Positions 1 to 64,000 of a DNA stretch of 64,000 nucleotides are shown piece by piece (position 1 is the stretch's first letter; each line of letters begins with the position of its first letter). The position numbers and the translations under genes were made by a program. The notes under the pieces are model-generated. The model did not search any database. It was not told where the DNA came from and saw only the letters and a program-made list of their open reading frames with translations. The DNA is from Turicibacter faecis (lineage in GTDB: Bacteria; Bacillota_I; Bacilli_A; MOL361; Turicibacteraceae): the NCBI RefSeq assembly GCF_037076425.1, contig NZ_AP028127.1, positions 1,518,001-1,582,000 on the forward strand, read 5' to 3'.

Positions 1-1009
1 CACACGCCGCGTCGATATCACTTCCTAATTCACGGCGTACTGTCGCATTAATTCCTCGCTTTTTCAATGTCTTTTCAAATTGTTCAATATGCTCAACTGG
101 TGTCCGGTCAAATCCACGTTCTGGAACATAATTGACCGGAATTAAATTCACATGACAATTCATTCCTCTTAATAAATCGGCTAACTTTTGCGCACACTCC
201 ACCGTATCATTTACATTTTTTATTAACCCATACTCAAAGGTAATTCGACGATTGGTTTCATTAACATAAAATTTAGCCGCTTCCATTAACTTTGCCAACG
301 GATACGCACGGTTAATTGGCATGAGCTGAGAACGCATCTCATCCGTTGGGGCATGAAGCGAAATCGCAAATGAAACCTGCGGATGGTGTTTAGCAAAATC
401 ATAAATTTTAGGAACGATCCCGCTTGTCGAAACGGTAATATGACGCGCCCCAATATTTAATCCTTGCTCCGCGTTTATAATTTCAATAAATCGCGTCAAG
501 TTCTCATAATTTTCAAATGGTTCACCAATTCCCATCACGACGATATGGCTAACACGTCCCTCTGATTGGTCGAGGTACTGTTGAACACGTAAAACTTGGG
601 CAACAATCTCACCCGCTTCTAAATTTCTTTTTAAACCGCTTAACGTTGATGCACAAAACTTACATCCAATGCGACACCCTACTTGCGTAGTCACACACAC
701 TGAATAGCCGTAATGATGGCGCATTAAGACCGTCTCAATCAAGTTTCCATCCGACAACTCAAAAAGAAACTTTGTTGTTCCGTCACTTGCTACCTGCTTT
801 TTACGTTCTGAAAGAGTTGTAAAATCAAATGTCTTACTTAGTAACTCTCTTAAGTCCTTCGGTAAGTTATTCATTTCATCAATGGACTGTACTCTTTTTT
901 TATAGAGCCAATCAAAAATTTGCTTGGCACGAAATTTAGGTTGCTTTTGATTGACTAACCACGTTTGCCAATCCTCAATATCTAAACTAAAAATGGACTT
1001 AAACTCCAT
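1..1009 (-). CDS. rlmN: Dual-specificity 23S rRNA/tRNA adenine-C2 methyltransferase RlmN, 3' end cut by window edge
   Basis: Radical-SAM enzyme that methylates C2 of A2503 in 23S rRNA and of A37 in some tRNAs. The frame opens at an ATG at 1009 ([10 protein letters not shown]) behind a GGTGGTGA ribosome site. The radical-SAM cluster motif CRIGCKFC supplies C112, C116 and C119. The last visible residues, GSDIDAAC, contain the conserved C-terminal cysteine that resolves the methyl intermediate. About 336 residues are visible, so only roughly 10-15 should be missing beyond base 1. It lies downstream of rsmB on the same strand, as in the Bacillus rsmB-rlmN order. No defects seen. Confidence 0.96.
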
Positions 1010-1130
1010 CCAATCACCACCATTTCTACTAAATTCATCATCTATTGTTCACCCTTAAATTAAATGGAACATCCCTTATTTCTTATTATTCACCAAAAAA
1101 TATCATTTAATCGATGATTCTTCTATCCCC

Positions 1131-2462
1131 TTACGCCTTTCTTTTTAAACAGGCGATAAAAAATCCATCGGTTTGATAATCGCCAGGAAACAGTTGAACC
1201 ATTCCATTTTTTGTTTGAGCGGCTAATACTTCAGGTAATCGAGAAACTAAGGTTTGATCGAGTTCAAACTCCGGATGTTTATTTAAAAACCATTCAACAC
1301 GTTTATCATTTTCCTTACGATTAACCGTACACGTACTATAAACCAGCGTTCCCTGCACCTTTACTAAAGGAGCGACCGCTTCTAAAATATTTTCTTGGAT
1401 TTTAACAATCTCATCTAAATCTGAGGGTTTCTTCGTTAATTTAATTTCTGGATGTCTTCTTAAAATTCCAAGTCCTGAACATGGGGCGTCAACCAGAATG
1501 GCATCAAAACTCTCTTTGTCGTAACATTCATTCAACTTTGTTGCATCTTGAAGCGATGTCACAACATTCGTCAATCCTAAGCGTTTGACGTTCTCTTCAA
1601 TCAATTTAAGTTTGTGCTCATATATATCATGGGCATAGACCTTACCAGTTTGCCGCATCATTTCAGCAATATGTGTTGTCTTCCCACCAGGGGCCGAACA
1701 AGTATCTAATACTCTCGCATGGTGTTTAGGTTTTAACGCGCGAGCGACGAGCATCGATGCTTCATCTTGTACATAAAACCATCCTTGCTTAAAGGTTTGA
1801 GTCTTAAGCGGATTCCCTTTTAAAACGATGAGAGCGTCCTCACTTAAATATCCCTCTTTGCATTCCACGCCTTCAGCTTGTAACCTTTGCTTCAACTCCT
1901 CGCGTGTTCCACGAACAGCATTGACACGAATCGCCATTTTCACCCGCTCATTATTAGCGCGGGCCATCTGTTGTGTTTTTTCTTGACCGAATTGTTTACT
2001 CCAAAGTTTAATGAGCCAAAGGGGATGTGACGTTTCAATGGCTAGTCTCTGTGTTTCGTCCTCTATCGTATCAAGGCTCGCCAAAGGAGAGCGCGTCATT
2101 TCACGTAAGATTGCGTTCACTAATTTTCCATGAAACTGTCCACCACGTTTCTTCGCAATAGCTACCGCCTCAGAAACCGCCGCATGCTCTGGGACTCCGT
2201 CTAAAAATAACATTTGATAAAGCGTCATTTGAATTAAAATACGCACCCATGCTTTCACTTTCCCTTTAAAAAAAGGAGCTGCATAAAAATTCAATAACTG
2301 TTCATTTTGCAATGTCCCATAAACTAATTCTGCCATAAAATTTTTATCTTGCACCGTTAAGTCATTTTTTTCAATTTTATCATTTAGGGCATGATTACTA
2401 TAGGCCTGGTTAACTAAAATATCCGTTAACGTCTGTAAGGCTAGCTCACGAGCATTTGCCAT
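1131..2462 (-). CDS. rsmB: 16S rRNA m5C967 methyltransferase RsmB
   Basis: SAM-dependent cytosine-C5 methyltransferase acting on C967 of 16S rRNA. The 443 residues match the usual length. Residues 1-130 form a NusB-like RNA-binding domain. The Rossmann domain shows the SAM loop DTCSAPGGKTTH (about 253-264), the DAPCSG motif with C328 and the YSTCTVNRKEN motif with nucleophile-type C378, the two cysteines expected in this family. The start MANARELALQTL follows an AGGAGAACGGAGTGGT-like ribosome site. rlmN follows by about 120 bases. In Bacillus the upstream neighbour is fmt; here about 7 kb of unrelated genes separates them. Confidence 0.96.
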   Translation of the reverse strand: MANARELALQTLTDILVNQAYSNHALNDKIEKNDLTVQDKNFMAELVYGTLQNEQLLNFYAAPFFKGKVKAWVRILIQMTLYQMLFLDGVPEHAAVSEAVAIAKKRGGQFHGKLVNAILREMTRSPLASLDTIEDETQRLAIETSHPLWLIKLWSKQFGQEKTQQMARANNERVKMAIRVNAVRGTREELKQRLQAEGVECKEGYLSEDALIVLKGNPLKTQTFKQGWFYVQDEASMLVARALKPKHHARVLDTCSAPGGKTTHIAEMMRQTGKVYAHDIYEHKLKLIEENVKRLGLTNVVTSLQDATKLNECYDKESFDAILVDAPCSGLGILRRHPEIKLTKKPSDLDEIVKIQENILEAVAPLVKVQGTLVYSTCTVNRKENDKRVEWFLNKHPEFELDQTLVSRLPEVLAAQTKNGMVQLFPGDYQTDGFFIACLKRKA

Positions 2463-2607
2463 AATACCACTCCGTTCTCCTGCATTCTTGATGTTTATAG
2501 AATGATGTCATTTTATATTATAGCATAATCTACCTACTTTCATCTGTCATTTCACACAATTCTTGCCTAAATTCCCCGCGATTTTAACAATTGATTAATA
2601 AAAAAAA

Positions 2608-2640
2608 GAGGATTCATCCTTTACACATCGATGAACCCTC
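2608..2640 (-). terminator. Rho-independent terminator of the first yitT gene
   Basis: On the minus strand an imperfect stem GAGGGTTCATC / GATGAATCCTC is followed by eight T, just past the yitT stop at 2648. Confidence 0.8.
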
Positions 2641-2647
2641 TTCACTT

Positions 2648-3526
2648 TTATGCCTTATCAACAATCTTACGATCGAAATTCCCCTGAATTTGCGTGCTTT
2701 GTAAAACATTCGTAAACGCGCGTGGATCAACTTCAGATAACAACCTTAAAGCAATATATAATTCATAACTTGAAACGACCATCATTAATAAACTACGATT
2801 TTGATGGGTATAAGCTCCCTCTGCATTAATAATCGTAATCCCACGTCCTAGACGATTTTGCAAGGTTGTAATCACCTCGTCTTGTTTATTGGTCACGATG
2901 AAGACAGTATAACTTTGATGAGGGGTATGAATACGGTCAACAATTTGCATTTGCACAAACATTAATAAAATCGTGTAAAGAGCAATCTCCCATCCGTCAA
3001 GAAATCCTGCAATGGTAATAATCACGCAATTTACGGAAAATGAATACTGACCAAAAGAACCATGTGTTCTCATCGATAAAATTTGAGAAACAATATCAAG
3101 CCCTCCTGTCGATCCTCCGTATTTTAAAATGGTTCCACTACCAACAGCATAAATCATTCCCCCGACAACAATATTTAATAAAATATCATCAGAAAAAGAA
3201 ATCTCAGGAATCACATTTAAACTGATTGTCATGAGAGTAACGGTATAAAGCGTATGATAGGTGAATCTTTTACCTATAAACTTATATGAAATAAGTAATA
3301 ATGGAATGTTAATCGACCAAATCAATAGCCCTAAATTAATTTTAATTCCCCAGGTACTATACAGTAATCGGCTAATAATCTGTGAAATCCCCGTTACACC
3401 ACCTACGTATAATCCCGATGGGTTAATAAACCAGTTAATTCCGATTGCAAACAGGATAATCCCCACTGTAATCATCCCTAAACTTCTACATTCTCTTTTA
3501 AAACGTTCTTCCTGTGCAAAGCTCAT
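2648..3526 (-). CDS. YitT family membrane protein, copy 1
   Basis: Polytopic membrane protein of the YitT family (DUF161 membrane part plus C-terminal DUF2179 domain); the transported substrate is unknown. The 292 residues start with a short charged segment, then about five hydrophobic helices (around 15-185, with glycine-rich stretches such as GGVTGI and GGSTGGLD). A soluble C-terminal domain from about 205 ends in DPRAFTNVLQS. The start MSFAQEERFK has an AGTTTAAGGATG context. A close paralogue lies at 3936-4808, with a Cse60-like gene between, so the pair probably arose by local duplication. Confidence 0.88.
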   Translation of the reverse strand: MSFAQEERFKRECRSLGMITVGIILFAIGINWFINPSGLYVGGVTGISQIISRLLYSTWGIKINLGLLIWSINIPLLLISYKFIGKRFTYHTLYTVTLMTISLNVIPEISFSDDILLNIVVGGMIYAVGSGTILKYGGSTGGLDIVSQILSMRTHGSFGQYSFSVNCVIITIAGFLDGWEIALYTILLMFVQMQIVDRIHTPHQSYTVFIVTNKQDEVITTLQNRLGRGITIINAEGAYTHQNRSLLMMVVSSYELYIALRLLSEVDPRAFTNVLQSTQIQGNFDRKIVDKA

Positions 3527-3692
3527 CCTTAAACTCCTCCACTTCCGCTCCTTTTGGATAGTCGTTTTTGTATGGATTTCAATCTAATTCTTGAGAAATT
3601 ATAACATGTTTTAGGCAGATTAGAAACGGGGAAAAGCAAATATTTTACTATAATTTTTACTTTTATTTTTAGCCCACCATTTAATAAAAAAA

Positions 3693-3710
3693 GGCGTCCA
3701 AAAGGACACC
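3693..3710 (-). terminator. Terminator downstream of cse60-like gene
   Basis: Minus strand: GGTGTCC, TTTT loop, GGACGCC, then seven T, a few bases after the stop codon at 3715. Confidence 0.85.
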
Positions 3711-3714
3711 TCAT

Positions 3715-3894
3715 TTAACGATAAATAACCATCGCCGAATAACTATAAACTTGCGATTCCTCATCTTTAAAATGAGAAATCGCATATTTAATATCAATAA
3801 AAGACTCTTCAGGTAATGTCATTAAAAATCCATTCACCTTTTCCTCTAAATCTAATTCGTGCTCTTCATCAAAACATTTAACCGAAATAGCCAT
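3715..3894 (-). CDS. Cse60-like small sporulation protein
   Basis: A 59-residue frame starting MAISVKCFDEEHELDLEEKV and ending SYSAMVIYR, behind a GGAGGGGGAGCTTA ribosome site. Length, the early FDEEHE..LE block and the C-terminal S-A-M-V/I-I-Y-R block match my recollection of Cse60, a small mother-cell sigma-E-dependent protein of Bacillus (family knowledge, not searched). Its molecular role is unknown. It is flanked on both sides by yitT genes on the same strand and has its own terminator. A clear sigma-E promoter was not recognised immediately upstream, so it may be read from the second yitT. Confidence 0.72.
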   Translation of the reverse strand: MAISVKCFDEEHELDLEEKVNGFLMTLPEESFIDIKYAISHFKDEESQVYSYSAMVIYR

Positions 3895-3935
3895 TAAGCT
3901 CCCCCTCCAAACTGAATAAGCTGACGATCCGTTAA

Positions 3936-4808
3936 TTATTTAATTTCCTTCTTCACAAAATGCCCTTGAATCATCTCACTACGAACCACATTGGTAAAGG
4001 CTCGCTCATCGACCATTTTGATTAACTCCAATGCTTCATATAATTCATAGCTTGATAAAACCATCATTAAAACACTTTTATCATTTTTCGTATACGCACC
4101 TCGGCCTTCAAGAACAGTAATTCCCCGGTAAAGATGCTGATGAATCGTTTGAATCATCTCGTCCTCTTTCGTTGTGACAATGTACAACGTTAAATTTTGA
4201 TGCACCGTATGAATACGGTCTACCACAACAGAAGTAATATAAATAGAAATAATCGTGTATAAGGCTGTTTCCCATCCCTGGATTAATCCAGCTAATAAAA
4301 TAATAACCGCATTAATCATAAATGAATACTTTCCAAAAGAACCGTCACACTTCATTGAAATATATTGAGACACAATATCAACGCCACCCGTTGAAGCCCC
4401 AATTTTTAAAATCAAGCCAATTCCAACCCCGATTAAAACTCCACCGAATACAGCATTCAATAAAATATCATCGGAAAAACGTCCCATCGGTATAACCTCT
4501 AAAATAACGGACTGAAGGAAGACAGCTACAATACTTAAAAAAGCAAACCGTTTCCCAATTGAATGCCACGCTAAATAAAGTAACGGAATATTTATAATAA
4601 AAATAAGCATCCCGAGACTCAAACTCACACCAACTGTTGAAGAAACGAAAGCAATAATTAATTGGGCGATCCCAGTTACCCCACCTGTATATAAATTAGC
4701 AGGTGTAATAAACATATTCATCGCCAATCCATAAAGAAAGATTCCTAAAAACATCATAACGACATTTTTAGCTTTGATGGCAACCGTTTCATTTTTTAAT
4801 AGATTCAT
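3936..4808 (-). CDS. YitT family membrane protein, copy 2
   Basis: 290-residue paralogue of the protein at 2648-3526. It has the same plan: charged N-terminus, about five hydrophobic helices, conserved GGVTGIAQLI and GASTGGVDIVSQYIS segments, and a DUF2179 C-terminal domain with RGITVLEGRGAYT and DERAFTNVV. Start MNLLKNETVA follows GGAGGGATTTAAAGGATG. cvfB ends about 40 bases upstream and the cse60-like gene starts 41 bases downstream, so these may be co-transcribed. Substrate unknown; the family is widespread and often multicopy in Bacillota. Confidence 0.88.
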   Translation of the reverse strand: MNLLKNETVAIKAKNVVMMFLGIFLYGLAMNMFITPANLYTGGVTGIAQLIIAFVSSTVGVSLSLGMLIFIINIPLLYLAWHSIGKRFAFLSIVAVFLQSVILEVIPMGRFSDDILLNAVFGGVLIGVGIGLILKIGASTGGVDIVSQYISMKCDGSFGKYSFMINAVIILLAGLIQGWETALYTIISIYITSVVVDRIHTVHQNLTLYIVTTKEDEMIQTIHQHLYRGITVLEGRGAYTKNDKSVLMMVLSSYELYEALELIKMVDERAFTNVVRSEMIQGHFVKKEIK

Positions 4809-4846
4809 CCTTTAAATCCCTCCTAACCTTTTAACAGTCACTCAAC

Positions 4847-5710
4847 TTAAATGTCCTCATTTTCTTCTTTTAGATATGTCCATCCATCCTCTTGATACAC
4901 TTTACCTTCTTTCATTAAATGCCCAAGTGCTCGTTTAAACGATGCCTTACTCATTTTAAAAACGCGTCGGATATCATCTGGTTCCGATTTATCACAAAAC
5001 GGCATGGCACCTCGGCGTCCCATTAAATAATCAAAAATAACCTCGGCATCTTCGCCAATAGCGAATTCTTTTTGTGGAATGAGTGACATATTAAATTCGC
5101 CATTTTCCTTGACACGAACAACGCGCCCTTCCACTACTTCTCCAAGGCGTGGCTCTTCACGACGCTCACTTTCATGAATGAACCCCATATATCCTTCCTC
5201 AGTAATGACATTCGTTCCAATTTTCCCTGTACGAATAACACGTGCCTTCACTTTTTTTCCATGCAATGATTGAGGGGCTTCTTCCTTAACTCCTCCAAAT
5301 TCTTGCGGACGTGCTAAAATAGCAAACAGATAATTCGATTGAGATTCTTTTAAATAGCAATACACATAATCTCCGATCTGTGGCCATAACGATTCAAAAA
5401 TAGGTAAATCAGACGGCGCAATTAAAATATTTTTATTAATTCCGATATCGACAAATACCCCTAAATCTTTGCGAACATCTACCACTTCAGCCCAACCGAA
5501 TTCTTCTGTCGTAATTGTTGGTTCGTGCATGGTTGCTGTCAAACGCTTTTTCGCATCATAGTAAAGAAAAACCTCCACATTTTCCCCAACCTCAAGTGGG
5601 CGTGTCACCTCTGCTTGATGTAAGAAATATTCCTCACCATCTAAAACTAATGTATAACCAAGGGGCGTCTGACGCTCCACTTTCATTTCATGAAATTTTC
5701 CTGCTAACAT
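4847..5710 (-). CDS. cvfB: CvfB family S1-domain RNA-binding protein
   Basis: 287-residue protein with tandem S1-type OB folds. The region 69-135 contains GWAEVVDVRKDLGVFVDIG, and a second S1-like repeat follows at about 150-215 (KVKARVIRTGKIG and GRVVRVKENGEFN). The C-terminus (about 218-275) is a winged-helix-like module with DIRRVFKMSKASFKRALG. This is the CvfB architecture (YitL in Bacillus), an RNA-binding regulator described as conserved virulence factor B in Staphylococcus. The start MLAGKFHEMK has an AAAGGAAAGTAAG ribosome site. It reads toward yitT copy 2, 38 bases away. Confidence 0.88.
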   Translation of the reverse strand: MLAGKFHEMKVERQTPLGYTLVLDGEEYFLHQAEVTRPLEVGENVEVFLYYDAKKRLTATMHEPTITTEEFGWAEVVDVRKDLGVFVDIGINKNILIAPSDLPIFESLWPQIGDYVYCYLKESQSNYLFAILARPQEFGGVKEEAPQSLHGKKVKARVIRTGKIGTNVITEEGYMGFIHESERREEPRLGEVVEGRVVRVKENGEFNMSLIPQKEFAIGEDAEVIFDYLMGRRGAMPFCDKSEPDDIRRVFKMSKASFKRALGHLMKEGKVYQEDGWTYLKEENEDI

Positions 5711-5906
5711 CTAATCACTTACTTTCCTTTTAAAGTCAATATATTATAACATGCACCAATTTTTGTGAAAAGTGGGTTTTTACTTTTCTTCCTAATTATT
5801 CGGCGTTTTCATGGATCCTCTAAAAGATAGTATCACCGATTCCAGTTAAAACCATGCCCGTTATTAATAGAAAACAAAAAAATGACGCGTATGACTCACC
5901 TGTTGA

Positions 5907-6791
5907 CTAACCTAGCGCCTTGAAAAGGTAGACAACACCACTTAAAAAAAGCAAATGAACGGGGTAAAACCAATAGAAAAAATATCGATGAAATCGAGGG
6001 GACCCCTTCTCTCCCGTATACAACGAAATGGGCCATAACGCCAGCAAAGAAAAAAGCTGAGCAATGTACTGCAAGTATAGACTCGCCTGCAAGACAAATA
6101 CACATCCGCTTGTTAAGGTTAAACCGTAATAAACCTCGATAAAACTAGCATCAAAAGGAAAAGAAAATAAGTGCGGTCCATAAAGTAAAACATTCAAAAA
6201 AATAATCATCCCATTCATTTTTTTACGGTCATAAAAGAAAAGGTACATTAAAAAAATCATAAAGACGCCATATGAATCATAATCAGCCCTTAAATAAAAC
6301 GCCACCAACCCAAAGCATAAGACAAGTCCCCCTCCTAAAAGTTGCGATTTTTGACACTTCGTTAATCGATCGTATCCCCAAATGGTCATCAAACCAAGAC
6401 AAAGCGTAAAAAACACATTTTGATGACCCCAATTCAATAACGAAGAAGAGGTTGCTAAATCAAAAAAGGGTTCCGAAATAAAAGCGAAAACACCAAGTCT
6501 TAAGACATATTTTTTTCGGCTATGCGTGTGGTAAAAACCATTTACAATTAAAAATGCAAAAATAGGAAATGACAATCGGCCGATTAATCGCATCCCTGTC
6601 ATGATTCCCTCCAATAAAACAATGACCCCCGGTTGCGTCGTACACGACTGAAGATAGGGAACGATAATCGCACCCACATGATCAATAAACATGGTGATGA
6701 TAGCGATCATCTTTAGTTCAAAGACCGTTAATCCCCTGTTCAGTGATGAACTATCCTCCAAAGACGTGTCTGATTGTTTTAAACTATCCAT
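5907..6791 (-). CDS. TraX family membrane protein
   Basis: 294-residue polytopic protein. The opening LTVFELKMIAIITMFIDHVGA, followed by a GRLSFPIFAFLIVNGFYHT motif and about eight hydrophobic helices, is the signature of the TraX family. E. coli TraX N-acetylates F pilin; chromosomal homologues in Bacillota have no established substrate and no pilus genes are visible here. Start MDSLKQSDTS follows AGAAAGGGTGGGCCTAA. It ends FYPVHLLFLSGVVYLFKALG, close to the family's usual C-terminus. The 265 bases upstream (6792-7057) show no gene. Confidence 0.85.
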   Translation of the reverse strand: MDSLKQSDTSLEDSSSLNRGLTVFELKMIAIITMFIDHVGAIIVPYLQSCTTQPGVIVLLEGIMTGMRLIGRLSFPIFAFLIVNGFYHTHSRKKYVLRLGVFAFISEPFFDLATSSSLLNWGHQNVFFTLCLGLMTIWGYDRLTKCQKSQLLGGGLVLCFGLVAFYLRADYDSYGVFMIFLMYLFFYDRKKMNGMIIFLNVLLYGPHLFSFPFDASFIEVYYGLTLTSGCVFVLQASLYLQYIAQLFSLLALWPISLYTGEKGSPRFHRYFFYWFYPVHLLFLSGVVYLFKALG

Positions 6792-7057
6792 TTAGGCCCA
6801 CCCTTTCTATTTTTTTCTTAAATTATACCACAGCCTTTCTAACATCTATACCTAAATATCCCTGTCTTTCCCCTTCCTAGCAAACTTAGGCTATCTTATA
6901 AAACGTAAATGCACGATTAAGGCCTCCCGCTAAAGGTTATTTTTTATATAACATTTTTGCTTGGCATCGGATGATGGGAGCCAACCTACTAAATGAGGAA
7001 GACGTATTTGCCACCGCGTTTTCTTTCAATGCCTTCATCTTTATCTGAACCAAAAAA

Positions 7058-7081
7058 GGGAATTCGCCTCTGCGAACTCCC
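7058..7081 (-). terminator. Terminator of fprA
   Basis: Minus strand stem GGGAGTTCGC / GCGAATTCCC followed by six T, seven bases past the stop at 7089. Confidence 0.8.
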
Positions 7082-7088
7082 TTTTTGA

Positions 7089-8327
7089 TTAATCTAAATC
7101 ACACACTAAACGTCCCTCAAGCAGGCTACGTCCAATTGATTTTCCAAGTGCAACTGCATCTACTAATTTTTCCTCATCCGGTTTAAAACATAATTTCACC
7201 GGTTCAAGCATCTTTAACTTTAATTGGGTTAGACGCGTGTGAACATTGTCGACAGCTTCTCCACTCCAACCATACGATCCAAAGGCAGCACCAAATTTTC
7301 CACCGTGAGTCACAGGATTCATTCCTGTTAAAACATCCCAAACAATAGGTACAGCATCTTTATTAACCGTTGTCGCCCCAATCGCAATCGCATCTGCTGC
7401 GTAAAGGTCATTAAATAATTGATCCTTAACTTCTGGGAAAGATTTTATATCTAAGTCATATAGGCGAACCGAAACCTGAGGATTAACCATTAAAATTCCC
7501 TCTTTAACCGCTTGTGCCATCGCCTTCGTATAACCATAGGCCGACGTAAATGGAATAACTGCTAACTTATCTGTAGAATAATCTTCTGTTGACCATTTTT
7601 TATAGATTCCTATAATTTCTTCAATACGCGTATCAAGAACAGGTCCATGTCCTGGACAAATCATTTTAATACTTAAACGCGATAAAGATGCAATCGCTTT
7701 CAGAACATATGTTTTAAACGGTGCAAAAATCGGATTATAGTAATTTAATAAAGCATCCATATAATCTTCATTTTTTGTTTCTGGAAGCTTTGACATCAAT
7801 ACATCATCAAAGGCATAATGGCTTCCAAACGAATCGCATGTAAATAAGATTTCATCCTCTACAAGATAACTGTAAATAGTATCTGGCCAATGTAAGTTTG
7901 GCGCGGAAATAAATTGAAGTGTACGCCCCCCTAAATCTAACGTATCATTCATTTTTACAGCCTGAGATTTAAAATCTATATTGACAATATTGCGTAAGTA
8001 ACGAATCGCTACAGCTGAGGCAATGACTGTAATATTCGGATTAAGCTTAATTAGCTTTTCAATTGATCCGGCATGATCAGGTTCCGTGTGATGAACAATA
8101 ATATAATCAATGTCCTCAATCGATACTAATTTTTCAATTTTTTGAAGGTAATCCTCAAAATAAGGCGCTTTCACCGTATCAAATAAAGCAACCTTCTCTT
8201 CACCTCTAACAAAGTATGAATTATAAGACGTTCCATACTTTGTTTCCATTACAACGTCAAATACTTCAAGCTCATGGTCTTGTACTCCTAACCAGTAAAC
8301 ATTTTCAGTTAGCTTCAAACTCTCCAT
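7089..8327 (-). CDS. Flavodiiron protein (A-type flavoprotein, FprA/FdpA family)
   Basis: 412-residue cytoplasmic flavodiiron protein that reduces O2 to water and/or NO to N2O, protecting anaerobes. Residues 1-250 form a metallo-beta-lactamase-like domain with the diiron ligands H80-x-E82-x-D84-H85 (HHTEPDHAG), a further histidine in NLHWPDT (about 147), an aspartate in TCDSFGSHYAFDD (about 166) and a histidine in CPGHGPV (about 227). Residues 256-405 form a flavodoxin domain (FTSAYGYTKAMAQAV for FMN phosphate). No fused rubredoxin or NADH-reductase domain is present, so an external electron donor is required. Ferredoxin or rubredoxin is possible, but no partner is adjacent. Confidence 0.93.
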   Translation of the reverse strand: MESLKLTENVYWLGVQDHELEVFDVVMETKYGTSYNSYFVRGEEKVALFDTVKAPYFEDYLQKIEKLVSIEDIDYIIVHHTEPDHAGSIEKLIKLNPNITVIASAVAIRYLRNIVNIDFKSQAVKMNDTLDLGGRTLQFISAPNLHWPDTIYSYLVEDEILFTCDSFGSHYAFDDVLMSKLPETKNEDYMDALLNYYNPIFAPFKTYVLKAIASLSRLSIKMICPGHGPVLDTRIEEIIGIYKKWSTEDYSTDKLAVIPFTSAYGYTKAMAQAVKEGILMVNPQVSVRLYDLDIKSFPEVKDQLFNDLYAADAIAIGATTVNKDAVPIVWDVLTGMNPVTHGGKFGAAFGSYGWSGEAVDNVHTRLTQLKLKMLEPVKLCFKPDEEKLVDAVALGKSIGRSLLEGRLVCDLD

Positions 8328-8455
8328 TTAACTGACATCTCCTTTATAAAACCTGTCATCATTGATATAGACTTTTACGTTTCTAATTTTAACATACTAT
8401 CCTTTTGTTGCCTACTTATATACCCCTTTTATTTTAAACGTTATTATCTTTTAAC

Positions 8456-8836
8456 TTAGCTTTCATACAACTCAAGCGGTAATCCATCAGGATCATTGAA
8501 AAACACGTATCGCTTTTGTGTGTACTCGTCAACTCTAATCTCTTGTGTTTGAACCCCTGACTCATTCAAATAAGAGACAACCTGTTCAATATCTTCTACA
8601 CGAAAGCACAGATGTCTTAACCCACAAGCCTCTGGATAAGAGGGACGCTCGGGGCTATTTGGAAACGAAAACAACTCTATTTCACTCGTTCCTACCTTTA
8701 AGTCTAATTTATACGATTGACGTTCCGCCCTGTAATTTTCCCGAATGACCTCCAGTCCTAAAATATTGACATAAAAATGCTTAGAACGCTCATAATCTGA
8801 GGCAATAATTGCAACATGATGAATCTGATTAAACAT
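8456..8836 (-). CDS. VOC family (glyoxalase I-like) protein
   Basis: 126-residue vicinal-oxygen-chelate protein with two beta-alpha-beta-beta-beta halves. Candidate metal ligands are H7 or H8 (IHHVAI), E54 (IELFSF), H75 (LRHLCFRV) and E122 (LPLELYE), the H/E/H/E pattern of glyoxalase I and relatives such as YaeR/GloA2. Substrate not determinable from sequence. The start MFNQIHHVAI follows AAAGGAGGGGGTTAACG. It stands between fprA and the cyclophilin gene on the same strand. Confidence 0.85.
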   Translation of the reverse strand: MFNQIHHVAIIASDYERSKHFYVNILGLEVIRENYRAERQSYKLDLKVGTSEIELFSFPNSPERPSYPEACGLRHLCFRVEDIEQVVSYLNESGVQTQEIRVDEYTQKRYVFFNDPDGLPLELYES

Positions 8837-8902
8837 CGTTAACCCCCTCCTTTTTCTCCCCTATTGTACTAGGAATACGCGACAAAATCAAATCACAAAA
8901 AA

Positions 8903-8927
8903 GGAGTTAAGCCGACAACTTAACTCC
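8903..8927 (-). terminator. Terminator of cyclophilin gene
   Basis: Perfect nine-base stem GGAGTTAAG / CTTAACTCC with a seven-base loop followed by T6 on the minus strand. Confidence 0.87.
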
Positions 8928-8938
8928 ACTTGTAATCT

Positions 8939-9496
8939 TTATAATTTGTTTGGTTCTTCGTAGTCAATTCCCTTTGTGTCAACCGTTACTGTTTTCATCA
9001 TTTGACCAATCACCGGTTGGTCTAAATGGTTACATTCCACACTTGCAATTTGATCAACCACATCAATTCCTTCAATGACTTTTCCAAAAGCGGCATAGCT
9101 TCCATCTAAATGTGGTGAATCTTTATGCATGATAAAGAATTGTGATCCGGCAGAGTTAGGTACATTCGTACGAGCCATTGAAATCACTCCGCGCTCATGT
9201 TTCACAGGGTTATTAAATCCATTTGAATTAAATTCCCCATAAATACTATATCCAGGTCCACCAATTCCTAATCCTTGAGGATCTCCTCCTTGAATCATAA
9301 ATCCTCGAATCACGCGATGAAAAATAACCCCATTATAAAATCCTTTATTCGCTAATAAGATAAAGTTACGTACGGATTGCGGCGCAACCTCTGGGTATAA
9401 TTCGATTTTAATTTGACTTCCATTTTCCATTTCAATTGTTGCAATTGGATTTGTATCCTTTGAATATTCTGTTTGTCCATTGTATTGTTTTGCCAT
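8939..9496 (-). CDS. Cyclophilin-type peptidyl-prolyl cis-trans isomerase
   Basis: 185-residue cyclophilin that catalyses proline isomerisation during folding. Visible signature residues are FHRVIRGFMIQGGDP, the arginine-bearing active-site block, then GVISMARTNVPNSAGSQFFI and HLDGSYAAFGKV. No signal peptide, so cytoplasmic. I set the start at the ATG at 9496 (MAKQYNGQTE), because AGAGGAGGC sits about seven bases upstream; an in-frame GTG at 9517 would overlap that ribosome site. It begins 22 bases after the fmt stop and ends in its own terminator, so it is probably the last gene of an fmt transcript. Confidence 0.93.
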   Translation of the reverse strand: MAKQYNGQTEYSKDTNPIATIEMENGSQIKIELYPEVAPQSVRNFILLANKGFYNGVIFHRVIRGFMIQGGDPQGLGIGGPGYSIYGEFNSNGFNNPVKHERGVISMARTNVPNSAGSQFFIMHKDSPHLDGSYAAFGKVIEGIDVVDQIASVECNHLDQPVIGQMMKTVTVDTKGIDYEEPNKL

Positions 9497-9517
9497 AACA
9501 AAAGCCTCCTCTAGCAC

Positions 9518-10450
9518 TTAATTAAATTGTTTCCCAACTTCAAATGGATGTGAACCATTTAATAAGCTTGCAACATCCATTCGCTTTTTACCTGATAATT
9601 GTAAATCCGTTAACTTTAATCCGTGTTGATCCCCACAAGCAACAACAACTCCATCTTTTGCAACTTTCACAATGGTTCCCGGAGCTGCATCATATGTTAC
9701 TTCCTCAGGTTCAGCCCACCATACCTTAACAGTTAAATCGTCTAACTGCGTAAAAGCAACAGGCCATGGATGTAAACCACGCACTTGATTATATAATACA
9801 CGTGCCGGTTTTGACCAATCCATTCGCTCATTTTCTCGCTTAATATTAAAAGCGAACGTTGCCTCCTCATGATTTTGCGGCGTTGCCACTAAACGTCCCG
9901 CTAATAACTCTGGTAAGGTCTGTGATAAAAGTTTAGCACCAGCCTCACTTAACTTTTCAAACATCGATCCCGTATGGTCCTTTTCTCCAATCGGAACAAC
10001 AACCTTACTAATCATGTCTCCTGTATCCATCTTTACATCCATATACATGATGGTAACACCCGTCTCTGCTTCACCGTCAATAATGGCTTGATGAATAGGC
10101 GCCCCTCCACGATATTTCGGTAATAACGAGGCATGAACATTAATACATCCAAACTTCGGAGCATCTAATAAAACCTTAGGAATAATTTGTCCAAAAGCAG
10201 CCGTAATAATTAAATCTGGATTCCAATCAAGAACTGTCTGATAATCCTCTCTAATTTTTTCCGGTTGAAAAACAGGAATGCCATGCTCCAGTGCCTTTTG
10301 CTTCACCGGCGTTGGCGTCAAGAGGCGCTTTCTTCCCACTGGGCGATCAGGTTGTGTCACAACCCCGACAACCTCATATCCATCCTTAATAATTGTTTCT
10401 AAAACAGGAACCGAAAAATCTGGTGTTCCCATAAATACAACACGTGTCAT
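9518..10450 (-). CDS. fmt: Methionyl-tRNA formyltransferase
   Basis: Transfers the formyl group from 10-formyl-tetrahydrofolate to initiator Met-tRNA. The 310 residues match the family length. The N-terminal formyltransferase domain carries N104, H106 and D142 (INVHASLLPKYRGGAP and MDTGDMI), the conserved catalytic triad. The C-terminal beta-barrel (about 205-305) binds tRNA. Start MTRVVFMGTPDF follows AAAGAGGAGGACTGGC. In most Bacillota peptide deformylase (def) precedes fmt; here the 266 bases between priA and fmt contain no recognisable def. Confidence 0.96.
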   Translation of the reverse strand: MTRVVFMGTPDFSVPVLETIIKDGYEVVGVVTQPDRPVGRKRLLTPTPVKQKALEHGIPVFQPEKIREDYQTVLDWNPDLIITAAFGQIIPKVLLDAPKFGCINVHASLLPKYRGGAPIHQAIIDGEAETGVTIMYMDVKMDTGDMISKVVVPIGEKDHTGSMFEKLSEAGAKLLSQTLPELLAGRLVATPQNHEEATFAFNIKRENERMDWSKPARVLYNQVRGLHPWPVAFTQLDDLTVKVWWAEPEEVTYDAAPGTIVKVAKDGVVVACGDQHGLKLTDLQLSGKKRMDVASLLNGSHPFEVGKQFN

Positions 10451-10716
10451 GCCAGTCCTCCTCTTTAGATACTAAATTGACTCCCCATCTCGGGTAACCA
10501 TCTGTCCTTACCGCAGAAACATTTTGATTATTAGCTAAAACCAACCCTTTACTTCCAATTAAAAAGCGACAAACCTAATTGACTAAAAAGCTCATCCACT
10601 TTTTAAACGAAGACAAAGGCCTTTGATAAAACCTCATAAAATGTTTTACAATCGACATCGACTCTAATTATTATTAGCACATCTATCGACATTTTACTAC
10701 TACCATCCTCATTTTT

Positions 10717-13086
10717 TTAACTAAATTGATAAGGAAAGAAGTCAAGTGATAAATTAACCGTTCCTTCTTGGAAGTAAGTCAATAACTGTACTAAAACGCC
10801 CCTTAATCTAGGCTCCTGCTTATATTTTATCATAAAATACATTCTAAATCGCTGATTAATACGACCCACATAAGGCATCGTTGGGCCAATGATCACACAA
10901 CTATGTCCCAGTTGATTCCTTAAATATTGATTCACCTGATCACAGGCCTTAATTAACTCATTGTAATCTTCACTATTTAACATAACACTTGCCAAGTAGT
11001 AATACGGAGGATAACCAAAACGACGACGCATTTTCATCTCCTCGACATAAAAGGCTTGGTAATTTTGTTGGACCACACATTGCATCACATAGTGATCAGG
11101 ACTATACGTTTGAATCAAAACCTCACCCTCAAGTTCATGCCTTCCGGCCCGACCTGCAACTTGGGTTAATAGCTGAAACGTCCGCTCTGCCGCTCGAAAA
11201 TCTGCTAAATGCAGCATTAAATCCGCAGCCAATACGCCAACTAATGTCACATCCTTAAAATCTAATCCCTTCCCGACCATCTGTGTTCCAATTAAAATAT
11301 CTGCTTCCTTTCGTTCAAAGGCCTCTATTAACTCCTGATGGGATCCCTTCTTTGACGTGGTATCCACATCCATTCGCATCATCTTAGCCGTAGGAAACTC
11401 TTCTTGTAAATACTCTTCCACCTTCTGCGTTCCTAACCCAAAAAAGCGCAATTCATCACTCTGGCAAGCGGGACAATGTTTAAGTAAAAACGTTTCAAAT
11501 CCGCAATAATGGCACTTGAGTTTCTGATTTGATTTATGATAAGTTAATGAAACATCACAATTTGGACAATTGACTACCTCGCCACACTCACGGCATTGCA
11601 AAAAGCTTGAATAGCCTCGGCGATTCAAAAGAAGCACGACCTGCTCCTTCCTTTCTAAACGGGTCGCAATCGCTTGACGCAACGCTTCACTTAAAATTAA
11701 CTGATCCCCTTTTGCACTTTGTCTCATATCTACAAGCTTTACGGTAGGTAAAGTTGCTAAAGAAACCGCACGTTGCGAAAGGGTCAGCAAACGATAGACC
11801 CCCTTTTGTGCACGAGCAAAAGACTCTAGGGACGGGGTAGCACTCCCAAGAACAACAGGACAGCGATGAACCGTTGCCCGCCACTTAGCCACCTCGATGG
11901 CATGATAGCGCGGAGCCTCTTCCTGCTTATACGTTGCCTCATGTTCCTCATCAATAATAATCACACCAATATCTTTAAACGGAGCAAAGATCGCCGAACG
12001 CGCACCAACAACAATCTGAACCTCCTGCTTTAACACTTTACGCCACTCATCATATTTTTCCCCCATCGATAAAGCACTGTGTAAAACAGCGACCCGATTT
12101 TGAAATCGGCTCTTAAAACGGCCCGCAATTTGAGGCGTAAGTGCAATTTCTGGAACAAGCATAATCGCCTGTTGTCCCCGATTAATCACAGATTCAATTA
12201 CCTGTAAATAAACCTCAGTCTTTCCGCTTCCCGTAATTCCGTGAAGCAAAAACACATCATGCGACTTGGATTCAACAGCCGATAAAACACTTTTAACAGC
12301 CACTGCTTGTTCTTGATTTAAAGGCAACGCTTGGGATTGAGGATAAACATGATCCGCATACGGATCGCGATAGGCCTCTACCTCAATTTCTTTCACCACT
12401 CCCTTATCAATCAACGTTTTTAACACCGCATGGGTGACTTGCAATTCAGACATCAAACGCGACTTTAAAACAGGCTGGTCGTGTTCACTTAAATAAGACA
12501 CGACCAACTTCTGCTTATTCGCGCGATTAAACATTGAAAAATCTACTATCGGCTGTGTTAGTGCCACATATTTAACCATCTTTTTGCCTAACTTATCTTT
12601 AACCTCATAAATAAGTTCTACTTCATTTTGTTCAAGTGCCTTTTTCACCTCTTTCAAAAGCCCCTTAGGAACCTGATCATAATCAACTAAATCCGTATGA
12701 GAAAATAATGATTGTATCGAGGGGTGAGTCGGTTGACTTAAACACAGCAATTTCTTTTTATATTTAGCACGCATTGCATTAGGAATCATCGCCTCAAAAC
12801 ATTGAATCATCGTACTGCCCGTTTCAACACTTAAACTCATTCCTAGTTCTTTTAACTCCTCATTTAAAACAGGAACCACATCAATTAACTCTTGAATAGG
12901 TCGAAGTTTCTTTAATTCGGTTCCCTCTTTTAAGGAAATAACAAAGCCCATAACTGTTCGTGGACCAAAAGGAACAAGCACCCTAACACCTGATTGAATG
13001 ACATCCCTTAACTCTTCGGGTACTAAATAGTCAAACACCTTATTGACAGCCTTATTTTTGATATCGACAACAACCTCCGCAATCAT
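10717..13086 (-). CDS. priA: Primosomal helicase PriA
   Basis: 3'-to-5' superfamily 2 helicase that recognises stalled forks and loads the primosome. The 789 residues start MIAEVVVDIKNKAVNKVFDYLVP (3'-end-binding domain). Next come a winged helix, the Walker A motif HGITGSGKTEVYL, the DEEH motif IIIDEEHEATYKQE and the zinc module with CRECG, CPNC, CHYC and CPAC cysteine pairs, then helicase motifs QVAGRAGR. All eight zinc cysteines are visible. Start ATG follows GGAGGTGCTGTAA. In Bacillus coaBC precedes priA; here an IS200-type element lies directly upstream. Confidence 0.97.
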   Translation of the reverse strand: MIAEVVVDIKNKAVNKVFDYLVPEELRDVIQSGVRVLVPFGPRTVMGFVISLKEGTELKKLRPIQELIDVVPVLNEELKELGMSLSVETGSTMIQCFEAMIPNAMRAKYKKKLLCLSQPTHPSIQSLFSHTDLVDYDQVPKGLLKEVKKALEQNEVELIYEVKDKLGKKMVKYVALTQPIVDFSMFNRANKQKLVVSYLSEHDQPVLKSRLMSELQVTHAVLKTLIDKGVVKEIEVEAYRDPYADHVYPQSQALPLNQEQAVAVKSVLSAVESKSHDVFLLHGITGSGKTEVYLQVIESVINRGQQAIMLVPEIALTPQIAGRFKSRFQNRVAVLHSALSMGEKYDEWRKVLKQEVQIVVGARSAIFAPFKDIGVIIIDEEHEATYKQEEAPRYHAIEVAKWRATVHRCPVVLGSATPSLESFARAQKGVYRLLTLSQRAVSLATLPTVKLVDMRQSAKGDQLILSEALRQAIATRLERKEQVVLLLNRRGYSSFLQCRECGEVVNCPNCDVSLTYHKSNQKLKCHYCGFETFLLKHCPACQSDELRFFGLGTQKVEEYLQEEFPTAKMMRMDVDTTSKKGSHQELIEAFERKEADILIGTQMVGKGLDFKDVTLVGVLAADLMLHLADFRAAERTFQLLTQVAGRAGRHELEGEVLIQTYSPDHYVMQCVVQQNYQAFYVEEMKMRRRFGYPPYYYLASVMLNSEDYNELIKACDQVNQYLRNQLGHSCVIIGPTMPYVGRINQRFRMYFMIKYKQEPRLRGVLVQLLTYFQEGTVNLSLDFFPYQFS

Positions 13087-13238
13087 TTACAGCACCTCCG
13101 ACCACTCTTCCTCTTATTATAGAATATCTCATCCTTTATAATCATTTCAAAAATAAAAACTACCCGTCAAACGGGTAGTTTTCTCCAGGGCTATAAGCCC
13201 TGATTACCGGCTAGCGTCTCAAGGCGCTAGCTTTCACT

Positions 13239-13252
13239 TTGTTCAAGCTACT
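13239..13252. repeat. Perfect 14-bp inverted repeat arm (partner 13781-13794)
   Basis: TTGTTCAAGCTACT at 13239-13252 is exactly the reverse complement of AGTAGCTTGAACAA at 13781-13794. The two arms bracket tnpA, one just after its stop and one in its leader. Confidence 0.85.
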
Positions 13253-13300
13253 TGCCATTGCCACCTTTGCTCACCCCTAAAGGAGTGTTCGTTCTACTGG

Positions 13301-13756
13301 CTACCCCTTAAAGGGGTCTTCATATTCTTTTACACTTAATTTATCCATCGCAATATCATGCTTTTCCTGATCCTGAATATATTTCCTTATCGTTGCCTCA
13401 TTTAGGCCAACCGTACTGACATAATATCCTTCTGCCCAAAAATGCCGATTTCCAAATTTGTATTTCAAATTTGCATGTTTATCAAACATCATCAATGCAC
13501 TCTTTCCTTTCAAATATCCCATAAAACTAGATACACTCATTTTAGGTGGAATACTTACTAACATATGTACATGATCTGGCATTAAATGCCCTTCAATAAT
13601 TTCAACTCCTTTATAGGCACAAAGTTGTTTTAAAATATCTCTTATACTTGTTTTATATTGATTATATATTATTTTTCGTCTATACTTAGGAGTAAACACA
13701 ATATGGTATTTGCACATCCATTTTGTGTGCGATAAACTATTTGTTTGATTCGCCAT
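13301..13756 (-). CDS. tnpA: IS200/IS605 family HUH transposase TnpA
   Basis: 151-residue Y1 transposase that cuts and rejoins single-stranded DNA at hairpin ends. The HUH motif is HVH in HLMPDHVHMLVSIP, and the catalytic tyrosine is expected in the GYYVSTVGLNEATIRKYIQDQ helix. Length and both motifs are intact, so it may be active. Start chosen as ATG at 13756 (MANQTNSLSH) with ribosome site AAGGTGA six bases upstream; the in-frame GTG further up overlaps that site. The ribosome site can pair with an upstream inverted repeat (see 13757-13822). Confidence 0.93.
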   Translation of the reverse strand: MANQTNSLSHTKWMCKYHIVFTPKYRRKIIYNQYKTSIRDILKQLCAYKGVEIIEGHLMPDHVHMLVSIPPKMSVSSFMGYLKGKSALMMFDKHANLKYKFGNRHFWAEGYYVSTVGLNEATIRKYIQDQEKHDIAMDKLSVKEYEDPFKG

Positions 13757-13822
13757 AAAAATCACCTTCTCTTCTAAAATAGTAGCTTGAACAACTCTAT
13801 TATAGGAAAAAAGGTGATTTTT
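13757..13822 (-). promoter_or_regulatory. Ribosome-site-sequestering inverted repeat and internal promoter of tnpA
   Basis: On the transcribed strand AAAAATCACCTT (13822-13811) is a perfect 12-bp complement of AAGGTGATTTTT (13768-13757), which includes the tnpA ribosome site and abuts its ATG. The loop holds a -10 match TATAAT (13804-13799); its -35 is poor. A transcript starting there would lack the upstream arm, while read-through RNA from outside would fold and hide the ribosome site. Translational repression by a leader hairpin is known for IS200; application here is inference. Confidence 0.65.
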
Positions 13823-13917
13823 TAATGGAGTTATAAACTTTTATTCGCCACCCGCATAGCGGGTGGTTTTATGTTTCACACGCTTTGCGTGTTCAACAGA
13901 CTAAAGTCTCTAATAAA

Positions 13918-13939
13918 AACCTTAGCGTTGGCTAAGGTT
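13918..13939 (-). terminator. Terminator of gmk-rpoZ
   Basis: AACCTTAGC / GCTAAGGTT stem followed by a T-tract on the minus strand, ten bases beyond the rpoZ stop. It separates rpoZ from the insertion element and priA. Confidence 0.88.
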
Positions 13940-13948
13940 TTTTTCAGC

Positions 13949-14176
13949 TTATTGTTCTTTTAATTCAAAATCAACAACATCATTTAAGATTTCTTCTAAT
14001 GCTACCCCTACCGGTTTAGCACATTTCGCTGTCGGTAAACCATCAACATAATCTAATTGAGATTGTCCATCGTTTACAATTTGACGTGCACGTTTAGCCG
14101 CGATATAAGCAATTTTATATTTTGAATCGACTTTATCTAATAATTTATCAATTGATGGGTAACGCATTCCTGTCAT
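13949..14176 (-). CDS. rpoZ: DNA-directed RNA polymerase subunit omega
   Basis: 75-residue omega subunit, which aids RNA polymerase assembly and can contribute to ppGpp response. The signature MRYPSIDKLLDKVDSKYKIA and AAKRARQI is visible at residues 4-32, and the length is usual for Bacillota. The start at 14176 follows GGAGGTTGAATAAGA located in the gmk end; the spacer after the gmk stop is only 2 bases, so the pair is translationally coupled. Confidence 0.94.
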   Translation of the reverse strand: MTGMRYPSIDKLLDKVDSKYKIAYIAAKRARQIVNDGQSQLDYVDGLPTAKCAKPVGVALEEILNDVVDFELKEQ

Positions 14177-14178
14177 TC

Positions 14179-14802
14179 TTATTCAACCTCCACGATGTTT
14201 TTATTGTAATACTCTAATACACGATTTGAACGTGAGTGTTCAGCCTCAATAATGACCATAATACGATCACGCGCATTTTCAACCGTATCATTAATGACGA
14301 TATAATCGTATTCATGAGCAAGTCCGATTTCAGACTCCGCTTTTTGCATACGTTTATTAATAACTTCCATCGCCTCTGTTCCACGCGTCATAATACGATT
14401 GCGAAGTTCTTCCATACTTGGAGGCGCGATAAAAATAAAACATGCATCCGGCATCACATTTTTTACTTGTAACGCCCCTTGAACTTCAATTTCAAGGACA
14501 ACATCTTTTCCTTCATCCAACTTTTTCTTCACGTAATCTAATGGAGTTCCGTAATAGTTTCCAACAAATTCAGCCCACTCCAATAATTGACCTTGATCAA
14601 TTCTATCTAAAAATTCTTCTTTTTCAACAAAGAAATAATCCACGCCATCCACTTCTCCAACGCGTGGCTTTCTTGTTGTCATTGAAATCGAATACTCTAA
14701 ATTATGGTTTTCTTGTTTGAATATTGATGCGCGCACAGTTCCTTTTCCTACACCACTAGGACCTGATATGACTATTAGTACGCCTTTTTCTACTAATCTC
14801 AT
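14179..14802 (-). CDS. gmk: Guanylate kinase
   Basis: Phosphorylates GMP to GDP with ATP. 207 residues, with P-loop GPSGVGKGT at about 13-21 and the GMP-binding region [22 protein letters not shown] (shown here only in part as TTRKPR and DGVDYFF). The lid region follows with RMQKAESE. Start [14 protein letters not shown] follows AAGGAGAAGTGAATGC. First gene of gmk-rpoZ; a promoter match lies at 14835-14863. In Bacillus remA and yloC sit upstream; neither is present here. Confidence 0.96.
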
Positions 14803-14834
14803 GCATTCACTTCTCCTTAAACTTTCATTCCACT

Positions 14835-14863
14835 ATAATAGCATGAATTTAAATAAAATTAAA
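14835..14863 (-). promoter_or_regulatory. Candidate sigma-A promoter of gmk
   Basis: Minus strand TTTAAT, 17-base spacer, TATTAT. It lies about 35 bases ahead of the gmk start in the intergenic region divergent from rqcH. Confidence 0.45.
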
Positions 14864-15036
14864 TAGTTCCATCTCGAATTTCTAACGAATTATTATCTCA
14901 TTCATTGTAGACATTTTTTTAATATCTATACACTATCTAGCATTATTATGATATTTTTCGGTGTTTTTATGTCTAATCATTTTAAAAAATGCTATACTTT
15001 TAAATATAAAATTAGTGTTAAAGAGGTGATTTTTCA

Positions 15037-16740
15037 ATGGCTTTTGACGGTCTTATGACATCAAGCGTTGCCACGGCGTTAAAAGAAACTTTAACCGCCG
15101 GTCGTATCAACAAAATTTATCAGCTATCCAATCACGAAATTCTCATGCAGATTCGTGCTGGTGGAAAAAATCAAAAAGTCCTATTTTCCACACATCCCGC
15201 TTATGCCCGCGTCCAAATTACACACCTAGACTATCATTATCCAGACGAACCACCGATGTTTTGTATGTTTTTAAGAAAACATCTAGAAGGGGGAATCATT
15301 CACCATATCGAGCAAATTAATCACGATCGAATCATTAAATTTACGATTCGTCATCTCAATGAACTAGGGGATCAAATGGTAAAATTTTTATATATTGAAA
15401 TCATGGGAAAACACAGTAACCTCATTTTAACAGACCCTTCCCATCGCATTCTTGATACCATTAAACACATTTCACCCCTGGTGAACCGTTATCGCTCACT
15501 TCAACCAGGGGCGACTTATATCCTCCCGCCCCTTCAAGAAAAACAATCACCTACGCCTGTTAGCTTTGAACTTTTTTCTAAGCTCATCACCGATCAAGAA
15601 CGTTATGATAAACAACTTGTCGCTCAATTTCAAGGATTATCCCCACTTATTGCCCGTGAAATTGTTTATCGCAGTGAAACAAACGCATTAAAAGACCTTT
15701 ATCAGGCGTTTACTGACACGATAGAACAAATAAAACACGATCCCTCTTACCATTTAATGCTAGGAGCTAAAGAAAACTTTTATCTTATTCCTCTCTATCA
15801 CACACATAGCGAGCTCATTTTATGTGAAACCCTCTGGGAGATGTTCGATCGCTTTTACTTCGGCAAAGATGAACGTGACCGAATCCGTCAACAATTTTAC
15901 GATATCGAACGTTTTATCCGTCAAGAATATGAAAAAAATGCAAAAAAATGTGACAAGTTAAATCAAGAATTAATAAATTCTGAAAAAGCGGACGAGTATA
16001 AACAATTAGGGGATCTTATTTTGGCGAATATTTACCAAATTCAAAAGGGAAGCACGTCTATTCGAGTGCAAAACTTTTACTCAGAAACACTAGATGAAGT
16101 GACCATCGCGTTAGAGCCTATGTTAACTGCCTCAGAAAATGCTCAAAAGTATTTTCAAAAATATACGAAGGCTAAAAATGCCGTCAACTATATTATTGAA
16201 CAAATGGATCATGCAGAAAAAGAAATGGCTTACTTTGAGACGCTAATGTTACAAATGGAAACTGCAACCTTAAAAGATGCCTATGAAATTAAAGAGGAAC
16301 TTGAACAAACAGGCTATTTAAGAAAAAAACAAACAAAAAAACGCAAGACCTCTTCAAAACCAAGTATTGAAAAATACTTATCAACTGATGGGGTTGAAAT
16401 TTTTGTCGGAAAAAACAATCTTCAAAATGATTATCTTACTCATAAATTTGCACGTCGTCATGAATGGTGGTTCCACGCAAAGGATATGCCTGGATCGCAC
16501 GTCCTTGTTCGTAGCGACGCAGATGAGCTAAGCGAAGCAACTATTCGCTCGGCTGCACAACTCGCCTCTTACTTTTCAAAGGGTCGACTGTCATCAAGTG
16601 TTCCAATTGATTATACCCGCGTGCGTCACGTCAAAAAGGTGCCTGCTGCACATTTAGGCTTCGTGACTTACGATAACCAAAAAACGATCTATATTGATCC
16701 AGATGAGCACTTTGTAATGAACTTAAAAAAATTAAAATAA
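15037..16740 (+). CDS. rqcH: RqcH/Rqc2 ribosome quality-control NFACT protein (FbpA family)
   Basis: Binds obstructed 50S subunits with peptidyl-tRNA and recruits Ala-tRNA to add C-terminal alanine tails that mark stalled nascent chains. The 567 residues show an NFACT-N domain (MAFDGLMTSSVATALKETL, then GRINKIYQLS), a helix-hairpin-helix part, a long coiled coil (about 285-435, rich in E, K and Q) and a C-terminal NFACT-R domain with HEWWFHAKDMPGSHVLVR. Start ATG follows AAAGAGGTGATTTTTCA. Formerly annotated fibronectin-binding protein. The rqcH-gmk proximity is conserved with Bacillus. Convergent with the vanW-like gene. Confidence 0.94.
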   Translation: MAFDGLMTSSVATALKETLTAGRINKIYQLSNHEILMQIRAGGKNQKVLFSTHPAYARVQITHLDYHYPDEPPMFCMFLRKHLEGGIIHHIEQINHDRIIKFTIRHLNELGDQMVKFLYIEIMGKHSNLILTDPSHRILDTIKHISPLVNRYRSLQPGATYILPPLQEKQSPTPVSFELFSKLITDQERYDKQLVAQFQGLSPLIAREIVYRSETNALKDLYQAFTDTIEQIKHDPSYHLMLGAKENFYLIPLYHTHSELILCETLWEMFDRFYFGKDERDRIRQQFYDIERFIRQEYEKNAKKCDKLNQELINSEKADEYKQLGDLILANIYQIQKGSTSIRVQNFYSETLDEVTIALEPMLTASENAQKYFQKYTKAKNAVNYIIEQMDHAEKEMAYFETLMLQMETATLKDAYEIKEELEQTGYLRKKQTKKRKTSSKPSIEKYLSTDGVEIFVGKNNLQNDYLTHKFARRHEWWFHAKDMPGSHVLVRSDADELSEATIRSAAQLASYFSKGRLSSSVPIDYTRVRHVKKVPAAHLGFVTYDNQKTIYIDPDEHFVMNLKKLK

Positions 16741-16747
16741 TCACCAT

Positions 16748-16777
16748 AAAGGGAGGGGCTAATTAGCCCCTCCCTTT
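16748..16777. terminator. Bidirectional terminator between rqcH and the VanW gene
   Basis: Perfect palindrome AAAGGGAGGGGCTAA / TTAGCCCCTCCCTTT, with T-rich sequence on both exits, between two convergent genes. Confidence 0.92.
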
Positions 16778-16780
16778 ATT

Positions 16781-18055
16781 TTATTTGGATTTCTTTTTAT
16801 AAACACTCGTATGCAAAAATTTCTCATAGACAACCTCACCTTCCGCATTATAGCCATAAAGCGTCGTATCGGCCTTAAGCCCATGATCATAAACCACCGT
16901 CTTTGGCTCATAACGAATCCCATGTAATGCATCAGCATTCGACCAAAGCTCAACGGTCAAGCTCCCATAAGCCGCGTACGCATAAATATAAATCGGATAA
17001 TCGAGCATATTAATAAATTTTAAATCCACCGAATAATCTACCATGGTCGCATCTTGTCCTAATGGAACATAACTCACCGGCAAACTATGGTTTCGACGTT
17101 CCGTTGCCGTAATACCCGCCAAAAGGTGCGCATTATATAACGTTGACGAAACTTGACAAATCCCTCCTCCAACCCCCGGAACAGGTCGACCATTAAAAAA
17201 GACGGTGGAATTAACATAGCCATTTTCAATACTTACCGGAGAGACTTTCTTAGCATAAGAAAACTGTTCTCCTGGCATCAAAATGGTCTGACTAACTTTC
17301 GAAGCCGCAAGTTCTACATTTTTAGCACGCGGAATTCCTGGTAAATAAGTCGTTGAGTAAGAAGAAATTTTCGCATTAATCTTTCTCAACTCTAATACAT
17401 CGTGTTCCCGAGGATCCGTTAAAAGGTTCGCTTTAACTTCAATTGAATCACCTGTCGCCTTCTCTAATGTTTCTATGATTGAATCACGAAGCTCTTCTGC
17501 TAAAATTAATTGCCCATCTCTTCCCTCGTTAAGAACTAATTGATTATACCCCTGCATGTCAAACGTCGGTTCAATTTTTTCAATATACACCTCTTTTTCA
17601 ATGAGACGTACCCATTCTTCAATTAATTGCTGATCATACTTATATTCTAATGAAAGGTCATATTGTATCGGTTCACGAAGCTGTGTCGCCCATTCTATCG
17701 ATTCTAACTCTTTGAACTTTAAAAGAAGATCATCAACTAATAACTCACGCTGGCGTTTTAGTTGCGGATGAAACGTCGATAGCTTGGTCTCAAACGTTTT
17801 ATCTCCTGCTAAAACAGTTAACTTTCGCTCTGATTGTTGATCTAATTTATTTTCAATCACTGACAAAATTCCTTCATGATCGATACTTGTGATTTCTTGC
17901 CCATCAATAAAAAAACGTGGCATAGCCCCGCCCTCTTCAGCGAAGGCAACGATTTCCGTCATCAGACATCCTAATCCTATCGTTAATAAAAGAAACAACG
18001 TATGAAGAAACAGGACTGCCCTACACATCATCCGCCACGCTATCGACTTCCACAT
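16781..18055 (-). CDS. VanW family exported protein
   Basis: 424-residue protein with an N-terminal membrane segment (about 10-40, AVLFLHTLFLLLTIGLGCL), then a peptidoglycan-binding-like region (about 45-225). The VanW domain (about 235-370) contains PGEQFSYAKKVSPVS, the VPGVGGGICQVSSTLYNA block and RRNHSLPVSYVP. VanW proteins occur in vancomycin-resistance clusters and widely in Bacillota, with undefined biochemical role, probably in the cell envelope. Start MWKSIAWRMM follows GAGGAGGTCAAACG. The VWA-like gene upstream ends 38 bases away, so the two are likely co-transcribed. Confidence 0.88.
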   Translation of the reverse strand: MWKSIAWRMMCRAVLFLHTLFLLLTIGLGCLMTEIVAFAEEGGAMPRFFIDGQEITSIDHEGILSVIENKLDQQSERKLTVLAGDKTFETKLSTFHPQLKRQRELLVDDLLLKFKELESIEWATQLREPIQYDLSLEYKYDQQLIEEWVRLIEKEVYIEKIEPTFDMQGYNQLVLNEGRDGQLILAEELRDSIIETLEKATGDSIEVKANLLTDPREHDVLELRKINAKISSYSTTYLPGIPRAKNVELAASKVSQTILMPGEQFSYAKKVSPVSIENGYVNSTVFFNGRPVPGVGGGICQVSSTLYNAHLLAGITATERRNHSLPVSYVPLGQDATMVDYSVDLKFINMLDYPIYIYAYAAYGSLTVELWSNADALHGIRYEPKTVVYDHGLKADTTLYGYNAEGEVVYEKFLHTSVYKKKSK

Positions 18056-18093
18056 CGTTTGACCTCCTCAATTATTCTAACCATCATCTCTTA

Positions 18094-20157
18094 TTAGAAT
18101 GTTATAAACAACTCTTGTTTATTCTCAAAAACGACAAGATCTCCTATTTTTTGTTGTGAGAATGATTGTTTTATTGCCCCATAACGCCGATGTTGTCTCT
18201 TTTTTTCATTTCTTTTTTCAAAATTAAAAATGGATTGCCCACACAACAACGTTTGCATCCTAAAAAAATAAATTTCATTGGACAAACCTAATCGCCGTTG
18301 TCTTACCCGTTGAATTTCCTTATTCAAAAAATGCAGGATAGGTTCTGAGGTCAAAAGCATTGTCTGACAAATGTCCTCATAACAACGTTGTGCCACCTGA
18401 TATCTATTAAAATTTTCAATTCCCCAGCAAATCACATCGCCTTCATATCCCTTCATCTTCAACGTCGCCGCTTCAACTCTAGCCGGTATAAACACTCCCT
18501 CACCATTCACGCGATATTCCCGGCTTCCTCCCCCTTTATAACCAGCTCTTTTTTCTGAGTATTCTGGTTGATGCTGGCGCAGACATTTTAATAAAGTTTC
18601 TTTAGTCGATAAAACCTCTAATTCATAAAGTCCTTTCGCTATTTTCTCTGATGCATCTGGTGGAATGATTTGAAAATGGGTTAACTTTAAGCAAGATAAA
18701 TCAATCTCATCTAAGGAGGCATCGAATGGGCATGGTTTTAGAAAGATGCCGTTCTGTTTTAATTCCTGTCTCAATTTATGCGATAGCCGACAGGTCAAGG
18801 TCTTCTGAACAAGTTCACCATTCTTAATTAAATCATACGTCCGGTAAACATAAGCCTCCCGCTTTGCATCCCGATGATTTTTTTGTACGACTCCGCACAG
18901 TTTAACCGTAAAATACACGTTCATTTTTGTTTGACTCGCCTTAACCGTAACAACCCGGGCAGGTTTTCCTAAAAAGGAGGCGGTAAAACAGAGATCATTT
19001 CGACTGTCAGAGACGACCAAAGGACGTTCAGCTCGATAATAAAGTTGGGTAAACGGATCGTCTAATAGCCGCTTTAACACATCAAATACAGAAAACCTTG
19101 AATTTAACGAATCGCTGATTTGATGGCGACTGGCTCCTTCATCAAGATATACCAAGCTTTGCTTTAGTTCATTCACTGAATATCCTTCGTAAACAACAGA
19201 GAACAAGGAAGTTTCGCGCAATAACTGGCTCGCCTCATGAATAAAACGGTGTTTGAGTAGATAGTAACTATATGCTAAACGAAACTGTTCCTCCATAGAT
19301 TCGGAGATGACTGAAGGATTTATTTTTATAAGCTCCCCCTCTAAACTAAGCGCTCCATCAAACGTAACAATAAGTTGTGAGACCTGCTCAATCCGTTTAG
19401 GATGGCGAACCCGGTTCGTCTGTCCCATTAAAAAATAATCTTGATTTTCAATGACCCACTGGCGATTTTCCTGCGTTTTCAAACAAGAAATCCACCGTTT
19501 TAACCGGCGACGATAGCGAATGGCCTCACAGTAAGGATAAAAATCCCCCGTTTGCCCCGTTTTAGCAAGGCGAACTAAAAAGGGAAGATAACAGTTCCCC
19601 ATTCCTACAACGTAAGTCATCACATGATGAGAAAACAAATCTAACATCCAACCATAACAACGCGACCATTCTATCGAAAGCGGGTACCGTTTCGAATAAA
19701 GATGTCCTGTCGTGACAATAATAACCTGCATCTTTTCGAAACTGCTTCTTTGGGTTGCCCATAAAAAAACTTCTGCTAGAGCCTCAGATAAAACGCATTC
19801 CCCGTCTCCACAACATTCCTCTAACTGTCGATGCAACTGATCAATTATTTGTTGTGGTTCTTCGAGGGTGGCCTGTTCAATTAACCCAATCAGTTCACCT
19901 TCCCCACCAAATAACAGAAGGGAGAGTTTGTGTTTTTTTCCAATTGACTTAACCGTTTCCGTCACTAGGTCCTTAAGGTCCTCTAAGTGCGCGGCCATTA
20001 AGGAAGAACCATCGATTAATAAAATGGTATGTAAAGTCGCACGTTTTTGAATAGGCGACACCATTTCATAAAAATATCCCATTTTTCTTTCATTAGGTGA
20101 TAACTGTACTTCCTTCTTTCCTAAACTATAAACCCTTCGTCCACTCACGCGTTCCAC
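18094..20157 (-). CDS. Unrecognised protein with an N-terminal VWA-like domain
   Basis: 687 residues, not recognised as a whole. Near the N-terminus (about 35-215) the alternation TLHTILLIDGSSLM, KLSLLLFGG, MQVIIVTTGHLYS and VMTYVVGMG resembles a von Willebrand A fold. The metal site is degenerate: DGSSL replaces DxSxS. Residues from about 220 onward show no motif I know; the C-terminus is basic (KRNEKKRQHRR) and then hydrophobic. No signal peptide, so presumably cytoplasmic. I prefer the GTG start at 20157, seven bases after GGAGGG, over a TTG at 20190 lacking a good ribosome site. Precedes the VanW gene on the same strand. Confidence 0.72.
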   Translation of the reverse strand: MERVSGRRVYSLGKKEVQLSPNERKMGYFYEMVSPIQKRATLHTILLIDGSSLMAAHLEDLKDLVTETVKSIGKKHKLSLLLFGGEGELIGLIEQATLEEPQQIIDQLHRQLEECCGDGECVLSEALAEVFLWATQRSSFEKMQVIIVTTGHLYSKRYPLSIEWSRCYGWMLDLFSHHVMTYVVGMGNCYLPFLVRLAKTGQTGDFYPYCEAIRYRRRLKRWISCLKTQENRQWVIENQDYFLMGQTNRVRHPKRIEQVSQLIVTFDGALSLEGELIKINPSVISESMEEQFRLAYSYYLLKHRFIHEASQLLRETSLFSVVYEGYSVNELKQSLVYLDEGASRHQISDSLNSRFSVFDVLKRLLDDPFTQLYYRAERPLVVSDSRNDLCFTASFLGKPARVVTVKASQTKMNVYFTVKLCGVVQKNHRDAKREAYVYRTYDLIKNGELVQKTLTCRLSHKLRQELKQNGIFLKPCPFDASLDEIDLSCLKLTHFQIIPPDASEKIAKGLYELEVLSTKETLLKCLRQHQPEYSEKRAGYKGGGSREYRVNGEGVFIPARVEAATLKMKGYEGDVICWGIENFNRYQVAQRCYEDICQTMLLTSEPILHFLNKEIQRVRQRRLGLSNEIYFFRMQTLLCGQSIFNFEKRNEKKRQHRRYGAIKQSFSQQKIGDLVVFENKQELFITF

Positions 20158-20345
20158 TGAACATCCCTCCACCCATTGATTGTTATCCAATATATGAAGG
20201 GGTCCTTTATATTATTCAATGAACATCATCAGGAACCCTCCCTCTTTAATCCCTGATATTTCTTCTATGACTTTCCTTTCATTTATGTTAATCTCTAAAC
20301 GATCCCCTCTTTTCATACAAAGATGGAAATATAAAGGAGAATATT

Positions 20346-21269
20346 ATGAACTTTGTCGCTATTGACTTTGAAACCGCCAATGAAAAACGGGCCAGTGCCT
20401 GTTCCCTTGGACTTGTCGTCGTGAAAAACAGCCAAATCGTCGACAAACGCTATTACTTAATCAAACCGAAAGAATTACGCTTCGCCCCTATGAACACTCG
20501 AATTCACGGCCTACGGGCAACCGATGTTAAAAATGAAAAGGAATTTAATGAGCTTTGGCCCGAGATTAAAGATTTATTTGAGCATCAGTTTATTGTGGCA
20601 CATAACGCCTCATTTGATATGGGCGTCTTAAGGGCTACCCTTGATCTCTACCACATTCCCTTTCCTCATTTTGACTATAGTTGTAGCATGCTATTCTGTC
20701 GAAATTACTTTCCCCTTCTTGAAAATGCAAAGCTAAACACGGTCAGTCACCACCTAGGCATTGCCTTTAATCACCATCACGCACTAGCCGATGCCCTAGC
20801 CTGTGCAACCCTTTTATTAACAGTCAACAAAGAGTTAGGGTCTCCTTCCATCAGGGCACTCTTTCAACACGTCGGTATCACCCCAGGATCTGTATTTGAA
20901 AAAGGATACCAAGCACCTAAAAGGGGAAAATCGATGGTAACCTCTCAAGCCTCACCCCATTCAGTTACTTCCTCTCTTTTCAACAGCCAAACTGATTTTT
21001 TCAAACATCAAACCGTTGTCATCACTGGGCCCCTCCAGTCTATGACGAGAGCGGAGGCAATTGCTATCATCGGTCACCTTGGAGGGACGGTGGGGAGTTC
21101 CGTTACCAAAAAGACAAATATTCTTATAACTGGGGGACAAAAAATATATGAATTATCCCCTGAGGAAATGACTACTAAACTAAAAAAGGCAATCACGCTT
21201 GTTTACCACGGACAAGACATTCTTTTTTTAACCGAAAATGAATTCCTCTCCATCTTAAGAGGCGAATAA
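20346..21269 (+). CDS. DEDDh 3'-5' exonuclease with C-terminal BRCT domain
   Basis: 307 residues. The exonuclease domain (1-165) has D7 and E9 in FVAIDFETAN, an aspartate in HNASFDMGVL (about residue 83) and the HHALADALACA motif, completing DEDDh; this is the DNA polymerase III epsilon family. Residues about 215-305 form a BRCT domain (QTVVITGPLQSMTRAEA, IGHLGGTVGSSVTKKTNIL). The fusion suggests a DNA-repair nuclease recruited through BRCT rather than a replicative proofreader. Start MNFVAIDFET follows AAAGGAGAATATT. Stand-alone gene on the plus strand with its own terminator. Confidence 0.92.
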   Translation: MNFVAIDFETANEKRASACSLGLVVVKNSQIVDKRYYLIKPKELRFAPMNTRIHGLRATDVKNEKEFNELWPEIKDLFEHQFIVAHNASFDMGVLRATLDLYHIPFPHFDYSCSMLFCRNYFPLLENAKLNTVSHHLGIAFNHHHALADALACATLLLTVNKELGSPSIRALFQHVGITPGSVFEKGYQAPKRGKSMVTSQASPHSVTSSLFNSQTDFFKHQTVVITGPLQSMTRAEAIAIIGHLGGTVGSSVTKKTNILITGGQKIYELSPEEMTTKLKKAITLVYHGQDILFLTENEFLSILRGE

Positions 21270-21290
21270 TTGGTGATCATCTTATGATAA

Positions 21291-21320
21291 AAAAGGTTCC
21301 TACATTTATAGGAGCCTTTT
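21291..21320 (+). terminator. Terminator of exonuclease-BRCT gene
   Basis: AAAAGGTTCCTA / TAGGAGCCTTTT stem with a six-base loop followed by TTATTTTTT. Confidence 0.82.
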
Positions 21321-21575
21321 TATTTTTTCACACGCATCTTAGGGCCGTCTTCTTTCATCGTTCATGGACTAAAAAACATGATTCCCCCTCTTTTTCTAAA
21401 AAGAGATATTTCCTCCCCCTCCTTTTATTTCCTAACTTTTCGACACGCTATTTTTAGTTATTTCCCAGCACCACTCATTGGCGATAAATATCGACACAAC
21501 ATTTCCCGACATGTTTTTCAATTACCGTGATGCGACATCTATTTCCCGACAAAATCAGTGTTGTTTTTGGGAAAT
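21321..21575. other. Convergent intergenic region with iterated CGACA..ATTTCCC motif
   Basis: No gene seen. The motif CGACA followed within 3-4 bases by ATTTCCCGACA occurs at about 21491 and 21533, with a degenerate third copy (CGACACGC..ATTTCCCAG) around 21440-21470 and an inverted GGGAAAT near 21569. Function unknown. Confidence 0.4.
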
Positions 21576-21605
21576 AAAAAAGAGTGCAAATGCGCACTCT
21601 TTTTC
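21576..21605 (-). terminator. Terminator of vanY-like gene
   Basis: AAAAAAGAGTGC, AAAT-type loop, GCGCACTCTTTTTT; the T-tract follows on the minus strand just past the stop at 21617. Confidence 0.88.
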
Positions 21606-21616
21606 CCTTTTGTTGG

Positions 21617-23395
21617 CTACAATTCGTATTTTTCCTGACTATTCAAATCGTCATCTTCTTGTATAGCTTGACTTTTATCTGGTGTTTCCTCAGAGGGAGT
21701 TTCCTCTTTCGGATGATTCCGTTCATCTACTGAATCATCACCCTCACGGGACGACTCACCCGATACATCTTCGTTATCACCTAACTCGGATTCATCCTCT
21801 TTTGGTTTAGCTGAGGAATCTTGTTGATCGTCTGCTTTGTCCGCCGGTGAATTTTCTGACTCCTGTTGATTTGGAACATTTTCTTTATCTTGGTCTTGTT
21901 TATCGTCCTGTTTATCTTTACGATCAACGGCAGCGTCGTCGTTATTTTCATCCTCTTCGTTTGAATTTGATTGATCAAGTATTCCATAATTTAAGATATA
22001 GTCTTCAAGCGTCCAATCTTTATCATGGATTTCAGTCGCTACTTCAACACCTACATAGCGAAGATGATAAGGTTCATAAAAATAACCCACCTCGGATTCC
22101 CGATTTTCCGGATAACGAAGGATAAATCCATATTCATGCGCGTGTTCTAGTACCCACTTTCCTTCGTCGGTATTCGCAAATTCAAGGGAAAGTTCATTAT
22201 TAATCGTTGGTGTCGTAATATCAATCGCCAATCCGGTTTGATGTTCGCTATGACCAGCACGACTATTAAAGGAATCCGCGTATTCAAGCCCCATTTCATA
22301 AACATCTTGATCGTAAAGGTTTTTTTGGACCTCATATGAAATATATCCGTTTCGTAAGACTAAATCATACCCCGCTTCTTTCGCCTTTGCAAAGAGTAAT
22401 TCGGTTGCATCAGCAGCGTCACGACGTAAGTAATTCGTATTCACTAAGGAGTGTTCAGTTAACGGGACCTCTACCGGAACAAAATCAGTAGGCGTATAAT
22501 TAGCGGCAAGTTGATAGTTTTGATTGACCAAAACAAGTAGGCTATCAACATTTGGCGTTTGAACAATATCCTGATAGAAATTTGATTTAACATTAGGATA
22601 CTTAGCGTATTGTAGGGCATAGGTCACCGAATAATTTTTCTCTAAACTTAAAATTTCATCATAAATAGAAAAACGAGAGGGATCAAAGCTACTTGACTTC
22701 ATTAACTCAAGGGCCTGCTCAGGTTTAATCTCAGTTTCCATGAGCGCCTTCAAATTAACTAATCCGAACTTTTGAAATAACTTCTCTACTTCCTCAGCCG
22801 CATACCCTTTTTCCTTCAATCCAGGTAAGACAACATCTTGGTATTCATCGACCATCGCCACAACTTCGGTTGGCTTAAGTGTCGCATTCTCCTTCTCATA
22901 GGCGACATAGCCAAGTAATGTCATCATATCTTTTTTCGTTTCCTGCGCATAATTTAATAATCGATTGAGGGTCAATACGTCCACTGACTCCACATAAGTT
23001 TTAAACTGCGGATCGGAAAACCAACCTTTAATAACATCCTCTTCATAACCCTGTTGAAGTAATGTTGGAAAAAATACATGGTCTAAAAAGGTTGCTAAAT
23101 AAACAACCTCATTGGTCTCAAGATCTTTATAATGTTTAGAAAGCTCGACATAAGAATCATAGCAGTCGTAATTAAACCCTGAAACTTCTAAATACTTTTC
23201 TAAATCTTTGCTGCTTCGATGATCATCAATTAAATCTTGAACTAACTGAGGATGATTTTCCTTCAACTCCTGAATTAGTGAGTGATCATAACCAAGCCTT
23301 CTTAACACCATTTCATCACTCATCATATACGAGTAAAAAAATACACCGCAACCAAGTAAAGTGGCTACCCCAACTGGGACTAATACTTTTTGCAT
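21617..23395 (-). CDS. M15 family (VanY-type) D-alanyl-D-alanine carboxypeptidase with acidic C-terminal tail
   Basis: 592 residues from the ATG at 23395 (MQKVLVPVGVATLLG), seven bases after AAGGGGTGA; an upstream in-frame extension has no ribosome site. A signal/anchor helix (3-22) is followed by about 300 residues of helical repeats, with recurrent PxxLxxGY.EE.V segments. The M15 catalytic domain (about 345-490) carries the zinc motifs SEHQTGLAIDI and EPYHLRYVG. Residues about 495-592 are a low-complexity D/E/N/Q/S tail. It probably trims D-Ala from peptidoglycan peptides outside the cell. The N-terminal repeat region and tail are not part of the usual VanY core. Confidence 0.88.
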   Translation of the reverse strand: MQKVLVPVGVATLLGCGVFFYSYMMSDEMVLRRLGYDHSLIQELKENHPQLVQDLIDDHRSSKDLEKYLEVSGFNYDCYDSYVELSKHYKDLETNEVVYLATFLDHVFFPTLLQQGYEEDVIKGWFSDPQFKTYVESVDVLTLNRLLNYAQETKKDMMTLLGYVAYEKENATLKPTEVVAMVDEYQDVVLPGLKEKGYAAEEVEKLFQKFGLVNLKALMETEIKPEQALELMKSSSFDPSRFSIYDEILSLEKNYSVTYALQYAKYPNVKSNFYQDIVQTPNVDSLLVLVNQNYQLAANYTPTDFVPVEVPLTEHSLVNTNYLRRDAADATELLFAKAKEAGYDLVLRNGYISYEVQKNLYDQDVYEMGLEYADSFNSRAGHSEHQTGLAIDITTPTINNELSLEFANTDEGKWVLEHAHEYGFILRYPENRESEVGYFYEPYHLRYVGVEVATEIHDKDWTLEDYILNYGILDQSNSNEEDENNDDAAVDRKDKQDDKQDQDKENVPNQQESENSPADKADDQQDSSAKPKEDESELGDNEDVSGESSREGDDSVDERNHPKEETPSEETPDKSQAIQEDDDLNSQEKYEL

Positions 23396-23509
23396 CTGAC
23401 ATTCACCCCTTTTCAAATCTTTCTTAGTATGTACCAACTTTTTAAAAATAAACCTAAATTTAGCAATTACAAGAAGGAATTTAATCAACTATTTTGGGTT
23501 TTTTAACTA

Positions 23510-23537
23510 AACGTTGCCCTTTATCTCACATAAAGTA
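23510..23537 (+). promoter_or_regulatory. Candidate sigma-K promoter of the cotY/cotZ-type gene
   Basis: CATAAAGTA at 23529-23537 fits the sigma-K -10 pattern CATANNNTA. AAC/ACG lies 15-16 bases upstream as the -35. The start codon is at 23561. Confidence 0.55.
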
Positions 23538-23560
23538 ATAGTGTACCTGGAGGTGATTAT

Positions 23561-24052
23561 ATGAGTTGTGAATGCAGTACTTCATCCACAAATACGAACT
23601 CAAATACCAAATATGCAAATTGTGTCGCAGACACTGTGCGCTTCATTAATCGATTACAACAAGCTGTTGTTCCTACTGAAATTGGTTGCAATCGTTGCAA
23701 TAACCCTGTTTTAGGAGAAACTTCACGGGCGAATACCCGTCCATTTATTCTCTATCTTAAAAATGGGGAGGCATTTAAACCGGCCTTCTTAACAGATAGC
23801 CCACAAGCGCCACTTCCTATCTTTCGAGTTGAAGATGTCTGCGGAAATTGCGCCACATTAAGAGCTTTAGCAAGAAAACACCCTGGTTGTATGAGCGAAG
23901 GATTCGAATTTGACGATTGTTGCGAACATCATCATGATGAATTAGTTCCAACGCGCACTTGTCTCATCGTTAATTTGAATGATTTCATTGCCATTCAATG
24001 TCTTGACGATGTCTTCCTTAATTTAGAAGTTTGCGATTGTGCGCGTTTATAA
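23561..24052 (+). CDS. CotY/CotZ family outer spore coat (crust) protein
   Basis: 163-residue cysteine-rich protein (15 cysteines) starting MSCECSTSST with CNRCNNP, FRVEDVCGNCATLRAL, DDCCEHH and EVCDCARL. The CotY/CotZ family forms disulfide-linked arrays on the outer spore surface in Bacillus. The C-terminal segment TCLIVNLNDFIAIQCLDDVFL matches the family's conserved end. Strong ribosome site GGAGGTGATTAT and a sigma-K-type promoter precede it. CotY and CotZ cannot be told apart by eye. Single gene on the plus strand with its own terminator. Confidence 0.88.
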   Translation: MSCECSTSSTNTNSNTKYANCVADTVRFINRLQQAVVPTEIGCNRCNNPVLGETSRANTRPFILYLKNGEAFKPAFLTDSPQAPLPIFRVEDVCGNCATLRALARKHPGCMSEGFEFDDCCEHHHDELVPTRTCLIVNLNDFIAIQCLDDVFLNLEVCDCARL

Positions 24053-24070
24053 AAAATAGATGGTTAGAGA

Positions 24071-24102
24071 GGGTCTTAAACGTAAAGGTTAAGACCCTTT
24101 TT
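24071..24102 (+). terminator. Terminator of the cotY/cotZ-type gene
   Basis: GGGTCTTAA, nine-base loop, TTAAGACCC, then five T. Confidence 0.88.
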
Positions 24103-24238
24103 GAATAATCATCCCCTTGTTCAATTCCCCTCTAACATTTAAAGTTAAAAAAAGGGATAAATCCAAGACTGGATTCACCCCCTTTTAAACCTCATCTGTT
24201 ATCTATTTCACTTTATTTTATATAAATTTATTTTTATA

Positions 24239-24421
24239 CTAAAAACCTCGTATCTTTTGCTCGCGTTCCCTTAAATGAATTTGGAACTCTTCAATATCTT
24301 CTTGTGTCGCTTTATTTTTAATCAATGATCGTGACACCGGCCGTTGTTTTAGATAATTTGAATACTCCTTATTTTTAGCTTCCTAACGTTTATTAGCTTT
24401 AGTTTGTTTAGTTATTTTCAT
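24239..24421 (-). pseudogene. Small gene interrupted by an in-frame amber codon
   Basis: From an ATG at 24421 with AAAGGA eight bases upstream, the frame reads MKITKQTKANKR, then TAG (24385-24383), then continues in frame for 47 codons (EAKNKEYSNYLKQRPVSR ... REREQKIRGF) to a stop at 24239. The continuous reading frame on both sides of a single TAG suggests a recent nonsense mutation or a sequencing error. The predicted product is a 60-residue, highly charged peptide that I do not recognise. Confidence 0.55.
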
Positions 24422-24532
24422 TTGAATTATCCTTTCTAAAATAATAAAGTATAAAAAAGAGTAATAAAATTCCACTAAAATACGTTTTCTTAAACATTAA
24501 TAAAATTGCCATTAATATAATTAAACAAATTC

Positions 24533-24562
24533 TTAACATATTATTCTGCTAGATGTTATAAT
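24533..24562 (+). promoter_or_regulatory. Extended -10 promoter reading antisense to the small membrane peptide gene
   Basis: TTAACA (24533-24538), 18-base spacer, TATAAT (24557-24562), with TG one base ahead of the -10. Predicted start near 24569, reading rightward across the minus-strand gene at 24597-24725. Confidence 0.6.
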
Positions 24563-24596
24563 AGGAAGAGGGTGGACCTAATCACCCTCTTAAACC

Positions 24597-24725
24597 TTAG
24601 CGTTTTTTATTTCGCTTGGGTTTGTTAACAGTTGCTTTATATGCGATGGAAGCAACTATTATTGGACTTATGGGTGTGGCGAAGTTATAAAAATTTTCGC
24701 TACACTCTTTTATTTTATCTAGCAT
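24597..24725 (-). CDS. 42-residue membrane peptide, possible type I toxin
   Basis: Starts MLDKIKECSENF at ATG 24725 immediately after an excellent ribosome site AGGAGGTGAGGAA; the longer upstream frame lacks one. A single hydrophobic segment (about 15-32, containing PISPIIVASIA) is followed by a strongly basic tail KPKRNKKR. This shape is typical of type I toxins such as the Fst or TxpA groups, but I recognise no specific family. A promoter TTGTTT-17-TATAAC lies at 24773-24745 and gives a leader of only about 13 bases. An opposing promoter lies just past the stop. Confidence 0.6.
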   Translation of the reverse strand: MLDKIKECSENFYNFATPISPIIVASIAYKATVNKPKRNKKR

Positions 24726-24744
24726 TTCCTCACCTCCTAAATAC

Positions 24745-24773
24745 GTTATAATGCGTGCAGTAAGAAAAAACAA
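24745..24773 (-). promoter_or_regulatory. Sigma-A-type promoter of the small membrane peptide
   Basis: Minus strand TTGTTT, 17-base spacer, TATAAC, followed about 12 bases on by AGGAGGTG and the start codon. Confidence 0.6.
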
Positions 24774-24795
24774 GTATTTTTTATAAAACATATAA

Positions 24796-24833
24796 AAAAA
24801 GTAGCAAGTGATAAAAATCACTTGCTACTTTTT
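24796..24833. terminator. Strong bidirectional terminator hairpin
   Basis: AAAAAGTAGCAAGTGAT, AAAA loop, ATCACTTGCTACTTTTT: 17 perfect base pairs with T-tracts on both exits. It would end a rightward antisense RNA and also shield the locus from the IS30 remnant side. Confidence 0.85.
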
Positions 24834-24850
24834 ATTTAAAACTTGATTAG

Positions 24851-25517
24851 CTTATCCATTAAATTTTCAGATCTAAATAAAGAGTTGAAATCAGAACAAC
24901 TGATGGAAACCATTCAAAAATATCTAGAGCTAACTTGGTCACCCGAACAAATTCCTAATAAGGTTTTAAAGATTGTTATTTCATTTAAAACTATTTATCG
25001 TTGGATTTAGGATGGAACGATTTTATTAGGAGATTTAAGTTGTTTAGGGCAAAAAGGAAAGCGTCGAAAACCACGAGAAACACGTGGACGACTTAACATT
25101 AGAACCTCGATTCATCAGCGTCCCAAAGAGGTAAACAAACGTCATACATTGGGACACTGGGAACTTGATATGGTTGTTTCAAGTCATGGTAAAAGTAAAG
25201 ATTGTTTAGCCACCTTTGCTGAACGTCAAACACGCTTTTATGTGACTATAAAAATAGAAAATCGCTCGGATTCAGAAATGTATCGAGCGATTAGTGAGTT
25301 ATATGAACTCTTTCCTAAAGACACCTTTAAAACCTATACGGTTTGATCGAGGAAAAGAGTTTGCTTATTATTCCAAAGTAGAAGTTGACTTAAAGGTTCC
25401 TGTTTACTTCGTAGATGCCTATTCATCTTAACAAGAGTCAGTGATGAAGAAATTAATGAGGCACTCTGCCTCATTAATCATCGACCACGAAAATGTTTAG
25501 GTTGGAAAACTTCATGA
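24851..25517 (+). pseudogene. Decayed IS30 family transposase
   Basis: Pieces of an IS30 transposase can be read in order: LTWSPEQIPNKV, TIYRWI, a TAG stop, LGDLSCLGQKGKRRKPRETRG, IHQRPKEVNKRHTLGHWELDMV, TFAERQTRFYVTIKIENRS, FPKDTFKTYTV, a one-base frameshift, DRGKEFAYYSKVEVDLKVPVYF, VDAYSS, a TAA stop, an internal deletion, then RVSDEEINEALCLINHRPRKCLGWKTS. The first DDE aspartate (WELDMV) and the SDEE region remain, but the stops, frameshift and deletion make it dead. No intact inverted ends found. 25518-25763 downstream has no gene. Confidence 0.88.
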
Positions 25518-25763
25518 GTCACCTACCCACGCAGTGACATCCACATTTAGTAGGGAATCGAGCTATTTCATGAGAAACTATCGCATTTGTATTAACAATT
25601 CGTCATGTTGAAAAAAACATACTCTATGTCAGAGTTAACTTCTACTTTTTCAACAGATGTCGTAAAAAAAACATCTTCATAACATTCAATTATCTCCCTG
25701 TCAATAATGCTACTATGATATTAGTTAACGGCATCTTCAAGAAATTTCATATTAATTTTCCCC

Positions 25764-26498
25764 TTAAAGATGTAGAATACGAATACCTTCAATCTCTGCC
25801 ACAGAAATGACCTCGATTTCATCTTTGAGATTATCAATCGTAATATGTCGATCATCTTTTAGCTCAATCATCCCTGATTTTAAACTCCCATCTTTTTTTA
25901 CAATCTGAACGATAGGTGCCTTCATCAATAACGGACGATTAGTTAATTCTTGAATAAATGTTAAAAGTTCTTGTTGCTTCTCATCTAACTCAACAACGGC
26001 ATCTTGTGGATCTTGCACGTCATTAGCCCCTTCATCCTCTAAAGTGACCTCTGATGGACTCTCCTCTACCACCTGATCAACAATCTCTACCACTCGCTCC
26101 TCCATCTCTTCCGTTGAATCTACAGCCACGCCTTCAACCTCAATCTGAGGTTCACTCGCCTCTACTTTTGGCACAGGGCATGAAGTTGATTCACTTTCCT
26201 CTGACACTTTTGCAGGTTCTTGATGATAATTAACAACAATATTGACCGTTTCATAGGGACAATCATCCGACTCGACCACAGATTCCTCATATGTATTTTC
26301 CTGCATATCATCTTCCTTTGGAACAAGCGCCTGAAAATGACTCTCCTCTAAGCGATCAAAACTATGTACATAATTTTCGGCCACGATATCTTTTGGTTTT
26401 TGAGTGGGCGTTTTAAAAAAGCTTTGCTCTGTAACCCTACATCCTTTATACGTCGTATCAACAAATAATAAGGGTCCCCTTTCATTTGATTTTGCCAT
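25764..26498 (-). CDS. Acidic protein, probable spore coat protein resembling CotO
   Basis: 244 residues from ATG 26498 (MAKSNERGPLLFVDTTYKG), ten bases after GGGAGG. The middle (about 50-180) is low-complexity and rich in E, V, S and P. The C-terminal domain (about 185-244) has PLLMKAPIVQIVKKDGSLKSG, ITIDN and IEVISVAEIEGIRIL, a small beta-barrel-like pattern resembling the CotO C-terminus in my memory of that family; identity is tentative. The strongest support for a mother-cell coat role is a near-consensus sigma-K promoter at 26558-26531. Flanked by an IS30 remnant downstream. Confidence 0.55.
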   Translation of the reverse strand: MAKSNERGPLLFVDTTYKGCRVTEQSFFKTPTQKPKDIVAENYVHSFDRLEESHFQALVPKEDDMQENTYEESVVESDDCPYETVNIVVNYHQEPAKVSEESESTSCPVPKVEASEPQIEVEGVAVDSTEEMEERVVEIVDQVVEESPSEVTLEDEGANDVQDPQDAVVELDEKQQELLTFIQELTNRPLLMKAPIVQIVKKDGSLKSGMIELKDDRHITIDNLKDEIEVISVAEIEGIRILHL

Positions 26499-26530
26499 AT
26501 TAAACAAACCTCCCTTACGTTAACCTACTA

Positions 26531-26558
26531 TAATCTATGCAGCACATTTTGAAGCGGT
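26531..26558 (-). promoter_or_regulatory. Near-consensus sigma-K promoter of the CotO-like gene
   Basis: Minus strand GACC, 16-base spacer, CATAGATTA (fits CATANNNTA); start codon 33 bases downstream. Confidence 0.65.
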
Positions 26559-26813
26559 CACTCCCATCTTCTCAAAAAAAGAAGGCGCAGCTTTTGAAGA
26601 CTTCTCCCGTTGTTTGAAGAGATTAAAACGATTCCAAAAAAAGAGCCGACTCTTTTAATCCCGAACAAACTCCTCCTACAAAGAGCACCATGACCTTCGA
26701 AAGATGACGACTTCGTCCTTAACTTAAGTCGCTTACATCAATCGTTTGCTCCTCTAATCATCAAGAGGAAACGCGCGCCTCCCTAAAAAATCATCTCAAT
26801 GGCTTATCTTTTC
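26559..26813. other. Intergenic region between divergent CotO-like and SEDS genes
   Basis: No open frame, repeat or terminator recognised. Promoter matches lie only at its two edges. Confidence 0.4.
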
Positions 26814-26843
26814 TCATATTATCTGATAAAATAGACATGATAT
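26814..26843 (+). promoter_or_regulatory. Candidate sigma-E promoter of the SEDS gene
   Basis: TCATATT (26814-26820), 15-base spacer, CATGATAT (26836-26843). Same spacing as the spoIVA promoter candidate; the -10 departs from CATACATT at three positions. Confidence 0.4.
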
Positions 26844-26865
26844 CTTGACGTAATAGGTGATAAAC

Positions 26866-28146
26866 GTGAGAAATATTTTAAACAAGTTTAAAGTTTTATT
26901 TTATAATCCCATTATTGTTTACTTAATTTTAATTATCGGAATTGGGGTGGTTGCCATCCAATCGGCCTCCCCACTTTTTAAAATTAATTATGCGGCTACG
27001 CATGATAATAATGCGTTTAAGCAATTACTCTTTATTGGAATTGGGGCCGTTATCGCGGTATTTATTATCATCATTGGTATTGAACGAATTCGCGCCCTTC
27101 GGTGGTGGATCTACGGTTTTTGGATGATTCCGCTTCTTGGACTTTTCGCCTATAAAAAGCTCCACCTTCCGATTCCCTTCGTTAAAGATTTAAATGGAGC
27201 CGTTTCTTGGTACGAGCTTCCAGGAGGGTTAGGGACAATCCAACCTTCGGAGTTTATGAAAATCGGGCTTGTTCTCGTCGTGGCAGATATTATCCAACGT
27301 CACAATGAACGGTACCCACATATTAGGCGAACCTTCAAAACAGATTTAAATTTATTGATGAAAATTATGGCGGCTATTTTACCCCCATCTATCTTAATTT
27401 TCATCCAACCCGATTCAGGGGTAACCATGATTATCCTTTTCTTCATTGCCATCATGATATTTTCTTCTGGCATTCAATGGCGTTACATTTTAACTGTCGG
27501 AGGCATCGTGATCGTGCTCATGGCAACCTTCATTTTACTCGTTGGGGTCTTTCCTGAATTTTTAACCGGAACACTCGGAATCGATGCCTATAAATTAAGT
27601 CGTTTCTTCGGTTGGTTTGATCCGTTTGGAACGATGGATAAAGACGGGATGCAACTGGCTAAGGGATTACTCGCCATCGGGTCTGGAAACCTCATTGGAA
27701 ATGGATTTCAAAGTGCCCATGTCTATTTCCCTGAAGCCCACACCGATTTCATTTTCGCCGTCATTGGAATGGATTTCGGATTAATCGGAACGCTTATTAC
27801 CATTACTTTATGCGGTCTATTTGACTACGAAATCTTAAATACAGCAACGCTTAACCGCGGACATTACAATAGTTACGTTTGTATTGGAATCTTTGGAATG
27901 CTATTTTTCCAACAAATCCAAAATATTGGGATGACCATCGGTCTTCTTCCGATTACCGGAATTACCCTTCCTTTTATTAGTTATGGAGGAAGCTCTTCAC
28001 TTTCCTACATGATTTTATTTGGAATTGTTCTAGCGTCCTATATTGAAGGCATCAAAATCAAACATAATGAAGTCGATTACCATGAACGAACGTTATATTT
28101 AAAAACAAAAGCGTATATTAAAGATAATGTTAAATTTGATGATTAA
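26866..28146 (+). CDS. SEDS family peptidoglycan glycosyltransferase (RodA/FtsW/SpoVE family)
   Basis: Polytopic membrane enzyme that polymerises lipid II into glycan strands with a partner class B PBP. The 426 residues hold about ten hydrophobic helices. Family motifs are NGAVSWYELPGGLGTIQPSEFMKI (about 120), the DPFG loop in RFFGWFDPFG and PEAHTDFIFAVIGMDFG, and the C-terminal GITLPFISYGGSS. RodA-like features predominate, but a sigma-E-like promoter would fit a SpoVE role in cortex synthesis; I cannot decide. Start chosen as GTG 26866, five bases after AGGTGA; a GTG at 26857 overlaps that site. Confidence 0.88.
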   Translation: MRNILNKFKVLFYNPIIVYLILIIGIGVVAIQSASPLFKINYAATHDNNAFKQLLFIGIGAVIAVFIIIIGIERIRALRWWIYGFWMIPLLGLFAYKKLHLPIPFVKDLNGAVSWYELPGGLGTIQPSEFMKIGLVLVVADIIQRHNERYPHIRRTFKTDLNLLMKIMAAILPPSILIFIQPDSGVTMIILFFIAIMIFSSGIQWRYILTVGGIVIVLMATFILLVGVFPEFLTGTLGIDAYKLSRFFGWFDPFGTMDKDGMQLAKGLLAIGSGNLIGNGFQSAHVYFPEAHTDFIFAVIGMDFGLIGTLITITLCGLFDYEILNTATLNRGHYNSYVCIGIFGMLFFQQIQNIGMTIGLLPITGITLPFISYGGSSSLSYMILFGIVLASYIEGIKIKHNEVDYHERTLYLKTKAYIKDNVKFDD

Positions 28147-28187
28147 AAAAAGGCTCATTTCTCATAGAGGAAATGAGCCTTTTTTTC
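28145..28187. terminator. Bidirectional terminator between the SEDS gene and addA
   Basis: AAAAAAAGGCTCATTTC / GAAATGAGCCTTTTTTT perfect stem with an eight-base loop between convergent genes. Confidence 0.93.
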
Positions 28188-28190
28188 GTT

Positions 28191-31100
28191 CTAAGCATAA
28201 ACGATGGCTTCTTGAACTTTAAGGAAATAAACATAACACGACACTGTTTTAGTGGGATAAATTTCTTTAATGGCTTTTGAGTAATATTTCATCTGAACAG
28301 TGTAACGCTCTTTTAGTTCTTCATATTGCTCCTTAAAATCACGCACGTAATCTGTCTTATAGTCAATAATTAAAACTTCATCCTCAAATTCTGCTAGTAA
28401 ATCAATAACCCCTTGTAATAAAACTTGTGACCCTTTATCTTCCGTCAATTGAATTAAGGTCATAAAGGGAACTTCTTTTTTAATGGTGATCGCCTGGGCT
28501 AACCGGTGATACAACGCACTCTTCGTAAATTCCAAGACGTGGTGTAGGTCAATTTTATCAGCCATTAGCGGGGTCATCATTTCCTTCTCAATCACCCGTT
28601 GTTTCATCTCCATTAAATCCGCTAACGTATAATCTAGACGAATCGGTAAATGTTGCATAAACTGGTGCAATGCCGTCCCTGCCTCAGGTCCACTTACTTG
28701 CTTTTCCTTCATAAAAGATGGCCGATCATAGGCTACCGCACGTTTCACTTCTGGTACGCCCTTTATCAATGGGGTTGTTTCCTCTTCCTTTCTTTGGGAA
28801 ACGGATTGCTTCGCTTGGATTTCTACAAGAGATTGATAAGGATATTGGCGTTGAAACACCTTTTCAAAATCAATGACCGGTGGTGTCACTCCATGATGTT
28901 GATCATTCACATCCGTCTCATTCAATTCCTCGTATGCGGATACGACACGTATCTCCCATTCACTAGAATCATCAATCCATAACGGTTGTTGTTCGCAATA
29001 TATAGCACTAATTTCCTTTGAATCCCGGTGGCGAAGAACCGCTGGAATCAACCAATCTCCGTAACTTTTAGCCTGCATTCTAGCTGTCATAGGCAGTCGA
29101 TCCCCTGACTGCATCACGATCTCACTCATCGAAGCTAATTTTTTTTCTACGTCAAAAACACCTGTAAAAATAAGCTTCGATTGGGCTCGTGTCATCGCAA
29201 CATAGAGCAGTCGCATCTCCTCGGCTAACATTTCTTTATGAATCATCGCTCCCACAATATTTTGGGCCATCGTCTTTTGTTTAAGACGAAGATGAGGATC
29301 GATATATTTCACAGCGACTCCGTAGTTTTTGTGAACTAAGTAATTTCCGAGTTCATCTTGGCGGTTAAACGTTTTATGAATTTGAGAAACAAAAACAACT
29401 GGAAACTCTAATCCTTTGGACTTATGAATCGACATCACACGAACCACATCTTCCGTAGCCGTCACGGTTTTTGCCTTTGCGAAATGTTTTCCTAAAGATT
29501 GCATCCGTTCAATATACCGAACAAAGCCGTAGACACCTTTTTTCGTTGTCGTCTCATACATTCGTGCCTTATCTACAAAGACATCCAAATTGGCTCTTCT
29601 TAAATATCCGTGAGGAAGCCCTAAGACAAATTCATAATACAACGTTTGCTCATAAACAAGCGTAATCAATTGCGAAAGGGGCATCGTCTTCGACTTAAAC
29701 CTCCATTGCTCCACACATTGAACAAAATGATTCGCCTTTTCTTTTAACAGGGAATCCTCTCCCTCTTTAGCATAGTGACGGACAAGATCATAAAAAGAGG
29801 TCGCCTTACTAAACACCCGAATCATCGATAATTCCCGCTCACTAAAGAAAAAGAGTGGCGAACGCATCAATCCAGCGAGTGGAATATCTTGATAAGGATT
29901 ATCAATTACCTTTAAGCAGGAAACTAAATTAATAATTTCTATAGACTCAAAAAGATCTGTGTTTTGCTCCGTAAATAATGGAATATGATAGCTCCTAAAC
30001 ACATCTTGAAAAATCGTCACACTTCCTAACGATCGCATTAAAATAACGATATCCTGATATTTTAAAGGGCGATAACTTCCCTTTTTGCGATCATAAATTT
30101 CTTGCCCTTGGCTCATCCACTGTAAAATTAATCGAGCAATATGATGAGCCTCCACTTCCACCGCACTTAAATCCACGTCGCTTTCCTCATCAAATTGAGG
30201 TTTATCAATTAAATGAATCTCACTTTTATTAAACGCATCATTCGCTTCATTTAAAACCCCAAGCTTTAATTGAGCTGCTTCATCATAAGCAATTTCACCC
30301 ACTTCTTCGTCCATGACCTGCGTAAAAACATAATTAGTAGCGTCTATCACTTGTTGATGTGAACGGTAATTTTTCATCAAGTCTATTTTATTTCCATCTG
30401 GTTGAGGAGTAGAAAATCGATGATATTTTTCTTGAAAAATACCTGGTTCGGCTAAACGGAAGCGATAGATTGATTGCTTCACATCCCCTACCATAAAGAT
30501 AGGAATCTTTGGTTTAGCGACACTTGCAATTGAATGAATAATATATTCCTGCATCGAATTTGTATCTTGATATTCATCAATCATAATTTCTTTAAATTGG
30601 CGATACACTTCTTTGGCAACTTCTGTTGGCTTCCCACGATCCGTTAATAATTGGAGAGTGTTCCATTCTAAATCAGAAAAATCTAACATTTGTCGCTCAT
30701 GTTTGGCTTTCATAAAACGTTCATGAAATAAAAAGACGAGTTTTGATAGGGCGATGACAAGGGCTTGGCTCGCTTTAAAATGTTGATGATGTGTTTCATT
30801 CGTATATACAAAATATTTTTCTTCGAGTTTGCCAATTCTCTTTTTAAAGGCATCGCGGGCCTTTTTACTTTGCTCATGTGCCTCTTTATCATATTGCTTC
30901 GCATTAAACCTTGGGAAAGTAGCTAACTTTGTTCCCTTAAACGCCTCGCGTAACTCAGCATACGTCGCCTGGGCTCCCTCTTTTAAACGATTTAAGTATT
31001 CAAGGTCTTGCGGATAAACATCGGTTGGATATTTATGTGCCACGCCCATCACTTCCGCATCTTGCGCAAACGCATATGCCTTTTTCAAATCTAATAATGC

Positions 31101-31796
31101 CTCATCAATAACAGGTGACATCAGGTGATTTAATTGCTGATAATACCCCCACGTGCTTAAGTCATCGCCCTCCCACTGATATAAGTCAGGCAATTCCTTA
31201 AGCCACTGCTCCATATGAGGATTTGATCGAGCGAGTTCATAAACTTTTAAAACCATCGTCTTTAATGCTTCATCATCTCGATCACTATTAAAACTCTCAC
31301 TTAATTGCACATACGCTTCATCGTCTTGTTCCGCTAACTCATCAAATAGCGCCTCAATCACATCATCTTGCAAGATTCCTACTTCAATATCATCCGCAAT
31401 CTTAAAAACAGGATCCAGTTGTAACAAATAATAATATTTTCGAATCAACTTATTACAAAAAGCATGAAAGGTTGAAATATTAGCCGATGCAATCTTATTT
31501 AATTGAGTTGCTAATAACACATCATGCGGATGGAGTGCCAGTTCCTGCTCAATCCGCGAACGAATCCGTTGCTTCATTTCAGCAGCGGCCGCTTCAGTAA
31601 AGGTTAGAACTAATAGTTCATCAATATTAATCTGATCAATTAAAATCTTCTGAATCATCCGCTCGACTAATACTGCTGTTTTACCTGAGCCAGCACCTGC
31701 TGAAATTAATAAATCATGCCCCTTTTCATAAATCGCTTGCCATTGCTCATCATTCCAAATGGCATCTTGAGGCTTCTTTGGTAAATTACTCATCAT
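28191..31796 (-). CDS. addA: AddA helicase-nuclease subunit of AddAB
   Basis: UvrD-type 3'-5' helicase with a C-terminal RecB-family nuclease; with AddB it resects double-strand breaks up to Chi. About 1201 residues. Walker A AGAGSGKTAVLVERM lies near residue 40. Later motifs are TFHAFCNKLIRKYY, DEYQDTN, GDVKQSIYRFR, MSIHKSKGLEFPVVFV and MTRAQSKL. The nuclease motif near the C-terminus reads LQGVIDLLAEF..EVLIIDYKTD. Start ATG 31796 lies eight bases after GGAGG. It overlaps the addB end by 11 bases, so the two are coupled. Complete by eye. Confidence 0.96.
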   Translation of the reverse strand: MMSNLPKKPQDAIWNDEQWQAIYEKGHDLLISAGAGSGKTAVLVERMIQKILIDQINIDELLVLTFTEAAAAEMKQRIRSRIEQELALHPHDVLLATQLNKIASANISTFHAFCNKLIRKYYYLLQLDPVFKIADDIEVGILQDDVIEALFDELAEQDDEAYVQLSESFNSDRDDEALKTMVLKVYELARSNPHMEQWLKELPDLYQWEGDDLSTWGYYQQLNHLMSPVIDEALLDLKKAYAFAQDAEVMGVAHKYPTDVYPQDLEYLNRLKEGAQATYAELREAFKGTKLATFPRFNAKQYDKEAHEQSKKARDAFKKRIGKLEEKYFVYTNETHHQHFKASQALVIALSKLVFLFHERFMKAKHERQMLDFSDLEWNTLQLLTDRGKPTEVAKEVYRQFKEIMIDEYQDTNSMQEYIIHSIASVAKPKIPIFMVGDVKQSIYRFRLAEPGIFQEKYHRFSTPQPDGNKIDLMKNYRSHQQVIDATNYVFTQVMDEEVGEIAYDEAAQLKLGVLNEANDAFNKSEIHLIDKPQFDEESDVDLSAVEVEAHHIARLILQWMSQGQEIYDRKKGSYRPLKYQDIVILMRSLGSVTIFQDVFRSYHIPLFTEQNTDLFESIEIINLVSCLKVIDNPYQDIPLAGLMRSPLFFFSERELSMIRVFSKATSFYDLVRHYAKEGEDSLLKEKANHFVQCVEQWRFKSKTMPLSQLITLVYEQTLYYEFVLGLPHGYLRRANLDVFVDKARMYETTTKKGVYGFVRYIERMQSLGKHFAKAKTVTATEDVVRVMSIHKSKGLEFPVVFVSQIHKTFNRQDELGNYLVHKNYGVAVKYIDPHLRLKQKTMAQNIVGAMIHKEMLAEEMRLLYVAMTRAQSKLIFTGVFDVEKKLASMSEIVMQSGDRLPMTARMQAKSYGDWLIPAVLRHRDSKEISAIYCEQQPLWIDDSSEWEIRVVSAYEELNETDVNDQHHGVTPPVIDFEKVFQRQYPYQSLVEIQAKQSVSQRKEEETTPLIKGVPEVKRAVAYDRPSFMKEKQVSGPEAGTALHQFMQHLPIRLDYTLADLMEMKQRVIEKEMMTPLMADKIDLHHVLEFTKSALYHRLAQAITIKKEVPFMTLIQLTEDKGSQVLLQGVIDLLAEFEDEVLIIDYKTDYVRDFKEQYEELKERYTVQMKYYSKAIKEIYPTKTVSCYVYFLKVQEAIVYA

Positions 31797-34700
31797 CACC
31801 CGGTCCTCCATCCTCTAATCGACACTTCATTGCCTCTAGGGCAACCTCGGTCTTCATTTTAGGTAATACACGCCACTCATTTCCAACAAAGTCTAAATCA
31901 AATTGGCAAATCCCTCGATATTGACAGTAATCACACGCCGTCTTTGATCCGTGTTTCGTCGGATTAATTTTTAAATGGCCCTTTGTAATCTTGATCGCTG
32001 AGTCCTCAATCATTTGGTTCGTATACTCGCGTAACAACTGAAGTGAATCATTCGCTAAAATAGCATTACCTCGGGATGAAAAACTCCCATCTTTCTTTAA
32101 CGTAATCGGAACAATATCACTTTTACTTTGCTCCCCTAACCGTTGATCACTGAGATGTACAACATCATAGTCCTCAGGTAAATAGCCATTCATTTTATAT
32201 TTTTCATACTGTAATTGCTCTACCTTTTGTTCATAGGCTTCCTGACGCAGTAAATCATCTATATCATGACTAATAAATGGCCGATGGACGTGAAAATAAA
32301 GCAGTCCCCCGACCTCAGCTGGTAAATCAATCAATTGCAAGGCATTTGAAACCACGATATCTAAATAAGTTAATAACTGGAGGCTCAATCCATAGTACAC
32401 TTTATCCAATTCTAATTCTTTATCACTTGATTTATAATCAATAATCCTTAAATAGGCACGGTCCCCCGCTTCATTTTTAGCAACATCCACGCGGTCAATA
32501 ACCCCTTTTAATGATAATCTAAACCCATGAGGTAACTCCCGTGCCTTCAGATGAATCCCAGATGTCCCATGAACATCAAATGGTAATTCAAAAAATAGCG
32601 GTTTAAATAAACTATGTTGGCCTTGATACTTTAAGCCTAGCAAGGTTTTAGACACAACTTGAGTCAATCGTTCCGTTAACTTCATCATTCGTTTACTTTG
32701 ACGTAAAACCCTATAGAGTAATTGTTCACTTAATTCATCTGCTACTAAGCGAGCTAACGTCTGACATTCCTGAACACTTAAGTCGGAAAATGAGCGATTT
32801 TCTCTTTTTATCATTTCAGATATTCTCTTTAATGCTTCATGATAAAGTTCCCCAATATGAGGTAAATCCAATTGATACGTCGGACGCTCTTTTAAACGTA
32901 ATCCATATCGTAAATAATGGGCAAACTCACATTGATTAAATAACTCTAGTCGTGAAACACTAGCTACAATTTCCTCACTATACAATTGTTTGGTTAGTTG
33001 CTCATCTAATGAAACCACATCATTTTGGTAATTCAAAATATTCATAATCGTCTGATAGATTAACGGTTGCTTCTCTTTATAATAATTCAATAACGGTTCA
33101 TAATACGCTCGCTGGCTGGCATCCTGTTTTAATACAGCAATTAAATGTGCAACTGTTTGGGAGTGGGTCGTTAGATGTTCATAGACATCTTCCTCCGATT
33201 CACGTCCGATGTGTTGTTCAACCGACTCCTTAAACATGTTTTTTAAATGCGTATAGATGTATGAGGGTAAAAATTCTTTTCCTTCATCATTACTAGTTGC
33301 ATAAGAGAGCGTTAACGAAAGTTTAGGGGAAGTGAAAACCGTATATAAAATAAATTGTTCATCTACTTGTGCCTGGATTAGACTAGGTGAAAGCTCAATT
33401 CCAAACGATTTTAATGCCTCGCGTTCAGTCTCGCTCAATAGACTAATTTCGGTTAATGTTTTAGGAATTTTCCCTTCGTTCACACCAAGGACAAATGCAT
33501 GTTTAATCCCGTATTGGGAAGGGTCGCTTAAATCCCCCACCAATTGATAACGAGAACGACGAAGTTCACCTACTGCCACTTGATCTAATCGTGGAGGTAC
33601 CGTCGCATAAACCATCTCTTCAAGTCCGGCCTTAAAGATTGGCACAAAATCATCTAAACTTACTGTTTCCTCCTGCCCAATTTCCACAAGTTGTTCAAAA
33701 AGAGACAGAAGTTTATTCCAAACTTGGGCGTGACGCTTATACAGTTGCAAATCTCCAAGTTCCTCCGCACTCTCTTCAAATAGGGCTAATTTTTGTGGAA
33801 TGTGGCAATCCTCTAAAAAGGTGAACAATGCGATCGCGTAATCTTTATACGTTTTCGCTCCTTTAAAGGCGTGTTCAAGTGATAAAATGGCCGTACTAAT
33901 CTCATTCTTTAATTGGTTGATTTGTCGTTCCAACTCTAAATCGTCGTCCGTTTTGACGTAACCACGCCCAAGTCCCTGATAACGATCATAATTCCATTCT
34001 TCTTCACTGATCCAATCCGCCTTCTTTAAATTTCTTGTTAAACAATAGTTTTCAAGTTGATCCACTTGGCGTTGGTAGGCTTGATAGGCGGTATAAAAAG
34101 ACTGCCCCTTTTTAAATCCTTCAACATTCATAAAGAGCCCCGTTTTAATCACCGTAAAAAGCGTATCATGACGCCAACGTGATAAAATAACATCAAAAAT
34201 ATGATAAATCAGCATCATCAACGGATGATGAAGCATGGATTCTTTATAGTCTAAGAAAATAGGAATTTCAAATTTGGGGAAAATAGCCGCGATTAATTCA
34301 TCATAAGCAGCCGCGTCCCCCGTATAAATCGCAAGATCACTATATGCATATCCTTCATTGTGAACGAGATGATAAATTCTTTTGGCAACCTCTTCAACCT
34401 CTACACGTTGATTAGCTGCTGCAAAAAAGGAAACCCCCTTTTCATTTGAAGGAGATAAAGGCGCTTGTAAAAAATGCTGTTCTAAATGTTGAAGTGCAGG
34501 CGACTGATGAAAACGAGACTTGGCATTCGATGATATTTCAACGATTTCATAATCAAGTCCACGTTCAGTCGCCCCTGCTTGTAAACGTTGCAACGTACGT
34601 CTTGGTAACTCAAACACTAGGCTTTGATCATTTAGATCATGCGTCAATACAATCGTGACAGACTTGGCATATTTCATCAGTTGAAATAAAATGAGTTCTT

Positions 34701-35346
34701 CCTGCTTATTAAAGATATGATACCCGTCCACGTAAAAATCGCTAGTCGCAACCGTCTGGCTGTTCGCAATTTGCTCGCTTAAAAGCGTATAATAATCCTC
34801 GCTCATTAAATATTTATTCCATGAGACATGTTCAAAGTTTTCATATAAAATCGCTAAGTCATGAATTTTTTTTAACGATTGAAGTGAGCCATTAATCCCT
34901 TCCTTTAACTCGTTAGCACAAGCAAATAGCTGAGACGGGCTTACACAATAACTCTTAAATTCTGAAATCATTTCACTAATTTTATTAATAAAGCCCGGTT
35001 TATTTGCATAATACGGAAATAATGCAAGATCATCCTTCTTTTCCGTCATGACTTTTTGCAGTAAAATCGCTAGCCCTACCTCATCTAAATGATATCGGCT
35101 TAACCCGCCTGTTTCCTGTAAAATACGATATGCAAAACGATTAAAACTAAGTCCCTGTACGCGCATCAGGCTCGGATATCGACTTTGTTTTAATAATTGA
35201 TATTCCATATGAAATGACATTTGGTCAGGAATTAACACATAAATGGGGTCACCTTGAGGTAACTCATCGCAGGCCTGTTTTATTTCATCTAAAATAACAC
35301 GGGTTTTTCCAACACCCGATCGTCCTATAATAAAACGAATACTCAT
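31786..35346 (-). CDS. addB: AddB helicase-nuclease subunit of AddAB
   Basis: Partner of AddA, with an inactivated-helicase-like region used for Chi recognition and a C-terminal nuclease domain with an iron-sulfur cluster. The 1186 residues start MSIRFIIGRSGVGKTRVI at ATG 35346 behind AGAGGTGAGAGG; an upstream extension is not supported. The P-loop is GRSGVGKT. The nuclease core contains LKGVIDRVDV and LRIIDYKSSDKE. Cysteines for the 4Fe-4S cluster include one in NQCEFAHYLRYG (about 780-800) and three in CDYCQYRGICQ near the C-terminus. Confidence 0.95.
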   Translation of the reverse strand: MSIRFIIGRSGVGKTRVILDEIKQACDELPQGDPIYVLIPDQMSFHMEYQLLKQSRYPSLMRVQGLSFNRFAYRILQETGGLSRYHLDEVGLAILLQKVMTEKKDDLALFPYYANKPGFINKISEMISEFKSYCVSPSQLFACANELKEGINGSLQSLKKIHDLAILYENFEHVSWNKYLMSEDYYTLLSEQIANSQTVATSDFYVDGYHIFNKQEELILFQLMKYAKSVTIVLTHDLNDQSLVFELPRRTLQRLQAGATERGLDYEIVEISSNAKSRFHQSPALQHLEQHFLQAPLSPSNEKGVSFFAAANQRVEVEEVAKRIYHLVHNEGYAYSDLAIYTGDAAAYDELIAAIFPKFEIPIFLDYKESMLHHPLMMLIYHIFDVILSRWRHDTLFTVIKTGLFMNVEGFKKGQSFYTAYQAYQRQVDQLENYCLTRNLKKADWISEEEWNYDRYQGLGRGYVKTDDDLELERQINQLKNEISTAILSLEHAFKGAKTYKDYAIALFTFLEDCHIPQKLALFEESAEELGDLQLYKRHAQVWNKLLSLFEQLVEIGQEETVSLDDFVPIFKAGLEEMVYATVPPRLDQVAVGELRRSRYQLVGDLSDPSQYGIKHAFVLGVNEGKIPKTLTEISLLSETEREALKSFGIELSPSLIQAQVDEQFILYTVFTSPKLSLTLSYATSNDEGKEFLPSYIYTHLKNMFKESVEQHIGRESEEDVYEHLTTHSQTVAHLIAVLKQDASQRAYYEPLLNYYKEKQPLIYQTIMNILNYQNDVVSLDEQLTKQLYSEEIVASVSRLELFNQCEFAHYLRYGLRLKERPTYQLDLPHIGELYHEALKRISEMIKRENRSFSDLSVQECQTLARLVADELSEQLLYRVLRQSKRMMKLTERLTQVVSKTLLGLKYQGQHSLFKPLFFELPFDVHGTSGIHLKARELPHGFRLSLKGVIDRVDVAKNEAGDRAYLRIIDYKSSDKELELDKVYYGLSLQLLTYLDIVVSNALQLIDLPAEVGGLLYFHVHRPFISHDIDDLLRQEAYEQKVEQLQYEKYKMNGYLPEDYDVVHLSDQRLGEQSKSDIVPITLKKDGSFSSRGNAILANDSLQLLREYTNQMIEDSAIKITKGHLKINPTKHGSKTACDYCQYRGICQFDLDFVGNEWRVLPKMKTEVALEAMKCRLEDGGPGDDE

Positions 35347-35756
35347 CCTCTCACCTCTTATTTCTTTTCCTATAATATGGCTGATTCTAATTCCCGTTAA
35401 ACACGGCTTCTGCAAACAACTAGCCGATTAAATCTATGGATTTTCCTAATTAACAGCCACCTCTTTTACCGATTCAGACATTCACTTCCTCTTAGGCGGC
35501 ATTCAGTCACATGTCTTGGCATCCTCATGACACGACTTCATTCACCTTGATGAGGGCGGAAACATGTCTCCTCATTTCCTCCAATCATTATCGTTATATT
35601 TAAACCCGACGTTCATGTTACCTTTTATAAGTCTCCCCTAATTAGGCATCCTTACACGCCCTCAAGTCTCCTATCGTTGAATGAAGTTCGACTTGAAATA
35701 GGTTGCATTGGCTCATCCGATGGAGGGTCTACCTTATTTCTCGCCTCCTGATGTAT
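35347..35756. other. Non-coding stretch between hup and addB
   Basis: About 410 bases with no convincing frame, repeat or RNA gene on either strand. A weak promoter match for addB (TTAACG-17-TATTAT, minus strand) lies about 30-60 bases ahead of its start. Confidence 0.4.
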
Positions 35757-35790
35757 AAAAAAGACAACTGCCAATGAGTTGTCTTTTTTA
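35757..35790 (-). terminator. Terminator of hup
   Basis: AAAAAAGACAACT / AGTTGTCTTTTTT stem, T-tract on the minus strand, five bases beyond the stop at 35795. Confidence 0.9.
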
Positions 35791-35794
35791 TACA

Positions 35795-36067
35795 TTATTT
35801 TAAAGCATCTTTTAAAGCTTTACCTGCTTTAAATGCTGGGTATTTACTCGCTTCAATTTCAATTGTTTCTCCAGTATGTAAATTGCGTCCTTGACGAGCA
35901 GCACGTTCACGAACCTCAAAAGTTCCAAACCCTACTAAAGCAACTTTATCATCCTCTTGTAATGCTTCAGTTACTGTTTCAATGTACGCACTTAAAAATT
36001 TATCTGCTTCTTTCTTTGTTAACTCCGCCTTTTCAGCGATTTTATCTACTAATTGAGAACGATTCAT
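35795..36067 (-). CDS. hup: HU family DNA-binding protein
   Basis: Nucleoid-associated protein that bends DNA as a dimer. The 90 residues start [20 protein letters not shown] at ATG 36067 behind TAGGAGGT; the longer upstream frame is out of line with the family. Core motifs are [21 protein letters not shown] (DNA-gripping arm follows: HTGETIEI) and [13 protein letters not shown]. Located next to spoIVA, as hbs is in Bacillus. Confidence 0.96.
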
Positions 36068-36230
36068 AAATTTTAAATACCTCCTAAGATGTTTCATTGC
36101 AAATAAAAGTTTACCATACCCTCTAGTGAGGTTGCAAACATTTATTTGCCTATTTTCCTCTGACATACTATTTTATCCTATTATGTAATAAATTAATGAT
36201 TCCTAGTCACTATTTTATTAAATTATATTA

Positions 36231-36267
36231 AAAATTCTCTCATCAAGAAGACGATGAGAGAATTTTT
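36231..36267 (-). terminator. Terminator of spoIVA
   Basis: AAAATTCTCTCATC / GATGAGAGAATTTT stem followed on the minus strand by A/T-rich sequence, nine bases past the stop. Confidence 0.85.
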
Positions 36268-36275
36268 TGGATAAA

Positions 36276-37751
36276 TTATAGCATAATCGCAATTAATCCA
36301 CCATTACCTTGGTTAACAATCTTGATTAATGTCTCTTGTAATTTCATGCGTGCATTTTCTGGCATTGAGTATAATTTAGCAGAAATTCCATCGCGGACAA
36401 TTTCGCTTAAACAACGACCAAAGATTTCAGTTGACCAAATTGATAATGGATTTTCATCTACATCTTTTAAGATGAAATCAATTAAATCTTTACTTTGTTG
36501 CTCTGTTCCGATGATTGGTTCAAAAACAGATTCAACATCTACACGGATCATATGAATTGATGGGGCAATAGCTTTTAAGCGAACTCCATAACGTGATCCT
36601 TGTTTTACAACTGTCGGTTGACTTAATGTCATATCCTCAATTGATGGTGTCGCAATACCATATCCTACTTGTTTCACCATTTGTAAAGCACTCGCGATAG
36701 GCTCATACTCTTTTTTAATGTTTGCGTAATCTTGTAATAAATACATTAAATCTGCTTTATCTTTGATTGGACCTACTAATTCAGTTAAGATTTGATCATA
36801 TAACTCATTTGGAACTTTAATTTCTAATTCGGCTAATCCAACCCCTGCATCTAACGCGCTAATATAGCAATCTTCAATGACATCTTCTGCTTTTAACTCT
36901 TCAGCTAAATAGTTAATATCACGAAGTTTATAGAATTCGTTTGTACTTTGGTTAATTAATTTTAAGAAGCGTGCTTTTAACCAATTGTCATCACTTAATG
37001 CATCTACCCAGCTTGGTAATTTGATATCTAATTCTGATACTGGGAATTCATATAACGCCTCAGTTAAGACACTATAGATATCTTTTTTCGTCATGTTTTC
37101 AACACTTAATGGAATAACTGGCACTCCATATTCTTCTTGTAAATCATTACGTAAAGCCGCTACATCTTCTGTTTTTGGATGTGTTGTATTTAATACAACG
37201 ATAAATGGCTTGTTAATCGCTTTTAATTGCTCAATAACTAACTGTTCAGCCTCTAAATAATCTTCACGTTCGAAGTTTCCAATTGAACCATCAGTTGTCA
37301 TAACGATTCCAATGTGTGAATGATCTTCAATAACCTTTTGTGTTCCAATGGCTGCAGCCTCAACAAATGGGATTGGTTCTTCATACCATGGAGTGTTTAC
37401 CATTCGTGGACCTTCCTCAGTTTCATAACCAACTGCACTTGGGATAACATAACCCACACAGTCGATTAAACGAATACTTGCAGAAACTTCACCTTCAACT
37501 GTTACATTAACAGCTTGTGCTGGAATAAACTTTGGCTCAGTCGTCATAATCGTTTTTCCGTTTGCACTTTGTGGTAATTCATCAACCATACGTTTTTTTA
37601 CATTTTCATCTTCAACTAATGGAATAACAAGTGATTCCATAAATTTTTTGATAAACGTAGATTTTCCTGTACGAACCGCTCCTACGACACCTAAATAAAA
37701 CTCTCCATTTGTACGGGCAACAACGTCTCTCATCAGTTCATTAGTTTCCAT
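36276..37751 (-). CDS. spoIVA: Stage IV sporulation protein A, coat morphogenetic ATPase
   Basis: Mother-cell ATPase that polymerises on the forespore surface and anchors the coat. 491 residues. Walker A GAVRTGKSTF near residue 30; DCVGYVIPSA and PRMVNTPWYEEPIPF follow; the C-terminus LIAIML closely parallels the Bacillus IIAIIL end, which is needed for SpoVM interaction. Start METNELMRDV at ATG 37751, seven bases after GGAGGT. A sigma-E promoter match at 37819-37790 fits its known control. Neighbours hup and gpsA match the Bacillus order. Confidence 0.97.
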   Translation of the reverse strand: METNELMRDVVARTNGEFYLGVVGAVRTGKSTFIKKFMESLVIPLVEDENVKKRMVDELPQSANGKTIMTTEPKFIPAQAVNVTVEGEVSASIRLIDCVGYVIPSAVGYETEEGPRMVNTPWYEEPIPFVEAAAIGTQKVIEDHSHIGIVMTTDGSIGNFEREDYLEAEQLVIEQLKAINKPFIVVLNTTHPKTEDVAALRNDLQEEYGVPVIPLSVENMTKKDIYSVLTEALYEFPVSELDIKLPSWVDALSDDNWLKARFLKLINQSTNEFYKLRDINYLAEELKAEDVIEDCYISALDAGVGLAELEIKVPNELYDQILTELVGPIKDKADLMYLLQDYANIKKEYEPIASALQMVKQVGYGIATPSIEDMTLSQPTVVKQGSRYGVRLKAIAPSIHMIRVDVESVFEPIIGTEQQSKDLIDFILKDVDENPLSIWSTEIFGRCLSEIVRDGISAKLYSMPENARMKLQETLIKIVNQGNGGLIAIML

Positions 37752-37789
37752 AGTGTAAACCTCCATTTTCAATTATATTTGTCACTAAC

Positions 37790-37819
37790 AATGTATGATG
37801 CTTATCCTCTACTTTATGA
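37790..37819 (-). promoter_or_regulatory. Sigma-E promoter of spoIVA
   Basis: Minus strand TCATAAA, 15-base spacer, CATACATT; the -10 matches the sigma-E consensus exactly and lies about 40 bases ahead of the start codon. Confidence 0.68.
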
Positions 37820-37993
37820 GAGAATTTAAATAAAACTTTTATTTTTTGATCCGACGTTTGAATAAGTCCAAGGATCTTTTCTCACCTAACTCAACAATGA
37901 ATCAGGTTGCGTTTCCTTCGAATTATATGCACCATTAGCTTAAAGATATGATAACTTTTTTCCAAATTTATCATTTGCTACATCGTGGGGAAT

Positions 37994-38034
37994 AAAAAAG
38001 AGGGTGCGTTTTTTGAAACGCACCCTCTTTTTTA
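37994..38034 (-). terminator. Terminator of the spoVIF-like gene
   Basis: AAAAAAGAGGGTGCGTTT / AAACGCACCCTCTTTTTT, perfect 18-bp stem with T-tract. Confidence 0.93.
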
Positions 38035-38056
38035 TCTTTTTAAAACAAACTCCCAC

Positions 38057-38305
38057 TTACATCATCATTTTCAATAATTGATCCATATCTGTTGGAACTT
38101 CACCATTAAGAATCATTTTTGTTAACTGATCTTCTACTGATTTATCCACTTTACGACCAACAATTGAACCAACACTTTGAATTAATGCACGTACTTGCTC
38201 TTCATTTTTCAAATCCATTCCTGAGGCTTGATCTGCAATATTAAAAATTTCATCTTGATTAATATTTACATCTTTCCCACAACGTCCAAAAAGATTATTA
38301 AACAT
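38057..38305 (-). CDS. Stage VI sporulation protein F-like protein
   Basis: 82-residue protein starting MFNNLFGRCGKDVNIN at ATG 38305 behind GAGGAGGT. The run DEIFNIADQASG, then NEEQVRALIQSVGSIVGRKV, then VEDQLTKMI closely follows the SpoVIF family pattern (iF..An ... dE..vR.lI..va.ia...V). In Bacillus SpoVIF is a mother-cell coat-assembly protein under sigma-K. A sigma-K-like promoter sits immediately upstream, supporting the call. It occupies the place of yphE/yphF between gpsA and spoIVA. Confidence 0.75.
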   Translation of the reverse strand: MFNNLFGRCGKDVNINQDEIFNIADQASGMDLKNEEQVRALIQSVGSIVGRKVDKSVEDQLTKMILNGEVPTDMDQLLKMMM

Positions 38306-38337
38306 AAATAAAACCTCCTCATGTCTCATGTTCAATA

Positions 38338-38365
38338 TAACATATGACATCAGGAGGTAATTTGT
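38338..38365 (-). promoter_or_regulatory. Sigma-K promoter of the spoVIF-like gene
   Basis: Minus strand CACA, 16-base spacer, CATATGTTA (fits CATANNNTA), about 35 bases ahead of the start codon. Confidence 0.6.
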
Positions 38366-38412
38366 GACTAATGACCTATTAATTTAACTTTCCTTCAAAA
38401 AAAAGCATCTCA

Positions 38413-39420
38413 TTAATAAAATTCTGGTTTCATCTCGCGACTCATTAATTGATTAATGGCTTCACGAGGATCTAATTTATTAAAAATCACTTCATAAACC
38501 GTTTCTACAATTGGCATTTCAATATTTAATGCCTGCGCCATCTCATAAGTTGCCTGACAAGTTCTAACTCCTTCAACGACCATCGTCATACTATCAAGAG
38601 CCTCTTGAAGATTCGATCCATTTCCAATTTTATATCCAGCTTGCCAATTGCGACTATGTACCGACGTACAAGTTACAATTAAGTCTCCAAGTCCACTAAG
38701 ACCACTAAATGTTTCTTCGTTCGCACCTACAGCAACCCCAAGACGTTTAATTTCTACAAGTCCTCGTGTAATTAATGCCGCCTTTGGATTATCACCATAA
38801 CCAAGTCCAGCTAAAATTCCTGCCGCTAAAGCAATCACATTCTTAATCGATCCACCAATCTCTACTCCGATTAAATCATCCACACGATAAACGCGGAAAT
38901 AATCATTCGTAAACATTTTTTGAACCTCATTCGCACGGTCTACGACTGTCGCCGCACAAGTAACCGTCGTCAAAGAACGTTGAATAACTTCCTCAGCATG
39001 TGATGGTCCTGTTAAAGCAACAAACGCCTCTAAATAATCGGCATTAATCTCTTCCATAACAATCTCAGACACACGCTTATGTGTCCCTGGCTCAATCCCT
39101 TTACTCGCATTAATAATAACAACCTTATGTGTTAATTGCGTATTAATCGTTTTTAAAACGTCACGAATCACTTTCGTTGGAACAGATAACAAAATAAACT
39201 CTGCTTCTTTTAAGGCCTCTTTCAAATCAGTTGTCGCTCGTAAAGAAGATGGCAATTCTACCTCTTCAAAAAATCGAGCATTACGATGATTTTCATTCAC
39301 ATCTTTGACGATGTCTGCATTTAAATCATATAACATCACCTGATTTTTATTATCACATAAAACTTGCGCTAAGGCTGTTCCCCAACTTCCAGCTCCCACT
39401 ACTGTTATATTTTTAACCAT
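38413..39420 (-). CDS. gpsA: NAD(P)-dependent glycerol-3-phosphate dehydrogenase
   Basis: Reduces dihydroxyacetone phosphate to sn-glycerol-3-phosphate for phospholipid synthesis. 335 residues. The Rossmann loop GAGSWGTALAQVL is at residues 8-20; ASKGIEPGT, ALTGPSHAEEV and the catalytic-lysine block GGSIKNVIALAAGIL (about 190-204) follow, then SGLGDLIVTCTS. Start MVKNITVVGAG. It follows der by 26 bases on the same strand, the Bacillus der-gpsA arrangement. Confidence 0.97.
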   Translation of the reverse strand: MVKNITVVGAGSWGTALAQVLCDNKNQVMLYDLNADIVKDVNENHRNARFFEEVELPSSLRATTDLKEALKEAEFILLSVPTKVIRDVLKTINTQLTHKVVIINASKGIEPGTHKRVSEIVMEEINADYLEAFVALTGPSHAEEVIQRSLTTVTCAATVVDRANEVQKMFTNDYFRVYRVDDLIGVEIGGSIKNVIALAAGILAGLGYGDNPKAALITRGLVEIKRLGVAVGANEETFSGLSGLGDLIVTCTSVHSRNWQAGYKIGNGSNLQEALDSMTMVVEGVRTCQATYEMAQALNIEMPIVETVYEVIFNKLDPREAINQLMSREMKPEFY

Positions 39421-39446
39421 TATAAATCCTCCTCATTATATACCTG

Positions 39447-40757
39447 TTAATCCCTATTTCTTGCGATAATATGAATAGGTGTTCCTTCAAATCCAAACGC
39501 CTGACGCATACAGTTTTCTAAATAACGCTTATATGAAAAGTGTAATAACTCAGGATCATTAACGAAAACAACGAATGTTGGCGGTTGAGTAGACACTTGA
39601 GTTGCATAGTAAATGCGTAGACGTTGTCCATTATGCGTCGGTGTTGGATTCATCGCAACTGCATCCATAATTACATCATTTAAAACATGAGTAACCACAC
39701 GTTTTTTATGATTTTCTGCCGCCATATTTAGTGGTTCAAATAACGTGTGTAAACGTCGTTTCGTTAATGCTGATAAGAAAACAATCGGAGCATAATCTAA
39801 AAACGCCATTTCGGTACGAATTAAATCTTCCCACTCTTTCATTGTTTTATCTGTTTTTTCAATCGCATCCCACTTATTAACAACGATGACAACTGCTTTA
39901 CCAGCCTCGTGTGCATACCCCGCTACACGTTTATCCTGCTCGATTAATCCCTTCGAAGCATCAATGACGATTAAACACACATCACTGCGATCAATGGCGC
40001 TAAGCGCACGAAGAACACTATATTTTTCAGTGGTCTCATACACTTTCCCTCGCTTACGCATTCCGGCTGTATCAATTACAACATATTTTTGTCCATCTTT
40101 CGTAAATTCCGTATCAATGGCATCACGAGTCGTCCCAGCGATATCACTTACAATAACACGTTCTTCCCCTAAAATGGCATTTGTTAATGATGATTTTCCA
40201 ACATTCGGTCTTCCGATGAGTGAAAATTTAATCACATCTTCTTCGTAATCTCGTCCTTTTTTATCCGGCATTTGTAAAACGATTTGATCGAGCATATCCC
40301 CAAATCCAATACCATGAACAGCAGATGTTGCAATCGGATCACCTAATCCAAGTGAATAAAATTCATAGATTTGATCTCTGAAATTAACATCATCCACCTT
40401 ATTTACAACAAGAATAACTGGTTTGTTAGTTTTATATAGCATATTTGCAACTTCTTGATCGGCCTGAGTGATTCCGTCGCGAGCATTCGTTACAAATACG
40501 ATGACATCCGCCTCATCCATTGCGATTTCCGCTTGATGTTTAATTTGTCGAACAAATGGTTCATCACCAATTTCAATTCCACCTGTATCAATCACGTTAA
40601 ACTTACGTGTTAACCATTCCCCGCTACTGTAAATACGATCACGAGTAATTCCAGGTTCATCTTCTACAATCGACACACGTGATCCTACAATTCGATTAAA
40701 AATCGTTGACTTTCCAACATTTGGTCTTCCGACAATTGCTACTACAGGTAATACCAT
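39447..40757 (-). CDS. der: Ribosome assembly GTPase Der (EngA)
   Basis: Tandem-GTPase needed for 50S maturation. 436 residues from ATG 40757 ([18 protein letters not shown]) behind GAAGGTGA. The second G domain begins [19 protein letters not shown] near 175. NKVD and NKWD G4 motifs and the [10 protein letters not shown] switch are present. The C-terminal KH-like domain (about 350-436) ends [12 protein letters not shown]. Confidence 0.97.
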
Positions 40758-40849
40758 GTTGTCACCTTCTTTCACCTTTCCAAAAAAAATACATCGTTAA
40801 TATTATAGTAGTTTTTGACTCCATTAGTCAAATTTTCAAGAATAAAAAT

Positions 40850-40873
40850 AAAAAGGGGGAAATCCCCCTTTTT
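40850..40873 (-). terminator. Terminator of cmk-rpsA
   Basis: AAAAAGGGGG, AAAT-type loop, CCCCCTTTTT between the S1 gene and der. 40874-41039 carries nothing recognisable. Confidence 0.85.
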
Positions 40874-41039
40874 CCTATCGCTATCTTAGTAAACGTTAAT
40901 CCATTAGGAAGCTTGTCTTTTCTTAAAAAATCTAAGCTCAACAGTGAGATGTCATAAAAATCTTACGTTGAAGCGTATTTCATGTTCTGATGCCCTCTTG
41001 TAGTTGGCTCAATCTTTCAAGTTAACAATCAAAAAGATA

Positions 41040-42704
41040 TTATAATAAATTTTTTAATGCATCCCCGAATAAGTCCCCTAATGTTTCGTTTTCCATCGCC
41101 TCTTGTTTTTGCATATAGTTATTAAATTCTTCACGTTCTGCATCTTCAACAATACGGCGAATGCTTAATTCTAATTTAAATTGTTTAGGTTCAAAACGAG
41201 TGACTTTAACCTCGACTTCTTGCCCAACTGTTAATACGTCTTCCACACGAGAAATACGTTTTTCCGTGATTTGATTCATTGGTAGAAAACCAACTACATC
41301 TTCTTCGACTGCAACGAATGCTCCGCGGTCATTAGTCGCCACAACCGTTCCTTTCACAACATCTAATGTTTTAAACGTTACCGATTCCCAAGGATTTGAT
41401 TTCACTTGACGTAACGATAATCCTAAGCGATGTTTTTTCGCATCTAATGAAATAATTTTAACTTCCACTTCATCCATTGGAGCTACCATCGATGCCAATT
41501 TCATCTGAGGATTCCATGATGCCTCTGTGTAATGACATAATCCTTCAATGTATGGAGCCACTTTAATAAATGCTCCTAAATCTGTCACATTCGTTACTTG
41601 TCCCTTAATTACATCCCCAACCTGATGACCAAACGCCACCCATGGGTCTTGCTCTACTTGTTTAATTGACAAGGCAAGGCGATGATTTTTATTATCCATC
41701 GATAGGATACGAACGCGAACAGTTTGACCTTCTGACACTACCTCATCTAATTTTGCCTTATGATCCCATGATAATTCAGATAAATGAACTAACCCTTCAA
41801 CACCTGCTGCAACTTCTACAAAGGCTCCAAAATCCATTAAACGGACCACTTGCCCATCTAATACATCTCCAACTTGGTGTGTTGAAGCAAACTGTTCAAA
41901 TGGCGTCATTAAAGTTGCCTTAATTGATAATTGTAATTTTGTTCCATCAATTTTAATGACTTTCGCAGATACCTTTTGCCCGACTGTTAAGGCATCCTCA
42001 ACATTTGCCACCGGTAAATGAGAAATTTCAGAAATATGAACTAATCCTTCTAACGAACCAAAGCGAACGAATGCCCCATATTTTTCGATACGAACAACTT
42101 CACCTTCAACGATTTCTCCAAGTGCTAATGTTGAAAATTGTTCATCGCGTGCCGCTTTTAATTGTTCTGCAATCACCATTTTACGTGATACTTTAATTTT
42201 ACGGTTGCGAGCGTTAAATTCAACAATTCTCACAGGAATCTCTTGTGAAACGTATTGATTTAAGTCAGAAACGTATTTAACATCAATCATATTAGCTGGT
42301 AAGAACGCCTCTAATCCAATATTTACAATTAAACCGCCCTTAACAACACGTTCTACTTTCGCGACTAATGTTTCACCTTTTTCAAAAGCCGTTTTTAATT
42401 CTTGGAAACGTTCGTATTCAAGTAAAGCACGGCGCGATAATAAAATTTGCTCGTCATCAACTTTCTTAATCATCGCTTTTATTTTATCACCGATTTTAAC
42501 TACATCTTTGGCAGAATCCACTTTATCTAATGTTAATTCATTTAAATAAATCGTTCCTTCTGTTGCTCCATGAATATCAACCGTAACCTCTTGATTTGTT
42601 ACACGAACAACTTCACCTTCAATGACATCATTCACTGCTGGTAAGTCAAAATTAGCCATTGATAGAACTTCACTCATCGTCATTTCTTCTGGATTTTGTT
42701 TCAT
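41040..42704 (-). CDS. rpsA: Six-domain ribosomal protein S1 / S1-repeat RNA-binding protein
   Basis: 554 residues with six consecutive S1 OB folds by eye, beginning at roughly 25, 105, 192, 277, 362 and 447. Recurrent signatures are GEVVRIEKYGAFVRF, GQVVRLMDFGAFVEV, GQVTNVTDLGAFIKV and GTVVATNDRGAFVAV, with HISE/HLSE strands. Length and domain count resemble E. coli S1 (557 residues) more than the four-domain Bacillus YpfD. It probably helps mRNA bind the 30S subunit. The ATG overlaps the cmk stop (TAATG), so translation is coupled. Confidence 0.92.
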   Translation of the reverse strand: MKQNPEEMTMSEVLSMANFDLPAVNDVIEGEVVRVTNQEVTVDIHGATEGTIYLNELTLDKVDSAKDVVKIGDKIKAMIKKVDDEQILLSRRALLEYERFQELKTAFEKGETLVAKVERVVKGGLIVNIGLEAFLPANMIDVKYVSDLNQYVSQEIPVRIVEFNARNRKIKVSRKMVIAEQLKAARDEQFSTLALGEIVEGEVVRIEKYGAFVRFGSLEGLVHISEISHLPVANVEDALTVGQKVSAKVIKIDGTKLQLSIKATLMTPFEQFASTHQVGDVLDGQVVRLMDFGAFVEVAAGVEGLVHLSELSWDHKAKLDEVVSEGQTVRVRILSMDNKNHRLALSIKQVEQDPWVAFGHQVGDVIKGQVTNVTDLGAFIKVAPYIEGLCHYTEASWNPQMKLASMVAPMDEVEVKIISLDAKKHRLGLSLRQVKSNPWESVTFKTLDVVKGTVVATNDRGAFVAVEEDVVGFLPMNQITEKRISRVEDVLTVGQEVEVKVTRFEPKQFKLELSIRRIVEDAEREEFNNYMQKQEAMENETLGDLFGDALKNLL

Positions 42705-43372
42705 TAAACTTCCCCACCTTTTTTTACAATATTTATAATTGCATCAACCGCCTCATCAATTGTTAAATCAGACGTATCGACGACAATTGCATCCTCTGCT
42801 TTCGTTAAAGGAGAATGTTCACGTGTTGAATCTAACTTATCGCGTAATTCGATTTCTTCTTTTAACGTTTCAAAATCACACGCAATTGATCGGCGTAAGT
42901 TTTCATCATAACGACGTTTTGCACGAACATCCACCGATGCTGTCATAAAAATTTTATAATCGGCATTTGGTAAAACATTCGTTCCGATATCGCGCCCATC
43001 CATTACCACATTATCCGTTTTAGCATATTCAATTTGACGATTTTTTAATTCATCTCGAACAAATCGAATAGCTGAAACAGCTGATACATTTTGTGAAACA
43101 ATAGGTTGTCGAATCGCATCTGTTACATCTACCTCATCTAAAAATACTTTTTTATCATTCGTTAAACGAATCGTTGTATTTTTAAGCATCTTCGCAATTG
43201 TTTCTTCGTCTGTTACATCCACTTTTTCATTTAACGCCTTTAGCGTTACTGCACGATACATCGCTCCTGTATCGATATAAATGTATCCTAACATTTGAGC
43301 TACTTTTTGAGCAATTGTACTTTTTCCTGCTGCTGCTGGTCCATCAATTGCAATTACTTTAGAACGAACCAT
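42704..43372 (-). CDS. cmk: Cytidylate kinase
   Basis: Phosphorylates CMP/dCMP. 222 residues; P-loop GPAAAGKST at about 11-19, DTGAMYRAVTLKAL for CMP binding, and DGRDIGTNVLPNADYK. Start MVRSKVIAIDG follows CGAGGTGATAAT. Operon with the S1 gene, as in Bacillus and E. coli (cmk-rpsA). Confidence 0.97.
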   Translation of the reverse strand: MVRSKVIAIDGPAAAGKSTIAQKVAQMLGYIYIDTGAMYRAVTLKALNEKVDVTDEETIAKMLKNTTIRLTNDKKVFLDEVDVTDAIRQPIVSQNVSAVSAIRFVRDELKNRQIEYAKTDNVVMDGRDIGTNVLPNADYKIFMTASVDVRAKRRYDENLRRSIACDFETLKEEIELRDKLDSTREHSPLTKAEDAIVVDTSDLTIDEAVDAIINIVKKGGEV

Positions 43373-43471
43373 ATTATCACCTCGACTTGTCCTTATTTTA
43401 TCACATTATTTTACTTGTAAACAACCACAAAATGGGGACTTCTCACAATTGAACCTCCCCCTTATAAAAAT

Positions 43472-43514
43472 AAACTAAACAAAAAAAGAACAACCTTCCG
43501 TTTTTGTTTAGTTT
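43472..43514 (-). terminator. Terminator-like hairpin between orf 43654 and cmk
   Basis: AAACTAAACAAAAA / TTTTTGTTTAGTTT, 14-bp perfect stem, followed on the minus strand by TATTTTTAT. Confidence 0.7.
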
Positions 43515-43653
43515 ACATTTAACTAGCCCTCCGTTATCGTCTAGGCAAGGGCCTTTTCGACCAAGAGGTAAAACACAATCTTAAGTTTTCCATCCAAACT
43601 AGGAGTAAAGCGATGCCGTTTAAAATAAAAGTTGTTTTCAACTCTAAATCCAT

Positions 43654-44556
43654 TTAAAATAACATCAAACATGCGATGATTAAAAGTAAAATCATTCCTG
43701 CTGATAAAAAATAAATGAACAAATAATTGACGCGATCCGAACGTTTAGGCAAGCTTAACTTACGCTCCTCATTTAGTGCATCTACAACAGCATCTTGATC
43801 GTTTAAGTAAAGAGCTTCTAATGTCGTTGATACCGATTTATCCACTTGCTCTTCCTCATTTTTTTCATCAGCAATCGTAGATTGCTGTAACTCAGACCAT
43901 GCACAATCATCTAAATCCACTTCGGAATTAAAAATCAACTCAATATTCTTATTAAAAATATCGTCTTGATAATTAGAATTCGACGTTTGTTCATTCTCGA
44001 TAATATCGCTAAAAATAGAGCTAATACATTCGCCCTCTGTCTGTAACCTTTTTAAACGACCATAATCATGTTGAACAAGTGCATCCAAATAATCTAAATC
44101 TGTATCTATTATCTCTTCTAAATCTGTATATTCTTCAACTTCGTTGTCTGACATTATCAATGATACCCTCTCTTTAGTTGGCAACTCATCTTCAAGTGGC
44201 TCGATTGGAACCGATAATAGTTCCTGTTCTAATTGTTCCCACTCACTAAAATCCTCATTTTTAATCATTTGAGTAATTTTCGAATAAGTCGTCACCCCGT
44301 ACTTTTCTTGTAACAGTCTCATCATTTCCTGAGATCGTGTCGCTAACTCTTTTCTTCCCGGAGCCCGTCTCATTTGTAAACTTTCATTGGCCTCTAAAGC
44401 TGATGACATAATTTCTGATAATCGTGAGGAGATGGACTCTTGTAAGGCCTCTGATTTTAATTCTAAATTAGAGGCTACCGAATGAGACGGTACGTCCTCT
44501 TCACATGCATTAAAATAAACCTTTCTTAATTCAGAATAATCTGCTTTCTGTTCCAT
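43654..44556 (-). CDS. Unrecognised tail-anchored acidic protein
   Basis: 300 residues from ATG 44556 (MEQKADYSELRK), ten bases after AGGAG. The body is very acidic, with an E/D-rich middle (about 125-255). A more ordered segment at about 60-115 reads PGRKELATRSQEMMRLLQEKYG, then ITQMIKNEDFSEWEQLEQELL. One hydrophobic helix ends the chain (YLFIYFLSAGMILLLIIACL), so the protein is probably membrane-inserted by its tail with the body in the cytoplasm. No family recognised. Monocistronic, between cmk and the divergent ferredoxin gene. Confidence 0.72.
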   Translation of the reverse strand: MEQKADYSELRKVYFNACEEDVPSHSVASNLELKSEALQESISSRLSEIMSSALEANESLQMRRAPGRKELATRSQEMMRLLQEKYGVTTYSKITQMIKNEDFSEWEQLEQELLSVPIEPLEDELPTKERVSLIMSDNEVEEYTDLEEIIDTDLDYLDALVQHDYGRLKRLQTEGECISSIFSDIIENEQTSNSNYQDDIFNKNIELIFNSEVDLDDCAWSELQQSTIADEKNEEEQVDKSVSTTLEALYLNDQDAVVDALNEERKLSLPKRSDRVNYLFIYFLSAGMILLLIIACLMLF

Positions 44557-44782
44557 CTCACTCACACTCCTTTTTATTCAAAATACCGTTTATCTAACGG
44601 ATCGTTACCTTCAAAAATAAAATTTTCATGACCATCTCGCTCGCCTAAAGGACAAATAGTCATTGATATATAGGAATCGACGAATTGTCGAAGCTTCTTA
44701 TCACTTTATTTTATATTTTGTAAAATATTCACTGAGGACTTAGTCATTATATCATAAATTTATTTTATTTAGCGCATTAAAT

Positions 44783-44812
44783 TTGAATTTTTTTGTCTTT
44801 TTAGTTTATAAT
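44783..44812 (+). promoter_or_regulatory. Sigma-A promoter of the ferredoxin gene
   Basis: TTGAAT, 18-base spacer, TATAAT; predicted start near 44819 leaves a leader of about 55 bases. The rest of 44557-44782 shows no gene. Confidence 0.65.
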
Positions 44813-44874
44813 ATACATGTAATTCAAATGAATTATATATTCTTAATCACAATTCTTGTAAGGGGGATAAATTA

Positions 44875-45105
44875 ATGGCTAAATTCACAAAAGTTAACAA
44901 AGATGAATGTATCGCATGTGGTGCTTGTGGTGCCGTAGCACCAGACGTATTCGGATATGATGATGAAGGATACGCTGAAAACATCCTTGAAGGAGATAAC
45001 AACCAAGGTGTTGTTGAAATCACTGATTTAGAAAGCGATGTTATCGACGCAGCTGAAGGATGCCCAACTGAGGCAATCGAAGTTCAAGATACACCTTTTA
45101 ACTAA
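44875..45105 (+). CDS. fer: [4Fe-4S] ferredoxin
   Basis: 76-residue soluble electron carrier. Cysteines C13, C16 and C19 in ECIACGACGAVAPDVF and a distant C62 in EGCPTEAIEV bind one 4Fe-4S cluster. A single-cluster, acidic ferredoxin is typical of Bacilli (B. subtilis Fer). Ribosome site AAGGGGGATAAATTA. Single gene with its own promoter and terminator. It could be a donor for the flavodiiron protein at 7089-8327, but that is speculation. Confidence 0.93.
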   Translation: MAKFTKVNKDECIACGACGAVAPDVFGYDDEGYAENILEGDNNQGVVEITDLESDVIDAAEGCPTEAIEVQDTPFN

Positions 45106-45152
45106 TTAAGCCAAATACTACGTTATTATGTAGGATTTTTAAAAACTTATAC

Positions 45153-45191
45153 AAAAAAAGCTTATTATTTTAACAATAATAAGCCTTTTTT
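45153..45191 (+). terminator. Terminator of the ferredoxin gene
   Basis: GCTTATTATT / AATAATAAGC stem flanked by A7 and T7. Confidence 0.88.
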
Positions 45192-45260
45192 TATTAAAGG
45201 CGAGAGAAACAAAAAGAATTTAATCCTTTTACTTTCCTACTCACCTCATAAAAGGGTATG

Positions 45261-45308
45261 AAACGGGCGATAAAGTTTCTAATCATGAGAACTTTATCGC
45301 CCGTTTTT
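45261..45308 (-). terminator. Terminator of the dacB-spmA-spmB-rluB group
   Basis: AAACGGGCGATAAAGTT / AACTTTATCGCCCGTTT, 17 perfect pairs. Exit on the minus strand is less T-rich than on the plus strand. Confidence 0.8.
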
Positions 45309-45320
45309 TGATGTTTATCT

Positions 45321-46088
45321 TTAAAATTGACGCATTTTTGTAAACTTAACTTTTGGCTTCTCTCTCTTATCATTCGCCATTGAGACTAATGTCTTTACCT
45401 CATGTGGTGTCAACGGACGGAACTCCCCTGCCGCAAGACCAACCACATCGATGCAACCAAACTGCTCACGACGTAATTTTTTTACAGGAAAACCAATCGC
45501 ATCAAACATTTTTTTTACCTGATGATACTTCCCTTCATGAATGATCAATTGAACAAGTGACGATTGATTCTTTTTATCCACTGAAATTAAACGGGCGCTC
45601 GCAGGCTTGGTCTTATAACCATCAACGACAATCCCTTTAGCTAACGGTTTTAAACTTTCCTGTGTAACAATTCCCTTTACACGTGCTAAATAAACTTTAT
45701 CAATTTCCCCACTCGGATGCATCATTTTGTTCGCAAAGTCTCCATCGTTGGTTAACAATAAAACACCCGATGTATCGTAGTCTAAGCGTCCAACAGGATA
45801 GAGTCGTTCCGAAACTTTATCTTTAAAAAAATCTAAAACAGTTCGACGATTTTTCTCATCAGAAACAGTACTAACAAAACCACGTGGTTTATGTAAAACG
45901 TAATAAACCTTTTTTTCTCGTTGAAGCGGGATTCCCTCAACTTCAATTTTTTCTTTTCCTGTCACCTTAACGCCTAATTCGCGCACTACTTTATCATTAA
46001 CAGTTACTTTTCCTTCTAAAATTAATTGCTCCGCCTTACGTCGGGAAGCAATCCCTGCATGGGCAATAACCTTTTGCAATCGTTCCAT
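45321..46088 (-). CDS. rluB: RsuA/RluB family rRNA pseudouridine synthase
   Basis: 255 residues from ATG 46088 (MERLQKVIAHAGIASRRKAE) behind GGAGGGTTTTAC; an upstream extension lacks a ribosome site. S4 RNA-binding domain at 1-60, then the synthase core with the catalytic aspartate in YPVGRLDYDTSGVLLLTNDG, and KVYLARVKG. Acts on 23S rRNA helix 93 in the RluB subgroup. Downstream of spmB, exactly the Bacillus dacB-spmA-spmB-rluB order. Confidence 0.93.
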   Translation of the reverse strand: MERLQKVIAHAGIASRRKAEQLILEGKVTVNDKVVRELGVKVTGKEKIEVEGIPLQREKKVYYVLHKPRGFVSTVSDEKNRRTVLDFFKDKVSERLYPVGRLDYDTSGVLLLTNDGDFANKMMHPSGEIDKVYLARVKGIVTQESLKPLAKGIVVDGYKTKPASARLISVDKKNQSSLVQLIIHEGKYHQVKKMFDAIGFPVKKLRREQFGCIDVVGLAAGEFRPLTPHEVKTLVSMANDKREKPKVKFTKMRQF

Positions 46089-46218
46089 GTAAAACCCTCC
46101 AATCAGAAATGACGCTAAATTCGACAAGAATCTAGATGTAACACTCATTTTACCTTTATTATAAGTAAAAATCAATGTTTAATCCTATGGAAGAGAAATT
46201 TCACATGCTATTTATCTT

Positions 46219-46740
46219 TTATCCAAAGAAAATAGAAACAGACACAATAGCAGCAATAAACCCAATTAGGTCAGCCGTTAATCCTAATTTTAGCGCGTGC
46301 TTCATCTCACTCAACCCTACCGCGGCAAAATAAACAGTAATGATATAAATCGTTGTATCTGTACTTCCCTGCATGATTGAGGCTAGACGTCCAATACCCG
46401 AATCAGGACCATAAATAGAAAGTAAGTCTGATGTCACACTAAGGGCCGCTGATCCTGACAGGGGCCTTAAAAACATCAGAGGTAACACGTGAGCATCCAC
46501 GCCAATGGCTGTTAGAATAGGATCTAATAGATTTGCGATAGCGTCAACGATTCCTGAGGCCAAAAAAACCTTAATTCCAACAATCATCCCGACAATATTA
46601 GGAACTAAAGACACCGTTGTCCTCATCCCCTCTTTTGCCCCCTCTACAAAGTGATCAAAGGCATTCGTTTTGTTCACAAAAGCCATGACAAAAACAGAAA
46701 GCAAAAAGATTGGTAAAATGTATACACTGATTGCCCCCAT
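46219..46740 (-). CDS. spmB: Spore maturation protein SpmB
   Basis: 173-residue membrane protein with the nucleoside-recognition (Gate) fold; together with SpmA it is needed for spore core dehydration in Bacillus. Motifs include FVEGAKEGMRTTVSLVPNIVGM, RPLSGSAALSVTSDLL and GPDSGIGRLASIMQGSTDTT. Start MGAISVYILP follows AGAGGGTGAGTAG and lies 4 bases after the spmA stop. Confidence 0.93.
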   Translation of the reverse strand: MGAISVYILPIFLLSVFVMAFVNKTNAFDHFVEGAKEGMRTTVSLVPNIVGMIVGIKVFLASGIVDAIANLLDPILTAIGVDAHVLPLMFLRPLSGSAALSVTSDLLSIYGPDSGIGRLASIMQGSTDTTIYIITVYFAAVGLSEMKHALKLGLTADLIGFIAAIVSVSIFFG

Positions 46741-46744
46741 CTAC

Positions 46745-47371
46745 TCACCCTCTTTCCTGTCGTTTTCTAACAACACCCTCACCAGAGGAAGGAATCCGTT
46801 TCATTCGACTATAAATATTATGAATCAACAATCCCCCAATGGTCGTAATGCCAGAAGCAAAAAGAATGGGTAAAAAAACCTCACTCGGATTTGTTGAGTG
46901 ATACATATGACGAATCCCAATAATCGTTGTTGGAATTAAAGTAAATCCCGCGGTATTCATAACGAGCAACGTATACATCTCAAAGCTCGGACGTGCAGGA
47001 TCAGGATTTGTTGCCTGCAACTCCTTCATGGCCTTAAGACCCGTTGGAGTTGCTGCACTTCCAAGCCCTAATAAGTTACTCACCATATTGGTCGTTAAAT
47101 ATTTCAAAGCTGGATGTCCCGCTTTAAGCTTAGGGTATAAAAACCGAGTCACTGGCGTTAAAACCTTGCAAAGCAAATCAAGCATTTTTGCATGATTTGC
47201 CACCTGTAAAATTCCTGTCCAAAACACCATGATTCCTGCTAAATAAATAAGCAAATCAATCGCTTCCTGGGCACCTGCCAAAATCGCATCATTGACTGCT
47301 GAAGTTGTTCCACTAAAAAAGCCATAAACGATTCCAATTGCGAACAGTCCCATCCAAATTTTATGAATCAC
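46745..47371 (-). CDS. spmA: Spore maturation protein SpmA
   Basis: 208-residue membrane partner of SpmB. Start set at GTG 47371 (reads VIHKIWMGLFAIG), overlapping the last base of the dacB stop (TAGTG) with ribosome site GGCGGTGAG five bases upstream; a longer frame would sit inside dacB. Gate-domain features are AQEAIDLLIYLAGIMVFWTGIL and MVSNLLGLGSAATPTGLKAM. Middle gene of dacB-spmA-spmB. Confidence 0.92.
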   Translation of the reverse strand: MIHKIWMGLFAIGIVYGFFSGTTSAVNDAILAGAQEAIDLLIYLAGIMVFWTGILQVANHAKMLDLLCKVLTPVTRFLYPKLKAGHPALKYLTTNMVSNLLGLGSAATPTGLKAMKELQATNPDPARPSFEMYTLLVMNTAGFTLIPTTIIGIRHMYHSTNPSEVFLPILFASGITTIGGLLIHNIYSRMKRIPSSGEGVVRKRQERG

Positions 47372-48474
47372 TAGAAGCTCACCGCCCCTGTGAACCAATT
47401 AACCACTTTTTCAAACCATGATTGCTTTTCAACTTTTGGTTCGATTGCTTTATAAACAGGAATTTCCTGTACCAGCTGCTCATCAATAAATACCTTTAAT
47501 TGTCCCACTTCTTTTCCCTTCGCTTTCTCATAAAGCGATAAGTCCGTCGTCACCTTCTCACTTCCATCTTTTGCAACAACAACATCGACTTGTTTTTCAA
47601 TATATAACTTATCTTTAAGCTCGCGGTTTTCTACGTGAATCTCCCCTGGCGTCATTAACGTCTTAACCTCATAATGGTCAAAACCATAATTAAATAAACT
47701 CATATGATCATTCCAATCATCACCCGCTTTTAAAGTGACAACAATTAACTCCATCTCATCTTTGCGTGCTGAAGTCACAAGCGTTCGTCTGGCCTGCTTC
47801 GTAAAACCAGTTTTCCCACCAATGGCATAATCATAGTAGCCCGTCACTAACTTATGTTTATTATTCCAAACATAAGTGGTCCCATTTTTCGTTGTTGCCT
47901 TATGAGTCTTTGTCCCTGTAATTTCTCTAAAAATAGGATTATTCATCGCATATTGCATGACTAATGCCATATCTTTTGCCGTCGATAAATTATAGGTTGT
48001 CTCATCTAATCCAGAAGGATTTTGAAATACACTATTCGTCATTCCGATTTCTTGAGCCTTTTCATTCATCATCTTGACGAATCCCTCTTCATCTTCACCC
48101 ACAAATTCAGCAATCGCCATCGCCGCATCATTTCCTGAGCGAAGCATTAATCCATATAATAAATCAATAAGCTTAACTTGATCCCCAAGCGTTAAATATA
48201 ACGCAGATCCTACTTGTTGTGTAACGTTCTCCGATACTTCTACCCATGCATCCAAATCCGCATTTTCAATCGCCACAATCGTTGTTAAAATCTTCGTAAT
48301 ACTAGCAATATACATCTGATCATTCGGACACTTTTCATAAAGAACCCGTCCAGTTGATTGCTCCATTAAGATTCCACACTGAGAACTAATTCCCATCGCA
48401 GAGGCACGATTTGAATGACTTGTTAATAGGAGTAAAAAGATCATTAGCGTTACGAATATCTTGTTTTTTTTCAT
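47371..48474 (-). CDS. dacB: Sporulation-specific D-alanyl-D-alanine carboxypeptidase DacB
   Basis: Class C low-molecular-weight PBP (peptidase S11) that adjusts cortex cross-linking. 367 residues with a signal peptide (1-26). Active-site serine in S58-I-T-K61, second motif S113-G114-N115 and K221-T222-G223. The C-terminal domain ends in an amphipathic anchor KQSWFEKVVNWFTG. Start MKKNKIFVTLM. In Bacillus the dacB-spmA-spmB operon is mother-cell expressed; the conserved order supports this over DacA. Confidence 0.92.
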   Translation of the reverse strand: MKKNKIFVTLMIFLLLLTSHSNRASAMGISSQCGILMEQSTGRVLYEKCPNDQMYIASITKILTTIVAIENADLDAWVEVSENVTQQVGSALYLTLGDQVKLIDLLYGLMLRSGNDAAMAIAEFVGEDEEGFVKMMNEKAQEIGMTNSVFQNPSGLDETTYNLSTAKDMALVMQYAMNNPIFREITGTKTHKATTKNGTTYVWNNKHKLVTGYYDYAIGGKTGFTKQARRTLVTSARKDEMELIVVTLKAGDDWNDHMSLFNYGFDHYEVKTLMTPGEIHVENRELKDKLYIEKQVDVVVAKDGSEKVTTDLSLYEKAKGKEVGQLKVFIDEQLVQEIPVYKAIEPKVEKQSWFEKVVNWFTGAVSF

Positions 48475-48657
48475 TTTTTACTCACCTCAGTCCTGTAACT
48501 ATTACACTCTATGAGTAGAAGACAAAAAATATCCTTGAATAAAAACACCTGTTATGACAGATTTTTAATAATAATCACGATTTACCCCTTTGGCATCCCT
48601 CGTAACAAATCGTCCTTTTGATTCACACTTATCTCTTTTCTTCTTTTTCAAATCATA

Positions 48658-48685
48658 AAAAAAGGATGAGAATTCATCCTTTTTT
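48658..48685 (-). terminator. Terminator of XRE regulator gene
   Basis: AAAAAAGGATGA, GAAT loop, TCATCCTTTTTT, 12 bases past the stop. Confidence 0.88.
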
Positions 48686-48697
48686 GTTCGTACCCGC

Positions 48698-49285
48698 CTA
48701 TTTAATCAATTGATAAAACAGTCCATGTTCCTTACAGTAAAAATAAACACGAGCATATTTACGCTTTGGCATCCTAAATTGTAATTGCCACTCCGGATAT
48801 TGTTTTTTCATGATGAGCGTATCTTCAATAATTGCGGCCGTAAACATAATGTAATGCTCTTTTGTCATCTCATGCGATGTTGTCAAGTAAAATTCACCGT
48901 CTACTTCCTCGACCACTAACTCATGCCCTTGTTCCGCCTTACGCGGTGTGAGGGGTTGTAATAATTGATGACAGCACGAAATCGTAGCTTCAGAAATCGA
49001 TGTTGCAACATTACCGCATTGCGGGCAGACATAAAATTTTGATTGTTTCATATTTCCTCCTATTTGTTCATTTAAGTTTAATTCCCCTGATAACAGGTAA
49101 TCGACACTTACATTAAAAAATTCTGCTAACTCCGGCAAAACAGAAATATCTGGACAGCCTAGTCCACATTCCCATTTACTCACTGTTTTATCACTTATAT
49201 TTAAAGCGTTAGCCACTTGTTTTTGGGTTAAATCTCGTTCCTTCCTTAAAAAATAAAGAAGCTCACCTATTTTGTCCACTTGCAT
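48698..49285 (-). CDS. XRE family regulator with a desulfoferrodoxin-like C-terminal domain
   Basis: 195 residues from ATG 49285, eight bases after AAGGAG. Residues 1-65 form an XRE helix-turn-helix (LRKERDLTQKQVANALNISDKTVSKWECG ... DYLLSG, here abbreviated to its ends). Then comes a zinc or iron ribbon, YVCPQCGNVATSIS..ISCC. The remainder has HEMTKEHYIMFTAAI, resembling the H-M-x-x-x-H-Y-I segment of desulfoferrodoxin/neelaredoxin folds, and ends RVYFYCKEHGLFYQL. It may sense metal or redox state. Function unproven. Confidence 0.82.
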   Translation of the reverse strand: MQVDKIGELLYFLRKERDLTQKQVANALNISDKTVSKWECGLGCPDISVLPELAEFFNVSVDYLLSGELNLNEQIGGNMKQSKFYVCPQCGNVATSISEATISCCHQLLQPLTPRKAEQGHELVVEEVDGEFYLTTSHEMTKEHYIMFTAAIIEDTLIMKKQYPEWQLQFRMPKRKYARVYFYCKEHGLFYQLIK

Positions 49286-49537
49286 CCTTTCCACTCCTTC
49301 CTATATAAAAGTTAAGACTTTCTTTAATCTATGACCTCTTCCTTTTCCTTCTTAAACGAATTCCGCTGTTATCCCCCCAGTTAGTTTATCCGCTAAATGA
49401 GCAAACAAGGACACTTCCTCCCGCAGGGGCAAGTCGTCTTCCCTTTTACACGATTGATTTAACCTCTTTTCTATTTTAACATTCTCGCTAGCAAATACAA
49501 TCCACGCTCCATAGAGTTCATCACGTGTAAACTAAAG

Positions 49538-49574
49538 AAAGCTATCAAATCCCCTTTGGGCGTTTGATAGCTTT
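49538..49574 (-). terminator. Hairpin after the 47-residue basic peptide gene
   Basis: AAAGCTATCAAA / TTTGATAGCTTT, 12-bp stem with a 13-base loop; the T-tract on the minus strand is weak. Confidence 0.5.
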
Positions 49575-49591
49575 CGCATTAAAATCCTTGA

Positions 49592-49735
49592 TTAGTTATA
49601 AGTTTTTTTAGGTTTTTTCCCTTTTTTAAGACGTGGCTTTGAATCATCCACTACTTCAGCTGCGATTTCAGCAGACATCGTATTCTTCGCAGCTTTTGCA
49701 TTTGTGACTTTTTTACTTTTAGGGTCTCTTGGCAT
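49592..49735 (-). CDS. Small basic hypothetical protein
   Basis: 47 residues: MPRDPKSKKVTNAKAAKN, TMSAEIAAEVVDD, then a lysine-rich end KPRLKKGKKPKKTYN. The ATG at 49735 is eight bases after an excellent site AAGGAGGC, and a hairpin follows. No family recognised. Composition (lysine and alanine rich, no cysteine) would suit a nucleic-acid-binding or spore-core peptide, but that is a guess. It sits just after scpB. Confidence 0.65.
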   Translation of the reverse strand: MPRDPKSKKVTNAKAAKNTMSAEIAAEVVDDSKPRLKKGKKPKKTYN

Positions 49736-49797
49736 CACATTACGCCTCCTTATAAACTAGGATACCTTTTTATTATGCCAAAAAGGGGAAAAAATAT

Positions 49798-50382
49798 TTA
49801 TTCTTCTTCATCTTCTGAAAAATTAAATAAATCGGATTCTTCTTCTAAGTTAAAATCCGGAGTAATAAACGGTAATTCAGGAAGTTCCTCTAACGTTTTA
49901 ATTCCAAAGTAATCCAAAAATTCATCCGTTGTCTTAAATAAAATAGGGCGACCTGGTCCTTCTAGACGTCCTCCTTCTTCAATTAATGAAAAGTTTAATA
50001 ACTTTCTGAGAACATTGTCACTACTAGCTCCGCGGATATTTTCAATTTCATGGCGCGTAATGGGTTGGCGATACGCCACAATGGCTAAGACTTCCAATGC
50101 AGCATTTGAAAGACCACGTTGATGTGGATTTTGAATCAGTCGCTTTAAATAAGGGGCGTGTTCCTTTTTCGTTGTCATCTTATAAACCCCTGCCACCTCA
50201 ATAATTGTTACACCACTACTTATATTTTGATAGCGATCTTTTAATTCCAATAATAAAGAGTTTACCTCGTCTTTATTAACCTCTAATACGTACTCCACTT
50301 GTGCAGGTGTAATTCCTTCATCCCCTACCGCAAATAATAATCCTTCTAAAATACCTAAACGTTCTTGCTTAAACAACCTCAT
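49798..50382 (-). CDS. scpB: Segregation and condensation protein ScpB
   Basis: Winged-helix subunit that binds ScpA in the SMC condensin complex. 194 residues, with LGILEGLLFAVGDEG at the N-terminus, NAALEVLAIVAYRQPITRHEIENIRG as the core (about 95-120) and GRPILFKTTDEFLDYFGI. Acidic C-terminus. The start is ambiguous: ATG 50382 has a very short ribosome spacing, and an in-frame TTG two codons later has better spacing to GAAGGTG. Overlaps the scpA end by 14 bases. Confidence 0.94.
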   Translation of the reverse strand: MRLFKQERLGILEGLLFAVGDEGITPAQVEYVLEVNKDEVNSLLLELKDRYQNISSGVTIIEVAGVYKMTTKKEHAPYLKRLIQNPHQRGLSNAALEVLAIVAYRQPITRHEIENIRGASSDNVLRKLLNFSLIEEGGRLEGPGRPILFKTTDEFLDYFGIKTLEELPELPFITPDFNLEEESDLFNFSEDEEE

Positions 50383-51103
50383 CACCTTCTAAACTTGAAA
50401 TATAAATGTCCTCGTAGTAGCTTTGTTGAGAAATACTAATCTGATTACTTTTAACCAGTTCAAGCAATGCTAAAAAAGTAACAACAATATATTCTTTATC
50501 AAATCGCTCAAATAAACTCGCAAAGGCCACTCTTTTTTTATATTTCAATTGCTGACTTAATGACTTCATGCGCTCTTCAACAGAAATATTTTGTGGCACA
50601 ATTCTCGTCTTTAGGGGCTTTGTTAACTTATGCCGACGTAAAAGCTTTTCAAATGCCGAGATTAATTGCTCAACTTGAAGATTTTGTGGCAACTTCTCGA
50701 CATGATCAATATAATCAGAAAAATCAATAGGCGGCTTCGTAAAAAATTGTCCTCGCTCTTCCTCTAATTCTCGCAACTCCTTTGTTACCTCTTTATACTG
50801 TTGATACTCCACTAAACGTTGAATCAACGCCTCTCTCGTATCCTCTTCATACTCATCTTCTATTTCAACAACCTGTTTTGGCAATAAACTCTTACTTTTA
50901 ATCTCAATTAATGTCGCAGCCATGACCAAATATTCAGATGCAATTTCAAGTTTCAACTCTTCCATAGCATGTATATAATCTAGGTACTGGTGCGTGATTT
51001 CAGATATTTTGATATCATAAATACTCACTTTTGCTTCTTTTAATAAATGCAATAATAAATCAAGTGGCCCTTCGAATGCATCAATTCGCACTTCGTAACC
51101 CAT
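50369..51103 (-). CDS. scpA: Segregation and condensation protein ScpA
   Basis: Kleisin subunit of bacterial condensin, bridging the SMC heads. 244 residues, N-terminal signature YEVRIDAFEGPLDLLLHLL, then EIASEYLVMAATLIEIKSKSLLP. The C-terminal winged helix contains TFLALLELVKSNQISI. Start MGYEVRIDAF follows AGTAGGTGGGTT. Coupled to scpB, as in Bacillus. Confidence 0.95.
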   Translation of the reverse strand: MGYEVRIDAFEGPLDLLLHLLKEAKVSIYDIKISEITHQYLDYIHAMEELKLEIASEYLVMAATLIEIKSKSLLPKQVVEIEDEYEEDTREALIQRLVEYQQYKEVTKELRELEEERGQFFTKPPIDFSDYIDHVEKLPQNLQVEQLISAFEKLLRRHKLTKPLKTRIVPQNISVEERMKSLSQQLKYKKRVAFASLFERFDKEYIVVTFLALLELVKSNQISISQQSYYEDIYISSLEGDEVV

Positions 51104-51341
51104 AACCCACCTACTTCCTACTAAATACCCTTTCTCTATAAAAACAAGTCACTTTTCTCATAGTTAAGAAAAAAGAGCCCCCTTATAAACCATTGAACGA
51201 CAAAAGTCTCTCTATAAGTACTAGTTAACCCCCGTTGTACAAAAATAAGCCTAATCTCCCATCTTCATTTTAACGAATTTTTTTATTTTTCTCAATCGTT
51301 CTCAAAAAAAAATCAATAATCCTTATATTTCATCGTAAAAA

Positions 51342-51380
51342 CCCCCTCATCATCCCATTTATCGGAATTTCATAAGGGGG
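51342..51380 (-). terminator. Terminator of the spoVA operon
   Basis: GCCCCCTTAT ... ATGAGGGGG followed by TTTTT on the minus strand, seven bases past the stop at 51387. Confidence 0.55.
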
Positions 51381-51386
51381 CAACAA

Positions 51387-52862
51387 TTATTCAGGTTGAG
51401 AATCTTTTTGGGATTGTCGTTGGCGACTGTTATATCTATACGGAATCGGATAGCGAATAATGGCTTTCATTAGCGCCTTAAAGTTAAATGGAACAAGTGG
51501 ATAGAGATAAGGTTTTCCAAAACTTTTCATCGTTGCTAAGAAAATAAATCCCACTACAATCGCTCCAATATATCCATATAGTCCTAAAAGAGCGGTCGCG
51601 ATAATAATAAAGAGTTTAAACATCTTATTAGCAAGCCCTAATTCATAACTTGGGGTAACAAATGCACCGATTGCACCGATTGCCACGCAAAATAAAATTT
51701 CCGGACCAAATAGACCTACATCAACAGCAACCTGACCAATTAGAATGGCCGAAACAATCCCAAGCGCAGAAGAAATCGCCGTTGGGGTATGAATGGAAGC
51801 TAATCGTAAGAATTCCATACCGATTTCACCTGCTAACACCTGAATAACAATTGGAATACTTCCTTCCTCCTGAGGAATTAAAAAGCTCATAAAATCAGGT
51901 AAATATTCCGGATGTAACACGAGTAAAAGCCATGTTGGCATTAAGAAAATGGAAACGATAATTCCTACATAACGAATAAATCTTAAAAATGTTCCCACCG
52001 CTGGGGTTTGGCGATATTCCTCTACACTTGTGAGGTGATCAAATAACGTAACAGGACCTATCATCACACTTGGTGATGTATCGACAATAATTGCTATCAT
52101 CCCCTGATAAAGATGGGCCGCAACAACATCCGGTCGTTCTGTATACCTTACTAACGGATAAGGATTATAAACCTGTCCAGTAATGAACTCTTCTAGTTCT
52201 TTATCCGTCATTGTTAATCCATCAACCTTCACTTGTTCAATTCGATGTTTCACATCGTCAACCATTTGTTGATCGGCAAGCCCCTCGATGTACATTAAAA
52301 CAACATCCGTTTTTGATTGATCGCCGACCTTTAAAATAACATTTCTTAACTTACCTGTACGGATTCGGCGACGCGTTAACGCCGTATTAACCACAATATT
52401 CTCAGTATACCCATCCCGAGATCCTCGTACGGTTTTCTCCGTATCAGGCTCAGCTGGGCCGCGTCCAGGATAACTACGGACATCAATAACAAATCCCTCT
52501 GCTTCGCCATCAACAATCATAGCCACTAGCCCACTCAAGACACTCGTACAAATTTCGTCAATTTTATCCGTGGGTGTGACTTGTTGGTGAACCAATCGAT
52601 TATGTACCGTTTGTAAAACATCATTGCCGGGGTGCGGTAAGCTGTTGAGTAACAATAATTGTGTCATTAACTCGACTAATAACTCGGAGTCGACCAGACC
52701 CGTTACATAATAAATTTGAAGACGACGTCCCATGACAACAATCTCACGCTGTCCGACATCAAAACTTTTACCAATCCCAAGCTTTTCCTCTAATACCTTT
52801 TGGGTCTCATCAATATTCTTTTTTATGACTAAATCAGCCTGCGTCGTTTTATCTTCGGCCAT
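51387..52862 (-). CDS. spoVAF: SpoVAF, GerA-type spore germinant receptor A-subunit homologue
   Basis: 491 residues from ATG 52862 (MAEDKTTQADL) behind AAAGGTGGGATACT. The N-terminal soluble domain is about 1-270; about five membrane helices follow at 280-470, with GVVSAILIGQVAVDVGLFGPE-type GerA motifs (read here as SSALGIVSAILIGQVAV). SpoVAF associates with germinant receptor and SpoVA channel machinery in the inner spore membrane. Last gene of the spoVA group, 40 bases after spoVAE. Confidence 0.92.
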   Translation of the reverse strand: MAEDKTTQADLVIKKNIDETQKVLEEKLGIGKSFDVGQREIVVMGRRLQIYYVTGLVDSELLVELMTQLLLLNSLPHPGNDVLQTVHNRLVHQQVTPTDKIDEICTSVLSGLVAMIVDGEAEGFVIDVRSYPGRGPAEPDTEKTVRGSRDGYTENIVVNTALTRRRIRTGKLRNVILKVGDQSKTDVVLMYIEGLADQQMVDDVKHRIEQVKVDGLTMTDKELEEFITGQVYNPYPLVRYTERPDVVAAHLYQGMIAIIVDTSPSVMIGPVTLFDHLTSVEEYRQTPAVGTFLRFIRYVGIIVSIFLMPTWLLLVLHPEYLPDFMSFLIPQEEGSIPIVIQVLAGEIGMEFLRLASIHTPTAISSALGIVSAILIGQVAVDVGLFGPEILFCVAIGAIGAFVTPSYELGLANKMFKLFIIIATALLGLYGYIGAIVVGFIFLATMKSFGKPYLYPLVPFNFKALMKAIIRYPIPYRYNSRQRQSQKDSQPE

Positions 52863-52902
52863 AGTATCCCACCTTTCCTCATAGTCATTCATCCATTACC
52901 AA

Positions 52903-53253
52903 TCAGCCTTTCGGTTTAAATACGAGAGCGATAATAAAGGCAAATAAAATGGCTGCCGTAATTCCAACAGCGGTTAAATCAAACATCCCCATTCCAATTC
53001 CAATAAACCCTAACTGTTCGGATTTTTCCATAGCTCCATGAATCACTGAATGTCCAAAACTCATGATAGGAAGTTGAGCTCCGGCACCGGCAAATTCAAT
53101 TAATCGATCATAAAGTCCAAATACATCTAGTGCCGCTCCTGTCACGACAAAGCCACATGTAATATGCGCTGGCGTTAACTTAAAAAAATCTAAGATAAAT
53201 TGTCCGAGGGCACAAATCAATCCACCAACCACAAATGCTTTTAAGAATATCAT
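52903..53253 (-). CDS. spoVAE: SpoVAE (AEb type) channel protein
   Basis: 116-residue inner spore membrane protein, part of the SpoVA channel for dipicolinic acid. Starts [21 protein letters not shown] at ATG 53253, matching the family start, although the nearest ribosome-like sequence (AAAGGAAAG) is unusually far upstream. About four hydrophobic helices, with [21 protein letters not shown]. The spoVAEa subunit found in Bacillus between AEb and AF is missing. Confidence 0.92.
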
Positions 53254-53302
53254 CTCGACAATCGCTTCTTTCCTTTTATATTTTAAACAACACACTTATT
53301 TA

Positions 53303-54304
53303 TTAATCCGCCGAACAGAGTGCAACAGCATGAGCGATACATGGAATTGTTTCCTTTTGTTGCACAATTAAAGGATTTAACAAGGCCCCAGTCGCCACAA
53401 CAAGAACCCGTTTTAATCTTTGTTGCTCTAATAATTTTTTAATATGACCATACGTCACAACTGCACAGCAACCGCATCCACTACCACCAGAAAAGACAGG
53501 TTGATCCGGTGAAAAAACTAGTTTCCCACAGTCATTATGCTGTTCACTGATATCGTATCCCTCCTGTCTTAGGATATCAACGACGATGGGACTTCCGCAA
53601 CTCGCCAAATCCCCTGTCAAGATGAGGTCATAATAAGAAGGATCAACTCCTAAATCCACAAAATGTTGCTTAATAGTGTGTGCAGCAGCGGGGGCCATTG
53701 CTGCTCCCATATCATTAGGGTTATTTTGAGCCGCATCAACAATAATTCCCGCTGTCGCCGATTCAATACGAATTTTTGTTTTTTTATGACTGACTAACGC
53801 CACGCCCGATCCCGTCACAGTATATTGAGCCGTTTCTGGTTTTGGACCACCGTATTCTGTCGGATTACGATACTGACGTTCTGCAGAAGAGTTATGACTA
53901 CTCGTCGCTGCCAACGCGATTTTGGCATTATCACTGTCTACCATCAACGCGCTCAACATTAGCGATTCCATCGATGTAGAACATGCCCCGTAAATACCGA
54001 AAAAGGGAATATTTGTCTCTCTAAATGTGTAATGCGTTGGAACAATTTGATTCACCAAATCTCCAGCAAAAGCAACGGATATTTCATTTTCTTGAATTTT
54101 AGCTTTTTCGATTACTTTTGTAATAGCGCTACGCATTAACTGAGACTCAGCTTGTTCCCAAGATTTTTGACCACAATAGGGCTCATCAAACATGACATCA
54201 AAATCATCTTTCAGTGGTCCCTGCGACTCTAGTGGACCAACTGCTGTTGCCGTTTCTAATAAGTATACGTCATTAAATTTCCAAGATTGTCTTCCGGCTT
54301 TCAT
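53303..54304 (-). CDS. spoVAD: SpoVAD, dipicolinic-acid-binding channel subunit
   Basis: Thiolase-fold soluble protein that binds Ca-DPA. 333 residues from ATG 54304 (MKAGRQSWKFNDVY), eight bases after AAGGA; an ATG three codons upstream touches the ribosome site. Conserved blocks are GACSTSMESLMLSAL, ATSSHNSSAERQYRNPTEYGG, GAAMAPAAAHTIKQHF and FSGGSGCGCCAVVTYGHI. Nearly full-length identity pattern to Bacillus SpoVAD through KETIPCIAHAV. Confidence 0.96.
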   Translation of the reverse strand: MKAGRQSWKFNDVYLLETATAVGPLESQGPLKDDFDVMFDEPYCGQKSWEQAESQLMRSAITKVIEKAKIQENEISVAFAGDLVNQIVPTHYTFRETNIPFFGIYGACSTSMESLMLSALMVDSDNAKIALAATSSHNSSAERQYRNPTEYGGPKPETAQYTVTGSGVALVSHKKTKIRIESATAGIIVDAAQNNPNDMGAAMAPAAAHTIKQHFVDLGVDPSYYDLILTGDLASCGSPIVVDILRQEGYDISEQHNDCGKLVFSPDQPVFSGGSGCGCCAVVTYGHIKKLLEQQRLKRVLVVATGALLNPLIVQQKETIPCIAHAVALCSAD

Positions 54305-54460
54305 TCCTATCATCCTTTTCTAACACGATCAATCTGACTAATTTTTTACACGGAGTCTGTCGTTAAAACGTTGGATACGACACCCCTTTAATAGAACTAA
54401 AGCTTCACCTTTAAGCACCCTTCGTCGCAAGGTGGCTTATCATCCAATCCATATTTTTTT

Positions 54461-54913
54461 CTAGCCTAGTACATTAAACTCTATTAATAAATAGCGTAAA
54501 ATTCCGAATACATAGGCTGAAACAACAGCAAAGACAATTACCGCTCCCGCTAACTTAAATAAATTCGTCGCAATTCCAAGTACGACTCCCTCACTTTTAC
54601 TTTCTAGGGCAGCCGAAGTCAATGAATTGGCAAACCCTGTAATAGGAACAAATGCCCCTGCCTTTGCCACTTGACCAAACTCATCGTAAACTCCAAGTCC
54701 TGTCGCCACCGATGCAATTAAAATCACCGTTACGAGCGCAAGCGTACTTGCTGTTTCACGCACAAAACCAAAAAAATGAACATACATCTCAATAAGCAGC
54801 TGTCCACCAACGCAAATTAAACCGCCAAAGAAAAAGGAAACTAGAGCATTTTTTAAATAATTAGGTTTTACTTCATGATTTTTAATAACCTCTTCATATT
54901 TTTTCGTTTTCAC
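54461..54913 (-). CDS. spoVAC: SpoVAC mechanosensitive channel protein
   Basis: 150-residue membrane subunit of the SpoVA channel. About four hydrophobic helices, with YLKNALVSFFFGGLICVGGQLL, GVYDEFGQVAKAGAFVPITGFANS and ESKSEGVVLGIATNLFKLAGAVIVF. Start uncertain: GTG 54913 is 11 bases after GAGGAG, whereas two GTGs upstream overlap that site. A 156-base gap separates it from spoVAD. Neither spoVAA nor spoVAB lies upstream, so this appears to be the first gene of a reduced spoVA operon. Confidence 0.93.
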   Translation of the reverse strand: MKTKKYEEVIKNHEVKPNYLKNALVSFFFGGLICVGGQLLIEMYVHFFGFVRETASTLALVTVILIASVATGLGVYDEFGQVAKAGAFVPITGFANSLTSAALESKSEGVVLGIATNLFKLAGAVIVFAVVSAYVFGILRYLLIEFNVLG

Positions 54914-55194
54914 AGACGTCACCACTCCTCAAAAAATGAACTCTACACTTTAATATGACTTTATTTCTAAAAATTATAAGTTCTTCTCACAAAATTCCCC
55001 ATAAAATCATAAAATTAATCGACTAAAATAATTTTTTTCATCGCTTCTAAGAGGGGCAAATACTTTTGTCTTAGTATCAACATTTAATCCCGTTACAAGC
55101 TTCCTTAGCTCCTTTGATTAAAGCGAGTCCTTCATCAATTACTCACCTATCTACGTCCATCTAACAAGCTCTCCTTATTTTCCTTAAATAAAAA

Positions 55195-55239
55195 AAACGT
55201 CGCCCCAACCTACGTTTACCGTAGATTGAGACGACGTTT
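55195..55239 (-). terminator. Terminator of the spoIIA operon
   Basis: AAACGTCG ... CGACGTTT outer stem with inner CTACG / CGTAG, followed by T-rich sequence on the minus strand, two bases past the sigF stop. 54914-55194 upstream of spoVAC has no gene. Confidence 0.8.
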
Positions 55240-55241
55240 CA

Positions 55242-55952
55242 CTAACTTGTCATCTTTTCTTTTAATTCTTTTAATATTTTCTTTTCAAGACGGGAGACAG
55301 CTACCTGATTAATTTCTAACCGCTTTGCGACTTCCGATTGGGTGTAACCTAAGTCAAATCGTAAATAAATAAGCATTCTTTCGGTCGAATCTAGATCCGA
55401 TACTAGCTGTTTTAACACGATTTTTTGCTCAAGTTGCATTCCTTCACGATGATTTGGAATCCGCTCAATAAGTGGCATATCCTCTCTCTCATAATTATCT
55501 AATGAAGAAACATTCGTCGGCGCATTTAACGCCAAAATAATTTGCTCTTCCGTTAGCTCGGTTGCCTCGGCCAATTCTTTCATTGTGGGCTCCCGTTCAA
55601 GCGTTTTATTAAGCTGATCCTTTACCTCTTGAATTTTATGAATATTACTTTTAATACTGCGGCTAATTTTGATTGGACTTTGTTCACGAATAAAAGCTTT
55701 AATCTCACCAATAATCAGTGGAATGGCGTACGTTGATAAGGTGGTATCATAAGAAATATCAAATTGGATGATAGCCTTTAGCAATCCCATACAACCTATC
55801 TGAAATAGGTCATCCTTTTCAACCTCTAAGTGCCCAAATTTATGAACAACAGACCAAACTAAATCCATATGATTTTGTACTAAAATTAGCTTTGCTTCTT
55901 CATCACCACTTTGAGCCTTTCGTATTAGCTCCTGAATTTCTTTTTTATTCAT
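55242..55952 (-). CDS. sigF: Sporulation sigma factor F
   Basis: First forespore-specific sigma factor. 236 residues from ATG 55952 (MNKKEIQELIRKAQSGDEEAK), eight bases after GAGGG. Region 2 contains LVQNHMDLVWSVVHKF, DLFQIGCMGLLKAI and YDTTLSTYAIPLIIGEIKAF. Region 4 helix-turn-helix YTQSEVAKRLEINQVAVSRLEKKIL. Third gene of spoIIA, held inactive by SpoIIAB until septation. Confidence 0.96.
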   Translation of the reverse strand: MNKKEIQELIRKAQSGDEEAKLILVQNHMDLVWSVVHKFGHLEVEKDDLFQIGCMGLLKAIIQFDISYDTTLSTYAIPLIIGEIKAFIREQSPIKISRSIKSNIHKIQEVKDQLNKTLEREPTMKELAEATELTEEQIILALNAPTNVSSLDNYEREDMPLIERIPNHREGMQLEQKIVLKQLVSDLDSTERMLIYLRFDLGYTQSEVAKRLEINQVAVSRLEKKILKELKEKMTS

Positions 55953-55998
55953 CCAACCATCCCTCATGCCTTGTCATTTCTGTCTAATGTTTGCCATG

Positions 55999-56439
55999 TT
56001 ACTGCGCCGATGAATCTAAAGGTAAAAACTCTTTTTCAAATGAAACCACTGTCCCAACTCCCACTTCCGAATGAACCTCAAATTGGTCACTAAATGATTC
56101 CATAATCATAAATCCTAACCCACTTCGCTCTTCTTCCTGCTTTGTCGTATAGAGTGGTTGTTTTGCCAATTCAATATTTTCAATTCCTTTTCCAAAATCT
56201 TGAATAGTCACACGTAAGCGACGCCCAACAAGCGTAGCTTTCATATCGATCATTCCATCCTCATTATCCTCATACCCGTGAATAATCGCATTAGTTACCC
56301 CTTCTGAAACAATCGTTTTAATCTCATTTAATTCTTGTGCATTTGGATCTAATGGTGCAATAAAGCCAATAATGACAAGTCGTGCAAAACTTTCATTAAT
56401 ACTTTTTGCAGGAAATTGTAAATGCATCTCGTTATTCAT
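55999..56439 (-). CDS. spoIIAB: Anti-sigma F factor / serine kinase SpoIIAB
   Basis: Binds sigma-F and phosphorylates SpoIIAA. 146 residues from ATG 56439 (MNNEMHLQFPAKSINES) behind TAGGGGGAT. GHKL ATPase motifs: EIKTIVSEGVTNAIIHGYE (N box), FGKGIENI (G1) and RSGLGFMIM (G2). Starts one base after the spoIIAA stop, so coupled. Confidence 0.96.
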   Translation of the reverse strand: MNNEMHLQFPAKSINESFARLVIIGFIAPLDPNAQELNEIKTIVSEGVTNAIIHGYEDNEDGMIDMKATLVGRRLRVTIQDFGKGIENIELAKQPLYTTKQEEERSGLGFMIMESFSDQFEVHSEVGVGTVVSFEKEFLPLDSSAQ

Positions 56440-56440
56440 A

Positions 56441-56794
56441 TTATGCAATCCCCCTAATGGCAGACTCTAATTGTGAGTCATCTTCAATAACTTTAATAAT
56501 TTTTGAAAGACCAGATAATTCGAACACCTTTGAAACTAATGGTTTCATTCCAATAACCATAACCGTTCCATTCACTGATTTTAATTGATTATATCGCCCT
56601 AAAATAATTCCGATTCCTGAACTATCCATAAAATCTAAATGTTTTAGGTTAAAAACGATATGCTTAATCTGTGATTCCCCCATCACAGTATTTAGACGGC
56701 TACGCAATTGATCGGATGTATGGTGATCTAACTCACCATTTAAATTGACGTATAACACTTGATTTTCAACATAAAGTGAGACAGTTATACTCAT
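56441..56794 (-). CDS. spoIIAA: Anti-anti-sigma F factor SpoIIAA
   Basis: 117-residue STAS-domain protein. When dephosphorylated by SpoIIE it releases sigma-F from SpoIIAB. The phosphorylation site lies in LDFMDSSGIGIILGRYN (S58/S59). Start MSITVSLYVENQ behind GGAAGGGGATTATT. dacF precedes it on the same strand, and a hairpin ends dacF, so spoIIA probably has its own promoter in 56795-56948. Confidence 0.96.
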   Translation of the reverse strand: MSITVSLYVENQVLYVNLNGELDHHTSDQLRSRLNTVMGESQIKHIVFNLKHLDFMDSSGIGIILGRYNQLKSVNGTVMVIGMKPLVSKVFELSGLSKIIKVIEDDSQLESAIRGIA

Positions 56795-56948
56795 AATAAT
56801 CCCCTTCCCATGTTAGATTGACTCCATTTTAACCGATTAAAAAGATTCATATTTCCTTTTCGACAATTGTAGTGTTTTATTTTTTTCACCCCTTCCGCAA
56901 TCGCTCCTAAAATTATCATCCTATTTGTCTTAAAAAATAAAAAAAGGA

Positions 56949-56979
56949 GGAAAATGCATAAACTCTGTTATGCATTTTC
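56949..56979 (-). terminator. Terminator overlapping the dacF stop
   Basis: GAAAATGCATAA / TTATGCATTTTC with a six-base loop, then CTCCTTTTTTT on the minus strand. The 5' arm includes the final dacF codons. Confidence 0.82.
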
Positions 56980-58137
56980 CCCAAATAACATTTGTGACAC
57001 AATATAGCCGAGTAGTCCAATAAAACTATTTTTTTCAACAGGCTCTTTTACCGTTAAGGCCACTTCTTTATAAACTTCACCATTATAATAATAAGTTAAT
57101 GTCCCAACTTTATCTCCAGGTTGAATCGGTAACTCCATATTATCGTTTAACGTTACCTCATAATTTGTCTCCTGTTCAGGATCAGTTTTCTTTTTAAGCA
57201 ATGTAATTGGTTCTGACGTCACAATATCAAATTGACGGTTTTTGGCTAATAAATTATATCCAGTTGAAACTAATTTTTGATCCTCTAATTTTGGAACTAA
57301 TTCATATTGTTCATAAGCATATTCAATTAAACGCGCCACTTCTTGGTTACGAATATCTGACTTACTTGCTCCCATAACAACAGCAATCACGCGCATATCA
57401 TCGCGGTTAGCTGTTGCTGTCAAACAATATCCCGCTTCTTTTGTATAACCCGTTTTTAACCCATCAACGCCATCAACATACTTTAATAACTTATTCGTAT
57501 TAACTAACCAAAATGGAGATTCCGTATCCTGGCGAATATAATCTTCGTAAAGACCTGAAAACTCCGTAATCTCAGGATAGTCTTGGACTAAATGACGTCC
57601 AATAATTGACATATCATACGCCGTTGTTAAATGTCCTTTTGTCGATAATCCCGTTGGATTTTTAAACTCCGTGTTCTTCATCCCTAATTCTTTTGCCTTC
57701 TCATTCATTTGTTCAACGAACTTTTCTTCTGTTCCGGCTACACGTTCAGCAAGTGCCGTTACCGCATCATTCGCCGATGCAATAGCAATACTTTTGAATA
57801 AATCCTTTACGGACATTTCCTCACCTGGTTTTAGGAAAACCTGTGATCCCCCTAGACTAGCCGCATGCTCACTGACACGAATCACTTCATCCCACTTCAT
57901 CGATCCATTCTCGATTGCTTCTAGGATTAAGTACATCGACATCATCTTCGTCATACTCGCGGGTGCGAATTGTTCATGAGCATTTTTCTCATACAAAACA
58001 TTCCCTGTTTGTGCCTCAATTAAAACCGCTGCCTTACCATCTGATACTAACTCATCTGCACGAGCCACAGTCACATGAATAAAGCAACTCAACGTAAAGC
58101 ATGCAACTAAACTAATTAACACTTTTCTTATTTTCAT
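56968..58137 (-). CDS. dacF: D-alanyl-D-alanine carboxypeptidase DacF
   Basis: Forespore S11 carboxypeptidase. 389 residues from ATG 58137 (MKIRKVLISLVACFTLSCF) behind AGAGGTGTAAAA; signal peptide cleaved after about ARA (residue 27). Active-site S61-M-T-K64, S121-A122-N123 and KTGYTKEAGYC near 220. C-terminal amphipathic anchor ends QMLFGENA. Adjacent to spoIIA as in Bacillus, which decides DacF over DacA. Confidence 0.92.
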   Translation of the reverse strand: MKIRKVLISLVACFTLSCFIHVTVARADELVSDGKAAVLIEAQTGNVLYEKNAHEQFAPASMTKMMSMYLILEAIENGSMKWDEVIRVSEHAASLGGSQVFLKPGEEMSVKDLFKSIAIASANDAVTALAERVAGTEEKFVEQMNEKAKELGMKNTEFKNPTGLSTKGHLTTAYDMSIIGRHLVQDYPEITEFSGLYEDYIRQDTESPFWLVNTNKLLKYVDGVDGLKTGYTKEAGYCLTATANRDDMRVIAVVMGASKSDIRNQEVARLIEYAYEQYELVPKLEDQKLVSTGYNLLAKNRQFDIVTSEPITLLKKKTDPEQETNYEVTLNDNMELPIQPGDKVGTLTYYYNGEVYKEVALTVKEPVEKNSFIGLLGYIVSQMLFGENA

Positions 58138-58338
58138 TTTTACACCTCTTTTTCTTCCTGTGGCGTTACTACACATTTATGTCTCCCAAATTTAAAATAT
58201 ACCTTGTGACAGAAAGGTCACCTCCTTTTCACTTTAGGGCACCTTCTTCTTTTAGCAGATAACAACGAAATCCACCTAATCTGCCCTTGATTTGTTATAA
58301 ATTGTTGCATTTCCTCCATACGTTTTCCTACAAAAAAA

Positions 58339-58376
58339 GTTAGCCCGTAAAGACCCCTCGGTCTTAGCAGGCTAAC
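58339..58376 (-). terminator. Terminator of pdp
   Basis: Two-tier hairpin GTTAGCC[AAGACC/GGTCTT]GGCTAAC with an internal loop, followed by seven T on the minus strand. 58138-58338 holds no credible gene. Confidence 0.8.
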
Positions 58377-58416
58377 CTTTTCATTGACTATTTTGTCACA
58401 TAAAAAAACGATTAAC

Positions 58417-59718
58417 TTAGGCAATGACATCATAAATTAAAGTAGGTGGACACACCGGGTCCTTACAGATACAATACGCCTTCTGAATATAGGCGATTGC
58501 CTCTTCATTATCAACACGATTCGCGTGAATATAAGCTAATACATCTCCTTCACCCACCGAATCACCGACTTTTTTATCGAGAACAACACCGACAGCCATA
58601 TCGATCATATCATCTTTCGTCGCACGTCCCGCTCCAAGTTTCATCGCTGCAAGTCCAATGGATAACGCATCGATTTGGTGAACGTATCCTGATTGGGAAG
58701 CTTTAACCGGAATAATAGAATCTGCTTTAGGCAATAAATCAGGATTCTCGATTTGAGCAACATCACCGCCTTGAGCTTGAACAAACTCTTTAAACTTGTT
58801 AAACGCCTCTCCGCGATGAAGTTTCTCTTTAAGTTGCTCATAAGCCGTTTCAACATCCGGTGCCTTTTTCGCTAATACAACCATTTGACTTGCTAATTGA
58901 AGCACAAGTTCCTCTAAATCTTTTGGTCCATGACCCTTCAACGTTTCAATGGCCTCCTTCACCTCAAGCGCATTTCCAATGGCTAACCCCAATGGTTGAT
59001 TCATATCTGTTAAAAAGGCCACCGTCTGGCGTTGGGCATCGCGTCCAATTTCAACCATCGCTTGAGCAAGCTGCTTCGCATCCTCTAATGTTTTCATAAA
59101 CGCCCCGGCACCAAACTTCACATCAAGAACGATCGCATCAGCACCCGCGGCAATCTTTTTACTCATAATAGAAGAGGCGATTAACGGAATCGACTCGACT
59201 GTCGCTGTCACATCTCGTAGCGCATATAAATATTTATCTGCCGGCGCTAAGTTTCCAGTTTGGCCGATAATAGCCAGTTTAATTTCATTAACTTGCTCGA
59301 TAAAACGTTCCATATCAAGCTCAATCGTCATGCCTGAAATGGATTCTAATTTATCTAGCGTACCACCTGTATGGCCTAATCCTCTTCCACTCATCTTAGC
59401 AACAGGAACTCCCATTGAGGCAACCAACGGTCCTAAAATTAAAGAGGTCTTATCCCCTACTCCTCCCGTTGAATGTTTGTCAACTTTAATTCCCTCGATG
59501 GCTGATAAGTCGACAACTTCCCCACTGCCAACCATCGCCTGTGTTAGAGCTAAACGTTCAGCAGGCGTCATTCCATTAAAGACAACCGCCATTAAAAAGG
59601 CAGACATTTGGTAATCCGGGATTACTTTATCTGTATAATTTCGAATCATCCATTCAATTTCTTCAGTTGTTAATTCAATATGATCGCGTTTTTTAGCGAT
59701 TAAATCTACCATTCGCAT
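58417..59718 (-). CDS. pdp: Pyrimidine-nucleoside phosphorylase
   Basis: Reversibly phosphorolyses uridine, deoxyuridine and thymidine. 433 residues from ATG 59718 ([16 protein letters not shown]) behind ATAGGTGATTAGC. The family signature is [20 protein letters not shown] (about 110-129) and the phosphate-site block is [15 protein letters not shown]-terminal swivelling domain from about 340. Drm and PupG usually accompany it; neither is here. Confidence 0.95.
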
Positions 59719-59831
59719 GCTAATCACCTATTTCCATTTATGATAAAAACACTTTCAATTATACCTTAAACAGGGGGGCGGATGAAATGTCTCCATGAAA
59801 ATATCTATTAAAAAAGCGTTTTTTTGAATAC

Positions 59832-59850
59832 TTCCCATAAGTCGTGGGAA
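59832..59850. repeat. Palindrome upstream of the 93-residue protein gene
   Basis: TTCCCA, seven-base spacer, TGGGAA, about 37 bases ahead of the start codon at 59887. Operator-like, but no regulator is implied. Confidence 0.4.
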
Positions 59851-59886
59851 AATATAAATATAACTTGATATCATTGGGGTGAAAAT

Positions 59887-60168
59887 ATGTTTCGACAACA
59901 CAAAATCTTATGCGAAAATAAAGAAACAGTCATCTATCTTTTTCTATACGATCAACAGATTGACTTAGAAACAATGAAAATTATCTTTGCTCAAATTTCA
60001 AGTCAAAAACTCGAGGCGCGAATTATTGATTACTTTAAGCAATGTAACATTAAATATCAAGGGAATCATGTGCGACTCGTTTATCGTGAAACCATCATTC
60101 GAGACTTATATCTCAGTCATTATCACCAATCACATACGGACGCAACAAATGTCATCCATCTTTTTTAA
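59887..60168 (+). CDS. Hypothetical 93-residue protein
   Basis: Starts MFRQHKILCENKETVIYLFLY behind GGGGTGAAAAT. Predicted mixed alpha/beta, soluble, with DLETMKIIFAQISSQKLEARIIDYFKQC and a histidine-rich end SHYHQSHTDATNVIHLF. Not recognised. It is one of few plus-strand genes here, single, with a palindrome upstream and a shared terminator downstream. Confidence 0.65.
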   Translation: MFRQHKILCENKETVIYLFLYDQQIDLETMKIIFAQISSQKLEARIIDYFKQCNIKYQGNHVRLVYRETIIRDLYLSHYHQSHTDATNVIHLF

Positions 60169-60189
60169 TATATTACCCACTTGGGACGT

Positions 60190-60221
60190 AAAAGCTGTAA
60201 AGAACATTCTTTACAGCTTTT
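60190..60221. terminator. Bidirectional terminator between convergent small genes
   Basis: AAAAGCTGTAAAGA / TCTTTACAGCTTTT perfect stem, followed by TACTTTTT on the plus strand. It touches the last base pairs of the minus-strand gene. Confidence 0.85.
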
Positions 60222-60393
60222 ACTTTTTCTCGGATGTTTTTGATTTTTTAAACCAATGAAATTCCTGTCCCATCTCAGTTGATAAATCAACGGGTGAAAG
60301 GAACGATCCAAAAAGATAACGATTCATCTCTTGTTCCCATGCTGTTGTAAAAGCATCAGGATAATCAATTGGCTGTCTCTTTTTCTGTTTCAT
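60220..60393 (-). CDS. Hypothetical 57-residue protein
   Basis: MKQKKRQPIDYPDAFTTAW then EQEMNRYLFGSFL, PVDLSTEMGQEFHWFKKSK and a lysine end. ATG 60393 lies six bases after AAAAGGAGGG, one of the best ribosome sites in the window, so it is very likely translated. No family recognised. The gene just upstream (60407-60631) ends 13 bases away. Confidence 0.65.
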   Translation of the reverse strand: MKQKKRQPIDYPDAFTTAWEQEMNRYLFGSFLSPVDLSTEMGQEFHWFKKSKTSEKK

Positions 60394-60406
60394 GACAACC
60401 CTCCTT

Positions 60407-60631
60407 TTATGATAACATCCCCGTTAAACTCGCAAGTAATACAATAATCACTAAATAGATTAAAACAGCGATTGAAAAGTTCCGTTTATTCGCATTTAAG
60501 CGCCGATTAAAACAAAAATAACCAAAAACGATGAAGTTAATAATAGGAAGCATCGCAATTAAAATTAAAAATAGCCACTCTTCAATTTTAACTACGGGTT
60601 CAACCGATGTCTTCTCACGTTCCGCTTCCAT
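60407..60631 (-). CDS. Hypothetical two-helix membrane protein
   Basis: 74 residues starting MEAEREKTSVEP. Two hydrophobic helices (about 19-40 and 53-71) are separated by a basic loop FNRRLNANKRN. The start is preceded by AAGGG at nine bases. Not recognised. Probably in one transcript with the 57-residue gene. 60632-60820 shows no gene. Confidence 0.6.
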   Translation of the reverse strand: MEAEREKTSVEPVVKIEEWLFLILIAMLPIINFIVFGYFCFNRRLNANKRNFSIAVLIYLVIIVLLASLTGMLS

Positions 60632-60820
60632 CTATCCACGCCCTTCCCGTATCAAAGATAAAAATAGTATTTGAAAAAAATTGATTTTTATACCCTATTT
60701 TACTTGTGCTTATCAAATAAACGACGCTCAGAAGGGAAAAGATTACGGCTTTCTACCCTCTAGTCTTCATCTCATGCAAAACAAGGCCTGTCCTTAACCT
60801 ACTAGCCCCTTAGGCCATCA

Positions 60821-60852
60821 AAAAAGAGGTGATCCGATTGGTCACCTCTTTT
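60821..60852 (-). terminator. Terminator of the methyltransferase-folA-plsC operon
   Basis: AAAAAGAGGTGA / TCACCTCTTTT with a nine-base loop and T-tract on the minus strand. Confidence 0.87.
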
Positions 60853-60870
60853 CAATTCATCTCTATTAAT

Positions 60871-61587
60871 CTAGCTTAAAGGCTTTTTAATAAGTGCTTC
60901 AACTTGCTCACACACATCATTTGTTGGCAACTCGGCATAAGTCTCATAAGGAATAGGATCGTGAACCTCTAAACGAATCACAGTACGGCGCGGCCAACGT
61001 TTTGCCACCTCATAACTATTATAAATCGTTACGGGTATAATGGCAGCCTTAGCCTTCTGGGCTAACTTAAAACTACCTGCTTTAAATGTTCCCACTTCAG
61101 CCCGAACCATACGCGTACCCTCAGGAAAAATCACCATTAAATGACCTTCCTTCACACTCTTAGCCGCAGCCGAAATCACCTTAACCGATTGTCTCACATC
61201 ATTTCGATCCATAAACTGACACTGGATTAAACGCATCGCATCGCTTAGTAAGAAAATATGATCCAATTCTTTTTTAGCCACATAGCCATGTGGACGTTTA
61301 ATCACCTTTAACATGGCGACAATATCAAGGTTACTTTGATGATTCGCATAAATAACCCCATGCTCGATTGTATCTAACTTTTCAAGCCCCTTTGCTTCAA
61401 CTCGAACGCGAAAAATAAGTGGGATCGCCCATGAAACAACCCAACTAATAAAGTTAAAACGCTCAGTATTAGAGTATTGATCCCCCTTTAATTGCTGTAC
61501 TCGTGCATTCACACATAAAACAACAATTACAACAAGTGCTAACGCCGTGAGTAAAACGCCTAGCACAATCCATAAAATGGTTAACAT
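60871..61587 (-). CDS. plsC: 1-acyl-sn-glycerol-3-phosphate acyltransferase
   Basis: Adds the second acyl chain to form phosphatidic acid. 238 residues, N-terminal membrane helix (3-27), catalytic YANHQSNLD (HX4D variant: H-QSNL-D) near 84, and VIFPEGTRM near 153. Start MLTILWIVLG overlaps the folA stop (TAATG). Third gene of a three-gene operon with folA. Confidence 0.93.
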   Translation of the reverse strand: MLTILWIVLGVLLTALALVVIVVLCVNARVQQLKGDQYSNTERFNFISWVVSWAIPLIFRVRVEAKGLEKLDTIEHGVIYANHQSNLDIVAMLKVIKRPHGYVAKKELDHIFLLSDAMRLIQCQFMDRNDVRQSVKVISAAAKSVKEGHLMVIFPEGTRMVRAEVGTFKAGSFKLAQKAKAAIIPVTIYNSYEVAKRWPRRTVIRLEVHDPIPYETYAELPTNDVCEQVEALIKKPLS

Positions 61588-62066
61588 TATTCCTTCACCC
61601 TTTCATAAATAGTAAAACGTAATTCATGACTTACTTTCTCCTTAACTTTCACCCATTTCGAAAAGTCTAGCGGTGGAAAATAGCAATCTCCCTCAAATTC
61701 CCTTTCAATATGTGTGATATAAAGACGCTCGACATAAGGAAGAAACTGTTCATATATTGAACGGCCACCTATAATAAATAACTCTTTCTCTTTCGGATAA
61801 TGTTCGATAAACGTGACACCATCTGTAAGCGTCGTTACTTCCTTAAAGTCATAACTTTTTATCGTCGTTAAAACATAGTGATGTCGGTTTGGAAGAGGAA
61901 CCCCTTTATAGGAGAGGATAGATTCAAAGGTTAAACGTCCCATTAGTAAATCGTGTCCTGTTGTTATTTGCTTAAAATAATCAAGATCCTCCTTATAAAA
62001 CCAGGGTAACCGGTTCTTCGATCCAATTAAGTGATTCTGATCAAAGGCAACAATCAAGGAAATCAT
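61587..62066 (-). CDS. folA: Dihydrofolate reductase
   Basis: Reduces dihydrofolate with NADPH. 159 residues. MISLIVAFDQNHLIGSKNRLPW opens the fold; the acidic residue in KEDLDYFKQIT (about 27) is the catalytic carboxylate, and LLMGRLTFESI and FIIGGRSIYEQFL bind NADPH. Start overlaps the methyltransferase stop by ATGA. No thyA neighbour in the window. Confidence 0.95.
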   Translation of the reverse strand: MISLIVAFDQNHLIGSKNRLPWFYKEDLDYFKQITTGHDLLMGRLTFESILSYKGVPLPNRHHYVLTTIKSYDFKEVTTLTDGVTFIEHYPKEKELFIIGGRSIYEQFLPYVERLYITHIEREFEGDCYFPPLDFSKWVKVKEKVSHELRFTIYERVKE

Positions 62067-62872
62067 AGGCTGTCCGCCTTCTTATTCATGTCCTCAATCT
62101 CAATCACACCATAAAAAAAGTGACGCTTTTGATTTTGTCGAGAAATAGTAAACCCGAGCTTTTCAATGATAGGATTTTTATAACCCGATTTTACTACTAC
62201 GCGTTTTTTAGCGACACGAATGGCCTCCTTCACATGGTCCTCCGTCATCACATCATAAGCAACGACCGGCTTAATGACTTTAATGCCCTGAGAACTTTCT
62301 ACAGAATGATGAAACATAAAATCAAAATAAACGACATCGAAGGCATCATTTTCACAAGTGCGCAAATAATCTAAATTATCTGCTCGCACTAAAGAAACTC
62401 GGTCAATCAGCGCCTTCCACTCCGGCTTTTCATACGCTGCAAAATAAGTAAGTCCTTCCCTAACCAAAACAAATAATGGGAAGCTTTTTTCTAATGACAC
62501 CACTTTCCCCTGTGGTCCTACTTGATAATTAGCTACGAGCGTATCGCTTGCTAGTCCTAGCGTACAATCTAAAAAACTCATCCCCTCTTTAAGGCCACAT
62601 GCCGTAACTAAGCTATCCGTTTGCCCACGTTCAAGCTGTTTAATACGGTGCATTGCCATATTAGGGTGGAAAAAGACCTCTTCTTGACCTTTCTCATAGT
62701 AACTCAACCCTCTTTGGTTATTCACCACAAATAGTTGAGAATCCAAAGAATCAAGTAATGACTTTACGGTTTTTTTTCTTCTTGGCACAAACGGAATCGA
62801 TAAATCATCTGCGAGGTGTTTTGCCCTTTGAACTAATTCCGCTGTTTCATCAAATGCTGTTGTAACAATCAC
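62063..62872 (-). CDS. Class I SAM-dependent methyltransferase (YpiP/RsmJ-like)
   Basis: 269 residues. The SAM-binding loop reads SFLDCTLGLASDTLVANYQVG (about 99-119), then VVSLEKSF, and motif IV-like NDAFDVVYFDFMFHH (about 174-188). The N-terminus MIVTTAFDETAELVQRAKHLA precedes a PRRKKTV segment. The pattern resembles rRNA methyltransferase RsmJ and Bacillus YpiP, which lies near dfrA; substrate unknown. GTG start with a weak ribosome site. First gene of the operon. Confidence 0.82.
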   Translation of the reverse strand: MIVTTAFDETAELVQRAKHLADDLSIPFVPRRKKTVKSLLDSLDSQLFVVNNQRGLSYYEKGQEEVFFHPNMAMHRIKQLERGQTDSLVTACGLKEGMSFLDCTLGLASDTLVANYQVGPQGKVVSLEKSFPLFVLVREGLTYFAAYEKPEWKALIDRVSLVRADNLDYLRTCENDAFDVVYFDFMFHHSVESSQGIKVIKPVVAYDVMTEDHVKEAIRVAKKRVVVKSGYKNPIIEKLGFTISRQNQKRHFFYGVIEIEDMNKKADSL

Positions 62873-62954
62873 CTTATCACCACTCTTTTTAAACTCTTAT
62901 CTTCTTATTGTGACAGATAACAGGCAAGAGTTCAAGTTGTTTTAGATGGGAACT

Positions 62955-62986
62955 AAAAAATCGTCCTTTTACTGGACGATTTTTTC
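62955..62986 (-). terminator. Terminator of ssb
   Basis: AAAAAATCGTCC / GGACGATTTTTT with a seven-base loop, directly after the ssb stop. Confidence 0.9.
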
Positions 62987-62988
62987 AT

Positions 62989-63372
62989 TTATACCGAAGC
63001 TTCCTCCACTTTCATCTCTGTTAGTTCACTACTTTCTTTTATCGTTGATGTTTTCGTTTGAATAAACGATACCTTTTCTGCCACTACCTCGACCACCCGC
63101 AATGACTTATGATTAGGAATTTCATAAGTTTTGTGAACTAACCTTCCTTTAATTCCAATAATCGCACCTTTTCCACAATATTCTACCACGTTATGTGCTA
63201 AACCTTCCCACAAACTTACATTGATAAAATCAGTCTCATATTCGCCCGTCACTGAGTTTTTAAATGAACGATGAACCGCTAATGTTACCGTCGTCACTCG
63301 TTTCCCTTCCTGAGTCTCCATTAATTCCGGTTGACGGACTACCCGTCCAACTAAAACAACATTATTAAGCAT
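62989..63372 (-). CDS. ssb: Single-stranded DNA-binding protein
   Basis: 127-residue OB-fold protein starting MLNNVVLVGRVVRQPEL at ATG 63372 behind AAAGGAGAATATTG. Core: TLAVHRSFKN, DFINVSLWEG and KGRLVHKTYEI. It lacks the acidic DDDIPF-type C-terminal tip of canonical SSB and is short, so this may be a secondary SSB like SsbB/YwpH rather than the replicative one. Confidence 0.9.
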   Translation of the reverse strand: MLNNVVLVGRVVRQPELMETQEGKRVTTVTLAVHRSFKNSVTGEYETDFINVSLWEGLAHNVVEYCGKGAIIGIKGRLVHKTYEIPNHKSLRVVEVVAEKVSFIQTKTSTIKESSELTEMKVEEASV

Positions 63373-63548
63373 CAATATTCTCCTTTATTTTGTGTCTTCA
63401 TCTAACTATACGCAAAAAAACGACGATTTCCTTTTTTAATTTAACCTTTTTTATTCACTTCGTTCTCATAGGCTAAAAATTATTGAAAACGTATTCTGTC
63501 GATTTTTCTGCAAAGGACACAAAAAAGACATATTTTCTTGTCGAATTT

Positions 63549-63557
63549 TGATATAAT
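63549..63557 (+). promoter_or_regulatory. Extended -10 promoter of the C-rich small RNA
   Basis: TGATATAAT (TG, one base, TATAAT) on the plus strand. No good -35; extended -10 elements can work without one. Predicted start about 63564. Confidence 0.5.
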
Positions 63558-63563
63558 AACAAC

Positions 63564-63767
63564 TGTATTCATGAACATCCCCCCCCGTTCATGTAATACA
63601 TTCCTTTCATTATTGTTTTTCATTCCATTTTTTAATTTTTACATCCCCTCATCAAACAAATGTATTGGGTTAAATTTTAACAAACTTTTTTTGTTAAAAT
63701 TCCAAAAACCTTATACTATTCCCCTCTGGGAGAATTAGTGCCCCCCACTAATTCTCCCCTTTTTTTA
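63564..63767 (+). ncRNA. Candidate C-rich small regulatory RNA
   Basis: Begins with a hairpin TGTATTCATGAAC / GTTCATGTAATACA (one bulge) whose loop is AT followed by eight C (63577-63586). A second perfect hairpin ATTTTAACAAA / TTTGTTAAAAT is at 63674-63700. A 13-bp terminator GGGAGAATTAGTG / CACTAATTCTCCC with a five-C loop and T7 follows at 63728-63766. CCCC also occurs unpaired near 63645 and 63721. Exposed C-tracts suit pairing with Shine-Dalgarno sequences, as in known C-rich sRNAs of Gram-positives. No good protein frame fits. Expression is inferred. Confidence 0.6.
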
Positions 63768-63824
63768 TTTTCCTGACTAAATCTATTAAAATGCAACCTT
63801 TTGATAGGATGAAATAAATCTAAA

Positions 63825-63850
63825 AAAAAGCTCTCATATGAGAGCTTTTT
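63825..63850 (-). terminator. Terminator of the M16 peptidase gene
   Basis: AAAAAGCTCTCAT / ATGAGAGCTTTTT perfect 13-bp palindrome, T-tract on the minus strand, touching the stop codon. Confidence 0.85.
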
Positions 63851-64000
63851 ACGATTGTTTAGGGAGTAATTTAAATGTGCTCATGCGATCTTCAATAAAA
63901 TATTCTTTCGCAATCGTTTGCAAATCTTGTAAACTTAACTCCTCTAAAATATCTAAGATTGAGAATAATTGAACACCATTAAAAGCATATTGTGTAAATT
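63849..64000 (-). CDS. C-terminal end of a probable M16 family zinc peptidase-like protein (partial)
   Basis: Only the last 50 codons lie in the window, ending LSLQDLQTIAKEYFIED then RMSTFKLLPKQS. The pattern of a helix (s.eDlq.iA.eYf) followed by a short strand and a terminal L-P motif is how insulinase-type M16 proteins such as YmfF/YmfH end. Assignment from this fragment is tentative. The start lies beyond base 64000. Confidence 0.55.
   Translation of the reverse strand, partial: FTQYAFNGVQLFSILDILEELSLQDLQTIAKEYFIEDRMSTFKLLPKQS

Follow-up and report, generated by a model that had tools for sequence, protein, structure and literature searches.

Unpaired C-rich motifs block Shine-Dalgarno sites in the case of RoxS/RsaE and FsrA, the small RNAs (sRNAs) of Bacillus and Staphylococcus. 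The LhrC1-5 RNAs of Listeria monocytogenes are multicopy, are controlled by LisRK and need no Hfq for target binding; their three UCCC sites are located in a stem-loop, in a linker and in the terminator loop, and pairing of these sites with ribosome sites has been shown (PMC4132741). For the CiaR-dependent csRNAs of streptococci, whose operator, TTTAAG-N5-TTTAAG, is located ten nt from the -10 element, pairing with ribosome sites has been proposed (PMC3091779). Here, we describe a C-rich locus in a 64,000-nucleotide stretch of the Turicibacter faecis genome (the window), and conclude that it is almost certainly an RNA gene. Turicibacter is a gut spore-former, and no sRNA work on it was found among open papers.

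The features of the locus are collected in Table 1. An earlier note on this DNA had described an extended -10 element, a 13-pair 5' hairpin with an eight-C loop, a middle A/T hairpin and a 13-bp intrinsic terminator with a five-C loop. All four are present, with the refinement that the stem of the 5' hairpin contains one bulged base and that its loop is ten nt long. Two more CCCC runs, ACAUCCCCUC and AUUCCCCUCU, said to be unpaired, are unpaired in the predicted fold. No TTGACA-like -35 element was found in the promoter of the window RNA; the operator occupies the -35 position, and its end is 19 nt before TATAAT. The complement of the second unpaired arm, ATGAGGGGATGTA, resembles a Shine-Dalgarno sequence beside a start codon. 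Judged from the sequence, the RNA should be an independent transcript, with a promoter and a terminator of its own and no gene on the same strand downstream.

Table 1. Features at the window RNA locus (positions are those of the window).
Feature	Position	Strand	Remarks
Divergent neighbour, single-strand DNA-binding protein gene (ssb-like)	62989-63375	-	Pfam SSB, E 6.4e-25
Upstream block GAAAACGTATTC (cf. GAAAACGTDTTC)	63485-63496		In all five Turicibacter homologues; degenerate in the sister genus
Operator AAGGACACAAAAAAGACATA (also RRACACAAAAARGACAYA)	63513-63532	+	Direct repeat GRACACAAAAARGACAYA, 11-bp period; in 6/6 homologues
Spo0A-box-like sequence CTTGTCGAA	63537-63545	+	Between the operator and the -10 element
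Extended -10 promoter TGATATAAT	63549-63557	+	TTTGATATAAT invariant in 6/6 homologues
C-rich non-coding RNA, ca. 204 nt	63564-63767	+	5' end estimated from the -10 element; 3' end is the terminator T-run
Hairpin 1	63564-63600	+	13 pairs, one bulged base: 63564-63576 with 63587-63600
Hairpin 1 loop	63577-63586	+	AUC8, ten nt, eight of them C
Unpaired arm 1 ACATTCCTTTCATTATTGTTTTTCATT	63598-63624	+	Begins in the 3' foot of hairpin 1; invariant in 6/6 homologues
Unpaired arm 2 TTTTTACATCCCCTCAT	63636-63652	+	Invariant in 6/6 homologues
Hairpin 2, A/U-rich middle stem	ca. 63673-63702	+	Two-sided changes in 4/7 modelled pairs
Unpaired arm 3 TTATACTATTCCCCTCT	63711-63727	+	Invariant in 6/6 homologues
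Intrinsic terminator	63728-63767	+	13-bp stem at 63728-63758, C5 loop, T-run; consensus scan

The predicted fold of nucleotides 63563-63767 has an energy of -46.3 kcal/mol, which is 8.9 SD below that of dinucleotide shuffles (none of 200 was as stable), and the same fold is shared by homologues (z = -8.35 and -8.66). Two-sided compensatory changes were observed in 12 of 32 pairs (3.8 expected), a number reached by none of 500 shuffles. The structure used in this analysis was the RNAalifold consensus obtained from the very alignment tested; since it was derived from the same sequences, the contrast between paired cells in the alignment (97.4%) and in slid controls (34-39%) is biased in favour of the structure, while the two-sided changes are less affected. 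In hairpin 1, two-sided changes affect three pairs in the sister genus, where CATGAAC/GTTCATG is replaced by CAAGATT/AATCTTG around a C7 loop, so that a loop of seven to eight C is retained. Five pairs of the terminator stem show two-sided changes, and in the sister genus this stem is entirely different, yet its loop contains C9. Thus, both C-loops are maintained in homologues despite the change in stem sequence, and, while the stems vary in a compensated manner, the homologue alignment shows hardly any change in the unpaired pyrimidine arms.

A covariance search across related genomes, which the earlier note had suggested, revealed homologues in six of eight genomes of the family. According to BLAST and the covariance model, the window RNA is present as a single copy in all five Turicibacter genomes examined, and is absent from both genomes of the family's third genus. 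Identity to the window RNA is 85-97% in four Turicibacter relatives and 71% in the one positive genome of the sister genus. The other 288 genomes of the class that were searched (296 including the eight of the family) gave no match. The RNA adjoins the divergent ssb gene in every homologue, the sister genus included, while its downstream neighbour in the sister genus is a different gene; we therefore conclude that the RNA unit travels on its own. An exact 18-base pattern was found in two Turicibacter records among named genomes and had 19 scattered matches in other taxa, which is about the number expected by chance for so short a pattern. When compared with Rfam 15, which included RsaE/RoxS, LhrC and 6S where modelled, no family reached its gathering score across the whole window, and the best match inside the RNA in a permissive search scored 21 bits versus a cut-off of 60 bits. 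The claim of a novel sRNA is well supported by the compensatory changes, the conserved promoter and terminator, the lack of a conserved frame, of an Rfam match and of a same-strand gene downstream. The locus therefore represents a conserved RNA family not listed before, in a bacterium common in the gut.

Beyond what the earlier note had recognised, the window RNA shares its operator with an array of sRNA genes. A genome search for the repeat revealed a seven-copy tandem array of C-rich sRNA genes at 972.0-973.96 kb (copies at ca. 972.05-973.96). The array unit, ca. 140 nt long, consists of a TGTCTTGAAGAACAAGACA hairpin, a hairpin with a CUCCCC loop, unpaired CAUCCC and CAUCCCC arms, and a terminator. 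Each copy has its own promoter, and a clear terminator is found in all but the degenerate first copy; the operators precede TATAAT or CATAAT, mostly at the identical 19-nt spacing. The array is present in exactly those six genomes that have the window RNA and is missing from the same two of the eight family genomes. A third C-rich sRNA, ca. 145 nt long, with C-loops in one hairpin and in the terminator, is located at 1,808,950-1,809,190 on the minus strand and was found in four Turicibacter genomes. It is headed by an operator site at 1,809,154 (minus), but because the nearest -10-like sequence, TAATAAT, is located at a spacing different from that in the array, its membership in the set is less certain. 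Neither the array sRNA nor the third sRNA has a match in Rfam.

When an operator matrix built from the array copies alone was scanned over the whole genome, five array sites ranked highest, followed by the site at 1,809,154 (minus) and then by the window site, the seventh in the genome. At 21.3 bits, the operator of the window RNA in this strain scores below the array sites, and the value is contained in the range of best genome scores of column-permuted matrices (17.6-26.5 bits). Window-operator homologues in other genomes score up to 25.6 bits, and an array-promoter BLAST query finds the window RNA promoters of two other genomes. Since 21.3 bits alone is unconvincing, the link rests also on the conservation of the operator in all six homologues, on the identical spacing and on the BLAST match. 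In the same scan, lower-scoring matches, including one at a spoVG-like gene, were at chance level only. Based on these data, the window RNA is very probably a member of a set of C-rich sRNAs under common control.

Two further elements are found upstream of the window RNA. The sequence between the operator and the -10 element, CTTGTCGAA in this strain and exactly TTTGTCGAA in four of the five homologues from the genus, is one that we take to resemble a Spo0A box; the sister genus has a match in inverted orientation. In this genome, TTTGTCGAA occurs 38 times, with 20 intergenic occurrences versus 7.6 expected (2.6-fold enrichment), and one copy is located 118 bp upstream of spo0A itself, a gene present in all eight family genomes. 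Spo0A may act at the promoter of the window RNA. About 25 intergenic places (e.g., 112,297; 714,484; 2,101,159) share the context TTCTTTGTCAAATAGTGTTGCTGATTAATTTGTAACCT or a variant of it, which probably corresponds to the ends of a repeated mobile element, and the counts of TTTGTCAAA are therefore inflated. The upstream block GAAAACGTATTC has four matches in the genome, all of them intergenic, and with its flanks (TTGAAAACGTATTCT) fits the CcpA cre consensus in this strain; with low confidence, we suggest that this cre-like block could serve either the sRNA or the divergent ssb gene.

The earlier note had called two poly-C loops in one RNA unusual, which is only partly right, since LhrC has a similar arrangement (PMC4132741) and this genome is rich in C-loop hairpins. 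A count of intergenic hairpins with a stem of 7 bp or more and CCCC in the loop gave 86, versus 15-28 after shuffling (ca. three- to four-fold over-representation), and some of these hairpins, including those of the three tandem units described below, end orphan transcripts. The C-loop is thus a lineage habit, not a mark of the window RNA alone, and taken alone it says little about function. A further C-rich candidate sRNA, with terminator loops CUCCCCCC, was seen as three units in tandem at ca. 1,976.19-1,976.87 kb, ca. 8 kb from any upstream gene on the same strand and without the operator. Several other CCCC-loop hairpins are located far from same-strand genes (e.g., 65,966, 641,372, 641,547 and 2,015,223), and such isolated hairpins may be markers of more sRNAs.

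We propose that an activator, probably a response regulator, binds the direct repeat at the -35 position and switches on an extended -10 promoter having no -35 hexamer. The resulting RNA would form three hairpins and present C-rich sequence in two loops and two unpaired linkers; these sequences would pair with G-rich Shine-Dalgarno regions of several mRNAs and keep ribosomes from entering, with no need for Hfq. The tandem array and the third C-loop sRNA would be switched on by the same activator, so that all of them would constitute one regulon. Pairing with G-rich ribosome sites is indicated by the invariant unpaired C-rich arms and by the C-loops kept on changing stems. A search of the eight family genomes for Hfq (PF17209) gave no match, whereas control genomes were positive. 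We consider it probable that the window RNA acts by blocking Shine-Dalgarno sites, and the model as a whole, an Hfq-independent anti-Shine-Dalgarno repressor activated by a response regulator together with the array and the third sRNA, also appears likely.

Targets were predicted by duplex energy for 2213 called genes. With a cut-off of -14 kcal/mol, binding of the arms is ca. two to four times more frequent in ribosome-site windows than in coding windows, but over the 2213 genes the pairing with ribosome sites is not above that of composition-matched shuffled arms. The strong-looking sites include those of a ZIP transporter, a GntP permease, and a CsoR-like gene followed by a copper-ATPase-like gene; because shuffled arms perform equally well, no target is claimed. 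Conserved pairing in 204 orthologue pairs, a comparison of low power that covered 400 kb of one relative, was not above shuffles either, and when wobble-aware patterns of arms 2 and 3 were compared across six genomes, no gene had a site in two or more of them. Predicted pairing that exceeds controls and is conserved among relatives, as expected of an anti-Shine-Dalgarno sRNA, was thus not observed, and the enrichment for ribosome sites, by which the earlier note had proposed to check its claim, did not exceed that of shuffled arms. The trans-acting anti-Shine-Dalgarno repression that the note had put forward is nevertheless the most plausible way for the RNA to act, being consistent with the invariant unpaired C-rich arms.

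Several other explanations of the locus were considered. A structured RNA with an intrinsic terminator could be a cis-acting leader, an attenuator or a readthrough terminator of a neighbouring gene. The next gene, which begins at the right edge of the window, is, however, on the minus strand, with a terminator of its own at 63825-63850, and a different gene takes its place in the sister genus. Because no same-strand gene follows, we conclude that the window RNA is not a leader, and this whole class of explanations is very improbable. A near-perfect palindrome, AAAAAGCTCTCATATGAGAGCTTTTT, is located at 63825-63850, between the sRNA and the convergent gene, and may be a terminator for both directions. 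A small protein encoded on either strand has even less to recommend it. A 66-codon frame (plus strand) and a 47-codon frame (minus strand) are present in this strain, but neither is kept in homologues: differences of one or two bases in the length of C-runs, and other such differences, break frames on either strand, and the sister genus is without them. A shared minus-strand start, MKNNNERNV, lacks a Shine-Dalgarno match and is explained as a by-product of the invariant bases, and no Pfam match was obtained for frames at the RNA locus. The compensatory changes in stems fit an RNA instead. The coding reading is therefore largely refuted, in agreement with the earlier statement that no conserved protein frame fits the unit.

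The RNA might also be mainly protein-binding, its C-tracts titrating a protein that binds C-rich RNA, such as Rho or a KH-domain protein. Such a role would accommodate the persistence of C-loops on changing stems, their presence in several sRNAs, the failure to find Hfq in the eight family genomes and mRNA pairing no better than that of composition-matched controls. The linkers, however, are invariant across their full mixed sequence, beyond the C-runs, which suggests sequence-specific pairing, and we regard a protein sponge as unlikely. Also unlikely is a real mRNA-pairing sRNA that is controlled separately from the array, through Spo0A or carbon state, and whose resemblance to the array operators is fortuitous. 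While the Spo0A-like box of all homologues, the cre-like block of the genus and an operator score within the upper range of permuted matrices in this strain speak for separate control, the presence of the operator in all six homologues at the array-like spacing to TATAAT, the higher scores reached elsewhere and the array-promoter match to the window sRNA promoters of two other genomes speak against it. We therefore favour a window RNA co-activated with the array.

The operator provides a handle for finding and testing the whole set of co-regulated C-rich sRNAs. If the proposed model is true, the set would add a further independent example of the LhrC/csRNA design, in which a regulator acts via several C-rich anti-ribosome-site RNAs with redundant roles, in this case apparently without Hfq. 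A further, speculative and rather doubtful extension is that one response regulator drives a dedicated regulon of no fewer than nine C-rich sRNAs, which belong to three unrelated families and have near-identical operator-promoter layouts, and that the window RNA, by adding Spo0A and perhaps carbon state, is a node that couples this regulon to development.

The window RNA has an LhrC-type layout, with an AUC8 loop, two linker CCCC runs and a C5 terminator loop, all conserved in homologues. It resembles LhrC in target binding that would need no Hfq, in the two-component control proposed here and in the multicopy arrangement, which in this case is that of a separate partner family; it differs from LhrC in sequence and length, has no Rfam match, is single-copy and is found in Turicibacteraceae only. 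With the csRNAs, the window RNA has in common that a set of sRNAs carries a direct-repeat operator with an 11-bp period before the -10 element, and that unpaired arms are complementary to Shine-Dalgarno sequence plus AUG; the arms ACAUCCCCUCAU and CUAUUCCCCUCU are unpaired and invariant. The CiaR repeat TTTAAG was not found upstream of the window RNA, where there are instead GGACACA/AGACATA repeats; over the set, the repeats read RRACACA/RGACAYA and end 19 nt from the -10 element, and the RNA sequence is unrelated to that of csRNAs. The unpaired C-rich motifs of the window RNA are also a feature of RoxS/RsaE and FsrA, from which it differs in structure and promoter; at gathering score, it matches no known Rfam family. 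Taken together, these comparisons suggest that the window RNA most likely works like LhrC or the csRNAs, yet is a member of neither group and represents a new family.
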